Positions 1 through 64,000 of a stretch of 64,000 nucleotides of DNA are shown in pieces. Source of the DNA: Muscardinus avellanarius. Its lineage: Eukaryota; Chordata; Mammalia; Rodentia; Gliridae. Under the pieces are notes generated by a model. It did not search any database. It saw only the letters and a list, made by a program, of their open reading frames with translations, and had not been told where the DNA came from. Within the stretch, counting starts at the first letter, position 1. Each line of letters opens with the position of its first letter. The stretch is from the NCBI GenBank assembly GCA_963383645.1, contig OY726557.1, positions 124,412,223-124,476,222 on the forward strand, read 5' to 3'. Position numbers and translations under genes: made by a program.

Positions 1-224
1 AATGTTGTCACTGGTGTAACTATTGGACTTTCCAGTGTTTGGTTAATCATGGCAGTGTGGGCTTTGAATCTGAAGAAATAGGTATGTGCTGCATTTTTTT
101 CAAAAGAGGTACTTAGTTCACCCTTTTGCAGCATGAACCGGCTCCCCGGCAAAGCCATTTCAGATGAGTATGTGTGTTGTCAGAATACCAGCAATTCTGC
201 TGTTTCACTTAGAAAATATATAAC
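1..224. other. Intergenic sequence, nothing recognised
   Basis: AT-rich sequence left of the first L1. No ORF, SINE half or LTR signal was recognised here. Confidence 0.5.
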
Positions 225-2139
225 AGAGACTTCCAGGAAGATGGCGACTGAGGAAAGCAGCACATATTAGTCCTGCTGATACTCAGTCTCTATTGCCATA
301 AAAACAGCACCTTGACAAGAGAAAAAAAAAAACAGCATTAATTTGAACAGAGCACTGAAAATTGAATGACAGTGGAAACAAGGCTAGAAGGCAGAAAAGA
401 AGAGAGAACAGCAAAGTATCCCTCCCACCTTCAAAAGCTGCAGCTGTGGCTGTGGCTGCTGCAGCAGCACCATCTTGCCTTACTGCATTGGAACTGGCAG
501 AGACCCCCAGCAAAAAAACCAACAACTTAAAATAAGTGGCTGCAGCTCATCAGAATTGTAAGCAGCCAGCACATCCTGCTCCCACCAGACCTACAACAGT
601 GGCAGCCATGCTCACCACATCCTCCAGAGATCCAGTGTCTCAACAATAACAGATTCAAGATTGTGACTCTAAGTGAGACAGCAGAATTCTAGTGTGCTGA
701 GATCTATAACTCGACCACTGAAAAGAATGCATATCCATAAGAAAAGAAGCAGTAAAAAAAAAAAAGTCAACAACGACAACAGCAAAAATGAAAGTTGAAA
801 AGTACCAAAACTAGAACCAGAAAAAAGAGCAGAGACCTAAACATGCTCTGCAGGACCCACCTGGGAAACAGAGACCACAGACCAGCAGCCCAGCTTGGAC
901 AGGCTGCACGGGAGGAGCTGGCAGCCGCTGGCACTGTGGATTCCAGAGACATCCAGGAAGAAACTGTGGATCACTGTGAGGATGACAATGATAGACCATC
1001 AGTGAAAGCAGTCGCCATTTTGCCCAGGCACAGCAGGGAGGGACTCAAAAAATAGACAATTCAGCCGGACATTTTGGTGGTAGCTGAACTCACATCTTCC
1101 GGCAGCAGTCTGGAGCAGCATCCATCAACACAAGTTAATAAATCATTCCTGTGAGTAAAGCTGGCCGTGCCCCGCTACAAGGGCTTATGTGGCAAGTAAA
1201 TAGACACACAGGGGGCTTGAGGCTTTGGAAGCTTACTATCATATATATCTTAAATTTTAATTAATAAATAGCCCATAGAAACAGAGGGACTATAGCTCCC
1301 AGTTTGCGGAGCCAAGGTAGGAACTGTAGAGAATACTGTAGTATGCCCACTAGAGGTGCCAGGGAGAAATAGCACAACCTACTGAGTAAGCTCAGTAGTA
1401 AACTCACACCTGGTTGTGTCTGGGAGCAACAAAGCACCAGCATCTGAGGCCAGCAAGGGACCCTGGGACTGTCCTCCCAAGTCAGGGGTGGTATCCCTGG
1501 AGCCAAGGAACTGAGTCAAGCAAACTTGGAACTGAGCATTCTCTTTCTGCCAGACCTTGGGCCTTTGGTGGAGTGTGACAAAGGCACCATATCATTCAGA
1601 CTGCACCAAGATGCCAGGATACCACTTGACCACAGCCAAGCTTGAAATTCAATACTCTGACCACGAGCAGAGTTTGTACCTGGCATGCATGTAAGCTAGT
1701 GACTGAAAGTACCTCACGTGACCATAGCAAGCCAATATAGAGTGGTGTCCCAGGGATCATCAAAGCTAAGCTGGCCAGAACATAAGTTTAGAACATAGCA
1801 ATTGCTGGCGTTTTGGGGCCTAAGCTCACTGGTCACAGAGGCTAGAGGTCAGCACTCTGCAGTATTATGGGCTCACAATCGGCAGAGCATCAGTGGTCTC
1901 TGGAGTACACGAAGTTCCAACAAGAAAACTGGAGACCCTGGATAAAGCATCATAATATCTGGCCCTACAGACTTTGAACCACGGCAGCGCAGTGATCTGC
2001 AGTTAATATGAGACTACTGCTTACCTGCACTAAGAAATATATCTAGTTAAAGAAATTCTGGGGGAAAAACTCAAAACTTTGAATACTTAAGTCAAATTGG
2101 TAGGGGTGAATATTTACTCAAGCATATCGCTTATTTTTA
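225..2139 (+). mobile_element. Old L1/HAL1-like element, 5'UTR portion
   Basis: The left edge (near 228) carries a decayed form of the L1 5' end seen in the younger copies: a CTTCCaGGAAGATGGCGAC-type start. The roughly 1.9 kb that follows has no open frame and reads as a long L1 5'UTR. At 2139 it is interrupted by a younger minus-strand element, and it resumes at 4953 just before the ORF1 start. Divergence and scattered stops mark it as old. The 5' boundary is approximate because no target duplication was found. Confidence 0.7.
2123..2139. repeat. Target-site duplication, left copy (chimeric L1 copy A)
   Basis: The 17-bp sequence CATATCGCTTATTTTTA here is repeated exactly at 4953-4969, on either side of the minus-strand element. 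A perfect repeat shows one complete retrotransposition event into the older L1 and sets the element's borders at 2140-4952. Confidence 0.95.
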
Positions 2140-2199
2140 TTATTTTTTTATTTTTATTTTTTTCATTTGAAAGTCTTTTTTATTATTATTATTTTTTTT

Positions 2200-2346
2200 A
2201 TTGGTGCACTGTATTCATACATCATAGTGGGATACAAACTTTTGTAGACATACATGCACACATCGCCCAGTCAGCCCCCACCTGATCCCCACCCCATTCT
2301 CTCCCCATCCCTCCCTCCCATGCTTGGCTTAGTGGTTGACATCTAG
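2200..2346 (-). other. L1-type 3'UTR end of copy A
   Basis: On the minus strand this reads CAAGCATGGGAGGGAGGG, then a G-rich tract, then GTGCACCAATAAAA and an A-rich tail. The same 3' end occurs in other L1 copies at 21840-21970, 11590-11715 and 63166-63360. It is probably the part recognised by the L1 reverse transcriptase and shared by autonomous and non-autonomous members. Confidence 0.8.
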
Positions 2347-3232
2347 TATTATAGCAATTTATTCAAAATTAAAAATGATAATCTCACATAACAGTTTCAT
2401 TTGTCTGATACCAAGCTTTTGATGACTTAAAGATAACATTTCAATATTTTTTTTGCTTTCTTTCTTACCAGAGAATATTTTTTTCTATTTTTTAGGTGAA
2501 ACTATCATATATTTATATATTTATTTTTCAGAAAAAAAATCTATCCTAATATGGAATATGGACTCTAGATACCCAAAACGATCTTGAAAAAGAACAAAGC
2601 TAGAAGATATATATTTTCTGATTTCAAACCATATAAAGCTACAATAATTGAAACAGTGTAGTGCTATTCTAAAGGCAGATATATAAACCATTGGAGTTAA
2701 ATAAAAGCCTAGAGCTAAATTCTTCCCTATATTGTCAAGTTATTTTTGACAAGGTTTCCACGAACATTTGGTGGTAGAAATAATAATCTTTTAACTAAAT
2801 ATTGTTGAAACATAATAATTACATGGAAAAGAATAAAATTGGACCCTTACCTAATCCCATATACAAATATTAACTCAAAATAGATAAAAGACCTAAATAT
2901 AAATCTTAAGACTATAAACTTTTAGGAGAAAATCTGGGTCATAAAACCTCACAACATTGAAATTGGCAGTGATTTCTTGGATATTATTTCAATGGCACAG
3001 GCAACAGAAGAGTATACAAACTCCCTAAAAAATAAAAAAAAATTGTATATCCAAAGACAATGTAAACAGAGTTAACAGTTACTAATAGAATGGGATAAAA
3101 TATTTCCAAATGCTATATCTGAAGGTATATTAATATTCCAACTAGAAATCCTAAAAATTAACAACAATAAAGGCAAACAATACCATTTAGAGATAGGTAA
3201 AAGACTAACATAAATAATGAATCTCCACAGAT
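2347..3232 (+). mobile_element. Captured old-L1 ORF2 fragment, inverted inside copy A
   Basis: Read on the plus strand, this is the 3' third of an L1 ORF2 with many stops, including TAG where L1 normally has the TGG of its 'AWYW' tract. It is opposite to ORF1 and the 3'UTR of the element that contains it. The first roughly 150 bp (2347 to about 2525) do not look like L1 and match the flank of the 42-kb copy. The segment ends abruptly about 10 bp before the ORF1 stop codon. Confidence 0.85.
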
Positions 3233-3240
3233 AACTAATC

Positions 3241-4158
3241 TTAGTTGTCTGTTGGATGGAAAATCTTATTTCTCTGGTTCTGGTGTTTGTTACCTATTTC
3301 TTCTTTGTAGTTAATCTCTTTGAGTATTTTCTCTAGTGCTGGTTTTGAAGACATAAATTCCTTCAGTTTCTGTTTGTCATGGAAGCTTCTTATTTCTCCA
3401 TCTAATTTGATAGAAAGTTTTGCTGGGTAGGAAATTTTTGGCTGGAAGTTGTTTTCTTTCAGAGTTTGGAATATGTTACTCCAAGCCCTTCTGGCTCTCA
3501 TGACTTGATTTGGGAAGTCTGGAGTGATTCTAATTGGCTTGCCTCTGAATGTCACTTGGCCCTTTGTTTTCGTTGCCTTTAAGATTCTCTGCTTGGCTTC
3601 CACATTGGTCATTTTGACAATGATGTGGCGTGGGGATCCTCTTCTCCGATCCTGTCTAAAGGGAGTTCTATAAGTTTCCTGGACCTGTGTATCAACCTCT
3701 TGCTCTATGTTTGGAAAATTTTCTGCTATTACTTCCTTGAAGAGATTGTTGATCCCTTTGGTTTCACTTTCTTTTCCCTCCTCTATTCCAATTATTCTTA
3801 GGTTAGCTCTCTTAAAATGGGCCCATATTTCTTCAATATCAGATTCGTGCTGTCGGATATTTTTTCCTAGATTAGAAACTATGCGTTCATTTTTGGAATG
3901 ATCATCTTCTAAGAGCGAGATTCTGTTCTCCATGTGGTCTAATCGGTTGTTTGTGCTTTGAATTGAGGCCTTTACTTCATTAATTGCATCCTTTATCTCT
4001 TTTTGGCTCTCTCTGAGATCTTTTCGAAGCACCTCTATTATTTCTACAGTTATTTTCCTGATTTGATCTTCTAGAAATCTCTGATTTTCTGTTTTATGGG
4101 GTTCTGATGTTGTGGGGTTGTGGGCATTCATTGCTCCAGTATTATTCCTCTTTCCCAT
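3241..4158 (-). CDS. L1 ORF1 protein (intact, 305 aa), copy A
   Basis: L1 ORF1p is a trimeric RNA-binding chaperone that coats L1 RNA in the cytoplasm. The ATG at 4158 was chosen because it has a strong Kozak context (A at -3, G at +4) and because the sister copy starts at the same codon; upstream codons are open only to a GTG. Residues about 28-115 are heptad-like coiled coil rich in E, K, I and L. An RRM-like domain starts near 118 (LRIIGIEEG), and a C-terminal domain follows from about 214 (ITPDFPNQVMRARRAW at 211-226). No stop or frameshift is present. By hand alignment it differs from the copy at 52444 at about 17 of 305 residues. Human ORF1p is 338 aa, so this is a somewhat shorter type. 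It may be translated if transcribed, but no ORF2 follows. Confidence 0.92.
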   Translation of the reverse strand: MGKRNNTGAMNAHNPTTSEPHKTENQRFLEDQIRKITVEIIEVLRKDLRESQKEIKDAINEVKASIQSTNNRLDHMENRISLLEDDHSKNERIVSNLGKNIRQHESDIEEIWAHFKRANLRIIGIEEGKESETKGINNLFKEVIAENFPNIEQEVDTQVQETYRTPFRQDRRRGSPRHIIVKMTNVEAKQRILKATKTKGQVTFRGKPIRITPDFPNQVMRARRAWSNIFQTLKENNFQPKISYPAKLSIKLDGEIRSFHDKQKLKEFMSSKPALEKILKEINYKEEIGNKHQNQRNKIFHPTDN

Positions 4159-4929
4159 GATTTTGGAAGTTTGTGCCTTCTCTGGGTTCTTCCCTTGGGT
4201 CACTATGACTTCACTTAAGGTGTTCTGGATCTCGAGTCAGTAGTATCTCAGACCCCACTACTCCTTTACTGGGTTGTATCACAGAGTCTCCGACCCAGAG
4301 AGTCGATAGAGGCTGCTTTAGACTGTGGGGGATGCCAGGTTGGGTGTTCTCCTATGGTGTGATATCTCTGCCACCGCCCCTCCCCCACTGGGTCAAGTCC
4401 CAGGGAGTACAGTACTGGGATTTCTCCTCTGTGGCCCGCAATTTGACTCACTGTTCTTGAGTATGCAGATGTAGCTGTACTGGACTTGGTGAATTTGCTG
4501 CTGCTGCCGCCAGTGGCAATATGGCGCCGCTGCTATGCCCTTGGCCGTGAGGCTGGCATATTTCTTCTTGGTTTTGAGTTTCACTCTGAATCCCTGCAGC
4601 GTGTGCTGAGCTCAGCCACTGAGAGCTTTAGATGCTCCCTGCGCCAAGATATCCCACCTGGCTGTTCTGCAGCGGCTTACCTCGGCTTGCTGTAGCCGTC
4701 CGGTGAACTCGCCGCTGCTGCCGGCAGTATGGCGCTGCTGCCGCGTCCTCGGGCGTGAGGCCGGTGTATCTCCTCTGTGGCTCTGAGCTCTGTTCTCAGT
4801 CTGCTTTCTCTCTGGAGCCTGGTGATTTTTTTGTTTCTCTGGTGATGGTGTTTTCTGGCTATGAAAGGCACTGATTTTGTGGTAATGAAGATTGGTTGTT
4901 AGCGGGGCTCTTAAGCCCCGCTTTTCTCG
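4159..4929 (-). other. L1 5'UTR of copy A
   Basis: GC-rich leader with CpG and CTGCTGCC-type tracts, aligning throughout with 51675-52443. Several open frames cross it in both copies, but they lack a shared ATG and are interrupted at different places, so it is treated as untranslated leader. Confidence 0.8.
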
Positions 4930-4952
4930 GTCGCCATCTTCCCGGAAGTCCT
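4930..4952 (-). promoter_or_regulatory. L1 internal promoter start: ETS and YY1 motifs
   Basis: On the minus strand the element begins GACTTCCGGGAAGATGGCGA. It contains an ETS site (CCGGAAGT on the other strand, 4942-4949) directly followed by a YY1 site (AAGATGGCG, 4932-4940). YY1 near +10 fixes transcription starts in human L1, and ETS plus YY1 is typical of TATA-less promoters. The same pair heads the copy at 51652. Confidence 0.7.
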
Positions 4953-4969
4953 CATATCGCTTATTTTTA
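4953..4969. repeat. Target-site duplication, right copy (chimeric L1 copy A)
   Basis: Exact repeat of 2123-2139. The old L1 sequence continues immediately after it. Confidence 0.95.
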
Positions 4970-6415
4970 AAAGATGGCAAATACATACAGGATTCACACA
5001 CAGAGAAGAAGGTGACAAGAAATCAGAAACACAAATTTGACAACTCTGAAAATATGAGAACAAGGAACAAGAAACAAACTCCCACAACTCAACAAGGGAG
5101 ATCACCAATACTAATCTACAAGAAATTCAAAAATGAGAATTATGAATCCTGATATTCAGTATGAGAGGCCTCACATTCAGTGTATAGAAAATTAAAGAAG
5201 AAATTGAGACCTTAAGAAAGAATCAGAAAGAGGCCTTGAAGGAAATGAAGGAGTCAGTAAATGAAGACAGTAATAGCATACAATTCTGGAATAGTAGATG
5301 AAATGGAAAACAGTATCATTGCTAGAAGACAGTTCATTCAAAACCAAAAGCACAGTCAACAGTATACAGAAAATATTACAACAACAGAACCTAAACATCT
5401 AAATATAGGACAATACAAAACATCCTAACTTATGGATAAAAGACTTTTAAGAAGGGAGAGAGGCACTGACCAGGGGTATTTGTAATCTTTTCAGAGAAAT
5501 AATTTCAGAGAATTTGCCAAACATGTAAAAAGACTTGAACATTCATGTACAGGAGACATTCATAACACCGTTAAGACAAGATCAAAAAAGCACCTTCCCA
5601 TGCCACATAATAATCAAAATGACTAACATAAAGGCCAACAAAAGAATCTTAAAAGCAGTGAGAACAAAAGAAGAGGTGACATGCATTAACAAAAGAATTA
5701 AAATCACTCTAGACCTCACAACCCAAGTCATAAATGCCAGTAGGGATTGGTATAAAGTGTTACAGACTGTGAAAAAAAAACAACTTCCAACAAAAACTCA
5801 TATATCCAGCAAAGATATTATTTATATTGATGGAAAAATAAAAATGTTCCAAAATAACAGAATCATAACAAATTTATGACTATCAAGCCAGCACTAGAGA
5901 AAATACTTTTTAAAAAATTATAAAGAAGAAAAAAATTCCAGAACCAGAAAAGGCATTCTCTGTAAGGTGGGCAACTAAGAAAAGAAGAAATAACACTACA
6001 CAAAACAAGATACAGAACAGAATATAACAAGATACAAAAATCATATTTCAATGATAACACAATGTCAAATGGTATAACTCCCCAATTAAAAGACACAGAC
6101 TGGCAATGTAGATTCAAAAACATAATCCAACTATATGATGCTTGCAAGAAACTCACCTTACCAAAGAATTACACAGGTTAAAGGTTAAATGATGGAAAAA
6201 GTTATACCATGCAAATGGAGACTAAAAACAAGCAAGGGTACCAACACTGATAACTAATAAAATAGACTTTAAGCTACAGCACATCAGAAGAGACCAATCA
6301 GGGCATTTCTTATTAATAAAAAGAACAATCCAGAAAGAAGATATGATAGTAAACATTCCTCAAATAAGGGTGTACCCACATTTGTAAAACAAACTCTTGA
6401 GGCCATCAGGCCTCA
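4970..6415 (+). mobile_element. Old L1/HAL1-like element, ORF1 and inter-domain ORF2 portion (decayed)
   Basis: Continuation of the element begun at 225. Positions 4990-5500 are a decayed ORF1 N-terminal and coiled-coil region. 5535-5879 keeps an open stretch of 114 codons matching the ORF1 C-terminal half (VQETFITPLRQDQ at its start). After ORF1 the sequence passes at about 6080 straight into the part of L1 ORF2 between endonuclease and reverse transcriptase, and it ends near 6410. The endonuclease part is missing. That matches the half-L1 plan: ORF1 kept, most of ORF2 gone. Confidence 0.75.
5535..5879 (+). pseudogene. Decayed L1 ORF1, C-terminal part
   Basis: 114 open codons corresponding to residues about 155-270 of the intact ORF1 copies in this window, with about half the positions recognisable. 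Upstream codons in the other frames belong to the same ORF1 but are broken by indels. It is a relic of the old L1 and not expected to be expressed. Confidence 0.75.
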
Positions 6416-6790
6416 ATTGGTAATGATCCTCCTCCTCCTCCTCCTCACCCTTTTCTTTCTTTTCATCCTTCTCTTTTCATCCACTTCTGTAGCTTCTCCC
6501 TCCTATGTTCTTCACTGCATATTACTACTGCATGTTTTACATATCTTGTTTAATTTTTATAATAGCCTTGAAACAGCATATATTATTTTTATCATCATTA
6601 TACTGGTGAGAAATTGAGGCACAGAAAATTGAGGAGTAGGGTCAGGAGCATGGTGCTGAGCTTTCTTTCCCCCAGTTTACTTTTGCAGTAAATGAGTGTC
6701 TTAATCCTTATTGCCTTACCACAGAATTGAAAATATCAGAGAGTACAGTAAAGGTGAACATTTTTAGGTGCTATAGTAAGGGCAATATTT
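6416..6790. other. Intergenic stretch with (CTC)n run and MIR-like trace
   Basis: A short CTC repeat (6426-6447) is followed by AT-rich sequence. 6545-6635 resembles the MIR SINE core (counting to GAGAAATTGAGGCACAGA). Nothing coding is seen. Confidence 0.4.
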
Positions 6791-6959
6791 CAATACCTTT
6801 GTAGGAAAGGGCAAGTCTGGGTTTTGGGCCACACAAGCCTGGGCTCCTGCATGGAGAGCCACCTGAAACACAGCCTACCCACCCTCAAAGGGCTCAGAAC
6901 GGAAACTGCAGACCCAGTACACACCTCTTCATTGTATAATATTACCGAAAGCTGGTGAA

Positions 6960-7072
6960 AGCTTGCAGAAAATGTAAGAAAACACACACAGAAGAAAACA
7001 GAGAAGAAGAAGATGACAAGACATCAGAAATACAAATTTGACTACTCTGAAAATATGAGAACAAGGAACAAT
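6960..7072 (+). mobile_element. L1 ORF1-start fragment
   Basis: About 100 bp closely matching 4985-5070 (GACAAGACATCAGAAATACA, then the ACTCTGAAAATATGAGAACA block). It is a second relic of the same L1 start region, cut off before a poly-T run at 7091. Confidence 0.65.
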
Positions 7073-7292
7073 GGGAAAGACATGTGTGTCCTTTTTTTTT
7101 TTTTTTTTTAGCTTTGGAAGAGCCTATTCAAGAGAAAATTAAATGTTCAAAGAAATGACTGGAAGAACATTCCCCACAGCATCCTTAAATGGGTACAGTG
7201 AGGCTCATGTTATAGCTTTGATCTACATGTCCCAGAACTTCAAGATGTACTGTGAAGAAAAAGGACAATATGAAGCACGTAGGTGTGCTGAT

Positions 7293-7511
7293 ATTTTCTT
7301 TTTTGTGAGTGGTAATGGAGAGTGGAACCCAGGGGCTTTCTACCTCTGGCTGCAACCTAGCCTTATTTTTATAATTTATTTAGAAACAGGGTCTCACTAA
7401 GTTGCTGAGAGTCTCACTAAGTAGCTGAGGCTGGCTTTGAACCTGTGCAATGCTCCTGTCTCAGCCTTCCAAGAGCTGGGATTACAAGAGTGTGCCACCA
7501 CGCCTGACATG
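7293..7511 (-). mobile_element. B1-dID SINE
   Basis: Minus-strand dimeric SINE. The ID-like half (GAACCCAGGGGC) is followed by the A-rich linker and the B1-like half ending in GTGCCACCACGCCTG. It is one of a tight run of three. Confidence 0.85.
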
Positions 7512-7577
7512 CTGATATTTTCAAGAAAGGATTTCCATATGCCTCTCATGGAAGTTCACAGTGAATATTTATGCTGT

Positions 7578-7803
7578 TTTTCTTTGGCGTGTGTGTGGGG
7601 GATACTGGAGATGGAACTCAGGTGTACTCTACCTCTGAGCTACACCAACGCCCTATTTTTTCTTCTTTAAGTTTTTGAAACAGGGTCTCACTAAGTTGCG
7701 GAAGGCTTCACTAAGTAACTAAGGCTGGCCAGAAACCTGCGATCCTCTGGTCTCAATCTCCCAAGTACTGGAACTACACATATGCGCCACCACATCTGGC
7801 TGA
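7578..7803 (-). mobile_element. B1-dID SINE
   Basis: Full dimer, minus strand, moderately diverged, with both the ID-like half and the B1-like half recognisable. Confidence 0.85.
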
Positions 7804-7889
7804 GAACATCTATGCTTTAAAGATGCTAAATGGCCCAGCTAGAAAGGAACTGCCTGGTTTTATGAACTTAGTACATTTCAGATATATTT

Positions 7890-8085
7890 TTGTGTGTATG
7901 GTATTGGGAGTTGATCCCAGGGATATTCTACCCCTGAACTACACCCCTAGCCCTATAATACCATTAAAATTTGAAACAGGTCTCACTAAATTATTGAGGG
8001 CTTTGCTAAGTTGCTGAGGCTGTTCTTGAACCTGTGATTCTCCTGTCTCAGTCTCCCAAGTAAAAATTATACCACCACACCTGTT
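7890..8085 (-). mobile_element. B1-dID SINE
   Basis: Full dimer, minus strand, with small deletions in the B1 half. Confidence 0.8.
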
Positions 8086-8699
8086 TCAATATCTATGTGA
8101 TAACAAAAGTGCTGACTGCACTTAACAAGGTTAATGCAAGGTCTACTCAGCAATCCAGTGGGAACTTTTGATGTCAGTGGAACTTAACTTCAAGGGCTGA
8201 CTTTACTGTTAAATAGTTTGCATAATTTCAATTATGGGCAATTCACTTCATGTAAATCTCAGTGTTCTAATCTGAGGAGCTGGAATGAAAATACTCTTTC
8301 TAAGGATTATGATCAACTGAAACAATAAAGATAAAGATTTATTATCTAAAAACACTGATCAGAATTTAATACAATATATATTTTTGAAATATGGTTGATA
8401 TAAAAAGGCACATACTGTAGGGAGATAGAAATACCATATTAGTATGGAGAATATGGACTCAGGAGTCCCTTATTGATGCTCAATCCTTCACCTTGGTTTA
8501 ACTGATGAAAATATGCTAAATATTTGGGGCTAGTTAGATTTGTAAACATATGTGTCTCCAGATTGAGAGAGATTGAAAATGTTGGCTTCTTTTGGAGGAG
8601 CTGAGATATTGCATGGTCTTTCTCCCAAAGAGCACTTCTGGCAAGGGATGCTAAAGTCAGGAGGAAACAAAGAAGGGTTACTAAGGATGAATGGACTCT
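8086..8699. other. Intergenic, nothing recognised
   Basis: AT-rich single-copy-looking DNA. Open frames here are short and share no domain with any family recognised. Confidence 0.4.
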
Positions 8700-8745
8700 T
8701 GAAGGTAGAATGTCCCTGGGTTCAATCTCTAGTACAAAAAAAAAG
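8700..8745 (+). mobile_element. SINE 3' (ID-half) fragment
   Basis: GGTAGAATGTCCCTGGGTTC and an A-run: only the tRNA-like end of a plus-strand B1-dID remains. It directly seeds the GGAA repeat that follows. Confidence 0.7.
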
Positions 8746-8792
8746 GAAGGAAGGAAGGAAGGAAGGAAGGAAGGAAGGAAGGAAGGAAGGAA
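8744..8792. repeat. (GGAA)n microsatellite
   Basis: About twelve GGAA units grown from a SINE A-tail. GGAA arrays can bind ETS factors, but there is no gene nearby to regulate. Confidence 0.95.
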
Positions 8793-10480
8793 ATTATGCT
8801 CAATGTTCTGCTTATTTTTCTGTGTAAAAACACTCACTATTCTTGAAATTATATCTGTCCTAGGTATTGTGTATGTGGATTGGTATGAAAGAAGACAAAG
8901 CACACTAATAAGTACACCCAAAACAAATCCTTGTGGAAGGATTTGTTTCAAAGTTATAGAATTCCCAGCTGTTTGAATTCTTAGCTGTTTAAATGTGGAC
9001 CTGGAATCATTTTCACAGGTTGAGTGACCCACATCATAAAGAGTGACAGGGCAAGTTTGACAGGAAAGGAGTTGGGAGGACATAGTCAGCTGGAGAGATA
9101 GTGGAGAAAATGCTCCTGGGTGAAGCCAGAATGTTGCCTATGGGTTGGCATTGTCCTGATCACCAGCTATCATCCAGTATATATTATACAACTGCCATAA
9201 CTGGAACTGGACACCTACCTTGATCCCACACGGAGACTGAAGATCTTAGAAACTGCTTGATTTGCTCACGTCACAGATTCCTGGTATAGCTAACAAAAGG
9301 CAACTTTCTCCCACTTTCTGATGAAAAGACTCATATGGCAAAGACGGAACTAATTGGTTGGTTAGCAGTGAAACACAAAAATGTATCCAATAGTACAAAC
9401 TCTCTGCACTTTAAGGCATTCATAATACCTAAATTTCTCTGTTTTAAAATCAAAAGGATGCTATTGAAGGAGGCTTTTATGTGAGGTTTAGTGAGCTCAG
9501 GGATTTAATTAGAAATACAAAGCACACTTGCACATACAAATCCCACAAGACTAGAGATTATCAAAGTACCCAGTATTTAATAACCCTCTGCAAAAATGAT
9601 CTTGTCATGCTCTGAGTCTCCTACTGCTATCTCCCCGAAGAGTGGCACAGGTTCTGAAAGAAGATCCTTATTTTACATCCCTAAGTTGTAAATGAGGCTT
9701 CTGTAACTCAGAAACATTAGATTAATTATTCCCAAAAGTGATTTCAAAGTTACCTGCTGCCTCTTGACTAAGATTTCATCAATTAGTAAAGGTAGCATGA
9801 GGGTGGGGGGCAGGTTAAAGATAGTGTAAATTTTTTTCCAAGAGCAGCTTATTCACTTTGAAGGCTTTCAGTTTTTGAGGTTCTTGTGCTTACTTTTTAA
9901 AATGCTTTGGGGATTCAAAATTCTCTTTCATTTTATGATATGGTTCTAGTAGTCAATAGTAGATATATATTTTCTTGTGTGCTTACTTATTTGTAGATTA
10001 TGTTGGAACGTTTTTACTTGGCAAACCAATTTTTAGTCAACCTGTTAGACTCTCATTGAAATTTCATTGTCTTGGAAAGTCTAAATTCTAAAAACTGTAC
10101 AAAGAAAAGAATGCCCTATTTGTCCTTCCTGTCTGGGGGCTCAGGTCAAAAATCTTCTAGGAAAGAAAAATAATTGGGGAAAAGCATTGCATGAAATATT
10201 TTCCACAGAACCAATTTTAATTACCAGGACTCAGTCATCATGCTGTCTCTCCCCCGATCCTGTTTCCTATGCCTATAGTTTATATCACCCAATGGTTTAT
10301 GTTACCTTCATCTATCTTTCATTACACCTGTGTAAGGTATTTCCCTTCCAGGACACTTTTGGACTATATTCTCCTGATGGACAGCCACAGTCAAAGGAAG
10401 TGGTGAAAGCTAAGAGTCACTTGAGCTTTCTCACGCCCACCCTATCACAAATACCAGGATTTCACCAGTCAACGGTGTGT
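8793..10480. other. Intergenic, mostly single-copy; MIR-like trace
   Basis: No gene found. 9650-9740 resembles a minus-strand MIR (AGTTGTAAATGAGGCTTCTG region). The rest shows no recognised repeat. Confidence 0.4.
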
Positions 10481-10482
10481 GT

Positions 10483-10690
10483 GTGTGTTTCCTGAGGCTG
10501 AAGATAGGGGTGTTCTGCCTTTGAGTTATACCCCATCTCTATTTTATTTTTTATTTTGAAATTTTTGAAACAAGGTCTTGATATGTTGCTTAGGGTCTCA
10601 CTGAGTTGCAGAGGCTGGCTTCAAATTTGGGATCCTCCTGTCCCAGCCTCCTAAGTACTGGGATTCCAGGCATGTGCCACCACACTCAAC
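10483..10690 (-). mobile_element. B1-dID SINE
   Basis: Full dimer, minus strand, beginning at a short TG run and ending in GTGCCACCACACTC. Confidence 0.8.
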
Positions 10691-11129
10691 AATGTCCATT
10701 GTTTTAATCAACTGGATTGGTGGAAATTTGCTACAGCAGCCATAGGCAAGTAATGAGAGTCCAAGACAATGAATGCTTTATCATGAGCTCCTTGCAAAGA
10801 AGAGCTCCCCTGCTGCTTAAACAAACCTACGTACAAGCTAATGCAGGCCAAGAGACTGGGAAACTGAGGCCACAGGTAGTGCAGGATCAAAGCTAAACAC
10901 TATGGTGAAGGTGTGGAAATGTGAGAGGTAAGGAAAAGTCATAGTGTAGGAATAACAAAAAGGTCATGGATCCATGCTTGTCTTTGAAAATGAAACTAAC
11001 TCATTGAAATGTATTCTTTAAAATACTTTATATTTTGTACAAAGGATAATTTGTACTTAATGTTAATCATCTGACTTGGTGTCTTTTGACCCTTATAATG
11101 TTAACTTAAATATTATATTCTGCTTTTTG
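10691..11129. other. Intergenic, nothing recognised
   Basis: No gene or repeat recognised. Confidence 0.4.
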
Positions 11130-11342
11130 ACAATTTTTTTTTCAGGTCTGGGGATGAAATCCAGTGGCATTCAACCTCCGAGCTACACCCTCTGCCCTAT
11201 TTTTTATTCTTTATTTTGAAACAGGGTCTCACTGAGTTGCAAAGGGCCTCACTAAGTAGCTGAGGTCTGCAAACCATGATCCACCAGTCTCAAATTCCCG
11301 AATGTTGGGATCACAAGCGTGCGCCACCATGCCTAGCTTTGA
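11130..11342 (-). mobile_element. B1-dID SINE
   Basis: Full dimer, minus strand. Its B1 half is of the TCACTGAGTTGCAAAGGGCC subtype also seen at 19910, 30265 and 35835. Confidence 0.85.
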
Positions 11343-11384
11343 CAATTTTAAGTATGATATACTTAAATTTAATCTTTCTTTTTT

Positions 11385-11578
11385 TCATTTTTTTTTTGTG
11401 TGTGTATTTCTAGGACTGAACTCAGATGTGAGCTACATCCCTAGCTCTTTTTAGTTTTTTTTTTTTTTTTTTTTTAAACAGAGTTTCACTAAGTTGCTGA
11501 GACTGGCCTCAAACTGCAATTCTCCCTGTCTCAGCCTTCAAAGTACTGGGATTATAGGTAAGCATCACCAAGCCAAAC
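11385..11578 (-). mobile_element. B1-dID SINE
   Basis: Full but diverged dimer, minus strand, with a long T-run in the linker. Confidence 0.8.
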
Positions 11579-11584
11579 ATAAGA

Positions 11585-11720
11585 AAGAGAAAGGAGGAGG
11601 GAAGGAAGTAGGAATTGGGGAAGGGCTAATTGAGTGATTTGTGCATGTATTCCTCTACCATCTGGTACCCCATTAAGATGTATGACTACAATGCACCAAT
11701 AAAAAATTTAAAATATAAAA
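11585..11720 (+). mobile_element. L1 3' end fragment
   Basis: A G-rich tract, then GACTACAATGCACCAATAAA and an A-rich tail: the common L1 3'UTR of this genome, 5'-truncated to about 130 bp. Confidence 0.75.
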
Positions 11721-12205
11721 TTTGAAAAAATAATTAAACCAAGAATTTCCCTAAGGTGACTTAGCCAGCTACTTCCATATCACATATCTTCACACTGAAT
11801 AAAACACTGGTCTCCAAGAACACTAGGATAGTAACTGAATGTACATGCAAACTCATTCATACACTCTTATCCTGACACTTAGAAAAACACTTCTTCCCAT
11901 ATAACCACACCATCCTTGGTTTCCAAAAGTAGAAAAAAAATAGTTTTATCATAATAGAAAAAATTGAGTGCTTATTTGTCCTCACTCTTCTATCAACTCC
12001 TATTTCCTTGAAGCATATTAGAAAACTGTTTTGCTTGATAATGTTCAAAAATATCTTGATTGTTATCAAGCATAGAATATATATTTTGTCAATAATGATG
12101 AGTTGACTTTTTGAAAGACAGAAAGAAATTACACAAAGCCTATGACAGCTTCTCATCTGGTTTAATTTTTTCTTACTCCCCATGAGAACCAACTCTATCA
12201 GGTGA

Positions 12206-13132
12206 CTACCTTCCCCCAACCACTTTTCTCAGTGCATTCTTCACGTCCTTGTTCCTCAGGCTGTAGATCAGGGGATTGAGCATGGGGATCACTGTGGTAT
12301 AGAACACAGAGGACACCTTCTCCTGTTCCATAGTATTGCTGGATGGGGGCTTGAAATACATGAACGTTATAGACCCAAAAAAGATGCCCACGGCCATGAG
12401 ATGGGAGCTGCAAGTGCTGAAGGCCTTGGAACGTCCCTCAGTGGTGCGGATGCGGAGGATACTAGAGAGGATGAAAGTGTAAGAGATGAGGACAGCCAGT
12501 GTGGGCGCCAGGGTATTCACTCCTCCAATAATAAATAGCAGGATTTCGTTGATGTGGGTGCTGGAGCAAGACAGGGTCAGCAAGGGCAGAATATCACAAA
12601 AGTAATGACTGACGACATGAGATCTACAGAAGGACAGCATTGACATGCGGGTAGTGTGGACCGTGGCCCCAAAAAACCCCAGAGTGTACACCACAACCAT
12701 CATTATATAGCAGACCCGGTGGGACATGACAATATTGTAGAGCAGCGGGCTGCAGATAGCAACATAGCGGTCATATGCCATGGCTGTCAGAAGGTAGCCT
12801 TCTGCAATTACGAAAATAAGGAAGAAGTAGAGCTGAGTCATGCACTCCAGAAAGGAGATGATATTCTTCTCCGAAATGAAGTTCACCAACATCTTTGGGG
12901 TGATGACAGAGGAATAGCAGAGGTCAATGAAGGACAAATGACTAAGAAAATAATACATGGGAGAGTGGAGTTGAGAACTGATCCCAATTAAAAGGATCAT
13001 TCCCAGGTTCCCCACCACCGTGGCCACATATATGCTCAGAAACAGGAGGAAGAGTGGCAGTTGAAGCTCTGGTCGTTGTGTTAGTCCTTGAAGAATAAAA
13101 TAGGTCACTGAAGAATGATTTGAAGTACTCAT
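12206..13132 (-). CDS. Olfactory receptor, OR8D-like, intact (308 aa)
   Basis: Seven-helix class A GPCR of olfactory cilia, coupling odorant binding to G(olf). One uninterrupted exon. Visible landmarks are the N-glycosylation site NHS at 5-7, GN in TM1 (41-42), PMYYFL (58-63), [10 protein letters not shown] at the end of TM3 (118-127), SY in TM5 (217-218), KAFSTCSSH at TM6 (236-244) and PMLNPLIY in TM7 (283-290). C97 and C179 can form the usual disulfide. [16 protein letters not shown] and the C-terminal [12 protein letters not shown] point to subfamily 8D. The length is typical of the family. The ATG sits 17 bases after a good splice acceptor (CTTATTTATTCCTCTAG), matching an upstream non-coding exon. 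Orthology to a single human OR8D gene is not claimed. Confidence 0.96.
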
Positions 13133-13148
13133 TTCTTATAAAATATTA

Positions 13149-13170
13149 CCTAGAGGAATAAATAAGACAT
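13149..13170 (-). promoter_or_regulatory. Splice acceptor of the OR8D-like coding exon
   Basis: On the minus strand a pyrimidine tract ending TTCCTCTAG precedes a 17-nt leader and the ATG. OR genes commonly splice non-coding 5' exons to a site just upstream of the start codon. The donor exon was not identified. Confidence 0.6.
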
Positions 13171-13309
13171 AAGGAGAGCATTAGACTTATTTTCAAGTTC
13201 CCAAAGCATGAGTGTATGTCACTCTTGGCTGTTTTTGTCCCTGAAACGTCATCTGTCTCATAACTTCATCTTTTACAGGGGCTTTAATTTTAATTTTTAT
13301 TGTATTGTG

Positions 13310-13520
13310 TGTATGAGTGCATGTGTGTTGCTGGGAATTGAACCCAGGGGCATGCTACCTCTGATTTTCACCCCAGCCCTATTTTATTCTTTATTTTAAA
13401 GCAAGGTCTTACTAAGTTGCTGGCACCCCAATTGTTGAGGCTAGCCTTAAACTTGTGATCCTCCTATCATAGCCTCCTAAGTATTGGGATTTACAGGCGT
13501 GTGCCATCACACCTGACTCT
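13310..13520 (-). mobile_element. B1-dID SINE
   Basis: Full dimer, minus strand, in the presumed 5' intron of the OR8D-like gene. Confidence 0.85.
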
Positions 13521-15249
13521 TTCTAGGCCTTCTTAAAAGCCTGAGGACAAAGACTCTGAATGTAACCCAGAGCCGTGGCACACTCAGACCCTACCATGCT
13601 GAGTGCTCCTCTCTAAGCAGTGCCCTGCCATTTTGTCCCCAGGCTTAAGCCCCTAAATGCTTCACTTTGAGAAAAAGCACAAATTTGCCAGAGCTAAATA
13701 TCTTTTTTTCTTACCATTAAAACAAGGCACCTTTCTCTCGTAATCTAAGATAGCATATGCCAATAGAACCTTCAAACCTGGGACTACAGGATGTCCAGTC
13801 TAGTTGTGATAATATAAAAACATCCATTTGAATTCCCCACCCACTTCCATGAATCAAAATCATTAGCATTCTCTAAAACTGAAGACTAAGAAACATAAAA
13901 TAGGTCTGTAAAAAGTCTGTGAATACAAAAATACCTTATAGAAATGGCTATTATCACTTCAAACCCTCATTCTCTCAATTCTGATTAATAAAGGAAAAGC
14001 CTGAGTGGGCTAGGATGTTCTTTTCAGTGTGCATTTGATTGACATTGTAGTGCCAAAAACTTCTCTCAACTATAGTTTGGGTTTTTCTTTTCCAGAAACA
14101 ACAAAGAAACAGGGATAACTATGAGTTGCAATACCTGTAAATATTAAATATTAATGAGTTTTAATATCTGTAAATATTAAATATCAGTAAACCAGTGCTT
14201 CTCCCAATGGCCCTTTTCTCCTGTCCATCATCAAAGCCAAACACTCACTGACAATTCTTTAAAGGTTGTTAAATCAGAATTGCATATTTTCTTGTATATT
14301 GACTTAGTTTCCCCTAAAGTTCAAGCAGAGATAAAACATTATTCATTACCTTAGCAACCAAGATAACTAGTGTTTCACTGGGACATTTGAATATTATAAA
14401 ATGTTCTTTTAATACATGAAACTCAAGAGAGAAATATGGAGTGTCTTGCTACCTGTATCTTGATAAGGGTTTAAATTCTCCTTTTCAAAAATGAGGAAAA
14501 ATACCAATGAAAAACAATTACATAAATAAAGTAACATATATTTTGTTCTTATTTTTCATGAAAAGCATTTTTACAATCACAAACAAAAGCTATGAAAATG
14601 TACTGCAATATATTTTCTCTATAAACTTACTACAACATGTTAAGGAGCCTCATATTTGTGTTGATTTTAAGGGTGAATTAGATAAAATGTCGTCTCCAAG
14701 AACAAATGAGAAGAGAGCTACATCTCTGCATTCAGGACATCCAAGAAATACCATTGACAATGGCCATGAAATTGGACCATTTTTAGAAGGATGCTCTGGG
14801 TCTGTTCGATGAACCAAGTGAACCAGCTAACAAATTACTTTTTGTGTGTGCAGTTTGGATTCAATTTTATTTAGTGAGCACCACATGTTTTGATAAGCTT
14901 GCATGTCACTGACTACATTTCCTTTTATAGTTCCAAATCTTTTCTACTAGGAAGTGTTGTCCAGAAGCCAAAAATACAGTACATCTATCTCTCTTTGACT
15001 AAAGAGATGTTTCTGCTGATTTCAAGACTAACACTTCTGATTTATAAGAGTTAACAAAACACATTAGTTTATGCTTTGACAGAGCCCAGCAGATTGAGAA
15101 AAGCAACAGATGGATGGTAATAATTTACTCATCAGGAAATATTTATGTGCTGACTTAAAACCTCAACATTACAAAAAAACTAAATAAAATTTTAAAAAAT
15201 CCTTTAAAAACCAATAATAAGTATCACAATGCCCATTTATTCAAGACCA
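13521..15249. other. Intergenic or 5' intron of the OR8D-like gene
   Basis: No repeat family is clearly recognised. 14120-14190 has a short imperfect tandem (TGTAAATATTAAATAT twice). The 101-codon frame at 14507-14812 has no recognisable domain. The promoter of the OR8D-like gene may lie here, but no TATA or EBF site is convincing. Confidence 0.4.
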
Positions 15250-15890
15250 TTCTTTTATCAGTCCACAGTTGTGCTTGTCATTTTTCAATAGTGTATCATT
15301 CAATCTCTATGTATTTAAATAGTTTCTTTTGGGTTTCCTGTTGTTAATTTCTACTTTCATTCCATTATAGTCTGAAAAGATGCAGGGAATTATATTACAT
15401 CTTTTGAATTTGCTGGTGCTTGCTTTGTAGCCCATGATGTGATCTATTTTGGAGAAGGTTTCATAGGCTGTTGAGAAGAATGTGTATTCTGTTGTTCCTG
15501 ATTGAAATATTCTGTATAGCTGGGGGTGGTGGCACATGCTTATAATCCCTGCGCTTGGGAGGCAGAGATAGGAGGACCGTGCAGGTTCGAAGCCAGACGC
15601 GCTGGCTTAGGAGACCCTGTTTCCAAATAAAAACTATAAAATAGGTCTGGGAGTGTAGCTCGGAGGTAGAGGTAGAAGGGCTTCCAAGAACGCCAGTACC
15701 ACCAAAAAATAAAAAAAAGAAGAAATATTCTGTATATGTCTATTAGGTCCATCTGGTTTATAGTTTTCATTAGTTCTGAAGAGTCTTTACTTATCTTTTG
15801 CCTTGAAGATTGATCCAGTGGTGTGAGAGGTGTGTTGAAATCTCCCAATATTTTTGTATTTTGGTCTATTTGAGATCTGATGTCCAGTTA
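15250..15890 (-). mobile_element. L1 ORF2 endonuclease-region fragment, split by a SINE
   Basis: On the plus strand this is the complement of L1 ORF2 just before the reverse transcriptase (CTATTAGGTCCATCTGGTTT and TCTCCCAATATTTTTG are hallmarks). It is old, with several stops. A SINE at 15518-15721 splits it. Confidence 0.8.
15518..15721 (+). mobile_element. B1-dID SINE with target duplication
   Basis: Full plus-strand dimer inserted in the L1 fragment. GAAATATTCTGTAT occurs on both sides (about 15505-15518 and 15722-15736), a clear target duplication that marks a fairly recent insertion. Confidence 0.9.
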
Positions 15891-16699
15891 TATCATGTGA
15901 AAAACACATAAATACACCAAATAGCTGATTTACATGACAATTATTGACTCATCACCAAAAGAACATGTTTTTAATGTCAATATCTTCAACCTAAAACTCC
16001 AGGAAAGCATGAAATGAAATACTTAAATTTCTTTTCAAAATAATTCAGTAAGTTACACTGAAGATGAGAGAAATAAGGTATTTGTTTATGTGAGATTTCA
16101 CTGAAAATGAATTGTTAATTACATCAAATATCAGTGAAAATAAACAACTGCCATTTTTCTAGGTGATATGATTCCTGTAGGGAGAGAATAAAATATTCTT
16201 TTGTTTCTTTTGCAATTTCTTCTCCCCCCCTCTTTGGTGAATTACAATTTTATTTCTTTAAAGCCATGCAATGAAGCTGTATCTTGAAACAGAAAAGTGC
16301 TTGCTCCCACCCTTGAGAAATGTAAGTGCATATCCAATAAAAGTATTTGTATCATTATCTATTCAAGAATGTAAGAATATATTCAGCTCACCAGAAACTT
16401 AGGTTATCTATGAAATATAAAGTGTTTAAATAATAAAATATGCACATACAGAAGTATATGTGTATCTAATTAGAATAAAAATAAAATTTGAATTTTTGCT
16501 TCTTTTATTTAACATAAATTTATAACAATTCTCAAAAATTCCTACTTCTTAAACATGTGACTATTTAGAATATTAATCTGTTGTTTTCTCCCATCAAAAA
16601 GATGGCTTAATTAAAATTTACCTAAACTAACATGTTAAAGGCTATAGCTATGGAATTATAGGTATTGAATAAGTCTGTGTTCTCACTTATCATGATGTA
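15891..16699. other. Intergenic, AT-rich
   Basis: Nothing coding. It may contain undetected old L1. Confidence 0.35.
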
Positions 16700-17245
16700 A
16701 TTTTGTTTAAGAGACAAGAATACTACAGCAGTACATGTATAATCATGTTTGAAGCAGCACAGTTTATGAGAACCAAATTATGGAACCAACCCAGGTGTTC
16801 AACAACAAATGAATGGATAAAAGAAATCTGGCGTATACATATTATAGAATGCTACTCAACTATTAAAAGAATAAAATCATGTTATTTGCAGGAGCAATTA
16901 ATGGAACTAGAGAATATCGTGTTAATTTAGATCAACCAGTTTCATAAAATCAAAGGTTATATGTTTTCTCTCATTGGTAGGAGCTCGGGAGAAAATAGAA
17001 AACAAAAGGGACTTTAAGTAAAGTGAAGAGAGATTAGTGGAATAGTGGGAGGGGTTGAAAAAGGAATTTGAGGAGGATAAAAAGTAGGATTGATGAATAA
17101 AATAGTTCAAATAGTGCTATGTCTGTATATGAAGGTGTCACCAATGTCACTAACATGTACAAAGGGGAAAGAGGGAAGCAGGATGAGATCCAGAAGGAAA
17201 CAAACAAAGTGATGCATAATTACAATGCAGTAATAAAAGCATAAA
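16700..17245 (+). mobile_element. L1 3' end, 5'-truncated
   Basis: Contains the hallmark L1 stretch AACCAACCCAGGTGTTCAAC followed by AATGAATGGATAAAAGAAAT. It continues through a purine-rich 3'UTR to ATAATTACAATGCAGTAATA and an A-rich tail. This is a different 3'UTR subtype from the chimeric copies. Confidence 0.85.
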
Positions 17246-18624
17246 AAGATAAATAATAAATTTGGCTGGACATCAGAATCTCAAATACCATTGCAGCTCT
17301 TCCTTTGGTCTCTGATGAAGCTGGTACTTTTTCCAAGAGAAGTCAAAGAATTCAATCTTATGGATAGAGAATAAAATCTATCTTTTCATAGGATTTAAGA
17401 ACAATGGGAAAGATGTATTCAGGTGTGTGATACTTTATTCCAATCAAAGTACAGAACACTGATACACTTTCATCAGAATAAAATAATTGTTCATTTCAAA
17501 TCTTGTTTCCCATGATCAAATAATGCCATAGATAGAAAGGCTTGTTATCTGCAGATAGAGGGCTGAGTACCAGTATGACTCCACTTCTTACTGTAGGGTC
17601 TGTGTGTTAAGGGAAAGTCATTTAGCTCAATATTTCTTTATCTATAGAAATATTTGCAAGATCTTCACAGACCTCTGCATATTTTAAAACACTGTGTACC
17701 CTCAGTTACTCTTTTATTATTTTTACATTTATAAAATAACTTCTGAGTTGTTTTTCTGATTGACTAAACAGTTCCCCAGAGCAGCTAGTACCTTTATCCA
17801 GGGCTATAGAAGGGGAAGTAAATGAGTGTATGCACTGCTCAAGATCATCAGAAAATCAGTGTTTGTTCCCACTCTCACCAAGGGAGCACTCTCTTTCAAA
17901 TGGAAAAGCAAAACTTTTAAATTATCTTTCAAGAAGCACAGAAATCAAGAAATTTCTGGGGTTCTTACAGTGACCTTGGAAGAATTGTCAGGACTTGGCT
18001 ACATCTTGCAGATTGTGAATAACAGGGCACTGTGATTTGGGTTTAAAATGCAGTTGTATTGTTATTATGAAAGCTCTGTCACTGCGCTTAGGGACATTAA
18101 GGCAATAAATGACCCAGACAAGCACTGGAAGCAACAGGAGGATGAGATCATCAAGTATTACCAACCTATCCAAGCACAGTGACCATTACACATCTAAAAT
18201 AATCTGGATCACTTCTCAAATGTTGGCAGTGATGATTAAAAGCCCACTCACAACCTAAGGTAAATAACTTAGTAGTACAATCTCCTGCTGTGCCTGGATA
18301 CAATTTAACTAGCAAAAGCCATCCACAAGAGAAAGAACTTCTAGATAAGCCAATCTCACAGATATTGGTACAACAGGACATTAAAATCTTGGGCTCTGCA
18401 AGATTTGTTTGACCCATGAGTAGTTCTGGCAGGAAATACACTGAAATTTAATCTTGGGCAGTCAAGGAACTAAATCAAATTAGAATTAACAGACTTAAGA
18501 AATTAAATCAACTAGAGTATACACAAAGAGAAAAAAGTATATATTAAGGATGACCCTTTTTCAGTCAAAGTTTTCAAAACAGTTGGCCATTTGAAATGTA
18601 TGATTTTGTAGTCACAAAAAAATA
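17246..18624. other. Intergenic, MIR-like trace, no gene
   Basis: 17555-17655 resembles a plus-strand MIR (AAAGTCATTTAGCTCAATAT, then TTCTTTATCTATAGAA). The open frames at 17826, 17988 and 18166 match no known family. Confidence 0.4.
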
Positions 18625-18627
18625 ACT

Positions 18628-18842
18628 GAAAAAGCCAGGCATAGTGGCACATTCTTGTAATCTCAGCATTTGGGAGGCTGAGAAAGTGAAGCTTGAGCTT
18701 TGCAGACAGCCTCTGCTACTTAGTGAGGCCCTCTGCAAGTCAGTGAGACCTTGTTTCAAAACAAAGAATCAAAAATAGGACCCGGGTGTAGCTCAGAGGT
18801 AGAATGCCCATGAGTTCATTTCCCATCACTGCACACAGAAAA
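18628..18842 (+). mobile_element. B1-dID SINE
   Basis: Full plus-strand dimer (GCCAGGCATAGTGGCACATT at its start). Confidence 0.85.
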
Positions 18843-18927
18843 TAAATAACTGAATACAATCTAAAAAATAAATGAATGCAATAGCCTACTGCTAAGAGTT
18901 TTAATGCCAGTGTGAAACCACAACATC

Positions 18928-19032
18928 TAGAATCTTGGCTTTGCTACTTACCAGTTGTATGATATTGGACAGATCATACTACCTATGACTTAATATCCTC
19001 ATTTGTAAAAGTTGTCTTATAGAAATGTATTT
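18928..19032 (+). mobile_element. MIR SINE fragment
   Basis: CTTGGCTTTGCTACTTACCA, then ATATCCTCATTTGTAAAAGT, matches the MIR core. This is an ancient mammalian SINE. Confidence 0.6.
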
Positions 19033-19519
19033 AAAATAAAACAAGTCAATAGAAGTTTAAAAATATTCAAACCTGGTACATATTAAGTATGGTATGTTTT
19101 ATAATATGAATCTAATATCTTGAAGTATTAAATTTTAATAAAAACATTTTAATAGAACCAATTTAAACACCAGGTGGAATTTATATGACTTGCTGAGAAA
19201 TTGATACCCACTTACCTTAGGACATGAAGCATTATAAACTGAAATCCTATAATATTTGGAGATGTTGCAATGAGACTTAGAAATATGCAATTAATTCCCA
19301 AAGGTTCATAAAATCTCTCAAGATTTAGCTCTGTGTGCAAAACGTAATTAATGAAAAACCAAATAAGATCTCTACGTGATCTCAAAACAACATTTTCTCA
19401 CCCAAGGGATTGATTCTGTTAGCAAAAATCAACAAGAAAGTGATTAGTAGACTTTGTCTAAATGTTATAGGCACTTTAGAATTGACAGTGTTTTGGCAAG
19501 CATTATTCTTCCTATCAGT

Positions 19520-19520
<1 letters not shown>

Positions 19521-19562
<42 letters not shown>
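19521..19562. repeat. (TG)n microsatellite
   Basis: About 21 uninterrupted TG dinucleotides. Confidence 0.97.
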
Positions 19563-19564
<2 letters not shown>

Positions 19565-19796
19565 CTACTCTAGTTGATCTGAGACATAGTTCACTGTCTG
19601 AGTGAAGGCTAGATTTTTCTTGTTTAATAGTTCATCTGCTTTCTGTCATTAAATCAATAAAGAAACACAGTGATTAAATCCTTGCTGCTTTCAAATATGT
19701 AATTTCCCTATTCCTTCCTTGTGCCTCATCATCTGTTTGAGATATAAATGCTATTTTTTTAAGATGGAGTCTTGTTATGTTACCTGGGATGGCCTT

Positions 19797-20178
19797 TTTT
19801 TTTTTTTTTTCAGGGGTGGCGGATCCATTTGGTACTGGGGATTGAACTCAGGGGCCTTCTACCTCTGAACTATATCTCTGCCCTTTTATTTTTATTTTAT
19901 TTTTTAAATATATTTTAGATGACTGAAGATGGAACTTAGGAGCATTCAACCCCTGAGCTACATCCCCTGCCCTATGTTTTATTCTTTATTTTGAAACAGG
20001 GTCTCACTAAGTTACAGAGGGCCTCACTAAGTAGCTGAGGCCGTCTGTGAACCGAGATCCTCTGGTCTCAACCTCCCGAATGCTGGGATTCTAAGCATGT
20101 GCCACCACGCCTGGCTTACTTTTATTTTAAAACAAGGTCTCACTAAGTTTCTGAGACTGCCCTCAAGCCAATGATCCA
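19797..20178 (-). mobile_element. B1-dID SINE with a second SINE nested in its linker
   Basis: The outer minus-strand copy has its ID half at 19797-19905 and its B1 half at about 20119-20178. A complete second copy (about 19908-20118) sits exactly in the A-rich linker between the two halves. Confidence 0.85.
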
Positions 20179-20572
20179 ATAGCATACTGTTAAGAATTTT
20201 AATGTCAGTGCAAAATCAAATCTTGAATTTGCCACTTAACAGAATTATAAGTGGTAGATAACTTCCCTCTCTTGCTCTCTCCTTGCTCGTTTCCTTTTCT
20301 TTCTCTTTATTTTTTTGTTTTGCTGATATTATTAAATATTTACTATAATATCTGTACCTATTCATTTAGGTTGACTTGTTTTTAGTCATTGTATATGCAG
20401 ATAGGACTTTTCCTAAATTGTCTCTTTCTACAGCTTGTTGGACCTATATTAGACCTTTCTTTGTATTTTGTGTCCTATAAATTCTCTTTCATATTGTCTA
20501 CTCTATCAGTTTATGCCTCCAGAATAAACTTTCTCTTCCATCTGTCATACTTCTGTAGGAGGGCCAATTAGA
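20179..20572. other. Intergenic, AT-rich
   Basis: Pyrimidine-rich stretch with no recognised feature. Confidence 0.35.
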
Positions 20573-20583
20573 AGAAAACTGTA
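20573..20583. repeat. Target-site duplication, left (twin-primed L1)
   Basis: AGAAAACTGTA, repeated exactly at 21996-22006. Confidence 0.8.
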
Positions 20584-21995
20584 TATCAACCTCTTTCTCT
20601 ATATTTGGAAAAATTCCTACTATTACTTTGAAAAGATTGTTGATCCCTTTGGTTTCACCTTCTTTTCCCTCCTCTGTACCAAATATTCTTAGGTTAGTTC
20701 TTTTAAGATGGGCCCATATTTCTTCAATATCCAATTCCTGCTGCCAAATTGTTTTTCCTAAGTTACATACTATGTGTTCATTTTTTTGTAGTGATCATAT
20801 TCTAGGAGAAAGATTCTATTTTCCATGTGGTCTAATTGATTGTTTATAGTTTAAATTGATGCCTTCACTTCAATGATTATATCCTTTATTTCTTTCAGAC
20901 TATCTCTAAATTTTTTTTGGAAGTCCTGTATTATTTCTACAGTTACATTCCTGATTTGACCTTCTGGAGATCTCTGCACTTCTGTGTTATCAGGTTCTGT
21001 TATTGTGGGGTTGTGGGAGCTCATTGCTTCCTTGTTATTTCTCCTTCTCATGATTTCAGAAGTTTGTATCTGTTGTTTTTGATAAATTTATCTCAGTCTC
21101 CAGGTGTCAGCTGGCATATCTAAGGGCAAGTTGTATTGTATTCAACAGTGAAATTTGAGTGAGGAGGGAAGTGAAGTCATAAGTGGAAGAATAGGGTAAA
21201 GCCTCAGATATGGTCAAATATAATAAGAGCATGAGTTTGGTAAGGTAGTATATACTAGCAATTACAGATAGTAAAAATGTAGTAGTATTCTAGTAATCAA
21301 TGTAGAGTTTCTGGTAAAGTGATATGAAGTTGATTTAATACAGGACAAGGGAAAGAGAAAAAGAAGAAAAAAGATAGAAAAGGAAGAGAGAGAAGAGAGG
21401 CAAGAAGCTTGGGAGAGGGTTTGGGAAGAGGAAAAAATAGGCATACATACTCATACCCCCCAAAAAGAACAAAAAAAACAAAACAACCATTAACAAATTA
21501 ATGAAACTTTACAAATAAGATTTCCATCAACAGATGAATGGATTATAAAACTGTGGGATATGTACACAATGGAATTTTACTAAGCCATAAAGAAAAACAC
21601 AATTACATCATTTGCAGGGAAATGGGTAGAACTGGAGGATATTATGCTAAGTGAGATTATCAGTCACAAAAAATAAGAAATCAGATGCTTTCTCTAATAT
21701 GTGAAAGCTAGAGAGAAATGGGTAACAGGAAACACTCTAGATGAAGAAGGATATTCTATAGATGAGCAAATAAGGTAACCTAAGGGAATGGAAGAGGAAA
21801 ACTTTCTAAAGCACATGATGTACTTAAACAAACATATCAAAGTCAACCACTAAGCCAAGCATGGGAAGGAGGGAATGGTGTGGGAATTGGGTAAGGGCTA
21901 ATTGGGTGATTGTGCATGTATGTCTCTACCATCTTTTATCCCCTTATATGACTACAATACACCAATAAAAATTAAAATAAATAAATATTTTAAAA
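20584..21995 (+). mobile_element. L1 insertion with inverted 5' part (twin priming)
   Basis: The left part (20584 to about 21480) is an ORF1 N-terminal half and 5'UTR in minus orientation; decayed ORF1 pieces lie at 20734-20585 and 21051-20851. The right part (about 21490 to 21980) is an L1 3' end in plus orientation, from ATGAATGGATTATAAAACTG through the common G-rich 3'UTR to ACACCAATAAAA. An 11-bp target duplication encloses both, so this is one event. Inverted 5' segment plus sense 3' segment is the classical twin-priming outcome. ORF2 is entirely missing, which fits a half-L1-type source or a large deletion at the inversion joint. Confidence 0.75.
20585..21051 (-). pseudogene. Decayed L1 ORF1, N-terminal half
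   Basis: Two open pieces correspond to residues about 1-66 and 106-160 of the intact ORF1 copies (DIEEIWAHLKRTNLRI at the start of the second). A frameshift separates them. The C-terminal half was never copied or was lost. Confidence 0.75.
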
Positions 21996-22006
21996 AGAAA
22001 ACTGTA
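21996..22006. repeat. Target-site duplication, right (twin-primed L1)
   Basis: AGAAAACTGTA, the exact repeat of 20573-20583, directly after the A-rich tail. Confidence 0.8.
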
Positions 22007-22089
22007 GGCACTGTGTTGTATAGTCAACTTTCAGAATTTATTAAACTTAATTTAACCCATTGAAAAACCTCCATTTACAAATAGGATTC

Positions 22090-22300
22090 TCTTCTTTTAT
22101 GTGTGGTTGTGGTACAGAGGATTGACCCAGGATCATTCTACCTCTAACTTACACTCCCAGGCCTTTTTATTTATTTATTTATTTTTTAATTTAAAACAGG
22201 GTCTCATTAATTTGCTGATGTTGGCCTCAAACCTGTGATCCTCCTGCCTCAGCTTCTCAAATACTAAAATTACAGGCATGTGCCACTATATTCAGTAGAT
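22090..22300 (-). mobile_element. B1-dID SINE
   Basis: Full diverged dimer, minus strand, with an ATTT run in the linker. Confidence 0.8.
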
Positions 22301-22337
22301 TTTCTTCTTTTTAAAGCTGAATTAATTCTACTGTATA

Positions 22338-22387
<50 letters not shown>

Positions 22388-22397
22388 GTACGCACTG
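22338..22397. repeat. (TG)n then alternating CG/CA tract
   Basis: About 18 TG units pass directly into GCGCGCGCGCACGCGTACGC. The whole 60 bp alternates purine and pyrimidine almost perfectly, the best left-handed (Z) DNA-forming sequence in the window. Confidence 0.9.
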
Positions 22398-22620
22398 CAT
22401 TTTGTTTATTCATTGCTTCTACATGGTGGCTATTGTGAATCATGCTGCAATAAACATGGGAGTGTAAATATCTCTCTTTGAGATTCTAATTTAAGTTTAT
22501 TTGGATATATTCCCAGAAATTGGATTGCCGGTAATGTGGGCGTTTCACATTTAATATTATGAGGAACTTCTATGCTGCTTCTCTCGTGTTTTTCTAACAT
22601 GTTCCTATAATGTGCAAACC
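22398..22620 (-). mobile_element. Old L1 3' region fragment
   Basis: The plus strand reads GGCTATTGTGAATCATGCTG, then CAATAAACATGGGAGTG and GGATATATTCCCAGAAATTG, the complement of the familiar old L1 3' portion. Confidence 0.8.
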
Positions 22621-22683
22621 CCTACATAGGCATTGCCAAGCTGTGGACTGAGAATAACACGAAGCCCTGAAATAAAATCTCAC

Positions 22684-22905
22684 TAATGCTGGGCATGGTG
22701 ACACATGCTTGTAATCCCAGTACTTGGGAGGCTGAGACAGGATGATTACACAGATTCAAAGCTAGCTGTAGCTACTTACTGAGGCTCCCAGGAACTTAGT
22801 GAGACCCTGTTTCCAACTAAAATATAAAAAATAGGTCTGGGAGTGTAGCCCAGAGGTAGAAATCCCTTGGGTTCCATCTCTAGTACCAATAAAAAAAACT
22901 CACTA
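22684..22905 (+). mobile_element. B1-dID SINE
   Basis: Full plus-strand dimer with an A-tail at 22893. Confidence 0.88.
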
Positions 22906-24300
22906 ATAAACTGTAATGTTTGAATTTATTTATTGGACCAGTAGAATCAGATGAATCTACTACTATGCCCAACAATACCTTGTCTATCCCTTCATCTTTG
23001 CCTGTCATTCTGGCAAGCCCCATTTCTCTGTCATGTACAATCTTATCAGTTGTCTGGTTGTAAGATCTATTTTAGATAGTATATACTTGATATAAGATTT
23101 AAGAGACAAGAGAACCTTCACAAGGTTAAGAAACAAATAATATGTTATAAATTAAATAAGATGAGTAAAATAAAAGATAAGATCACAAGATTAAGAAACA
23201 AATAATAATGTTATAAATTAAATAAGATCAGTAAAATTCAAGATGTTCCTAACTAGATCATAGTATCAGCATGAATTACTTATAAAATATGTGTGATTTG
23301 AAAATAAATATTTGGTAGTTCTATGATTTCCATGGTAATGATCACAAAAATCTGACTCATACATCTTCTTGTTTTCTGGGTACATGCAGAAGAATTAAAA
23401 TCATTTTAGAAGGTAGAGCTTTGAAAAAGTTGAGTAGCAATGACTAGCAGAGAAACTTTGTGAAGACCAGGATCACAGAACTGCCTTATTTCCCTTTTTA
23501 TCCTAGTGCCTGGAACCCTGAAATAGTGCTACACAGTGACGCATAGATAGGAGTCCTGGATAATTCCTTTTAGTTGAGTATATAAATATATTTTAGAATG
23601 CCAATTTATAGAGATATTGAGTCTTCTTTTGTAAATGGAATCATGGTTTGATTATTCTATAATCTATCTTTTTGGTCAAAGATTTTTATTTAGTATTTGG
23701 TAGAGAGGCATTGTCATGAAAAATCAAGTAACATTTTATTACCATTCAGGTCCACTAAATGTGAGGAAAATATATAATCAATTTAAGTTGAAATATGCAT
23801 TAGGTGATGATAGGACATCAAAATATGATGGGGAGATGGGCAAGAGTAAAGTGCTTTCTACAGCCTCATCATTAATGCATAACTTTGATTTAGAATCCCT
23901 CAAAGCTGGAATTGGTCTAATGAGTCCCAATTCTTATTTCCAACCACTCTGTCACCATGAAAGAGCCACACATTTTCAGTCTAAAACCAAAATGAATCCC
24001 ACAAGGTAAGTCTTCTTTGTGTCCTGAAGGGAAAGAGTGCTTCATAAATTCATTAAAAGTTTTTGTTTCTTTGGCGAACTTTTGAGTGCTCATCTCTAAA
24101 TGGAAAGATAAGAGGATAATTAATTCTCCAATTCTCCATCTCAACTTCCAAAGGGATTTCATACCAAAGGAATCAAAGTCAAATTGTAAAATTGCTAATC
24201 CTAATGCTCCAAGGAAATGAGTGTGAGAACTACTCTATTTCCTACTTCCTACTGAAAAGTCTTTTTTAATCAGATTTTTTAGTTTTGCTTTTAATTTTTA
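22906..24300. other. Intergenic, no gene recognised
   Basis: Apart from a 65-bp tandem pair at 23119-23243, nothing is recognised. The 97-codon frame at 23716-24009 has no known domain. Confidence 0.4.
23119..23243. repeat. Two-copy tandem repeat, about 65-bp unit
   Basis: The unit beginning CACAAGGTTAAGAAACAAAT (23119-23183) recurs directly at 23184-23243 with a handful of changes. It is a simple local tandem duplication. Confidence 0.85.
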
Positions 24301-24302
24301 TA

Positions 24303-24515
24303 ATAACTGGGTGTGGTAGAGCATGTTTATAATCCTGTACTTGGAAGTCTGAGACAGGAGAATCTCAGATTTAAGGCCAGTCTAGGCAATTTAACAAAGC
24401 CTTCAGCAATTTAGCAAGACCCCATTTCAAAATAAAAAATAAGAAAGGTCCGGGTATGTAGCTCAGAGGTAGAATGCACCTGGGTTCAACCCCCAGTGCA
24501 GTAACAACAATAATG
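24303..24515 (+). mobile_element. B1-dID SINE
   Basis: Full plus-strand dimer ending in an AACAATAAT-rich tail. Confidence 0.85.
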
Positions 24516-24545
24516 ATAATAATAATTAGAAGAGAGAATGTTGCG

Positions 24546-24771
24546 TTTTTGTTTTGTTTTGTTTTTTTGGTGGTACTGGGGGTAGAACCCAGTGGCTTTC
24601 TACCTCCGGCCTATACTTCCAGACCTATTTTCTATTTTATTTGGAAACAGGGTCTCACTAAGTTGCTGAGAGCCTCACTAAGTAGCTGAGGCTGGCTTCG
24701 AACCTACGCGATCCTCCTGTCTCAGCCTCCCAAGTGTGGGGATTACAAGTGTGCGCCACCACACCTGGCCA
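24546..24771 (-). mobile_element. B1-dID SINE
   Basis: Full minus-strand dimer. With the plus-strand copy at 24303 it forms an inverted SINE pair only about 30 bp apart. Confidence 0.88.
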
Positions 24772-25739
24772 GAAGAGAGAATTTTAAATGTTCTCCCAGA
24801 TATAATTGATGAATATTTGAGGTGACAGATATGCAAATTGCCCTGATTTGATTATTATGCATTGTATGCACGTATCTTTTTAAAACTATTTCTTCATTGA
24901 ATTTTTCCTTCATTTCTATCCTTTTCACTCTCTAAAAGGGATGTCTACTACTTTTGGATAAATGCCAGGGGAGCAGGATAAATCTTCAAGAGGCTTCACT
25001 GTGGCATTCTGTCAAAGCAAACAACACTTCAGGGTTTGTACCTCAATTTTCAGACCCAATATAATAATAATAATAATTTATTTTTACTGTCAACTCAAAA
25101 AAATAATGATTCAGTTATTTAGATCATAACAGACTGATAAACTAAAGTGAATGAGACCTTAATATGTTTATTGAGAAGTATAGCAGCCATGCTACAGAAC
25201 TTCATGCTGTACAAGATGGTAAGAATGTGACCCAGAGAGATAAAATGACTCTGCAGGTCCACTCAGCTAATAGAGGTACAGCTGGAATTTGTGTTCAAAA
25301 CATTTGTCAATTCTTCCACTACGTAAAGTATTGTTTTTCAAACCTTCTTTGGTTCCCTGACCCATTTTTTTCAGTTTCCTATTTTCACTGACTAGAAAAT
25401 GCTATTAGAATGCTAATTTTTAGAATGAATTTAGATCAAGGGCTACTGTTGCTTTGAAACCGAGTCCTGGAGTACCATCGCACATAAATACCAGTTGAAA
25501 TGTGATGAAAGTTGTACACTAGGTGCTGTAAATAAAACAATTCATCAAGTGATGTGGGAATGTAAGAATATATCACTTCAAATCTCACTATGCTGTATAA
25601 TTACAATGTACCAACAAAAGAATAAAAATATACTCTTCCACACTGAGCTTATTTTAGGTCTCATATCATAACATTTATGCCTGAAATGGCGGAGAAATAT
25701 TTCATTTTATGGCATATTGCTGATATAATCCTTAATTTT
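24772..25739. other. Intergenic with a MIR-like fragment
   Basis: 25200-25320 resembles MIR (ACCCAGAGAGATAAAATGAC, then GTCCACTCAGCTAATAGAGG). No gene found. Confidence 0.45.
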
Positions 25740-25744
25740 TTATC

Positions 25745-26180
25745 AAAAAATATTTTTCAGAATACAATTATGTCAATTGCAGCAAAATGGGTGGAACTTG
25801 AGACTATCATGCTGAGATCAGCCTGTCACAGAAAGTGAAAGGTCATATGTTTTCATTCATATATGGAAGCTAGAGAGAAACTGGGTAACAAAGAGGACTT
25901 CAGTTATATGAGGGGAGATACTAGTTGAACAGTGGACAGGGATCTGGGGGAGAAGGCAGCAAGGAGAAAGGGGAGATGGAAGGATGGAAACAATTCAAGT
26001 AATCCTTTGTTCATACATGAGTTATCCATATGGATGTACATATGATCTATGGGAGGGTGTAGTGGGAAGGGGCCCAGAATGAAATACACACTGAATGCTG
26101 TGTGCATGTTTGTTTTTACCACTCTGAAACTTAAACTCACCATGACGTATATTTACAATGTTCCGATAAAAAATTAAGAG
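25745..26180 (+). mobile_element. L1 3' end, 5'-truncated
   Basis: CAATTGCAGCAAAATGGGTG, then GGTCATATGTTTTCATTCAT, a purine-rich 3'UTR, and TTTACAATGTTCCGATAAAA. It is of the same 3' subtype as 16700-17245. Confidence 0.8.
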
Positions 26181-26287
26181 ATTTCTTCTGTTCAAAATTA
26201 TTAAACATATGGTTTATTAGTAAAACTGTGTCTTTTCTAACAAAGTAGAATATCCCCTTTGGGAATAGAGAGAGAGAGAGGATGAAT

Positions 26288-26545
26288 TCATGAATGAATG
26301 CAGTACAGTAGTGCACACCTGTAATTCCAGTACTTGGGAGGCTGAGACAGAAGGATCATAGGTCTGATCATAGTTCTGAGGCAAGACCCCCAGAAACTTA
26401 GTAAGAGCCAGTTTCAAAATGAAAAAAATACAATAGGGCTGGAGTGTATAGGTCTGGGAGTGTAGCTCAGTCATAGAATGTCCCTGAGCTCAATCCCTAC
26501 TACCATGCACATGCAAAAAAAAAAAAAAAAAAAAAAAAAAGAATA
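26288..26545 (+). mobile_element. B1-dID SINE with long A-tail
   Basis: Plus-strand dimer with an internal duplication of the linker and ID start (GGGCTGGAGTGTATAGGTCT region) and a tail of about 28 A. Confidence 0.85.
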
Positions 26546-27257
26546 AAAAGAAGGAGAGGGAGGGAGGAAGATAAGATAAGATGTGCTATGTGCTTTCCAG
26601 AGGTAGAAAAGCCCAAAATAAGGTAAATTATTACAAAAACCATTCCATGCATTCTTTAAGTCACCATTTCTCTATATGTCTTTTCCTTTTAGATGGAAAA
26701 TTACAATTATAACAAAAAGCATAAATACAGATAGAATAAATAAATAGGCCACTGATACTTACTGAGCTCCTACTAATGCGAGAACTGTGCTGAACATATA
26801 ATAGTGAGTACAGCACACATGGTGCTTGCCCTAGTAGAAGGGATAGATATTTAGGTAAGCAATTTAAAGAGATGTTAGATTACTTTTACCAAAGATCTTC
26901 TCTTATGCTATACTCTGAAATGCACAGAATAGGGGCATCTCTAGCTTAGCATGGTACTTTAGGCTAAGGTTGCTCTTCAGTTGATGTCTGAAGCAATAAC
27001 ACAAGAAATAGGGATGGGAGCAGTCGGTGCCAGTGTTCTAGATAAGGAAAGACAAGTACACATTAGCTGGAGAGGAAGGCTTGATTATTTAGAGGTCTCC
27101 ACCCAGGAGACCTAATTGATTTTCTAATTCAAACCTAATGCTTTTTCTGTTATACCTCATTTCTTTCCCTGTGAAAAAGCTTTAAGGTGGTTTGGAGGAG
27201 AAGGGATGAATAATGGGAAAGCTGTATTCTCTTATAATAATGAATACGGCTCCCAGA
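26546..27257. other. 3' flank of an OR pseudogene; L2-like trace
   Basis: 26748-26860 resembles an L2 3' end (TTACTGAGCTCCTACTAATG, then AGAACTGTGCTGAACA). The rest is unassigned. Confidence 0.45.
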
Positions 27258-28185
27258 TCAGGAAAATATTTTCCTACTGAAGCTTTTCTTCAGGGCAACC
27301 TTAACCTCCTTATTCCAGAAACTGTAGATCAGAGGATTGAGCATGGGTACCACAATGGTACAGAACACCGTGGACACCTTTCCCTGGTCCATGGACAAAA
27401 CTGAAAAAGGATGGAGGTACATGAATTCCCCAGACCCAAAGAAGACAGAGACAATAATCATATGAGAGCTACAGGTGCCAAAGGCCTTGGATCTTCCTTC
27501 AGTGGAAGGAATTTGAAAGATGCTGGCAAGGATGAACGTGTAAAAGACCACAATGGCGAGGCTGGGCACACCAACATCAAAGCCCACGACAACAAACACC
27601 ACCAGTTCATTGACTCGAGTGCTTGTGCAGGAGAGCTCCAGAAGGGGAAGGGTGTCACACATGTAGTGGTTGATGGTTCTGGCCTTGCAGAAGGTCAGCC
27701 TCAGCATGCTTCCTGTGTGAGCCCAGGCACCAGCAAATGCTCCCACATAGACCATCCCAGCCAGCAGAGAGCAGACCCAAGGGGACATAGAAACTGTGTA
27801 CAGAAGGGACTTGCAGACGGCCACATAGCGGTCATAGGCCATCACTGTCAACACATAGCACTCAGCACTGACAAAGAAGCAGTAGAAAAAGAGATGAGCC
27901 TGCATAGGAGATGGTGTTCACCTTGGACACAAAGTTTATTAACAGCTTTGGGGTAATGGCAGAAGAGTAACAGAGATCAATAAAGGACAAATTAAAGAGG
28001 AAGTAGTACATGGGAGTGTGGAGGTGAGAATTCAGTCCAATTAGAGTGACCAGACCCAAATTCCCTGCCACAGTGACCAGGTAGATTCCTAGGAATAGGA
28101 AGAAGAGTGGGAATAGGAGCCCTGAATATTCTGTTAAACCCACCAGAATAAATTCATTGATGAAAGAACTGTTTTCAATATCCAT
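27258..28185 (-). pseudogene. Olfactory receptor pseudogene, OR8B/8G-like, frameshifted
   Basis: The N-terminal part (28185-27862) reads from an ATG through TM1 ([10 protein letters not shown]), PMYYFLFN and TM2 to about residue 95, then runs into a wrong frame. The C-terminal part (about 27895-27258) reads in another frame from the start of TM3 ([10 protein letters not shown]) through HYMCDTLPLLELSC, KAFGTCSSH and PMLNPLIYS. At the break (about 27900) the conserved GCMTQ stretch after TM2 is shortened. Compared with paralogues, about 8 nt are missing, which alone explains the frameshift. TM7 also has SFWNK instead of SLRNK. Subfamily 8B or 8G is suggested by the C-terminal half. The full span is of family length, so this is a recent loss. 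Confidence 0.93.
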
Positions 28186-28200
28186 TCTCTTCCAGCAGAA

Positions 28201-28222
28201 TCTGAAAGACAGGAAAGTATAG
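28201..28222 (-). promoter_or_regulatory. Splice acceptor of the OR pseudogene coding exon
   Basis: Minus strand: a pyrimidine tract ending CCTGTCTTTCAG, 16 nt before the ATG. Confidence 0.6.
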
Positions 28223-28253
28223 TCATATTTGAGATAAAATCACTATTTGTCAT

Positions 28254-28412
28254 GTAAGCTTGGCATGGTGGCACATGCCTGTAATCCTAATACTTGGGAA
28301 CCTGAGGCAGGAGCCTTGCAGGTTTGAGGCCAGCCTCAAAAACTTAGAAAGACTCACAGCAACTTATCAAACCCTATTTCAAAATACAAAAATACAAAAA
28401 AAGAAAAAAAAA
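28254..28412 (+). mobile_element. B1-half SINE (monomer-like)
   Basis: Only the B1-like half (GCTTGGCATGGTGGCACATG to CCTATTTCAAAATACAAAA) is present, with an A-rich tail and no ID half. Confidence 0.8.
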
Positions 28413-28415
28413 GAT

Positions 28416-28618
28416 TTTCGTCGGACGTGGTGGCACACGCTTGTAATCCCCGCGCTTGGGAGGCAGAGACAGGAGGATCGCGCAGGTTTGAAGTCAGCTG
28501 TGCTGGCTTAAGAGACCCTGTTTCCAAATTTAAAAAAAAAAGTATAAAATAGGTCTGGGAGTGTAGCCCAGAGGTAGAAAGGCTTCCAGGAACCCCAGTA
28601 CCACACATACAAAAAATA
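28416..28618 (+). mobile_element. B1-dID SINE
   Basis: Full plus-strand dimer directly behind the previous B1 half, of the young CCCGCGCTTGGGAGGCAGAG subtype. Confidence 0.9.
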
Positions 28619-29455
28619 TTTTCCATGCAACTCTATGTTTATTTCCTTTTACAGCCAGGAAGTCCAAAGACTGTTGAGATTTAGATGTCATGTGGAAAGT
28701 TGGATCTGATATTGCCTGCACAAAGAAGGCAGGTAAGTATACAGTAAGCACAGGGAAGGCATAAGCATACAGTAAGCACGGAAGAGAAATGTGTCAAGAA
28801 GAGAGGTAAGGCAGAAATTTCTTTTTTCTCTGCCTCGGTTTTTCACTAAAACTCTAGTTGATGCTTGTTAACTTTACACACCACACTCCCTGCTCTGGCC
28901 ACCAGTGTAGACGGGATGCTGAACAAGATAAGACCAGGAGCACCATGCCCATGGCAGAGTAGTAAAACAGACTAACAGAAGCTCTGGCTTCCCAAGCATG
29001 CACAACAAGGAATCTGCCGTAGAACCTGAGTCTCCTTCATAAGAGATTTGCTGAAGGGCAAAAAGCGATTGGAGGTGTGACAAACTCTATCATTTCAGTA
29101 ATACCTCTGCCCCTCCCCTATGTGCGTCTTGGGGTCAGAACTGAAAAAAGCAGGAAAGATCTCAGGAAGACACAAAAACACAAAGATCCAATGCTCACCC
29201 TCCTTACTGATGCCCACAGGCATCAGAGCCACCCTTGTGTTTTCCTCTTCACCAATGTTTCCCCAACAGAAGTAGCTCTGCTGCTGTAGAAGCTGATAGT
29301 CCTGAACTAAAGCCCTCCTTCTCCTCTTTTGCTGTGGAAAGGCTCAGGGCATGTATGAATCTACCTTAGACTTGCTTTGCAAGTTAGCTCAAGATCATGA
29401 CTTTTAACTGTGATTTTGCCTAGTTGTAATTATAAGATACAATCCAATCCAAATA
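28619..29455. other. 5' region of the OR pseudogene, unassigned
   Basis: No repeats or genes recognised. It probably belongs to the 5' intron or upstream region of the OR pseudogene. Confidence 0.4.
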
Positions 29456-29459
29456 GCAT

Positions 29460-29532
<73 letters not shown>
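29460..29532. repeat. (CT)n microsatellite
   Basis: About 36 CT units with a single interruption. Confidence 0.97.
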
Positions 29533-29535
<3 letters not shown>

Positions 29536-30060
29536 ATAATAGGTAGCACCATGGAAATTATTTTATTCTAAGCATCTGGGACTTGATTTGAAGGCTTTCC
29601 CAAGAGCCCCTCTGCAATTCAAATTTCCTTTATTGAAGGATAATTTAAGAAGTTGTGTATAAAGTGATGAAGAGGCTTTGACTTTGGTGTCTTTAGAAAT
29701 GACATTCAACTGAGGGATTACACATTCCCCAGGGAAGCTGAGGGGTGAAACTTTCCACTGCCTCCTTATTCTTATGCTTCTTTGATTTGTGGATATGATT
29801 GCAACACACAGCTAATGGCATTTAAGTATCTTTCAAAAGTATTACAAGTATGCACACATCTTCCCACATGTAATTTTATATTGATATATATAAATATGTG
29901 ATACATAATACTTTATATTTTTATAACATACCACCTTCTCTCTTTTCTTAGCAGCCCTTTTTAAATCAGTGCCCTCAAACTTGTGTCCTCCAATCATATA
30001 ACACATGTCATAAAACATAGCACACATTTTTTCCATATTTTTCTAGTTTTTTACATACTC
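29533..30060. other. Intergenic, AT-rich
   Basis: Nothing recognised. Confidence 0.35.
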
Positions 30061-30069
30061 AAATACATT

Positions 30070-30205
30070 TACTTAAGTTTTTATTTATTTATATGTATTT
30101 ATTGGTGTGTTATCATCTCACATGACAATGTAGTTTATGATGTCATACATACACACAGCACTATCAAAATGGTTGCAGGTGTCCCTATGCTGATGTGTGA
30201 AATCA
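30070..30205 (-). mobile_element. Probable L1 3' tail
   Basis: ATTTATTGGTGTGTTATCAT followed by a region with ACATACACACAGCA looks like the complement of an L1 3' end, diverged. Confidence 0.5.
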
Positions 30206-30223
30206 GTTAACTCTATGTTTGAG

Positions 30224-30228
30224 AGATT

Positions 30229-30263
<35 letters not shown>

Positions 30264-30264
30264 T
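30224..30264. repeat. (ATTT)n microsatellite
   Basis: About ten TTTA units, grown from the linker or tail of the next SINE. Confidence 0.95.
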
Positions 30265-30458
30265 TTTTGTGGGCCTGAGGATGGAACCCAGAGGCATTTG
30301 ACCTCTAAGCTACACCCCCTGCCCTAATTTTTATTCTTTATTTTGAAACAGAGTCTTACTGAGTTGCAGAGGGCCTCACTAAGTATCTGAGGCTGTCCAC
30401 GAACCACAATCCTCCAGTCTCAGCCTCCTGAATGCTGGGATTACAAGCGTGGCTGTTT
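30265..30458 (-). mobile_element. B1-dID SINE
   Basis: Minus-strand dimer, cut at its B1 end. Confidence 0.8.
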
Positions 30459-30469
30459 GAGAGACTTTA

Positions 30470-30835
30470 TTTTTTACAATTTCATTAGTACATTGTAGTT
30501 ACACAACATGGTGAGGTTCAAAGTGATACATTCATACATGCACACAGAAACATGTGCTCCCGTTTCCCACCCACACCACTTCCTCCCTTCCTGTAGGTTT
30601 AATGAGGATGGCATTAATACCTTCATGTATGGACATACCATTATTTGATGTTTACTTCCTCAAGCAACCCTTTTCCCCTCCCCTCCCTTTGCATCCCCGT
30701 CCATTTCCTCATCTTATTGAGATCTAGTAGGAAATACATTACATCCTTTCTTTCTTTCTTCTCACATCCTAAGTAGAAATGTATCACATGTTCTAGGTCT
30801 GTGCTTTCTTTTTTTTTTCTAAAATCTTTCAAGAA
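30470..30835 (-). mobile_element. L1 3'UTR, minus strand
   Basis: CATTAGTACATTGTAGTTAC, then TTCATACATGCACACAG and long pyrimidine-rich stretches (the complement of a purine-rich L1 3'UTR). Confidence 0.65.
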
Positions 30836-30969
30836 TTGCAGTAACTCAGTCCAATTGTCTTGTGCAATAGTTCATATTTTTAAATTCCTTTCTCCTGCCT
30901 AATATTTTATTTTTAAGAAACTACTGGAAACTTCTACTTGAGGATCCTGCTGGGAGTTCAAATGTAATA

Positions 30970-31440
30970 ACTAATTTGGGAAAGTTACTTAAACTTTCTT
31001 TGCTTTAGGATTCTAATTTCTAAAACAAATATGGTAATTAATAGCACCTCTTTCTTTAGGTTTTCATGTCAATTAAATGAAAGGCTGTAAGTAAAAATGT
31101 TAGAACAGTGCCTGGAATATGGTAAATAGACAAAAAAACACCAGCTCCTATTATTTATGTTCTTATCACTTTGATAGACACTTTATTGTTCAAGATAATT
31201 CTTTCTTTAAATTCCTGCTTTTCCCTAAAAACTTTAAATTCTATAAGAATAAAGTTCACATCTTCCTTTTTTTCTATTTTTCTTCTATTTTGTACAGTAC
31301 AGTGGTCTATAGCAGTAATTCTTGAAATAGTTTTAGAAATTATGCTATTCTCTGGCTAAAAGCTCAGAATTCTTTCCACACTTCGCACATGCTAAGAATA
31401 AAGTCTCCAGGCACAATGACCTCCCTCCCTTCCCTCAGAC
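30970..31440. repeat. Paralogous upstream block (shared with 60985-61440)
   Basis: About 450 bp collinear with 60985-61440: a MIR-like start (GGGAAAGTTACTTAAACTTT), a middle with TAAATTCTATAAGAATAAAG, and an end with TTATGCTATTCTCTGGCTAA and CCCTTCCCTCAG. Each block lies roughly 2.3-3.2 kb upstream of an OR coding exon, so it was probably copied with the gene in an old tandem duplication. Confidence 0.7.
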
Positions 31441-31690
31441 ACCTCGAAAGTTCAGGCACTCTTTTATGTTTAACTGGACTGTACTACTCACCTGGAGGGG
31501 CTCCTAATGTTCTAGCATTTTCCTGCTTGCATCTTCTTATTTAGCATGTGTGCTGCTTCTAGAACAAGCTCCAGAAAACACAGCTCTGCCCCGCTCCAGT
31601 TTAAGAACTTTCAACTGTTCTCCATTACCCTCTGGGCAATTGGAGCTATGTGATAAAAGTATATTTTAAAACCATAATTCAGCCACATTT
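31441..31690. other. Intergenic, possible L2-like sequence
   Basis: Resembles the 3' portion of L2 (CTGCTTCTAGAACAAGCTCC region), but too diverged to be certain. Confidence 0.35.
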
Positions 31691-31699
31691 GAAATTCAA

Positions 31700-32110
31700 A
31701 AAGAAATTGAGCGAGAGCTTTAGCAGATGAGAAGCTACAAAAGAACTGACCTGGTTATTTCTGAATATAGTCTCTCTTATATGGAAGCTGCAGAGAAAAT
31801 AGAAAACAAAGGAGAGTTTCAGATGAATGAAGAGAGAAACCATTAGAATAGTTAAGGAGATTGGGAGAGGGAGATGGGGAGAGAGAAAAAGGAAGATGGA
31901 AGAAGTGAATAGCTCAAATGATGTTTCGTTCATTATGAATAATATCAGTACCAATCTCACTAATATGTACAGGGAGGCAGAGGAGGGGAACAGGGTGACA
32001 TACAAAGGGAAATATACCAAGTGTTGTGTGCATATATGTTCGTGCCACTTTGAACATCATTATGATGTATAATCACAATGCACCAATGAAAGTATGTTAA
32101 AAGTAAAATA
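31700..32110 (+). mobile_element. L1 3' end, 5'-truncated
   Basis: CTCTCTTATATGGAAGCTGC, a purine-rich 3'UTR, then TATAATCACAATGCACCAAT. Same subtype as 16700 and 25745. Confidence 0.8.
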
Positions 32111-32164
32111 ATTTTAAAATGCTTGCAAGGAGAAATAGATAAATCCACTAATATAAGTAGAGAC

Positions 32165-33640
32165 TTCATCAGAAACATCCTTTGTCAGAAGTGGACAGAA
32201 TGAGTAGACAGCAAATTGTGTCCAGGAAGGACACAATTGAACACAACATTGTCACCAATTTCTGTAGACTACTTTATCCAACAGCAGAATACACATTCTT
32301 CAAAAGATAACATGAAACATTTATCAAGATAAATCTTGACAATAAGACACATTTTATTCCATTTAAAAGAAGAGGTCATAAAGTTTCTACTCTCAGCTAG
32401 AAATGTCTAATGGAAAAACACTAACATCCATGAAAAACAAATGGCACACTTCAAAAAAACACATTAAAACAATAAGAAAACACATGTTTTTAGATTACAT
32501 AGGATATAATAAAGAAATCTCAGGAGAAATTCAAAACATTTTGAGTTTAATGAAAATAAAAACCCAGCTTCTCTTAATTAGTGGAAAGCCACAAACACAA
32601 GAAAATAAACAACCTGATTAAAAATTGGGCTAAAGACCTTTACAGACATTTCACCAACTAAGAGACACAGATAGCAAGTCATCATGTGAAAAGACACTCC
32701 ACATTATCTATCTTCAGTGAAGTGCAAATTTAAAACAGTGAAATGCACTACGCACTTGCTAGAATGGCAAAATCCCAAAGATAGACAGCACCAAATTGAG
32801 TGAGGAAGTGCGGCAAAACTGAAGCTTACGTACAGCCCCGGGGAAACAAAACAGCAGAGCAATGTAGAAGGCAGTTTGGCAGATTCTTAGAAAACAAATC
32901 CATCGTATGTTCCAGCAATAACACTCCCTGCCAATTATCTAAAGGAGTTGAAATTTTTTTCAAAGAACACCTAGATAAGGATGTTCATAGTGGCTTTATT
33001 TAAAGTTGCCCAATATGGAAAGAACCAAGATGACATTCAGTGAATGGATAAATAAATCCTGATCTATTCAATGAAGTGTTATTTAGCTAAAAAGAAATTA
33101 GTTACCAAGACAGGAAAGGACACAATTGAACACAATATTATCACCAATGTTGAAAGTAAAGGCATGAAGAAAATGTATATACATATTACTAAATGAAGAA
33201 AAGCCAAGTTGAAAAGGAGGTGCATGCATGATTCCAACTATAAGAAAACCCTAGAGAGGCAAATCTGTGGAGTCAGTAAAAAGATTAGTAATTTCCAATG
33301 GATAGGGGTGAGAGATCAAAGAATACACAAAGTATAGAAGATACTTAAGTCAGTGGGAATCGTTCTTCTAATGGTGGATATATATCATCATATGTTTGTC
33401 CAAACTCAAAGAATGCACAACACCAAGAGTGAACACTAATGTGAAACAGGAGTGTTGAGTGACTATTATGCACCAAGTCCACCCACTGTGATAAATATGT
33501 TCCTGTTATGGGGGACATTGATAGTGGAGAGGCTATGTATGTGTGGAGAAAGGGGGTTTTGGAAATCTGTGTACTATCATCCCACTTTTTCTGGGAACCT
33601 AAAACTGCTATAAAATGACGCCAAAAAGGAAAAGATGCTC
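32165..33640 (+). mobile_element. Old L1 ORF2 relic with internal deletion
   Basis: 32250-32600 matches the ORF2 spacer after the endonuclease (ACAGCAGAATACACATTCTT). At about 32610 it jumps to the ORF2 C-terminal region (AAATTGGGCTAAAGACCTTT), then continues into the 3' region (GAATGGATAAATAAATCCTG). Most of the reverse transcriptase is missing. Many stops are present. Confidence 0.75.
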
Positions 33641-34140
33641 AAAATAATTGCCATTAAGAAAATGCAAATTAAAACCATAAGAATAGCCGGGCGTGGTGGC
33701 CCAAGCTTGTAATCCCCGCGCTTGGGAGGCAGAGACAGGAGGATCGCGCAGGTTCGAAGCCAGCCACGCGCGCTGGCTTAGGAGACCCTGTTTCCAAATA
33801 AAAATGTAAAAATGGGTCTGGGAGTGTAGCCCGGAGGTAGAAGGGCTTCCAGGAACCCTAGTACCGCCAAAAAAAAAAAAAAAAAACCATAAGAATATAT
33901 CACTACAGCTCTATTAGAAGGAGTAAATTCATTTCAAACTATAAAAATAGTGCTGAAGATGACACAGAAAAATTGGAATTCTCATACATTACTGGTGGAA
34001 ATGCAAAATAGTGCATCCTGTTTAGGAAACGATTTTTGAAAGTTCCTCATAAAGTTGTCACCATCCAAAATATTTACCTAAGTAAAACATGCTCATACGA
34101 AAAATTGTACACAATAGGCATAATTAACTAAAACATTTTC
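33641..34140 (+). mobile_element. Old L1 ORF2 C-terminal relic, split by a SINE
   Basis: TGCAAATTAAAACCATAAGA, then (after the SINE) CATACATTACTGGTGGAAAT and GAAAAATTGTACACAAT, which are L1 ORF2 3' hallmarks. Confidence 0.75.
33686..33886 (+). mobile_element. Young B1-dID SINE with target duplication
   Basis: Full plus-strand dimer of the CpG-rich subtype (GGCGTGGTGGCCCAAGCTTG) inside the L1 relic. AAACCATAAGAATA occurs on both sides (33672-33685 and about 33884-33897). This is a recent insertion. Confidence 0.93.
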
Positions 34141-34175
34141 TCTTTCTGTACAGAGAAGTTCATCACATTTATTTA

Positions 34176-34386
34176 GCATTTGTTTGTTTGTTTGTTTGTT
34201 TGTTTGTTTGTTTTGTGGTCCTGGGGATTGAACTCAGGGACATTGTACCTCTAAGCTACATTTCAAGCTCCATTTTATTTTATTTATTTTACTTTGAAAC
34301 AGGGTCTCTCCAAGTTGCTGAGGCTGGTCTCAAACTTGCCATTCTCCTGTCTCAGCCTCACAAATACTAGGATTACACACCCAGAC
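34176..34386 (-). mobile_element. B1-dID SINE with (TTTG)n
   Basis: Minus-strand dimer whose tail has become about nine TTTG units (34178-34213). Confidence 0.85.
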
Positions 34387-34479
34387 CTTGTGGTTTTTCT
34401 GTCAGTCACATGAAGATCATGAATTTTAATTATAACTTTCTAGTCATTTCATTAAACTGAAAAAAATAAATCTAAGTAA

Positions 34480-34830
34480 ACCAGGAGTGGTGGCATATAC
34501 TTATAATCCCAGCATTTGGGAGGCTGAGACAGGAGGATCATGGTTCATGGACAGCCTCAGCTACTTAGTGAGGCCCTTTGCAACTTAATGAGACCCTGTT
34601 TCAAAATGAAAAGGCTACTTGTAATCCAAGTACTTGGGAGAAAGGCTGAGACAGGAGGATCGCAGGTTCTTGGCCATCCTCAGCTATTTTGTGAGGTCCT
34701 CCACAATTTAGGGAGATATTGTTTCAAAATAAAGAATAAAAATAGATCTGGGGGTATAGCTTGGAAGTAGAATGCCTCTGGGTTCCATTCCCCATACCAC
34801 AAAAAATAAATAAATAAAATAAAAATAAAA
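34480..34830 (+). mobile_element. Trimeric SINE: B1-B1-dID
   Basis: Plus strand. A first B1-like half runs from 34480 to about 34604, then a second B1-like half lacking its first ~25 bp (about 34610-34735), then one ID half (34740-34800) and an AAATA-rich tail. Both B1 halves carry CCTCAGCTA(C/T)TT, so the second is a partial duplication of the same unit, not a separate insertion. Confidence 0.8.
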
Positions 34831-35249
34831 ATAAGTATCACTCCTTGTTTTCAAGATCATAGCATGTAACATTATGTAAGTTATTTTATTCTGGACTTTG
34901 AGGAGCCAGGGGCTTGAAATAAAGTCTTCCTCAGGAGCCTCTAGATAATCCAAATACTTTAGTTAACAGAATTATGAAATTACTTTAACATAAATAAAGA
35001 TGCTTTAGCCCCAATGTCCTTCCTTGGTGACTCAATCTTACAATCAAACATTTTATATCGGATTTTACATTTTTCATGACATATAATGTAGAAACCTTCT
35101 CTATTCCCTTCTTTATCTCTTAATTCTTTCTTAACTTTCAAGCAGTGAGTTACTTGAAATAACTCTTAAAATGCATTTTATGTACACAGTCTCTTACACA
35201 CTATTTTAACATTTTGATACACATGATCATGTGATGTATAATACTTTAA
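34831..35249. other. Intergenic, nothing recognised
   Basis: No gene or repeat recognised. Confidence 0.35.
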
Positions 35250-35436
35250 TTTTTGCAGTACAGGGGATTGAATCCAAGGATGTTCTTCCTCTCAACTATA
35301 CCATCCTTTTCTTTTTTAAAATTTTTTAATGAAACATGGCTTCACTAAGCTATCCCATGTTGGCCTCCAAGCTGTCATCCTCCCGTTTCAGCTTCGCAAG
35401 TACTAAGATTGCAGGTGTGCTCCACTGTGCCTGGCT
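35250..35436 (-). mobile_element. B1-dID SINE
   Basis: Old, diverged minus-strand dimer. Confidence 0.75.
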
Positions 35437-35741
35437 TACATAATGCTTCAAAATCTTAAAAACAAATCACTTTGTTTCATTTTTCTTCAAGACTAGCTTT
35501 CCCTTTTTGAATCTCCATGATTTATCACCCCCAATTATTCATGTTTACAAGCTAGCACAAACTACATATTTTATTACTTGCTAAGCTAATCAAGTTTATT
35601 CATAGGAGCTCTGTCCTTGAATTTTTTTTAGAAAAATGACCTCTTCCTTTTGTCATTTGACAATACTCCATTGAAGCATCTCCAAAATCTATGTCTTAGA
35701 TGTATCATAAGGTATCTAACACTCCATGCTACTAAAATTTC

Positions 35742-35757
35742 CTTCTTCCTTCCTTCC

Positions 35758-35816
<59 letters not shown>

Positions 35817-35831
35817 TTCCTTCCTTCTTCT
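35742..35831. repeat. (CTTC)n(CT)n(CTTC)n microsatellite
   Basis: A polypyrimidine run of about 90 bp: CTTCC units flanking about 25 CT units. Confidence 0.95.
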
Positions 35832-35998
35832 TGAAGTACAGGAAATAGAACCCAGGGGGCATTCTACCTGCGAGCTACACCCCCAGCCCTATTTTTATTT
35901 ATTTATTTTGAAACAGGGTATCACTGAGTTGCAAAGGACCTCACTAAGTAGTAGCTGAGGCTGTCCACAAAACTGTGATCCTCCCGAATGCTGGTTTT
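35832..35998 (-). mobile_element. B1-dID SINE, truncated
   Basis: Minus-strand copy lacking the last roughly 30 bp of the B1 half. Confidence 0.8.
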
Positions 35999-36254
35999 TC
36001 AGTTTTCATCATCAAAATCAATGTTAAAATAACCATCATTATATATTTGTTTTTATATGCCAATAGTTATATTTCAGTAAGATAAATTTGTAGAATGTTG
36101 TCTCTCAGTTTAATATATATCGTCAAGTGGTTTTCTCAAAGCCCTAATAACTCACAGCCCCCAACAGGCAAGGGCTGCTTATCCTTCGGAGAGACACTGG
36201 GGCTGGAGTGGAGTTTCTGTGAGACTGTTTTCAAATGCAAATTTAATTTGACAC

Positions 36255-36346
36255 TAAAATATTATATATAGATATTATATATAATATCTATATCTATATC
36301 TATCTATCTATATCTATATCTATCTATATCTATCTATCTATCTATC

Positions 36347-36376
<30 letters not shown>
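36255..36376. repeat. Complex TA / TATC microsatellite with self-complementary start
   Basis: Begins with the palindromic AGATATTATATATAATATCT (36271-36290), followed by a CTAT/CTATAT mixture and about 14 TA units. The palindrome could extrude a hairpin. Confidence 0.9.
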
Positions 36377-36377
<1 letters not shown>

Positions 36378-36462
36378 AGAGAGAGAGAGTGAGTCCAGGG
36401 GCATTCTACTCCTGAGCTACACCTTTTTTATTTTTCATTTTGAAACAGACACTTGCTAAGTG
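36377..36462 (-). mobile_element. SINE fragment
   Basis: The ID half (CCAGGGGCATTCTACTCCTG) and the start of the B1 half only. Confidence 0.7.
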
Positions 36463-36979
36463 CTAATGGTGCATCTGCCCTACTTTATGCTATGGAAAAA
36501 AATTGTAAAATCTTTTTTTAGTCATTTTATTCTATTAACTTGAAGAGAAGAGGCATCACTGAAACATTTATATTTTTGTTGTTATTCATTTTAATATATA
36601 ATTTCAGATGTTCTTTGTACAATTTTACTCGTTCTGAAGGAAAAGAAAATAGCTTCTAGTTACCCTTTATTCAGATTGTCAGCTATGCATAGAAAGTATT
36701 AATAATACAACCTGATACAATACAATACAAGAAAACATCAATTTAAAAAAAACAGTGAAATGAAAATCAGAGAAGGGAACGCTCACCCAGTCTTAGGCCA
36801 TCAGAAAGTACTTTCAGGCAGATGGGAACAGTAGGAAATAAGATAGGGGATAGAAGGAGGTGGTGGGTCCAGAGAGAGGAAAACGTGTTGATCAAAGGTG
36901 AAAATTGCATCAGTTACAAAGTAGACTTCATTGGAGAATAGGAAGAGTTTTGGAAATTGAAGGCATATCTAGACAGTGT
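36463..36979. other. Intergenic, nothing recognised
   Basis: No gene or repeat recognised. Confidence 0.35.
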
Positions 36980-37192
36980 TTTTTGTTTTGTTTTGTTCTT
37001 GGGTTTTGGTGGTACTGGGGATGGAAATCTTCTCGGGGATACACTCCCAGACCTATTTTATATTTTTTTTATTTGGAAACCGGGTCTCTTAAGCCAGCAA
37101 GGCTGGCTTCGAATCTGCCCGATCCTCCTGTCTCCACCTCCCAAGCACGGGGATTACAAGTGTATGCAACCGCCTGGCATTTGTTTTTGTTT
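36980..37192 (-). mobile_element. B1-dID SINE
   Basis: Full minus-strand dimer. Confidence 0.87.
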
Positions 37193-37483
37193 TTAATGAG
37201 GGAATATTATAAGGTTATTTCCTGAATAACACAAGGCAAAAAAAAAAAAAAAACATAACATTGACACTAGTAATTTAGGAACATCAATTTAAAGGCTCAA
37301 GTCAGTTTGGCCCTAGTGATATTTATCTTTTCACATTTCCGAGTCCTAGTATCAGTAATGAGTAAACTCTTGTCCATGACCCGTATATTACATAATTTTT
37401 GGTTTCTGGTTCTCATCTTTTATGTTTTCTTTATCTTTGTCATTCTAAGAAATGATTCCAGAGTGTTCATTTTTACCCACTTT

Positions 37484-37670
37484 TTTTTTTTTACTTCTTA
37501 TTGGTTCATTATAATGATACCAAAAAGTGGGATTTGTTGTGTTCTGTTTGTATATACAGCTAATATAATTTGGTCAATTTCATTCCCAATCCCTCCTTTC
37601 TCCTGCCCTGTCTTCCATCTACTTCCTCTACTGGTATATCTTTGATTTTCATGAGATCCATATTTTATTA
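37484..37670 (-). mobile_element. L1 3'UTR, minus strand
   Basis: T-run, TCTTATTGGTTCATTATAAT, a pyrimidine-rich stretch, then TTTTCATGAGATCC: the complement of an L1 3' end. Confidence 0.65.
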
Positions 37671-37905
37671 CTTTATTCTTTTTCATTTATAAATTAAATC
37701 AAATCAAATTGGAATCCATGGGAAGTTCCCAATGTGGATTTACTTACAAGTTAAAACCCATGATAGCTGCATTATAAATATACACATATAAACACCCATG
37801 GATAACTACTTAGTTCCTTAATTGAATATAGCTGATTTCCAGGATGTGCTCAGGAAACCTTCTTTCTGGCTCTTAACTTAGAAGGACCTGTTTCTGTCAC
37901 TGCCC

Positions 37906-37988
37906 AAAAAGTGCAATGAATCCTGTGGCTTGCTTCTCTAACTTTCAGCAATTACAATTTCAACAAAATTGTACTGTCTTTTGTAGCT
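37906..37988. repeat. 83-bp direct repeat, copy 1
   Basis: AAAAAGTGCAATGAATCCTG to CTTTTGTAGCT, repeated at 38737-38819 with only two base differences. The flanks differ. Confidence 0.93.
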
Positions 37989-38009
37989 TTAAAAAAAAAA
38001 ACTCACATT

Positions 38010-38325
38010 AAAAAAAAAGCTAAAGAGTAAAGGAAGTTCAGAAAAATGAAGAAAAATACCAGTAGAAGAATAAAAATAGAATAGAGGAAGGGATTTGAGG
38101 AGAGAGGTGGAGAGGGAAAAAGAAAGACTTGATGATGGAAACAGTTCAAATAATGATATTTAAATATGTGAAGTCAATGTATTGAAATATATAAAGTATC
38201 AACAACATGCATTAAGAGGGGGAGAAAGGAAGGTGGAATTCAGAGGGAAATGCATCAAGTCCTGTGTGCACATACGTTTCATGTACTCTTAACTTCATTA
38301 TGATTGTAATTATAAGGCAATAAAA
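38010..38325 (+). mobile_element. L1 3' end
   Basis: Purine-rich 3'UTR, GTCCTGTGTGCACATACGTT, then TTATAAGGCAATAAAAAA. Plus strand, 5'-truncated. Confidence 0.75.
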
Positions 38326-38736
38326 AAGAAAAAACTACAATAAATGACTAAGCAATTCAAATAAAACACATGAAATATTTTCTTCCTTTTGAATGAAATA
38401 CAATAAATACATACATCTGACTACTTTTATGTTTTCTAAACTTTATTCAAACTTTTGTATTAATTTTTCCAAAATAATCTGAAATGCAAACTAGTTTTAA
38501 AGGAAGTTTATCTTTTCTAGAAATAAAATTGATTTTTTTTCATATTTTTAATTTCATTAGTGAAAGATAAGTAACTAGGTTTAACTGACTCTTTGGGACT
38601 TTCACATAGAGATAAGATATATAACAGTATCCACACCTCTTCAAAGTTTACAAAGGGTCCCATTACAGAGATATTACTTGTGAGATACACTTTTCTTTTA
38701 AAAGGAAAACAATTTTTAAATAGCAATATAAAATTT

Positions 38737-38819
38737 AAAAAGTGCAATGAATCCTGTGGCTTGCTTCTCTAACTTTCAGCAATTACAATTTCAACAAAAT
38801 TATATTGTCTTTTGTAGCT
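38737..38819. repeat. 83-bp direct repeat, copy 2
   Basis: Second copy, 177 bp beyond the stop codon of the 39-kb OR pseudogene. Two transitions distinguish it from 37906-37988. Confidence 0.93.
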
Positions 38820-38995
38820 GATGAGAAAGATTATGCAAATAGGAAATGAAGACACTCTATAAAAAGTGAGTTGAAATTGCTGAAAGACTTAGAATTTTTC
38901 ACTAAAATAAAAAAGAAATGGACTGTCATGAAAAATATTATAATTAAATTTGCTTAATTTTCTTGTTTATTTGCAGAGAAAGACATTGTTTCTAA

Positions 38996-39928
38996 TCAAC
39001 AGTTTCTCCTAGTCATGGTTTTTCTCAGTGCAAGTTTAACATCTTTGTTCCTCAAGCTGTAGATTAAGGGGTTCATTAAAGGAACTGTATTGGTATAGAA
39101 GACAGAAGAGATTTTCCCTTCATCCATAGACCCAGCAGAAGATGGCTTAAGATACATGAATGCACCTGATCAAAAGAACAAAGAAACAGCAATTAGGTGG
39201 GAGCTGCAGGTGCTGAAGGCTTTGGACCTGCCCTCAGTAGACCTTATTGGAAGGATACTAGAAAGGATAAAGCCATATGAGATAAAGATAGTGAAACTGG
39301 GCACAATGATGTTGATGCCTACCACAATGAGAACTTCTAGTTCATTGACATAGGTGCTGGAGCAGGAGAGCTGCATCACAGGGAGAATGTCACAGAAATA
39401 GTGGTTGATGGTGTTGGCATTACAGAAGGTCAGTCTCAGCATGCATACAGTGTGGGCCATGGCACCAGAAAATGCCATCAGGTATGAACCAAGCATAAGG
39501 CTGGAACACACTCTAGGGGACATGGCTGTGTTATACAAAAGTGGATGGCAGATGGCCACATAGCGATCATAGGCCATGGATGTCAGCACATAGCACTCAG
39601 AAATGGAAAAAAAACTAAAAAAGTAAAGCTGAGTCATGCACCCCTTATAAGAGATAGTATTCTTTTTATAAATGAAGTTCATCAGCATTTTGGGTGTGAA
39701 CACAGAAGAGTAACAGAGGTCAATGAAGGACAAGTTAAAGAGGAAAAAGTACATGGGGGTGTGAAGGTGTGAATTCAGTCCAATTAGAATTAGCAAACTC
39801 AAATTACCCAGCACAGTGACTATATATATCACAAGAAACAGACAAAAAAGGGGGAGTTGGAGATGTGGTTGGTCTGTCAGTCCCACCAGAATGAATTCAG
39901 TCACAAAAGAGTCATTTCCAGGAGCCAT
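38996..39928 (-). pseudogene. Olfactory receptor pseudogene, OR8B-like, one nonsense codon
   Basis: A 310-codon frame of full family length, collinear with the intact gene at 57788-58720, differing at about 19 of the first 252 residues. Codon 253 is TGA where the paralogue has GGA (Gly of the TM6 FFGSG motif); the change is at 39170-39172. After it the same frame stays open to a TGA at 38996-38998, including [16 protein letters not shown]. All other landmarks are normal: NDS glycosylation site at 5-7, [10 protein letters not shown], and [10 protein letters not shown] stop in TM6 removes TM7, so the product would be non-functional. With one disabling change and an otherwise clean frame, the loss is recent and may be polymorphic. 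Confidence 0.95.
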
Positions 39929-39943
39929 TCTTCTTTAAATGAA

Positions 39944-39980
39944 TCTGTGGGCACAAACAAACAAACAAACAAACAATAAA
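39944..39980 (-). promoter_or_regulatory. Splice acceptor of the 39-kb OR exon, with (TTTG)n tract
   Basis: Minus strand: about five TTTG units, then TGTGCCCACAG, then a 15-nt leader and the ATG. The repeat serves as the pyrimidine-rich tract. Confidence 0.55.
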
Positions 39981-40779
39981 GGTCGGGTTGTTAGAAAACC
40001 ACTTAATTCTTCCCATGATATTTTTTCACACAGCATGGGACATTACTGCAATTGGCTGAAATTAGCCTAAACTGGACCCACAGAATCTTTCTTTACTTAT
40101 ACCACAATGCTGAGTGACACCATCTTCTCTTTATTGAAATCTTAACAAAGTATATAGCAAAGTACAACACCAAATCTCTCCTACAGAGTGAATGCCAGTG
40201 CTGCCATACGCAAATGTAACCATTGAAAAGCCAAGAGATTAGGAAGACTTTAGGTAAACTGGGACAGAATTATCTTTGTCTCATCTCACCGTTTCTTCCT
40301 TTACAAGAGTTCACCCCCGTATTCACCAATTGAATTGTGTGCTGGCCTTTCCTCTGACACAGATTAAACTCTGAAGCAGTGAGAACTAAAACATTGTTTT
40401 GAATAAAAAATGAAATCAAGAGTCTGAGAATGGTTTGATTACTGCTCCATGGAATAGAAAATTCCTAATTCTAGAAGAAAGAGAGGGAGAAAATACTGAC
40501 TGCAATACTGGGTTCCCTGAGCTATCTAATATTGCCAAACACTCTTTTCCCCCGTGAACACATTCTTATATCACTTTTACTTGATTCTCAAGACTGAACA
40601 ACAAAAAATATCGTAGGCCCCTAGATTTTTGTGTTCAAGAAAGACATTAATATAAATGGAAACCCAAAATTTACATGTCTTTGTCCAGAAAACCGTGGTG
40701 ATTCCTTATCATTTACTTACATTGGTGGTTCCAGAAGAGCAGTTGCAACCCAGGTTTTATTTTCTATATGTCCTATAGA
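39981..40779. other. 5' intron region of the 39-kb OR locus
   Basis: No repeats recognised. Parts align loosely with the region upstream of the 58-kb OR. Confidence 0.4.
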
Positions 40780-41100
40780 TCTTTCTGAGCTATATATCAT
40801 GATTTATGATTATAACTTTAAGTCCTCTCAAGCAGCAGAGAAAAGAGCTGTAATCACTTCCACCCTTTGATAAGGCACAGAAGATTTAATGCTAATTTAA
40901 TGGTATAAAGCACTTGGTTATAAGCCAGGAGAAGATTGCTCAGTGTCTTCTCCAGGGAATAGATTTTATGTGTAATAGAGAAATAAGGGGATTGTATTTA
41001 CATCCTAGACTGTATTCTTTATTTGGTTCCTTAGGGACTCAGTATTTTACTCATGCTTTCCTTTACTCTAGAGATTTTTTGAGATCCCATTGTATCCTCG
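40780..41100. repeat. Paralogous upstream block (shared with 59465-59770)
   Basis: TATATCATGATTTATGATTA, then ATAAGGCACAGAAGATTTAA, GGGGATTGTATTTACATCCT and CAGTATTTTACTCATGC match the same order of motifs upstream of the intact paralogue. It lies about 0.9-1.2 kb upstream of the ATG. It contains TCCTTAGGGA (41028-41037), one mismatch from an EBF/Olf1 palindrome; the paralogue has TCCTGAAGGA at that place. Confidence 0.6.
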
Positions 41101-42041
41101 GAGACAGAACAAAAATAAACTCTCGTTTTTCAGTCATCAAGATAGTAGAACATGATGTCCTATGTCCTCCTGCCTTTAGGAGCACAGCAATTCAACAACA
41201 TTCATGGGCAAGTTACATTTGTGAGAATTCCAAAATGTACTTATGGTGCTGCTACACCCTAGTCTACTTATAAAAGCAGGCATATTAAATAAGGTAGGAA
41301 AAATACCAGTTATATCCTTAACATAATCCCTATTCCTGGCACTACTCCACAGAATTGGGACACAAACTTCCTTCTGGGAAGGAAATGAGTTCTACTATGT
41401 ATCCAGTGTTTGCCTTTCTTTCATATCCCTCAAACTTTGTCATAGTTGGAAATTTCTGAATAGATGAAGTACATATAAATTCCATGTAAGAATGCAATGA
41501 ACAATTATGCCTGTGGACATGAGGACATATAATGTGTCCTGACAAATCCTACAATGGGATAAAAGATGTATTATTGAACAGAAGTGCAGTATCTGGGGTT
41601 TACCCTATTTTGAGTATTGATTATTCTATCATTGACCCACTTATAGGAGAACTGTTGTCTATGACAGTCTGCTAGATCATAAACTCTCTTCGTGTTTTAG
41701 AATATAACTTGTGGCAAATGAGAGAGGGACATTGGGTCTTCAGGGAAAAACCTTTTTAAAAATACTAGTTGCTATAAAATAAGAATTATCTTTTGTGCCA
41801 AAACCACTACACTGTGAAAAAGAAGTTTATGTTAACTATCTTCATGAATTAAGAAATATAGTAATATAATCAAAATAGGATCCTATCACAAAATGGAAAT
41901 TCACTTAAAAATTAATGTTTCAGTAGTAAGCTTGGTAAGCAGCTCCCTCTGATGGAAACTTTTGACTTAGACAAGATTTGCCTTAATTAATAGATAAAAA
42001 AGCAGGAATATAACAAATAAAAGATGTTATTTATTTATTAA
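41101..42041. other. Intergenic, nothing recognised
   Basis: No gene or known repeat. Open frames at 40914-41273 and 41342-41545 lack recognisable domains. Confidence 0.4.
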
Positions 42042-42914
42042 TATTATAGCAATTTATCCAAAATAACAATGATAATCTCATTTGTCTGATATCAAACTTT
42101 TGATCACTTTGAGATAACATTTCAATATTTCTTTCTTGTTGTCTTTCTTACCAGAGGATATTTTTTTCTTTTTTTTTTTCTTAAGGTAAAACTCTCATAC
42201 TTTTTTTCAGAAAAAAATCTATCCTAACATGAAATATGAACTCTAAATACACAAAACAATCTCAGAAAAGAACACAGCTAGAAGATGTACATTTTCTGAT
42301 TTCAATCCTTATAAAACTACAATAATCGAAACAGTGTAGTACTGCTATAAAGGCAGATATATAAACCAGTGGAGTAAAATGAAGAGCCTAGAAATATATT
42401 CTTCCATATATGGTCAAGTTATTTTTACAAGGTTTCCAAGAACATTTGGTGAAGGAAATAATAATCTTTTCACTAAATATTGTTGAAAAATAATAATTAC
42501 AAGAAAAATAATAAAATTAGACCCTTACCTAACACCATATACAAATATTAACTCAAAATAGATAAAAGACCTAAATGTAAATCTTAAGACTATAAACTTT
42601 TAGAAGAAAACCTGGGTCATAAAACTTCACAACATTGAAATTGGCAGTGATTTCTTGGATAAGATTCCAAAGGCACAGGCAACAAAAGAATAAACAAACT
42701 TCATAAAAAATTAAAAAATTGTACATTCAAAGACAATGTAAACACAGTTAAAAGTTAAAAGTTACTGATAGAATGGGATAAAATATTTCCAAATGCTGTA
42801 TCTGAAGGTATATTAATATTCCAAATAGAACTCCTAAAAATTAACAACCATAAAAGCAAACAATACAATTTAGAAATAGGTAAAAGACTAAAATAGATAA
42901 TGAATCTCCAAAGA
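42042..42914 (+). repeat. Stand-alone copy of the segment captured by the chimeric L1s
   Basis: Collinear with 2347-3232 (plus) and 54249-53370 (minus) at roughly 90 percent by eye. The first about 165 bp (to about 42207) do not look like L1. The rest is the 3' part of a decayed L1 ORF2, with TAG in place of a conserved TGG, as in the captured copies. No ORF1 or L1 3'UTR flanks it. L1 ORF2 sequence continues naturally beyond 42914, where the captured copies stop. It therefore looks like the ancestral genomic context. Unlike both captured copies, it lacks 13 bp near 42076. Confidence 0.8.
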
Positions 42915-43060
42915 TTTTTATATGAACAATAAACACATGAATATCACTCATCATTTGTCATACTATAACTGATCATTAAGGAAATACAAATAAAAACTAT
43001 AGTGAAATACTACTTCACATTTGTTAGGATGGCTACTTAACATAAATTACCTTGCTCCAG
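42208..43060 (+). mobile_element. Old L1 ORF2 relic, 5'-truncated
   Basis: Starts near GAAAAAAATCTATCCTAACA and continues past 42914 with AATATCACTCATCATTTGTC and TTCACATTTGTTAGGATGGC, typical L1 ORF2 C-terminal sequence. Heavily mutated. Confidence 0.8.
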
Positions 43061-43257
43061 CCCTGTTAATTTTTTTTAGTGAAATTGAGATCCGCAAAAT
43101 ATATGAATAATCATGGGAGAAAAAAGATAGTTATCTTGTACTCTCATTTCCCTTTCTCACACTATGAGAAGCACTAGAATTATAAAGGCTGTGCTTATCT
43201 AGCATGAGTGAGGTCCTAGGCTCAATCCATAATACAAGCACACGAGTTCATGCATGT

Positions 43258-43292
43258 ACACACACACACACACACACACACCACACACACTA
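43258..43292. repeat. (CA)n microsatellite
   Basis: About 15 CA units. Confidence 0.95.
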
Positions 43293-43332
43293 ATGGAAGC
43301 AAGAATAGTTAAAGAAAATTTTAAAAGCTCTT

Positions 43333-43564
43333 AACCTTTTTTTTTTTTTTTTTTTTTTGGTGGTACTCGGGTTGGAACCCAGAGGCTTTCTTTCTACCTC
43401 TGGGTTATACTCCAAGACCTATTTTATATTTTATTTGGAAACAGGGTCTCACTAAGTTGCTGAGAGTCTCACTAAGTAGCTGAGGCTGGCTTTGAACCTG
43501 TGTGATCCTCCTGTCACAGCCTCCCAAGCGCAGGGATTACAAGAGTACACCACCACGCCCAGAA
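43333..43564 (-). mobile_element. B1-dID SINE
   Basis: Full minus-strand dimer with a T-run of about 20. Confidence 0.9.
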
Positions 43565-43695
43565 AAAGCTCTTATCATTCCTCCTTACCGTCAATCTTCT
43601 TGCATTGAGTGACCATAAATAAAAATAATAGTTTGAAAGCATTTTGATGCCATCTCATTTTTTAACCATTAACCAATGGGAATTAAAAGACTAAG

Positions 43696-43697
<2 letters not shown>

Positions 43698-43733
<36 letters not shown>
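43698..43733. repeat. (AT)n microsatellite
   Basis: About 17 AT units. Confidence 0.95.
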
Positions 43734-43735
<2 letters not shown>

Positions 43736-43800
43736 AAAATAGCAATGTGAAAGAAAGCAAAAAATACAAGGAAATAAATTACACTTAAATATTATGAGTA

Positions 43801-44006
43801 GAGCCAGGCGTGGTGGCACACACTTGTAATCCAGGCATTCGGGAAGCTGAGACTAGAGGATCGTGGTTCGTGGACAGCCTCAGCTACTTAGTGAGGCCCT
43901 CTGCAACTCAGTGAGACCCGGTTTCAAAATAAAGAATAATAACAAAAAATAGGGCAGGGGGTGTGGCTCGGAGGTTGAATGCCCCTGGGTTCCATCCCTA
44001 GACCCA

Positions 44007-44076
<70 letters not shown>
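43801..44076 (+). mobile_element. B1-dID SINE with A-run and (AT)n tail
   Basis: Plus-strand dimer with about 33 A followed by about 17 AT units (to 44076). Confidence 0.88.
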
Positions 44077-44081
<5 letters not shown>

Positions 44082-44370
44082 ATAAGTAAAAATGAAGAAT
44101 GAATCACTTAAGTGTTGAAAAGACAAATATCTCTCACTATTTCTACTTGTCACTTTACTAGAAATTATAGACATTGTGCTAAAAATATAAAGAAATGTCA
44201 GATATTTGAAAAAGAAAAATAAGATTTTTATTTGTAAATGGTATAATTATCAACATAAAAATATCCTAACTGTACCAGTATCAGGAAATGGCCCGAAAAG
44301 ATTCTAAAAAGAAGAGTTGGTTATTAATATGTATTTCAAAAATTGGGTTATAGAAAATGGAGCACAGAGT
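44077..44370. other. Intergenic, nothing recognised
   Basis: AT-rich, no recognised feature. Confidence 0.35.
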
Positions 44371-44718
44371 TGTAAGAGGGAAGGGCCAGGTTACTGCCAG
44401 GCAGTCAGGTAGCTAATATAATGCAAAGTACCCTTGCTAAAAGTAATTAGCAAGTGGACAGTGGAGTTGTACTTTGGACTTTCACTCTCTAAAGACAGGT
44501 TTGCATAAAAATGGATATCTAGCCAAGGATTCCCCAAGAGGATGGGAGAAGGGGATTGACCTTAGAGCAGATACCACATGGCCCTTGACCTGGTGAATTA
44601 TTCTGATTTAAACAAAGAAAACTGGGCATAGACCAACAGTTAGGCGGGGAAATTAAGGGGCGGACTTAGACTTATGTCATAGAATTATGTAGGAGAGCAA
44701 GATGGAGGACTTTATGTC

Positions 44719-44726
44719 TATAAAAG
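44719..44726 (+). promoter_or_regulatory. TATA box of the probable LTR
   Basis: TATAAAAG, 112 bp before AATAAA. Transcription would start near 44749, giving an R region of about 100 nt. Confidence 0.55.
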
Positions 44727-44760
44727 CTGTTGTGTATTTTGTATACCTGTGGCTTCGTTT

Positions 44761-44805
44761 CAGGTCCCCCCTATACTATTCTGTAATAGTATAGGGCTGT
44801 ACCTG
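44761..44805 (+). other. Perfect leader hairpin in the LTR
   Basis: CCCTATACTATT pairs perfectly with AATAGTATAGGG around a CTGT loop (44769-44796). An outer CAGGT/ACCTG stem (44761-44765 with 44801-44805) extends it. It would fall at about +12 to +56 of the RNA. Confidence 0.85.
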
Positions 44806-44830
44806 TATTCTTTATTTCTATCCTTGTACT

Positions 44831-44836
44831 AATAAA
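44831..44836 (+). terminator. Polyadenylation signal of the probable LTR
   Basis: AATAAA followed within 20-30 nt by AT-rich then GT-containing sequence. Confidence 0.5.
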
Positions 44837-45104
44837 CTCATTTAAATCTTCAGCAAGTGTCCAGATTAGTGTACATCTGTCCTAAATCTGGAGAAGAACC
44901 CATGGTTGTGGGAATAGACTCCGGGAGCCTAACAGAGGTCCCCGGGGGACACTTCCCCCAAAATGGTAACAGTCACACCAAACTGCAACACTAACATACC
45001 AAAAACATAATCCCAGTAGGGCTCATCAGAGATTTTTAGCAAATTCATATGTATAGGTCAATGTTACTTTTTTTTGTTTCTGATGAATAATTATAAATTT
45101 AAGC

Positions 45105-45294
45105 TTTTTTTTTTTTGGTGGTACTGGGGTTCCTGGAAGCCCTTCTACCTCCAGGCTACACTCCCAGACCTATTTTATATTTTTATTTGGAAACAGGTTA
45201 TCTTAAGCCAGCACGGCTGGCTTCGAACCTGCATAATCCTCCTGTCTCCGCCTCCCAAGCGCGGGGATTACAAGCGTGCGCCACCACTTCCAGA
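45105..45294 (-). mobile_element. Young B1-dID SINE
   Basis: Minus-strand dimer of the GGTTCCTGGAAGCCCTTCTA subtype, with a CpG-rich B1 half. Confidence 0.9.
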
Positions 45295-45324
45295 ATAAAT
45301 TTAAGCTTTTAAAAAGCAGTATTG

Positions 45325-45508
45325 CTGGGCATGGTGGCACACGCTTGTAATCCCCGCACTTGGGAGGTGGAGACAGGAGGATTGCACTGGTTCGAAGCCA
45401 GCCACGCTGGCTTAAGAGACCCTGTTTCAATAAATAAAAAAGTATAAAATAGGTCTGGGAGTGTAGCCCGGAGCTAGAAGGGCTTCCAGGAACCCCAGTA
45501 ACCACCAT
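45325..45508 (+). mobile_element. Young B1-dID SINE
   Basis: Plus-strand dimer. With 45105-45294 it forms an inverted pair about 30 bp apart. Confidence 0.9.
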
Positions 45509-46015
45509 CATTTACAACACTGCCTGAAATCATGAAACCATAGATATAAATCTAATACAATATGTTCACAATATGCACATTTACAAACATAAAGCACTAA
45601 TGAAAAAGTATATACTGAGCTTATGGATTGGAATATTCTCTATTACCAAGATGTCAAACATCTCTAACATGCTGTAAACATTTTAAGCAACTACATTCAA
45701 TCCAAAGCAGGATGTTTTATAGAAAGCTGATTCTCAAATCTATATTGAAAGCCAAAGGCAAATGAATAATTAAATAATTTTTAATGATAATACTGGATAA
45801 TACATACTGACTTCTTTTAAGATTACCTATAATGCTACTGAAAGATTCTGCGCAGGGATGCTGTGTAAAAACATGAGAGAAGGTAACCAGAATGTGTGGT
45901 ACCAGCTTTTACTTAGGTATGGAACTCTCCCCTCGGAAATGGGGGTCAGTCAGAAAAGGGGCCAGTCCCAATCGACCAGCAGCTCCATCTGAGGCCAGAG
46001 CAGAAATGCTTCTCT
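45509..46015. other. Intergenic, possible retroviral 3' flank
   Basis: From about 45850 the GC content rises toward the ERV remnant. Nothing else recognised. Confidence 0.35.
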
Positions 46016-46172
46016 TTTAAGGCAGATATCTTGAACGTGGGACTAAGCGTGGGAACGCCACTTCTCTCGCAATACTGCTGTGGAGCAGACTCTTCACCTC
46101 CAGGGTTCTGCCTCCTGCACTCACAGAGGTCATGTGGGAAAGGGGGAGGGACCTGACTTGTCATCCTGGCCT
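46016..46172 (-). repeat. ERV-flanking direct repeat, left copy (LTR fragment?)
   Basis: About 150 bp matching 47843-47994 (AGACTCTTCACCTCCAGGGT, then TCTGCCTCCTGCACTC). The two copies flank the retroviral gag/pol relic in the same orientation, as partial LTRs would. They could instead be a duplicated internal region. Confidence 0.6.
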
Positions 46173-47059
46173 TTTGGTGATAATGGGCAGCGACCGAGTC
46201 TTAAGCTACTTCCTGCTGTCAGGGGGCATTGTAAGGGGGCCCCTTGTCCGGGAGAGGTCGGTCCTCCAGAAGTGGACAGGTGGGAGTATGGCTGCAGCAG
46301 GAGTTGGAGGTTACCCTGGACAGCTGTGCATTCCAGGAGACTTTAACAGCCGGGGAGCTATTAAAAGAAAAGGCAAATCGTGAGAGTGGGTCCCAGGTTG
46401 GGCAGGAGCCCTTTTAGATATGAGGTAGATTGTCACTAGATTTATTAATATGATAGCGGCATTTTCCCTGAGGAAGACATACACCACCCTTTTCAGCAGT
46501 GAGTGGGTTTGGGTCAATCTGGTCAAATGAAAACATGCTATTGGGTCAGGAGTATCAGTAATGCATTTTAGAGGTTTAATACTTATGGCGCTTTGGCATC
46601 TAAAGAGGGAGAGCACTGTAGTATGTAAATAAGTGGACCTATTAAAATAAAAACATCAAAGAGAATTATGCCGAGAAAAAACAAGATTAGTAGGCCCCAA
46701 CACTGTGCAAGAGAATTTGTCATGAGGTTGTTATAACAGAGCCCTTTTAGATTTGTCCTAAGCTTCAGGCAGAGCAATTTTGTCCTGTAAAAGAGGGCCT
46801 GTGATACATGGGCAAGAGAGCATGCCATCAATCCCCTGAACTGAGATTTGGGAAGAAAAACTAGGGCCTGAGAAGGAAGGAAGGAAGGACAGAGTAGATA
46901 TCTTTTTTCCCAATCAAGAAGGAGATTGGCTTATCTGCTACCTATAGAGTTATCCTGGGCTCAGCTTGAGTAATACGGGTGGCTGAGGCCAGGGAGTGTC
47001 AATCTTCAGCCAGACCAAGTAGGGCCAATGGCAGGGCCTGGTCTGGAAGGGTGGTTCCC

Positions 47060-47207
47060 CTGTGTTGTGGAACCTGAGACTCACCTCTTTTCCAAGGGCA
47101 CTCACTTTTCCAGTGTCCCTCCTGGCCACACACTGGGCACAGTCTGGTTGGTGGACGCAGCTGGGGACAACCATGTGCCCAGTGGCTAGTAAGTCCACAC
47201 TTAAAAC
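47060..47207 (-). pseudogene. ERV gag nucleocapsid relic: two zinc knuckles
   Basis: Minus strand: two CX2CX4HX4C zinc-knuckle motifs about ten residues apart, then a basic stretch, in a frame broken soon after. Zinc knuckles bind genomic RNA during packaging in the intact family. The codons just before the first knuckle lie beyond the SINE at 47208-47420, so the SINE split this gene. Confidence 0.75.
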
Positions 47208-47421
47208 GAGCCGGGCGTGGTGGCGCACGCTTGTAATCCCCGCGCTTGGGAGGCAGAGACAGGAGGATCGCGCAGGTTCGAAGCTAGCCGCGCACGCTGG
47301 CTTAGGAGACCCTGTTTCCAAATAAAAATGTAAAAATAGATCTGGGAGTGTAGCCCAGAGATAGAAGGGCTTCCAGGAACCCCAATACCCCCCCCCCAAA
47401 AAAAAAAAAAAAAAAAAAACA
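47208..47421 (+). mobile_element. Young B1-dID SINE splitting the ERV gag relic
   Basis: Plus-strand, CpG-rich full dimer with a C8 and A22 tail. Gag-like sequence continues on both sides in compatible frame, so it inserted into the provirus after the provirus was fixed. Confidence 0.92.
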
Positions 47422-47620
47422 AGTTCCCGGAGGTGGTTGTTGTTGCTGTCCTCCTTCCCTAGGTGGTGCTCGTCGCCCCGAGAGCTGACCCTCCTCTGCT
47501 GGCCACAGGGCAGCTGCCAGGGATAGGGCCTGTAAATCTGCTATCTGGTGAAGTCGGAGTGTACGTTCGACTCCTGCATGTTCCTCTCTGGAATTAAAAA
47601 CTTTAAATGCCATGTTCAGC
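47422..47620 (-). pseudogene. ERV gag relic, capsid C-terminus
   Basis: Minus strand: about 60 open codons rich in R, E, Q and A ending in a Q/P-rich run just before the zinc-knuckle region. The charged helix followed by a linker is the usual capsid end of gammaretrovirus-like gag. Confidence 0.55.
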
Positions 47621-47835
47621 TGGGTGTGGTGGCACACACTTGTAATCCCTGCGCTTGGGAAGCAGTGACAGGAGGATCACACTGGTTTGAAGCCAGCCTT
47701 GCTGGCTTAAGAGAGCCTGTTTCTGAATAAAAAATATAAAATAGGTCTGGGAGTGTAGCCCAGAGGTAGAAGGGTTTCCAGGAACACCAGTACCACCAAA
47801 AATAAATAAATAAATAAATAAATAAATAAATATTT
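47620..47835 (+). mobile_element. B1-dID SINE with (AATA)n tail
   Basis: Full plus-strand dimer. The tail grew to about seven AAAT units. Confidence 0.9.
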
Positions 47836-47842
47836 ACCAAAT

Positions 47843-47994
47843 CTTGGATAAGGAAGATATCTTGGGGGTAGGACTAAGTATGGGAGTGCCACTTCTCTCG
47901 CGATATTGCTTGTGGATCAGACTCTTCACCTCCAGGGTTCTGCCTCTTGCACTCCCAGAGGTCACATGGGGAAGGAGGAGGGACTCAACTTTTC
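47843..47994 (-). repeat. ERV-flanking direct repeat, right copy (LTR fragment?)
   Basis: Partner of 46016-46172, about 85 percent similar by eye. Confidence 0.6.
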
Positions 47995-48014
47995 AGCTAC
48001 AATAATAAATGCTG

Positions 48015-48235
48015 TGTGAGGCTGGGCGTGGTGGCGCACGCTTGTAATCCCCGTGCTTGGGAGGCAGAGATAGGAGGATCACGCTGGTTCAAAGCCAGCC
48101 TGGCTGGCTTAAGAGACCCTGTTTCCAAATAAAAATATAAAGTGGGTCTGGGAGTATAGCCCAGAGGTAGAAGGGTTTCCAGGAACCCCAGTACCACCAA
48201 AAAAATAAAAATAATAAATAAATAAATAAATAAAT
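48015..48235 (+). mobile_element. Young B1-dID SINE with target duplication
   Basis: Full plus-strand dimer. AATAAATGCTGTGTGA lies on both sides (about 48003-48018 and 48229-48244). Confidence 0.92.
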
Positions 48236-48306
48236 GCTGTGTGATATTTGTTAAAAAATAGACCAATAGCTTAATGAAAAAAAAATAGAGATTCCAAAAA
48301 TATGCC

Positions 48307-48402
48307 CATCGCCGGGCGTGGTGGGGCACGCTTGTAATCCCTTTGCTTGGGAGGTGGAGACAGGAAAATCACACAGGTTGTTTCCAAATAAAAATATGAA
48401 AA
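48307..48402 (+). mobile_element. SINE B1 half with internal deletion
   Basis: The B1 half starts normally, but the segment between CACAGGTT and GTTTCCAAATAAAA is missing, and no ID half follows. Confidence 0.8.
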
Positions 48403-48621
48403 AATATTAAATACACACACATATATATTGAGTCAGCTGATTTTTTTTTCAGAGGTACAAAGTCAATTTAATGAAGAAATTTCAGGCTTTGGATCCACTT
48501 TTAAAATTTGAAAACACATTTAGGTAGATGTTTTCAGGTTCCAGATTTAGAGAGGCAGGACTCAGCAGAAGGTAGTTGATGAGTGTAAAAGGAAGAATAG
48601 TATTAGATCATTTTCTTCTTT

Positions 48622-48797
48622 TTGGTACTGGAGATTTAACTCGGGCATTCTACCTCCAAGCTACAACCTGACCCTTTTTATATTTTCAGTTTTGAAATGG
48701 GCTTGCTAAGTTACTAGGTCTGGCCTTGAACCTGTGATCCTCCTCTCTCAGCCTCCCATATACTAGTATTACAGGTCTACACCACCACGCCCAGCTT
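48622..48797 (-). mobile_element. B1-dID SINE
   Basis: Older minus-strand dimer. Confidence 0.8.
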
Positions 48798-48854
48798 TAA
48801 TCATTCATTCACTTATGTAAAACACACACACACACACATGCTCACAACATATAC

Positions 48855-49018
48855 TCAGCCAGGTGTGGTAGGGGCTGAGACAGGAAGATCACAAGTTCTC
48901 AACCAGCCACAGCAACTTAGTGAGGCCATTAGCAAATTAGTAACAGTAGGGCTGGAGGTATAGCTCAGAGGTAGAATGCCCCTGGGTGGTTTTATCCCCA
49001 GTACTACAAAAAAACAAA
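48855..49018 (+). mobile_element. B1-dID SINE, shortened
   Basis: Plus-strand dimer missing about 40 bp of the B1 half. Confidence 0.8.
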
Positions 49019-49539
49019 CATACAAAAAAAAGCATTCTCATATTTTGTGTTGCTAAGCTTCAGGCAATTTGTGTGAATGTGTTTCATGTCACAGTAAGAA
49101 AATAATAAGGCAATTAATAATAAGAGAAAGATATTAAGATATATTTCACAATGCAAATTAGTAAAATTAAAATTTTTCATGAGGATAGATTCTAAAATGG
49201 GATAATGGTTAGATGATTAAAATTACTCCTGAAAATTGATTACACTGGTATAATACATGTTCAGGACTGACATGATGTTTTTCTATAAGTCTGGTTAAAG
49301 TTGTTTTTTCTCTCTAGCACTGGAACATTTCACTGTTAATTAAGGTGAGAAGTAGATGTAATAAAGACTTATATTTAGGTGTCAGTTTGCATAAAATATG
49401 CACATTAACATTAAAATCATTTTCCCTATTGTAAGTCTTTACATTCTTAGGCAAAGCCTCTGTCTCTATGAATGAGAGATTAATGTAATCTTCTGAATTA
49501 TTTAAGGTCTCTCTCTGACACAAGAATAAATTAATCTCC
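49019..49539. other. Intergenic, nothing recognised
   Basis: No gene or repeat recognised. Confidence 0.35.
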
Positions 49540-49547
49540 TTCAAATC

Positions 49548-49830
49548 TCAACATAGAGGCATGTGCATTTGTTCTACAACTGCCCTTAGGAGGAGTGTTC
49601 CTGGGCAAGGTCCATCTGTCAGGCCCTGAGCTTCTGAGGGAAGAGCTGAGAAGTCAGTCTGAGGCCAAGGCCAGCTGGGTGAGTGGGTTTCTGTGGTCTC
49701 CATCAGAAGAATCAGAGGCACAACTGGGGCAGGAATAAGACTCTTTCTGGGGCTTATTGATGGAGAACAGAGACAGGGCATTAACCAGCAGGGTGAATTT
49801 GGCTGCTGGGACAAAAGAGACTATTAATTT
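49548..49830 (-). pseudogene. Possible ERV gag N-terminal relic
   Basis: An 88-codon minus-strand frame, proline- and serine-rich, whose C-terminal end weakly resembles the matrix/p12-to-capsid junction of gammaretrovirus-like gag. It lies upstream, in the same orientation, of the capsid/nucleocapsid relic at 47.0-47.6 kb. Evidence is composition and one short motif only. Confidence 0.3.
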
Positions 49831-50289
49831 TATTTGTATGAAGGGTGGTAGAGGCGAACTAGAGTTAAGAAATGTTAATGGGTTTTAGGTACATTTCAAA
49901 GGTGTATTTTCTCTTTGAAAGTACTTTAACCTTGAAGGGGTATGTATGTATGTGTGTAGGGGGTGTACTTAGCCAGTCATCTCTTCAGTTGCAGTGGAAT
50001 CCCATAGAAACATCTCTGGCTTGTGATAAAGATGACTTCAATAGCTGTTAAGGGAACACCCAAGTGGGGAGTGAAGAAAAAACTAATCATGGCAGGTCAC
50101 AAGTTAAGGGTCCTGGGAATTTGTTGCTTTTGTGGCTCCTCAATAGTTTTTATCTTTTACTGGTGTTTGTCCACTAAGACACAGGGCCAGGGCATCCTGG
50201 CCTTTAATAATACACCTGAGTTTTTAAGCTAATAAGACTCTGAGAGTTAGTGAATGAGGAGATAGGGAAAGACACTCGCCGCTCTTTGT
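49831..50289. other. Unassigned, possible retroviral relic
   Basis: Could continue the ERV relic; no motif is clear enough to call. Confidence 0.3.
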
Positions 50290-50466
50290 GTGTATGTTTT
50301 TGGTACTTGGGATGTAACCAGGGGCATTCTACCTCTGAGCTACATGCCCAGCCCTTTTTATTTTGAGTCTGGATCTCATTAAGTTATGAAGCTGGCCTTG
50401 AATCCTCAATCCTTCTGTTTTTGCCTCCCAAGTACTGGGATTAAAGATAAGTATCACCACGCCTTG
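50290..50466 (-). mobile_element. B1-dID SINE
   Basis: Minus-strand dimer, diverged. Confidence 0.8.
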
Positions 50467-50875
50467 GCTGGCCATGATCTTAATAACTAACAAGTCATGA
50501 GTCAAGATGGGAAAGGAGGGGAGAATACATGCTGTGCTTAGAAGAGCTAACAAGTTCAGAGTTAAGGACCAGATCTACATCTGCCTTTTATTCCTATCAT
50601 AGTCCCTGTCAATTTTTTTCTCCCCTGAAAGATTTTACTTCCTTAATCATAGTGGATGCTGCTTTGCATGAGGGCCCCTGATTTTCTTAAATGGGAAAGA
50701 GAATCCCAGTTCCCATTTAATTGATGATGATGCTCAGAGATGTCCATAGACTTATTCCAAATCACATATATTCATGGCAGAGTTGGTACTAGGGCTTGAT
50801 GTTTTGATTCTAAATCTGTCAGGGCTTTATAAAAGTATTTTACTAACCTATATCCTTTTTAAAATAAAACAAGCA
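50467..50875. other. Intergenic; MIR-like trace
   Basis: 50700-50825 resembles a minus-strand MIR (TGATGATGCTCAGAGATGTC, then AATCACATATATTCATGGCA). Confidence 0.45.
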
Positions 50876-50876
50876 T

Positions 50877-51063
50877 AGGCCGGGTATGGTGGCACACGCT
50901 TGTAATCCCCGCGCTTGGGAGGCAGAGACAGGAGGATCGCGCAGGTTCGAAGCCGGCTGCGCGCGCTGGCTTAGGAGACCCTGTTTCCAAATAAAGATGT
51001 AAAAATAGGTCTGGGAGTGTAGCCCGAAGGTAGAAGGGCTTCCAGGAACCCCAGTACCACCAA

Positions 51064-51106
<43 letters not shown>

Positions 51107-51107
51107 T
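50877..51107 (+). mobile_element. Young B1-dID SINE with (AAT)n tail
   Basis: CpG-rich plus-strand dimer. The tail is about 14 AAT units (51064-51106). Confidence 0.92.
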
Positions 51108-51116
51108 AAAACAAAA

Positions 51117-51266
51117 CAAGCTTGGTATGGCAGTGCATGCCTATAATCCCGGTACTTGGGAGGCTGAGACAGGAAGATCACAGGTTCTAGGCCAGCCTCA
51201 GCCACTTAATGAGTTTCTGTTTCAAAATAAAAATTAAAATAGGCTGCAGATATAACTTCAAGGTAG
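51117..51266 (+). mobile_element. B1-dID SINE, left part (split by an LTR)
   Basis: The B1 half and the first half of the ID unit, broken at TTCAAGGTAG. The remaining ID part resumes at 54533. Everything between is later insertion. Confidence 0.8.
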
Positions 51267-51639
51267 TGAGGCAGTCTGTCTCTTTTAGGCAGAAGTCTTA
51301 GGCAAGTGCTCTCAGTCCCCTTTAAGGGTCAATGGGGCATCCCATAACTAAACCAGGATGAGGAAAGGAATTTTAACTGATATTATCTGCTTCTGTAATC
51401 TGGTTCACTGCATATGGTATGAGGATGCTGTCTGGGCCACAAAATAGCATCTGAGTAAAATATGTTGTCTGGTCTGAATTAACACCTGGTGTTGCCAAAC
51501 AATGTAATGGTTTTATAACAATGAAAGCCTGACTTTTCCACACACCTCAAGTCTGTAACTATGGGGCATAAAGGCAGCTGAAACTGACATTCTAGGTAGT
51601 AGTACAGAGGATACTACTTGCCTTGGGTGGTCAGTAAAT

Positions 51640-51651
51640 AAAGTGACCTCG
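51640..51651. repeat. Target-site duplication, left (chimeric L1 copy B)
   Basis: AAAGTGACCTCG; the right copy at 54475-54486 is AAAGCGACCTCG. The one difference is a C/T at a CpG. Confidence 0.85.
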
Positions 51652-51674
51652 GACTTCCGGGAAGATGGCGACCG
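51652..51674 (+). promoter_or_regulatory. L1 internal promoter start: ETS and YY1 motifs
   Basis: ACTTCCGG (51653-51660, ETS site on the other strand) abuts AAGATGGCG (51662-51670, YY1). Identical to copy A. Confidence 0.7.
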
Positions 51675-52443
51675 AGAAAAGCGGGGCTTAAGAGCCCCGC
51701 TAACAACAAATCTCTATTACCACAAAATCAGCGCCTTTCATAGCCAGAAAACACCATCACCATTGAAACAAAAAATCACCAGGCTCCAGAGAGAAAGCGG
51801 ACTGAGAACAGAGCCACAGAGAAGATACACCGGCCTCGCGCCCGAGGACGCTGCAGACGTGGCAGCAGCGCCATACTGCCTGCGGCACCGGCGAATTCAC
51901 GGGACGGCTACAGCAAGCCGAGGTGAGCCACTGCGGAACAGCCAGGTGGGATTTCTCCACGCAGAGAGCGTCTAAAGCTCCCAGTGGCTGAGCTCAGCAC
52001 ACGCTGCAGGGATTCAGAGTCAAAATCAAAACCAAGAAGAAAACGCCAGCCCCATAGCCGAGGGTGTAGCAGCGGCACCATATTGCCACCGGCGGCAAAA
52101 GCAGAGAATTCAGCGAGGCCAGTACAGCTACATCTGCGCACTCGAGAACAGTGAGTCAAATTGCGGGCCACAGAGGAGAAATCCCAGTACTGTACTCCCT
52201 GGGACTTGACCCAGTGGAGGAGGGGCGGTGGCAGAGATATCACACCATAGGAGAACGTGCAACCTGGCACCCCCCACAGTCTAAAGCAGCCTCTATCGAC
52301 TCTCTGGGTCGGAGACTCTGTGATACAACCCAGCAAAGGAGTAGTGGGGTCACAGATACTACTGACTCGAGATCCAGAACACCTTAAGTGAAGTCATAGT
52401 GACTCAAGGGAAGAACCCAGAGAAGGCATAAACATCCGAAATC
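51675..52443 (+). other. L1 5'UTR of copy B
   Basis: CpG-containing leader collinear with copy A. The long frame that crosses its start opens with GTG in flanking DNA and shifts at 51770, so it is not called as a gene. Confidence 0.8.
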
Positions 52444-53361
52444 ATGGGAAAGAGGAATAATACTGGAGCAATGAATGCACACAACCCCACAACATCAGAA
52501 CCCGATAAAACAGAAAATCAGAGATTTCTAGAAGATCAAATCAGGAAAATAACTGTAGAAATAATAGAGGTGCTTCGAAAAGAACTCAGAGAGAGCCAAA
52601 AAGAGATAAAGGATCCAATTAATGAAGTAAAGGCCTCAATTCAAAGCACAAACAACCGATTAGAACACATGGAGAACCGAATCTCACTATTAGAAGATGA
52701 GCAATCCAAAAATGAACGCATAGTTTCTAATCTAGGAAAAAATATCCGACAGCAGGAATCTGACATTGAAGAAATATGGGCCCATTTTAAGAGAGCTAAC
52801 CTAAGAATAATTGGAATCGAGGAGGGAAAAGAAAGTGAAACCAAAGGGATCAACAATCTCTTCAAGGAAGTAATAGCAGAAAATTTTCCAGACATAGAGC
52901 AAGAGGTTGATACACAGGTCCAGGAAACTTATAGAACTCCCTTTAGACAGGATCGGAGAAGAGGATCTCCACGCCACATAATTGTCAAAATGACCAATGT
53001 GGAAGCCAAGCAGAGAATCTTAAAGGCAACAAAAGCAAAGGGCCAAGTGACATTCAGAGGCAAGCCAATTAGAATCACTCCAGACTTCCCAAACCAAGTT
53101 ATGAGAGCCAGAAGGGCTTGGAGTAACATATTCCCAATTCTGAAAGAAAACATCTTCCAGCCAAAAATTTCCTACCCAGCAAAACTTTCTATCAAATTAG
53201 ATGGAGAAATAAGAAGCTTCCATGACAAACAGAAACTGAAGGAATTTATGTTTTCAAAACCAGCACTAGAGAAAATACTCAAAGAGATTAACTACAAAGA
53301 AGAAATAGGTAACACATACCAGAACCAGAGAAACAAGAGTTTCCATCCAACAGTCAACTAA
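52444..53361 (+). CDS. L1 ORF1 protein (intact, 305 aa), copy B
   Basis: Same start (ATCATGG, strong Kozak), length and domain order as copy A: coiled coil about 28-115, RRM-like domain from about 118, C-terminal domain from about 214 with PNQVMRARRAW. There is an in-frame TAA a few codons before the ATG, which supports the ATG as the true start. About 17 residues differ from copy A. No ORF2 follows; an inverted old L1 segment begins nine bases after the stop codon. The protein may bind its own RNA, and reverse transcriptase must come from elsewhere. Confidence 0.92.
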   Translation: MGKRNNTGAMNAHNPTTSEPDKTENQRFLEDQIRKITVEIIEVLRKELRESQKEIKDPINEVKASIQSTNNRLEHMENRISLLEDEQSKNERIVSNLGKNIRQQESDIEEIWAHFKRANLRIIGIEEGKESETKGINNLFKEVIAENFPDIEQEVDTQVQETYRTPFRQDRRRGSPRHIIVKMTNVEAKQRILKATKAKGQVTFRGKPIRITPDFPNQVMRARRAWSNIFPILKENIFQPKISYPAKLSIKLDGEIRSFHDKQKLKEFMFSKPALEKILKEINYKEEIGNTYQNQRNKSFHPTVN

Positions 53362-53369
53362 GATTGGTT

Positions 53370-54249
53370 ATCTGTGGAGATTCATTATTTATGTTAGTCT
53401 TTTACCTATCTCTAAATGGTATTGTTTGTCTTTATTGTTGTTAATTTTTAGGATTTCTAGTTGGAATATTAATATACCGTCAGATATAGCATTTGGAAAT
53501 ATTTTATCCCATTCTATTTGTAATTGTTAACTCTGTTTACATTCTCTTTGGATATACAATTTTTTTTAGGGAGTTTGTATACTCTTCTGTTGCCTGTGCC
53601 ATTGAAATCATAACCAAGAAATCACTGCCAATTTCAATGTTGTGAGGTTTAATGACCCAGATTTTCTCCTAAAAGTTTATAGTCTTAAGATTTATATATA
53701 GGTCTTTTATCTATTTTGAGTTAATATTTGTATATGGGATTAGGTAAGGGTCCAATTTTATTCTTTTCCATGTAATTATTCTTTTTTAACAATATTTAGT
53801 TAAAAGATTAATATTTCCACCACCAAATGTTCGTGGAAACCTTGTCAAAAATAACTTGACAATATAGGGAAGAATTTAGCTCTAGGCTTTTATTTAACTC
53901 CAATGGTTTATATATCTGCCTTTAGAATAGTACTACACTGTTTCAATTATTGTAGCTTTATATGGTTTGAAATCAGAAAATATATATCTTCTATCTTTGT
54001 TCTTTTTCAAGATCGTTTTGGGTACCTAGTGTCCATATTCCATATTAGGATAGATTTTTTTCTGAAAAATAAATATATAAATATATGATAGTTTCACCTA
54101 AAAAATAGAAAAAAAAATATTCTCTGGTAAGAAAGAAAGCAAAAAGAAATATTGAAATGTCATCTTTAAGTCATCAAAAGCTTGGTATCAGACAAATGAA
54201 ACTGTTATGTGAGATTACCATTTTTAATTTTAGATAAATTGCCATAATA
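53370..54249 (-). mobile_element. Captured old-L1 ORF2 fragment, inverted inside copy B
   Basis: Complement of the segment at 2347-3232, with both junctions at the same bases as copy A. It shares with copy A, against the 42-kb locus, a 13-bp stretch (CACATAACAGTTT region) and several substitutions, so A and B descend from one captured version. Confidence 0.85.
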
Positions 54250-54400
54250 CTAGATGTCAACTACTAAGCCAAGCATGGGAGGGAGGGATAGGGAGAGAAT
54301 GGGGTGGGGATTGGGTGGGGGCTGACTGGGAAAAGTGTGCAAGTATGTCTACAAAAGTTTGTATCCCACTATGATGTATGAATACAGTGCACCAATAAAA

Positions 54401-54474
54401 AAAAAAGTAAAAAAAAAAAACAAATATGTATAAAATAAATTTTCACAAAGTTTCCAAGTTGAAAAAAAAAAAAA
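54401..54474 (+). other. Probable 3' transduction and second poly(A) tail
   Basis: After the first A-run comes CAAATATGTATAAAATAAAT and about 20 more bases, containing AATAAA (54434-54439). A second A-run follows (54462-54477), then the target duplication. Readthrough to a downstream polyadenylation signal would produce exactly this. Confidence 0.7.
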
Positions 54475-54486
54475 AAAGCGACCTCG
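54475..54486. repeat. Target-site duplication, right (chimeric L1 copy B)
   Basis: AAAGCGACCTCG, partner of 51640-51651. Confidence 0.85.
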
Positions 54487-54532
54487 TTGGCACTTTGGAG
54501 TCTGGCATGTCTCTGTGGGTTACCTCACTACA

Positions 54533-54575
54533 ATAGAATTCCTCTGGGTTCAGTACCCAGTACCACACACAACAA
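54533..54575 (+). mobile_element. B1-dID SINE, right part
   Basis: ATAGAATTCCTCTGGGTTCA, then CCCAGTACC: the remaining ID half of the SINE begun at 51117. Confidence 0.8.
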
Positions 54576-55050
54576 AGAAAGAAACAGTGCATAAAAATGC
54601 CTCAAAGTACAAATAAAAACAAAATATTCAAATAAGAGAAATGTTCAGGAAATATCTTTTGAATTTTATATTTCATGGTTCTATGGCCTCATTTAGGATA
54701 TGTGCGTATGTACCTATTTCATACTGGCTTGTGCTATCAATGGAACTCACAGGGTGGATGAGAGTTCATTACTGTTACTGGTGCTTCTTATGTACCGGGA
54801 TCAGCAGCAAATGATTACATTTAGTATCATATTTTTCTCCAAAGGAAAATAATCTTACATTCTATTTTTAAGAACAACAGTGTCATAATTAAATGTATTC
54901 ACCAAGTGTTTCTTTGAAATTATTTATCTCTCAGCAGTAACTTGATGGTTTGCACCTCCAATTCCCCCTGTGGGAGTAGCATAGGAAAGCCAGCCAATGC
55001 ATGTATGCTATATTTATATTCAGGTTCTTCAGCCCTTTAAGTTTAATTTC
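54576..55050. other. Intergenic, nothing certain
   Basis: Possible old L2/MIR trace near 54780-54850. No gene. Confidence 0.35.
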
Positions 55051-55051
55051 T

Positions 55052-55262
55052 AGCCGGGCATGGTGGCGCACACTTGTAATCCCAGTACATGGGAGGCAGA
55101 GACAGGAGGATCATGCAGGTTTGGAGCCAGCCAGAGCTACTTACTGAGGCTCCCATCAACTTAGTGAGACCCTGTTTTCAAATAAAATATAAAATAGGTC
55201 AGGGAGTGTAGCCCAGAGGTAGAAAGCCCCTGGGTTTTATCCCCTCTACCAAAAAAAAATTT
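55052..55262 (+). mobile_element. B1-dID SINE
   Basis: Full plus-strand dimer. Confidence 0.88.
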
Positions 55263-55394
55263 CACTTCTCTTTAATATCAAATAATAATGATTTTCCATC
55301 CTATCCAGAGAAATGTTTTGATTGCCACATTTCTAGGATTCCCAGAAAAGAGAGAAGAGACATGGAGAAAGGCTTGTATTTTCCTGTAATTTTC

Positions 55395-55586
55395 CTTTCT
55401 TGTGTTACTGGGGTTCCTGGAAGCCCTTCTACCTCCGGGCTACACTCCCAGACCTAGTTTTACATCTTTATTTGGAAACAGGGTCTCCTAAGCCAGCACG
55501 TGAGGCTGGCTTCGAACCTGCGCGATCCTCCTGTCTCTGCCTCCCAAGCACGGGGATTACAAGCGTGCACCACCACGCCTGGCTTA
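55395..55586 (-). mobile_element. Young B1-dID SINE
   Basis: Minus-strand dimer, CpG-rich. Confidence 0.9.
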
Positions 55587-55769
55587 TAATTTTCCTTTCT
55601 GAATTCTCTTTCAACTCCAGTTTCAATTAACACTTGCTGCTGTATTTCCTATACTGCTGTCCTCTTTCTTCCTACATTCCCACAAATGTAGCCAGTCTCT
55701 ATTCAGCAGTGCAGCAATCCCTGTTACCCACAACACTATGAACTTATGGTAACTGTGGATTATAAATAT
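55587..55769. other. Short unassigned stretch
   Basis: Nothing recognised. Confidence 0.35.
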
Positions 55770-55962
55770 TTTTTGGTACTGGGGTTCCTGAAAACCCTTC
55801 TACCTCCGGGCTACACTCCCAGACCTATTTTTTAAAATATTTTTAAAATTTGGAAACAGGATCTCTTAAACCAGCGCTGCTGGCTTCGAACCTGTGCGAT
55901 CCTCCTGTCTCTGCCTCCCAAGCGCGGGGATTACAAGCCTGCGCCACCACACCCGGCTATAA
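55770..55962 (-). mobile_element. Young B1-dID SINE
   Basis: Minus-strand dimer. Confidence 0.9.
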
Positions 55963-56043
55963 ATTTTTATTAAGGATTTATGAAGGATTCTTTCTACCCA
56001 GGCACTCTTTATGGCCTGGGTTAGTAGACACCCAGACTCCAAG

Positions 56044-56295
56044 ATGGTGTCAGTCGTACCAGTGAAAGAGAAGAAACTCATGGGTGTCAAATGAAGGGAG
56101 CTGCCAAGTTGGATACTGATGTGGGATTTCACCCATTTAGGCATTGCTGGAGTACCAGGGAGGTTACCACCAGTACATCAATGTGAGAAAAGGGAGCTTT
56201 GCCAGGCTTAACATGGTGCTAACAGCTTACATGCTTTTCAGCCTCTGCCTGGCTTACAAGGAGCTCAACATGAGAGGCACTGCAAGTACCACTGA
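56044..56295 (+). pseudogene. ATP5MF: Processed pseudogene of ATP synthase subunit f
   Basis: ATP5MF is a small single-helix subunit of the mitochondrial F1Fo ATP synthase membrane sector, about 88 aa in its short isoform. Recognisable pieces in order are VPVKEKKLMGVK at the start (56053-56088), ELPSWILMWDF after an in-frame TGA, then in a shifted frame YHQYINVRKGSFARLNMVL, the membrane helix, and a KYH-stop C-terminus (TACCACTGA, 56287-56295). The span is 252 nt instead of 267, with at least one premature stop and one frameshift. There are no introns, and 3'UTR-like sequence continues to about 56390. It is a retrocopy and not functional; the source gene lies elsewhere. Confidence 0.9.
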
Positions 56296-56399
56296 GGAAG
56301 GGATAGTGTGGTTGGCACATTGTACTCCTAATCATGACTACCATGCCCAGCTCCCCTCCATGTATGAAGACCTCAAATCATGACAAAATTCTTTCGTAT

Positions 56400-57787
56400 C
56401 CTGAGAATTAACACCCAACAAAGGTGACTGGTTAAAAAAAGAAAATATTTATCAAAAGTGAAAAATGATGACCGTATTCCACAAAAAAAGATACAGATTC
56501 AAATTTTAATGTGACTTTAAAAATCTCAGTGACAATTCCTTACAGAGGACCAGTTTCTTACCCTCTATGTGGCTTTTTGGTTCTGGTCTTACACCTGTTA
56601 CTGGGGCCCTTTAAGCCTCAGATCCTGTTCTCTGAACTTCAGTGTCCTATAAACATTACAAATGATTTTTTAAGTTTTTCAGATAAATTCAAACCCCGAT
56701 TCCAAAGACTGTGTCTGTTTTAACAACAATAACAAATATCATAAACAAAAATAAAAGAGCAATCACCCCTGAGAAAAATTTATGTGTTATCCAGGAACAG
56801 AAACACAGTTAACTTTCAAAATACAAATATTTCCTCATACTCATCTATCCTGAAATTAAAAAATGAAGTGGAGAAGTAAAGTATATCAGAGAGAACAGAA
56901 GACTCAAAATCTAGAACGAATCCAAAATTTCAAGCTTTTCATAAAGAAGCTATATAATTTTTATTAAATTGTTAACCACTCTGTGTATGGATTCTGGAAA
57001 TGCCTTTCCAGCCTGATATATATCCCATACATACAGCAAATGTCTTAAACATTTAGCATGTCCTAACTAAGTTGTACAAAGGTATAAAACACATACCAAC
57101 AAAGCTTAATGAATAGCACAGGGCTGCAAAATGGGCTATATTTGAGAGTCATTATGGAATGTCCTATATTCATGACACTAGAAATTGAAAGAGACGTGTC
57201 TCTGTCCACTGGAGGATGTGCAGACAGAAGAGCAGATGTTTTGATTAGAACTTCCAGTGGCACATGAACAGTCAGACAATGAGAAACCCCACACCCAGTG
57301 GCACAGAGTCTGGCACCGTCACGCTGGTGTTATTTGCTTGATCATTTGCAGAACTGTTCATCTTTTCCCAAGGGAAAAATCCATGACAATTAAAAAATAG
57401 AGACAAATTTCTTCCTTAACATTATTATTTTTTAAACATAAAACATAGTGAAGAGTACACAGAAATTGTAAAGTTGGTGAAGAAAGGATGAAGACCTCCT
57501 ATAAAAAATAAATGAAGAAAGGTTTCAATTTTTCTTCTTTCCCATAGAAGAGAAAGAAGACTAAATTTAACCATCCTGCCATGGATATATCCTTTAAAAC
57601 AGCCTGTTGGACATGTTAAAAAAAATCACACAGTGCTTTCTGACCATGTGATAGAGTTATTTTTTATTTTAAAAATATGAATATTGTCTAAAAAATTAAG
57701 AATCCTGCCACTAAAAACTGTAATTAAATACATAGAATCTCTCTGATTTATAATTACATATATAAACACATAACATACAGTGTCTAA
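56400..57787. other. 3' flank of the intact OR8B-like gene
   Basis: No recognised repeat or gene. Confidence 0.4.
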
Positions 57788-58720
57788 TCAAAACTTTCTC
57801 CTGCTCAGGGTTTTTCTCAGAGCAACTTTAACATCCTTATTCCTCAAGCTATAGATTAAGGGGTTCATCATGGGAACCACATTGGTATAAAAGACAGAAG
57901 AAGTTTTTCCCTCATCCATAGACCCAGCAGAAGATGGCTTAAGATACATGAATGCACCTGATCCAAAGAACAAAGAAACAGCAATTAGGTGGGAGCTGCA
58001 GGTGCTGAAGGCTTTGGACCTGCCCTCAGTAGACCTTATTTGAAGGATACTAGAAAGGATAAAGCCATATGAGATAAAGATAGTGAAACTGGGCACAATG
58101 ATGTTGATGCCTGCCACAATACGGACCTCTACTTCATTGACATAGGTGCTGGAGCAGGAGAGCTGCATCACAGGGAGAATGTCACAGAAATAGTGGTTGA
58201 TGGTGTTGGCATCACAGAAGGTCAGTCTCAGCATGCATCCAGTGTGGGCCATGGCACCAGAAAATGCCATCAGATATGAACCAAGCATAAGGCTGGAACA
58301 CACTCTAGGGGACATGGCTGTGTTATACAAAAGTGGATGGCAGATGGCCACATAGCGATCGTATGCCATAGACATCAACACATAGCACTCAGAGATAACG
58401 AAAAAACAGTAAAAGTAGAGTTGAGTCATGCACCCCATATAAGAGATGGTATTCTTTTTATAAATGAAGTTCATCAGCATTTTGGGTGTGAACACAGAAG
58501 AGTAACAGAGGTCAATGAAGGACAAGTTAAAGAGGAAAAAGTACATGGGGGTGTGAAGGTGTGAATTCAGTCCAATTAGAATTAGCAAACTCAAATTTCC
58601 CAGTACAGTGACCATATACATCACTAGAAACAGGAAAAGTAGGAGAAGTTGGAGATCTGGTTGGTTTGTGAGACCTGCCAGAATGAATTCAGTCACAAAA
58701 GAGTCATTTCCAGGAGCCAT
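57788..58720 (-). CDS. Olfactory receptor, OR8B-like, intact (310 aa)
   Basis: Single-exon seven-helix odorant receptor. Landmarks: NDS glycosylation site at 5-7, GN in TM1 (41-42), TPMYFFLFN (57-65), [10 protein letters not shown] (118-127), SY in TM5 (217-218), KAFSTCSSH (236-244), [14 protein letters not shown] around 251-264, and [16 protein letters not shown] (283-298). C97 and C179 are present for the disulfide. The length is standard. INIIVPSFTIFISYGFI and the C-terminus favour subfamily 8B; 8G is the main alternative. It is the working partner of the nonsense-broken copy 18.8 kb to the left, from which it differs at about 8 percent of residues. Confidence 0.96.
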   Translation of the reverse strand: MAPGNDSFVTEFILAGLTNQPDLQLLLLFLFLVMYMVTVLGNLSLLILIGLNSHLHTPMYFFLFNLSFIDLCYSSVFTPKMLMNFIYKKNTISYMGCMTQLYFYCFFVISECYVLMSMAYDRYVAICHPLLYNTAMSPRVCSSLMLGSYLMAFSGAMAHTGCMLRLTFCDANTINHYFCDILPVMQLSCSSTYVNEVEVRIVAGINIIVPSFTIFISYGFILSSILQIRSTEGRSKAFSTCSSHLIAVSLFFGSGAFMYLKPSSAGSMDEGKTSSVFYTNVVPMMNPLIYSLRNKDVKVALRKTLSRRKF

Positions 58721-58735
58721 TCTTCTTTGAGATAA

Positions 58736-58756
58736 TCTGTGGACACAGGCAAATGG
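58736..58756 (-). promoter_or_regulatory. Splice acceptor of the intact OR8B-like exon
   Basis: Minus strand: TTTGCCTGTGTCCACAG, then a 16-nt leader and the ATG. The same site exists in the 39-kb paralogue. Confidence 0.6.
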
Positions 58757-59046
58757 GTTACATTAGGAGACAACTCAAAAGAATCATAGTTCTTTCCAAG
58801 TATGAGGTATTACTGGGAATGTCTGAGACTTTCCCCACCTGAATAACACAGAATCATCTCTCAGAGATGACATGATAAGGCATCTAATGCAGATTAGAGT
58901 CTGGTAGGGTAGAAAGAAAAAGCATTCTTTCTACTCCAAAACTCAGAGACCAGAGCCTGGGGGAGTTTATTCACTGCCCATTCACATTCATTCATCCACC
59001 CATTCATTTGTTCATTTATTCATATTTTCTCTCTCTCTCTTTCACA

Positions 59047-59086
<40 letters not shown>

Positions 59087-59464
59087 TAAATCTATAAGAA
59101 TGAGAGATTTTCTATAGAGAGGAAACTGCTGATGTTATGCTACTGATGAAATTCTTGTATCCACTAATATCTAAGCGTTCTCTGCCCCTCCTTCTCCAAC
59201 ACTTTATTCTGCCAATTTCACTTGAGTCTCAGGAATGCACAAAACTGGGAGGAAATGACATAGTTTAGAATACACACTTTCCATCTTGTTTTAAGGAGGT
59301 CATTAATGTGCCTGAAATTTAACTCACCGTTCTCAGTCCAGTCCTCAATACTCCTGTATCCTTGTTATTTATTTCTGTATTTTTAGAAGAATGATTTCAG
59401 GTTCCATGAATTTGCATCCTCAGCTTCTAAGAGGATAAATCCAGACTAAATTTCTGACATGCCC
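58757..59464. other. 5' intron region of the intact OR8B-like gene
   Basis: Contains a CA repeat (59047-59083) preceded by a CT run. No SINE. Confidence 0.4.
59047..59083. repeat. (CA)n microsatellite
   Basis: About 18 CA units following a short CT run. Confidence 0.95.
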
Positions 59465-59770
59465 TAAAACTATTTCTGATCTACAGATCATAATTTATGA
59501 TTATTACTTTCATTCCTATCCAGCAACAATTAAATCGTTATTATCACATTTGCCATTTAACAAGGCACAAATTTAATGTGAGCTTTATGATGTAACATAA
59601 CTTGGTTTTAAATAAGTTTCTTCACCACAGAACAGACTCTAGGTATGAAATGTAAGAGAGGGGATTGGATTTACATCCTGGACTATTATCTCTAGCTCCT
59701 GAAGGATTCAACATTTTACTCAAGTTTTTTCTTTAGGGATTTTAGAGTGCCCATCGCAAAGCCAAAAACA
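59465..59770. repeat. Paralogous upstream block (shared with 40780-41100)
   Basis: ACAGATCATAATTTATGATT, then GGGGATTGGATTTACATCCT and CATTTTACTCAAG, in the same order as upstream of the 39-kb copy. This shows that the duplication extended at least 1 kb beyond the coding exon. Confidence 0.6.
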
Positions 59771-59974
59771 AACCTCTCTTCCCATTATCTTGATACCTAT
59801 AGGGAAATCTATTCTTTAAGTTCTTGTTCTGTTTCTTCTCACATCCTAAATGGAGATTTCCCACAGGGTCTGCCTCCCTCCTGTCTTCTTTATTTATTTT
59901 CAAGTGTCAGTAAGTTACTTTAAATGTTATATCACCTGAAATAGCATCAAAATGTCCTTTTTTTGGACATTTTG

Positions 59975-60300
59975 TTTTTTAGGGTTTTTTGATCATGGAG
60001 ATTAAACCCAGGGGCATTCTTTTTCCAAGCTACACCACCAGTTCCTCAGTATTTTCAGTATAAACACGGAAGAGTAACAAGGGTCAATGAAGAACAAGTT
60101 AAAAAGAAAATGTACATGGGAATGTGAAAGCATGAATTCAGTCCAATTAAAGTTATCAACTTTTTATTTTTTACTTTTTCATTTTGAAACATAGTCTTAT
60201 TAATAGGATGTGTGTCTTGCTGAGGCTGGTCTCGAAACTGTGATCCTCCTATTTTAGTCTCCCAAGTACTGGGATCACAGCCACGTGTCATTGCATTCAG
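59975..60300 (-). mobile_element. B1-dID SINE carrying an OR gene fragment in its linker
   Basis: The ID half (59975 to about 60039) and the B1 half (about 60162-60300) belong to one minus-strand SINE. The normal A-rich linker between them is replaced by about 122 bp of OR sequence. Confidence 0.8.
60040..60161 (-). pseudogene. Olfactory receptor fragment (TM1 to TM2 region) inside a SINE
   Basis: About 122 bp collinear with 58466-58588 of the intact OR8B-like gene, on the same strand, about 80 percent alike. It covers the end of TM1, the PMYFF motif and TM2 (GGTCAATGAAGAACAAGTTA and GAATTCAGTCCAATTA on the plus strand). Small indels break the frame. No other OR sequence adjoins it. Confidence 0.85.
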
Positions 60301-60462
60301 CTCTGAAACATGTTTTAATGGCTTACATTTCTTTTAAAGCTATTCCTTCTTAATAACTGATGGAAAGTTCTAGTGTCCCATCATTCTTTAAATATAACAC
60401 TTCAGTAATGAAGTCATCAATTTATGCTCCATGTAGAAAAGAATGAGGTTATAAATGCCAAT

Positions 60463-60494
<32 letters not shown>
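60463..60494. repeat. (TTG)n microsatellite
   Basis: About ten TTG units, derived from the tail of the SINE that follows. Confidence 0.95.
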
Positions 60495-60495
<1 letters not shown>

Positions 60496-60938
60496 TGATG
60501 GTACTGGGGTTCCTGGAAGCCCTTCTACCTCTGGGCTACACTCCCAGACATGTGTGTGTATGTATATATATATATTTTTTAAATTAATTAATTTACTTAT
60601 TTATTTTGGTGGTACTGGGGTTCCTGGAAGCCCTTCTATGTCCGGGATACACTCCCACGGGCTATACTCCCAGACCTATTTTTTTAACATTTTTATGTGG
60701 AAACAGAGTCTCTTAAGCCAGCGAGGCTGGCTCCGAACCAGCCCGATCCTCCTGTCTTCGCCTCCCAAGCACGGGGATTACAAGCGTGCGCCACCACGCC
60801 CAGCACTATTTTATATTTTTTATTTATTTGGAAACAGGGTCTCTTAGGCCAGCGAGGCTGACTACAAACCTGTGCAATCCTCCTGTCTCCGCCTCCCCAG
60901 CACGGGGATTACAAGCGTGTGCCAACACGCCCGGCATG
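60493..60938 (-). mobile_element. SINE nested in a SINE linker
   Basis: Outer minus-strand copy: ID half 60493-60548 and B1 half 60807-60938. Inner full copy: 60606-60806, with a duplicated ID segment (GGGATACACTCCCACGGGCT region). The inner insertion lies in the A/T-rich linker. Confidence 0.82.
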
Positions 60939-60984
60939 CCAATTGTTTTAATCCTTCCACACACCCATGCTCACCAAGTGTAAT

Positions 60985-61440
60985 ACCTTGGGCAACTTGC
61001 TTAACTTTTCTGCACCTCAGGTTCATAATTTCTAAACAAGGATTGTAGTAAAAGCACCTTCATTGGATGATTGTGAAAATTAAATGAGATTAAATAAAAA
61101 TAGTATCTGATAGTCACAAATATGCATGTTTTCATAAATTCTGAAAATTTTGACATCAAAATACTAATCAAAATTTTACTCCTTTAATTTTTATGTTCCT
61201 CACAAATCTATAAATTCTGAGTACAAAGATTCTTCTGCCTTATTTTATAATTTGCTTCTGATGTTCAGTATAGTATAGGAATACAGAGAATACATAGGAA
61301 CTCCTGAAATATTTACAGAAATTATGTTCTCTGGCTGAAATACTTCATAATGTTTTCGATATTTCTCACACGTTGAGGAATGGAGTCTAGAATCACAATG
61401 ATCTCCTCCCTTTTCCCTCAGCCACCAATGTTAATAATAG
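60985..61440. repeat. Paralogous upstream block (shared with 30970-31440)
   Basis: Starts with a MIR (GGGCAACTTGCTTAACTTTT) and ends TTATGTTCTCTGGCTGAAAT, then CTTTTCCCTCAG. About 2.3-2.7 kb upstream of the intact OR8B-like exon. Confidence 0.7.
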
Positions 61441-61639
61441 GCAAACTTACAAACAGAAAGTAAATTGGTGTTGCCCAGGGCCTGGTAAGTGATCTTTACT
61501 AATACATTCTGCCTTCTAAAAAATAGACCTACATGTATCAGGTGAGTTGGTCTTCACAATAGGACACAGGTAATGTAATGAGGAAATTATAAGCTTTTCA
61601 GACAATAAGGATGAAGTAATTGTATAGCCATATCAAAAG

Positions 61640-62480
61640 AAGTAAATAAATATAACCTCAATCCCTACCTCACACCATTAACAAAAAAGTATTACAGAAA
61701 AATTATAGCTATAAATGTAAACAAACTTTTGTTTTGGGGCTTGGTGTTAGGTAAAGATTAGGATTCAAAAGAAAAATTCATAAAGCAATAGTCACTAAAT
61801 TATTGGACATTATCACATTTATAGCTTTTATTCTGAGGAAGACAATATTAAAAGAATAAAATAATAATACAAACATGGGGTGACTATATTTTCAAATCCT
61901 ATATTTATTTAATAAAAACTTTATTCAAGATATGTAAAACATTCAAAACTAAACAAGTATAGAAACAGTTCAATAAAGAAATAGTAATGTTGTGAACAGG
62001 TACTTCATCCAAGAAGACACAGGTCTAGCAAGTATACATGCCAAAGATATTATTACTAGTCATTAGGGAATTCAAATTAAAACAAGATACTCTTGTATAA
62101 CTGAGAGGAAGACTAAAGATTTTTTAAACTTTAAACCTGAGGATTTATAATATTAGTGAGTGTGCAGAGCAAGTCTAAGTCTTACATTCTACTGTGAGGA
62201 TGCAAATGGTGCCACCCACTTACTTGGAGAAATAGTTTAACACATTCTTATAAAATTATCTTTAAACAGCATGCATTTATAGAAGTTCTATTATCCTTTA
62301 GCTGGCAGGTGGTTAAATTATAGTTTATCCATATAATGAATCCTACTAACCAATAAATAAGTTACTGATACATTTAATGACAGGGGTGAATCTCAAATTT
62401 ATTATGTTAAAGAAAGAAGCCACACTAAAAGATGCTCTGTGATTCCATTTGTCCTAAGTATATAATATTTTAGTCATACT
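61640..62480 (+). mobile_element. Old L1 ORF2 relic
   Basis: Weak but ordered L1 hallmarks: TCATTAGGGAATTCAAATTA, GAGTGTGCAGAGCAAGTCTA, and GATTCCATTTGTCC. Heavily decayed. Confidence 0.55.
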
Positions 62481-62502
62481 ATATGACTCCACTTACTATA
62501 TG

Positions 62503-62504
<2 letters not shown>

Positions 62505-62553
<49 letters not shown>
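62505..62553. repeat. (TC)n microsatellite
   Basis: About 24 TC units inside old L1 sequence. Confidence 0.95.
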
Positions 62554-62555
<2 letters not shown>

Positions 62556-62809
62556 GTAGGTAGATAGATACAGTATATAGTCTTTTAGCAAAGTAGAACC
62601 ATACTGTATGATAAGTAATGTGGTAAGTAGAATCACATAAAGCATAAAGTCTTTTAGTAAAGTTAGATCATATAGTACATAGTCTTTTAAACTGGCTTCT
62701 TTCATTTAACATAATTAATTTGAGATTTACCCCTGTCATTAAATGTATCAGTCATTTAAGGTCTGGGAGCTTTTGACTATAAAATCGGAAAAAAGAATAT
62801 CTTAAGTTT

Positions 62810-63147
62810 TATTTCATGTATTTGTGTACTAATTGGTGCTTTCTTATAAAAATAAACGTATATTGACCATATGATTCAACAACTCAATACCTAGCTATTT
62901 ACTAATGAAAATTAAAATATACAATCTAAAATAATAAGTACATACATAATAAATGATTTATTAATTTTGCCAAAATGTGAAGTGAATTAAAATGCACATT
63001 AACTAGTAACTGTTTAAATAAATCACAATCTGTTCATACAATGGAATATTCCTCAGCAATAACAAAGAATGAACTAGTGTACAACAAAATGAAATCTCAA
63101 AAATATCTCACCATGTAAAATAAAGCAAACATAAAATAATATATAGT
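62810..63147 (+). mobile_element. Old L1 3' region relic
   Basis: TTCATACAATGGAATATTCC, then TCAGCAATAACAAAGAATGA, is the classical L1 3' region, diverged. Confidence 0.65.
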
Positions 63148-63165
63148 ATATAATTCAATTTTTAA
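63148..63165. repeat. Target-site duplication, left (VNTR-L1 chimera)
   Basis: ATATAATTCAATTTTTAA; right copy ATATGATTCAATTTTTAA at 63888-63905. 18 bp with one transition. Confidence 0.85.
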
Positions 63166-63887
63166 ATATTTTTATTGGTGCGTTGTAATCATACATGACA
63201 TTAGAATACAAGACTTGAGAGGATATACAAGCACACATCATCCAATTAGCCGTCATCCAATCCCCCATCCCATTCCCCCCACCTCGATCCCATGCTTGAT
63301 TGGTGATTATCTCTGATACATTTGTTTACATACCTCCTGAGTTTTAAAGAGGGTCCATCCTCCCCCATCCCATCCCCTCTGATTGGTCACCTTAATTGCT
63401 TCGCTACAGGGCCCTTTCTATAACTCAACCTCCTCCTGTTACCCCTTTCCTTCTAGTTTTTGCTAATTAGGGGAAGCATCTGGTTTTTATTTGCTGTGAT
63501 ATTTCTCTGTGCATGCCGAATTGCAAGTTCCAATCCCACTCTTGACGGCCCCAGTAGTGGCTTGGTCACCCGGAGGACTCTGATCCCAACCTCGCTGGCT
63601 CCAGCCCCAGCCTTGCCTCATGGGAGGCCCTGATTCTGGCCTCGCTGTCTCCGGCACCAGCCTAACCCCTCTGCAGACTCCTATTCTGGCCTCAGAGGCC
63701 CCAGCCTGGCCTGCCTCACAGCAGGCTCCAATCCCGGCCTTGCTGACCCCAGAACCAGCTTAACCTCTCGATAGGCTTCAATCCCCACCTCAGAAGCCTC
63801 AGTAGCAGCCTTGCCTCATGGCAGGCTCTGATCCCGGCCTCGCTGTCTACGGCACTGGCCTAACCCCTTGGCAGGCTCCGATCCCGG
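63166..63887 (-). mobile_element. Chimeric retroelement: GC-rich VNTR joined to an L1 3' end
   Basis: 722 bp enclosed by an 18-bp target duplication. On the minus strand the order is: seven tandem GC-rich units of about 50 bp (63887-63539), a short linker, a roughly 170-bp middle (AGATGCTTCCCCTAATTAGC, GGGGTAACAGGAGGAGG) and the common L1 3'UTR (CAAGCATGGGAT, G-rich tract, CAACGCACCAATAAAA) with an A-rich tail. No ORF is present. The plan resembles SVA (VNTR plus retroviral 3' part plus poly A), but with an L1-derived 3' end. The VNTR could alternatively be L1 5'UTR monomers joined to a 3'UTR by a deletion. Confidence 0.75.
63539..63887 (-). repeat. VNTR: seven ~50-bp units with ~100-bp higher order
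   Basis: Plus-strand units of 52, 50, 50, 48, 50, 50 and 49 bp, each roughly CTCGCTG-CTCC-GCACCAGCC then GGCAGGCTC-GATCCCGGC. From unit 2 on, units with CCTTGCCTCA or similar (2, 4, 6) alternate with units having CCTAACCCCT or similar (3, 5, 7). The array therefore grew by doubling a two-unit block. Confidence 0.85.
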
Positions 63888-63905
63888 ATATGATTCAATT
63901 TTTAA
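63888..63905. repeat. Target-site duplication, right (VNTR-L1 chimera)
   Basis: Partner of 63148-63165. It adjoins the T-run of another minus-strand L1 3' end. Confidence 0.85.
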
Positions 63906-64000
63906 TTGGTGCTTTTTAGTCATACATCTTAATGGGGTACAAGATGGCAGAGGCATACATGCACACACATCAATCATTTAGCCTTAACTCAGTTCCCAAC
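63906..64000 (-). mobile_element. L1 3' end, minus strand, continuing past the window
   Basis: AATTGGTGCTTTTTAGTCAT, then ATGCACACACATCAATC: the complement of the common L1 3'UTR. The VNTR chimera inserted beside its A-tail. Confidence 0.7.

What the first reader, a model, noticed from the sequence alone, without database searches (positions are those of the whole stretch)
2140..4952. A chimeric, ORF1-only L1 family with an inverted old-L1 filler, seen at two independent loci
Copies at 2140-4952 (minus) and 51652-54474 (plus) share every internal junction: ORF1 stop, then within about 10 bp an inverted 3' ORF2 segment from a much older L1 plus non-L1 flank, then a modern L1 3'UTR. Each has its own target duplication (17 bp perfect; 12 bp with one CpG change) and unrelated flanks, so one master with this structure made both. 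HAL1 (half-L1) elements with ORF1 only are known, but an antisense captured block as the middle module is not something I know described. It is a candidate new non-autonomous LINE family.
Basis: partly seen in the sequence, partly recalled or inferred. Interest (0 to 1): 0.9.

Follow-up and report, generated by a model that had tools for sequence, protein, structure and literature searches.

The report
Half-LINE whose tail joined LINE-1
The window holds two copies of a mobile element that carries only the first gene of LINE-1 plus a backward piece of an older LINE-1; at least 39 more copies lie elsewhere in the genome, some nearly identical and so likely very recent, and the same backward piece also sits in the tail of intact LINE-1s, which likely took it from this half-element.

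Summary
Copies at 2140-4951 (-) and 51651-54474 (+) share their internal junctions and have separate target duplications. It is a family: 40 of 40 scored genome matches span junction 1; 39 of 39 other copies fetched also span junction 2, 30 of them full length. Near-identical copies on different chromosomes, one carrying another's 3' flank, show recent copying. ORF1 is intact in 17 of 32 full copies and evolved under constraint (omega about 0.35).

Two corrections. First, this is a second generation: an older set (one truncated copy at 42031-43064) keeps about 200 nt of ORF2 before a longer filler, and three of its copies resume in the ORF2 end after it, so the filler replaced the ORF2 interior. 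Second, the block is not confined to ORF1-only elements: L1s with a 1278-aa ORF2 carry it as 3'UTR. Their ORF1 matches classic L1 (97.7%, against 92.3% to the half-element), but their last 3' segment matches the half-element (90.1%, against 79.1%). Tail transfer from half-L1 to L1 is the likeliest history; its direction is inferred. Dfam and Repbase could not be checked.

The parts
51651..54474 (+). Copy B, full-length second-generation half-L1 (HAL-b)
51651..52443 (+). 5'UTR of copy B
   Evidence: same 5' start in most full copies
52444..53361 (+). ORF1 of copy B, 305 aa (PF02994, PF17490)
53358..53376 (+). Junction 1: ORF1 stop, then a 9-nt remnant (ATTGGTTAT) of the upstream part of the older, longer block, then the block
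53370..54251 (+). Middle block: antisense old-L1 ORF2 segment, then roughly 200-240 bp without an L1 match
54252..54400 (+). 3' end with G-rich tract, entered at junction 2
51640..51650 (+). 5' target duplication of copy B
   Evidence: read
54475..54485 (+). 3' target duplication of copy B, one C/T difference
   Evidence: read
2140..4951 (-). Copy A, full-length second-generation half-L1 (HAL-b)
3241..4158 (-). ORF1 of copy A, 305 aa
2344..3232 (-). Middle block of copy A
4953..4969 (-). 5' target duplication of copy A, 17 bp
   Evidence: read
2123..2139 (-). 3' target duplication of copy A, identical 17 bp
   Evidence: read
42031..43064 (-). Copy C, 5'-truncated copy of the older generation (HAL-a); holds the longer block and ends in an A-rich tract
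20579..21970 (.). Older L1 in pieces: ORF1 piece on -, ORF2 end and classic 3' end on +, with no block between ORF2 end and 3' end

Best explanation
The two copies belong to a half-L1 family (ORF1 only, here HAL-b) that is likely copied in trans by the ORF2 protein of autonomous L1, and whose tail was likely taken over by an autonomous L1 lineage. Inferred history: in an L1, the interior of ORF2 was replaced by an antisense piece of an old L1, giving an ORF1-only element (HAL-a) that spread. Two internal deletions then brought the block up to the ORF1 stop (HAL-b), and HAL-b went on copying until very recently. During target-primed reverse transcription, template switching between HAL-b-lineage RNA and L1 RNA likely joined an L1 body to the block plus 3' end; that lineage (L1mod) now includes many intact L1s. 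Shown: family status, junctions, target duplications, recent copies, constraint on ORF1, presence of the block in intact L1s, and the mosaic ancestry of L1mod. Inferred: trans-mobilisation, template switching, and the direction of transfer.
For: Family: 40 of 40 scored matches span junction 1 (524 first-look candidates). 39 of 39 fetched other copies also span junction 2 and 30 of 39 are full length. TPRT marks: duplication score 14 or more in 18 of 30 full copies (three of them A/T-rich simple sequence) against 1 of 90 mismatched control pairs; 5' inversions in L050 and L056. Recent: L043, L048 and L053 differ by 0.15-0.18% and L028/L031 by 0.22%, at different loci; L048 carries L053's 3' flank before its own A-tail and duplication. 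ORF1: intact in 17 of 32; HAL-b private changes 15 N: 15 S, omega about 0.35, p 0.004. Older stage: 14 of 14 HAL-a loci checked run ORF1, intergenic, about 200 nt of ORF2, longer block; L060, L064 and L067 resume at the ORF2 end; junction 1 of HAL-b keeps a 9-nt remnant of the HAL-a block. Transfer: block in the 3'UTR of 5 of 9 L1 ends sampled, all five with a 1278-aa ORF2; 40 of 40 scored matches to one L1mod junction are identical over 200 bp. ORF1 puts L1mod with classic L1 (97.7 v 92.3%), the 3' end with HAL-b (90.1 v 79.1%; trees). L077 has L1 ORF2, L1 3'UTR to the G-tract, then HAL-b ORF1 end, junction 1, block, 3' end and A-tail, with no L1 3'UTR after it.
Against: L1mod itself holds no trace of junction 1. 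The block tree joins L077 to HAL-b rather than L1mod (split support 99; 8 of 17 HAL-b-private sites shared, 2 of 23 L1mod-private), so L077 is a separate event or a sibling, not the direct ancestor of L1mod. The block tree has no outgroup, so its root is assumed. No expression or retrotransposition was measured. The shared-versus-singleton test loses significance without CpG contexts (p 0.029 to 0.23).
Confidence: 0.75

Rival explanations
1. Reverse direction: an autonomous L1 first captured the antisense block in its 3'UTR, and both ORF1-only forms are later ORF2-deletion derivatives of that L1.
For: ORF1 of HAL-a, HAL-b and L1 are nearly equidistant (6.4-6.9% between majorities), so each HAL could be a separate L1 offshoot. 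The block tree is unrooted.
Against: In three HAL-a copies the block lies between ORF2 start and ORF2 end, not in the 3'UTR. HAL-a and HAL-b carry block sequence that the sampled L1mod ends lack. HAL-b's junction 1 keeps a piece of the HAL-a block. Classic L1, nearly identical to L1mod in ORF1, lacks the block and has an unrelated-looking 3' end version.
Confidence: 0.15
2. Plain half-L1: an ordinary HAL1-type family with an incidental filler, and its resemblance to L1mod 3'UTRs reflects chance nesting or assembly of neighbouring insertions.
For: ORF1-only L1 derivatives arose several times in mammals (PMC5753468, passages).
Against: L1mod ends are uniform: 40 of 40 scored matches are identical over ORF2 end, 3'UTR and block; 18 pairs picked show a fixed 2251-2253 nt distance from RT domain to junction.
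Confidence: 0.05
3. L077 is a nested insertion of a 5'-truncated HAL-b into an old L1 3'UTR and says nothing about transfer.
For: Single locus with a broken ORF2 (461-aa frame).
Against: After the HAL-b A-tail no remaining L1 3'UTR follows, as nesting would require; a later deletion could still explain that.
Confidence: 0.3

Closest known systems
HAL1 (half-L1)
   Same: L1-derived, encodes ORF1p only, amplified as a family, likely copied in trans. PMC5753468 (passages) says HAL1 encodes only ORF1p and arose independently several times.
   Different: Here an antisense old-L1 block replaced the ORF2 interior, at least two structural generations exist, and the tail is shared with intact autonomous L1s. 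The primary HAL1 paper (Bao and Jurka 2010) was not held, so whether any listed HAL1 has a comparable filler was not checked.
Recombinant mouse L1 families (L1MdTf, L1MdGf; 3' exchange between the L1MdA_IV ancestor and L1MdF_II)
   Same: Mosaic L1s formed by exchange between families, including near the ORF2-3'UTR junction (PMC3600994, passages).
   Different: Those exchanges are between L1 families; here the donor of the tail is likely an ORF1-only, non-autonomous element.
UTR replacement in L1 evolution
   Same: 5' and 3'UTRs of L1 have been replaced by unrelated sequence (PMC5753468, passages); 5'UTR recruitment in perissodactyls (PMC5872511, passages).
   Different: Here a likely proximate source of the new 3'UTR can be named, namely the half-L1 lineage.
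SVA and LAVA composite elements (recalled; only an abstract start seen)
   Same: Composite non-autonomous elements mobilised by L1.
   Different: They do not encode ORF1p (recalled); HAL-b does.

Membership tests
HAL1-type half-L1 | L1-type ORF1 (PF02994, PF17490) behind an L1-type 5'UTR | tested here: met
HAL1-type half-L1 | No ORF2 | tested here: met
   No ORF2 between the ORF1 stop and the 3' end in A or B
HAL1-type half-L1 | Amplified as an interspersed family with L1-like target duplications | tested here: met
HAL1-type half-L1 | ORF1 maintained by selection | tested here: met
   Stem omega about 0.35, p 0.004; weaker within-family test
HAL1-type half-L1 | Mobilised in trans by L1 ORF2p | not testable with these tools
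   Inferred from TPRT marks and intact L1s in the genome
HAL1-type half-L1 | Descent from a named Repbase HAL1 family | not testable with these tools
   Repbase and Dfam not on hand; primary paper not held
Recombinant L1 family (for L1mod) | Different segments have different nearest relatives | tested here: met
   ORF1 against 3' end
Recombinant L1 family (for L1mod) | Recombinant is itself multi-copy with intact ORF2 | tested here: met
   40 of 40 scored matches identical; 14 of the 18 pairs picked have a 1278-aa ORF2

The most novel reading that the evidence does not exclude
A non-autonomous half-L1 served as the incubator of a new 3'UTR: it assembled an antisense old-L1 block and a new 3' end, spread, and then handed that tail to its autonomous helper, whose block-bearing form became a main intact L1 of this genome. 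The parasite rewired the host element rather than the reverse.
Probability: 0.55. Interest if true: 0.78.

Novelty: new variant of a known kind. Interest (0 to 1): 0.66.

Why it matters
L1 families are known to swap promoters and exchange segments, but the source of a new 3'UTR is seldom visible. Here the likely donor, an older stage, a deleted younger stage, a chimeric locus (L077) and the recipient sit in one genome. If the direction holds, non-autonomous elements are not only a drain on L1 but a store of parts from which L1 can renew itself. ORF1-only elements that are this young also give a natural test of how far ORF1p in cis helps an RNA that must borrow ORF2p.

Tried and rejected
Copy C as the donor locus of the block: rejected, because its upstream part recurs at 95-96% with one shared boundary in HAL-a copies, so C is a truncated HAL-a copy. 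Origin of junction 1 by splicing: rejected by eye, because no GT-AG fits; junction 1 is explained by two deletions relative to HAL-a, the second about 54 nt. The true donor of the block was not found. Copy number was not measured: pattern searches did not complete, and 524, 1772 and 1077 are unconfirmed first-look candidates. Which HAL-a form is ancestral (ORF2 end retained, A-rich ending, SINE-bearing, or block cut short) is not settled. The host species was not established: nearest named ORF1 proteins are from Sciurus and Marmota at 51-54%, the best match being an unnamed contig at 73%. Notebook entry 1 wrongly lists L045 as a 5' inversion; only L050 and L056 are. Papers: eight answered searches listed nothing whose title or abstract start describes this element or such a transfer; three papers were seen as passages only.

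Full report
The two copies. A (2140-4951, -) and B (51651-54474, +) align end to end at 94.3% over 2811 columns. Each has a 5'UTR, an open 305-aa ORF1 (Pfam PF02994 and PF17490 on B), a block that begins within 10 bp of the ORF1 stop, and a short 3' end with a G-rich tract and A-tail. The block runs antisense to L1 ORF2 at 58-60% identity to a local autonomous L1, so it comes from a much older L1; its last 200-240 bp found no L1 match. The flanking duplications, read directly, are 17 bp perfect for A and about 11 bp with one change for B.

It is a family. A 201-bp query over junction 1 gave 40 scored matches, all covering the whole query at 98-100%, from 524 first-look candidates. One is B; I fetched the other 39. 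All 39 run without a break through junction 2 as well, which the query did not contain, and 30 of 39 are full length. Target duplications scoring 14 or more were found in 18 of the 30 (three are A/T-rich simple sequence), against 1 of 90 mismatched control pairs; several full copies gave no clear duplication. L050 and L056 show 5' inversion, as in twin priming. The sample is biased to copies close to B.

It was active very recently. L043, L048 and L053, on three contigs, differ by 0.15-0.18%, and L028/L031 by 0.22%. L048 carries 26 nt of L053's 3' flank before its own A-tail and its own duplication, and L043 a shorter piece, so L053 is the likely parent of both.

ORF1 mattered on the way. It is intact in 17 of 32 full copies, A and B included. 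Changes private to HAL-b split 15 nonsynonymous to 15 synonymous, omega about 0.35, p 0.004; HAL-a 18:13, p 0.038; L1 14:13, p 0.011. Part of the HAL-b stem may predate the loss of ORF2. Within HAL-b, shared variants are less nonsynonymous than singletons (44:28 against 128:41, p 0.029), but not significantly once CpG contexts are removed (27:15 against 82:28, p 0.23).

An older generation exists. Copy C in the window (42031-43064) and 16 fetched loci hold a longer block. In 14 of 14 checked, the order is ORF1 end, intergenic, about 200 nt of ORF2 (start of the endonuclease), block. In L060, L064 and L067 the block is followed by the ORF2 end and, in L060 and L064, classic 3'UTR, so it stands in place of roughly 3.2 kb of ORF2. 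Other older copies end in an A-rich tract, or carry SINE sequence before an L1 3'UTR (L017, L018), or have the block cut short (L061, L066). At junction 1 HAL-b keeps nine bases of the upstream part of the HAL-a block and lacks the next 54 or so, so HAL-b is a deletion product of a HAL-a-like element.

The block is also in autonomous L1. A search for the RT domain gave 150 scored places of 26,731 candidates, many with a 1278-aa ORF2. I read nine of their 3' ends. Five (L075, L076, L080, L081, L082), all with a 1278-aa frame, carry the block 20-60 nt after the ORF2 stop, followed by junction 2 and the HAL-b-like 3' end where the fetched stretch reaches it (L075 stops short of it). Three (L078, L079, L083; frames 749, 1270 and 638 aa) have a classic short 3'UTR without the block. 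One, L077 (frame 461 aa), is chimeric. A 200-bp query over the L1mod junction gave 40 of 40 scored matches at 100% from 1077 candidates. Eighteen of these, picked by eye, lie at a fixed distance from a scored RT domain, and 14 of the 18 have a 1278-aa frame. So the block-bearing L1 is young and includes many intact copies.

Mosaic ancestry. In ORF1, L1mod is 97.7% identical to classic L1 and 92.3% to HAL-b. In the 3' end it is 79.1% to classic L1 and 90.1% to HAL-b; in the block it is 92.5% to HAL-b and 87.9% to HAL-a (ORF1 of two L1mod and three classic, 3' end of four L1mod and three classic). Trees agree: the L1 clade has support 100 in ORF1, while in the 3' end L1mod separates from classic L1. 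L077 goes further: after an L1 ORF2 end and L1 3'UTR up to the G-tract it continues as the last 35 nt of HAL-b ORF1, junction 1, block, 3' end and A-tail, with no L1 3'UTR after it. Material that passed through a HAL-b element is thus joined to an L1 body at least once.

What does not fit neatly. L1mod has no trace of junction 1. L077 shares 8 of 17 HAL-b-private block sites but only 2 of 23 L1mod-private ones, so it is not the direct ancestor of L1mod; two separate joins, or a donor not sampled, are needed. The block tree has no outgroup. The search for more L077-like copies did not complete.

Verdict. The fuller picture is a half-L1 lineage with at least two generations whose tail is now also the 3'UTR of intact L1s. 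Half-L1s (PMC5753468, passages) and exchange between L1 families, including near the ORF2-3'UTR junction (PMC3600994, passages), are known. I found no description of a tail passing from a half-L1 to L1 in the listings, but that library leaves out most subscription papers, and Repbase and Dfam were not available.

Noticed in passing
window 12206-13132 (-), 39170-39928 (-), 57788-58720 (-), also 27263-28216: Intronless 7TM-like genes related to each other (66-89% identity), recognised from memory as olfactory receptors; the half-L1 copies lie in such a cluster. No domain search was run.
   Followed up: no
L053, L048, L043: Parent and offspring copies traced by 3' transduction.
   Followed up: partly
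L077 with L084 (C23): Chimeric L1 whose 3'UTR runs from its G-rich tract into the ORF1 end of a half-L1.
   Followed up: partly
L017, L018: Older half-L1 copies with SINE sequence between the block and an L1 3'UTR, shared over about 330 bp at 81%: possibly a further composite subfamily.
   Followed up: no
L061, L066: Older half-L1 copies with the block cut at the same point and joined to an L1 3' end: possibly another subfamily.
   Followed up: no
5'UTR of HAL-b copies: The 5'UTR varies about twice as much between copies as ORF1 or the block, also outside CpG contexts; unexplained.
   Followed up: no
L074 (C8): The L1mod 5'UTR begins with GC-rich repeat-like sequence that is absent from HAL-b.
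   Followed up: no
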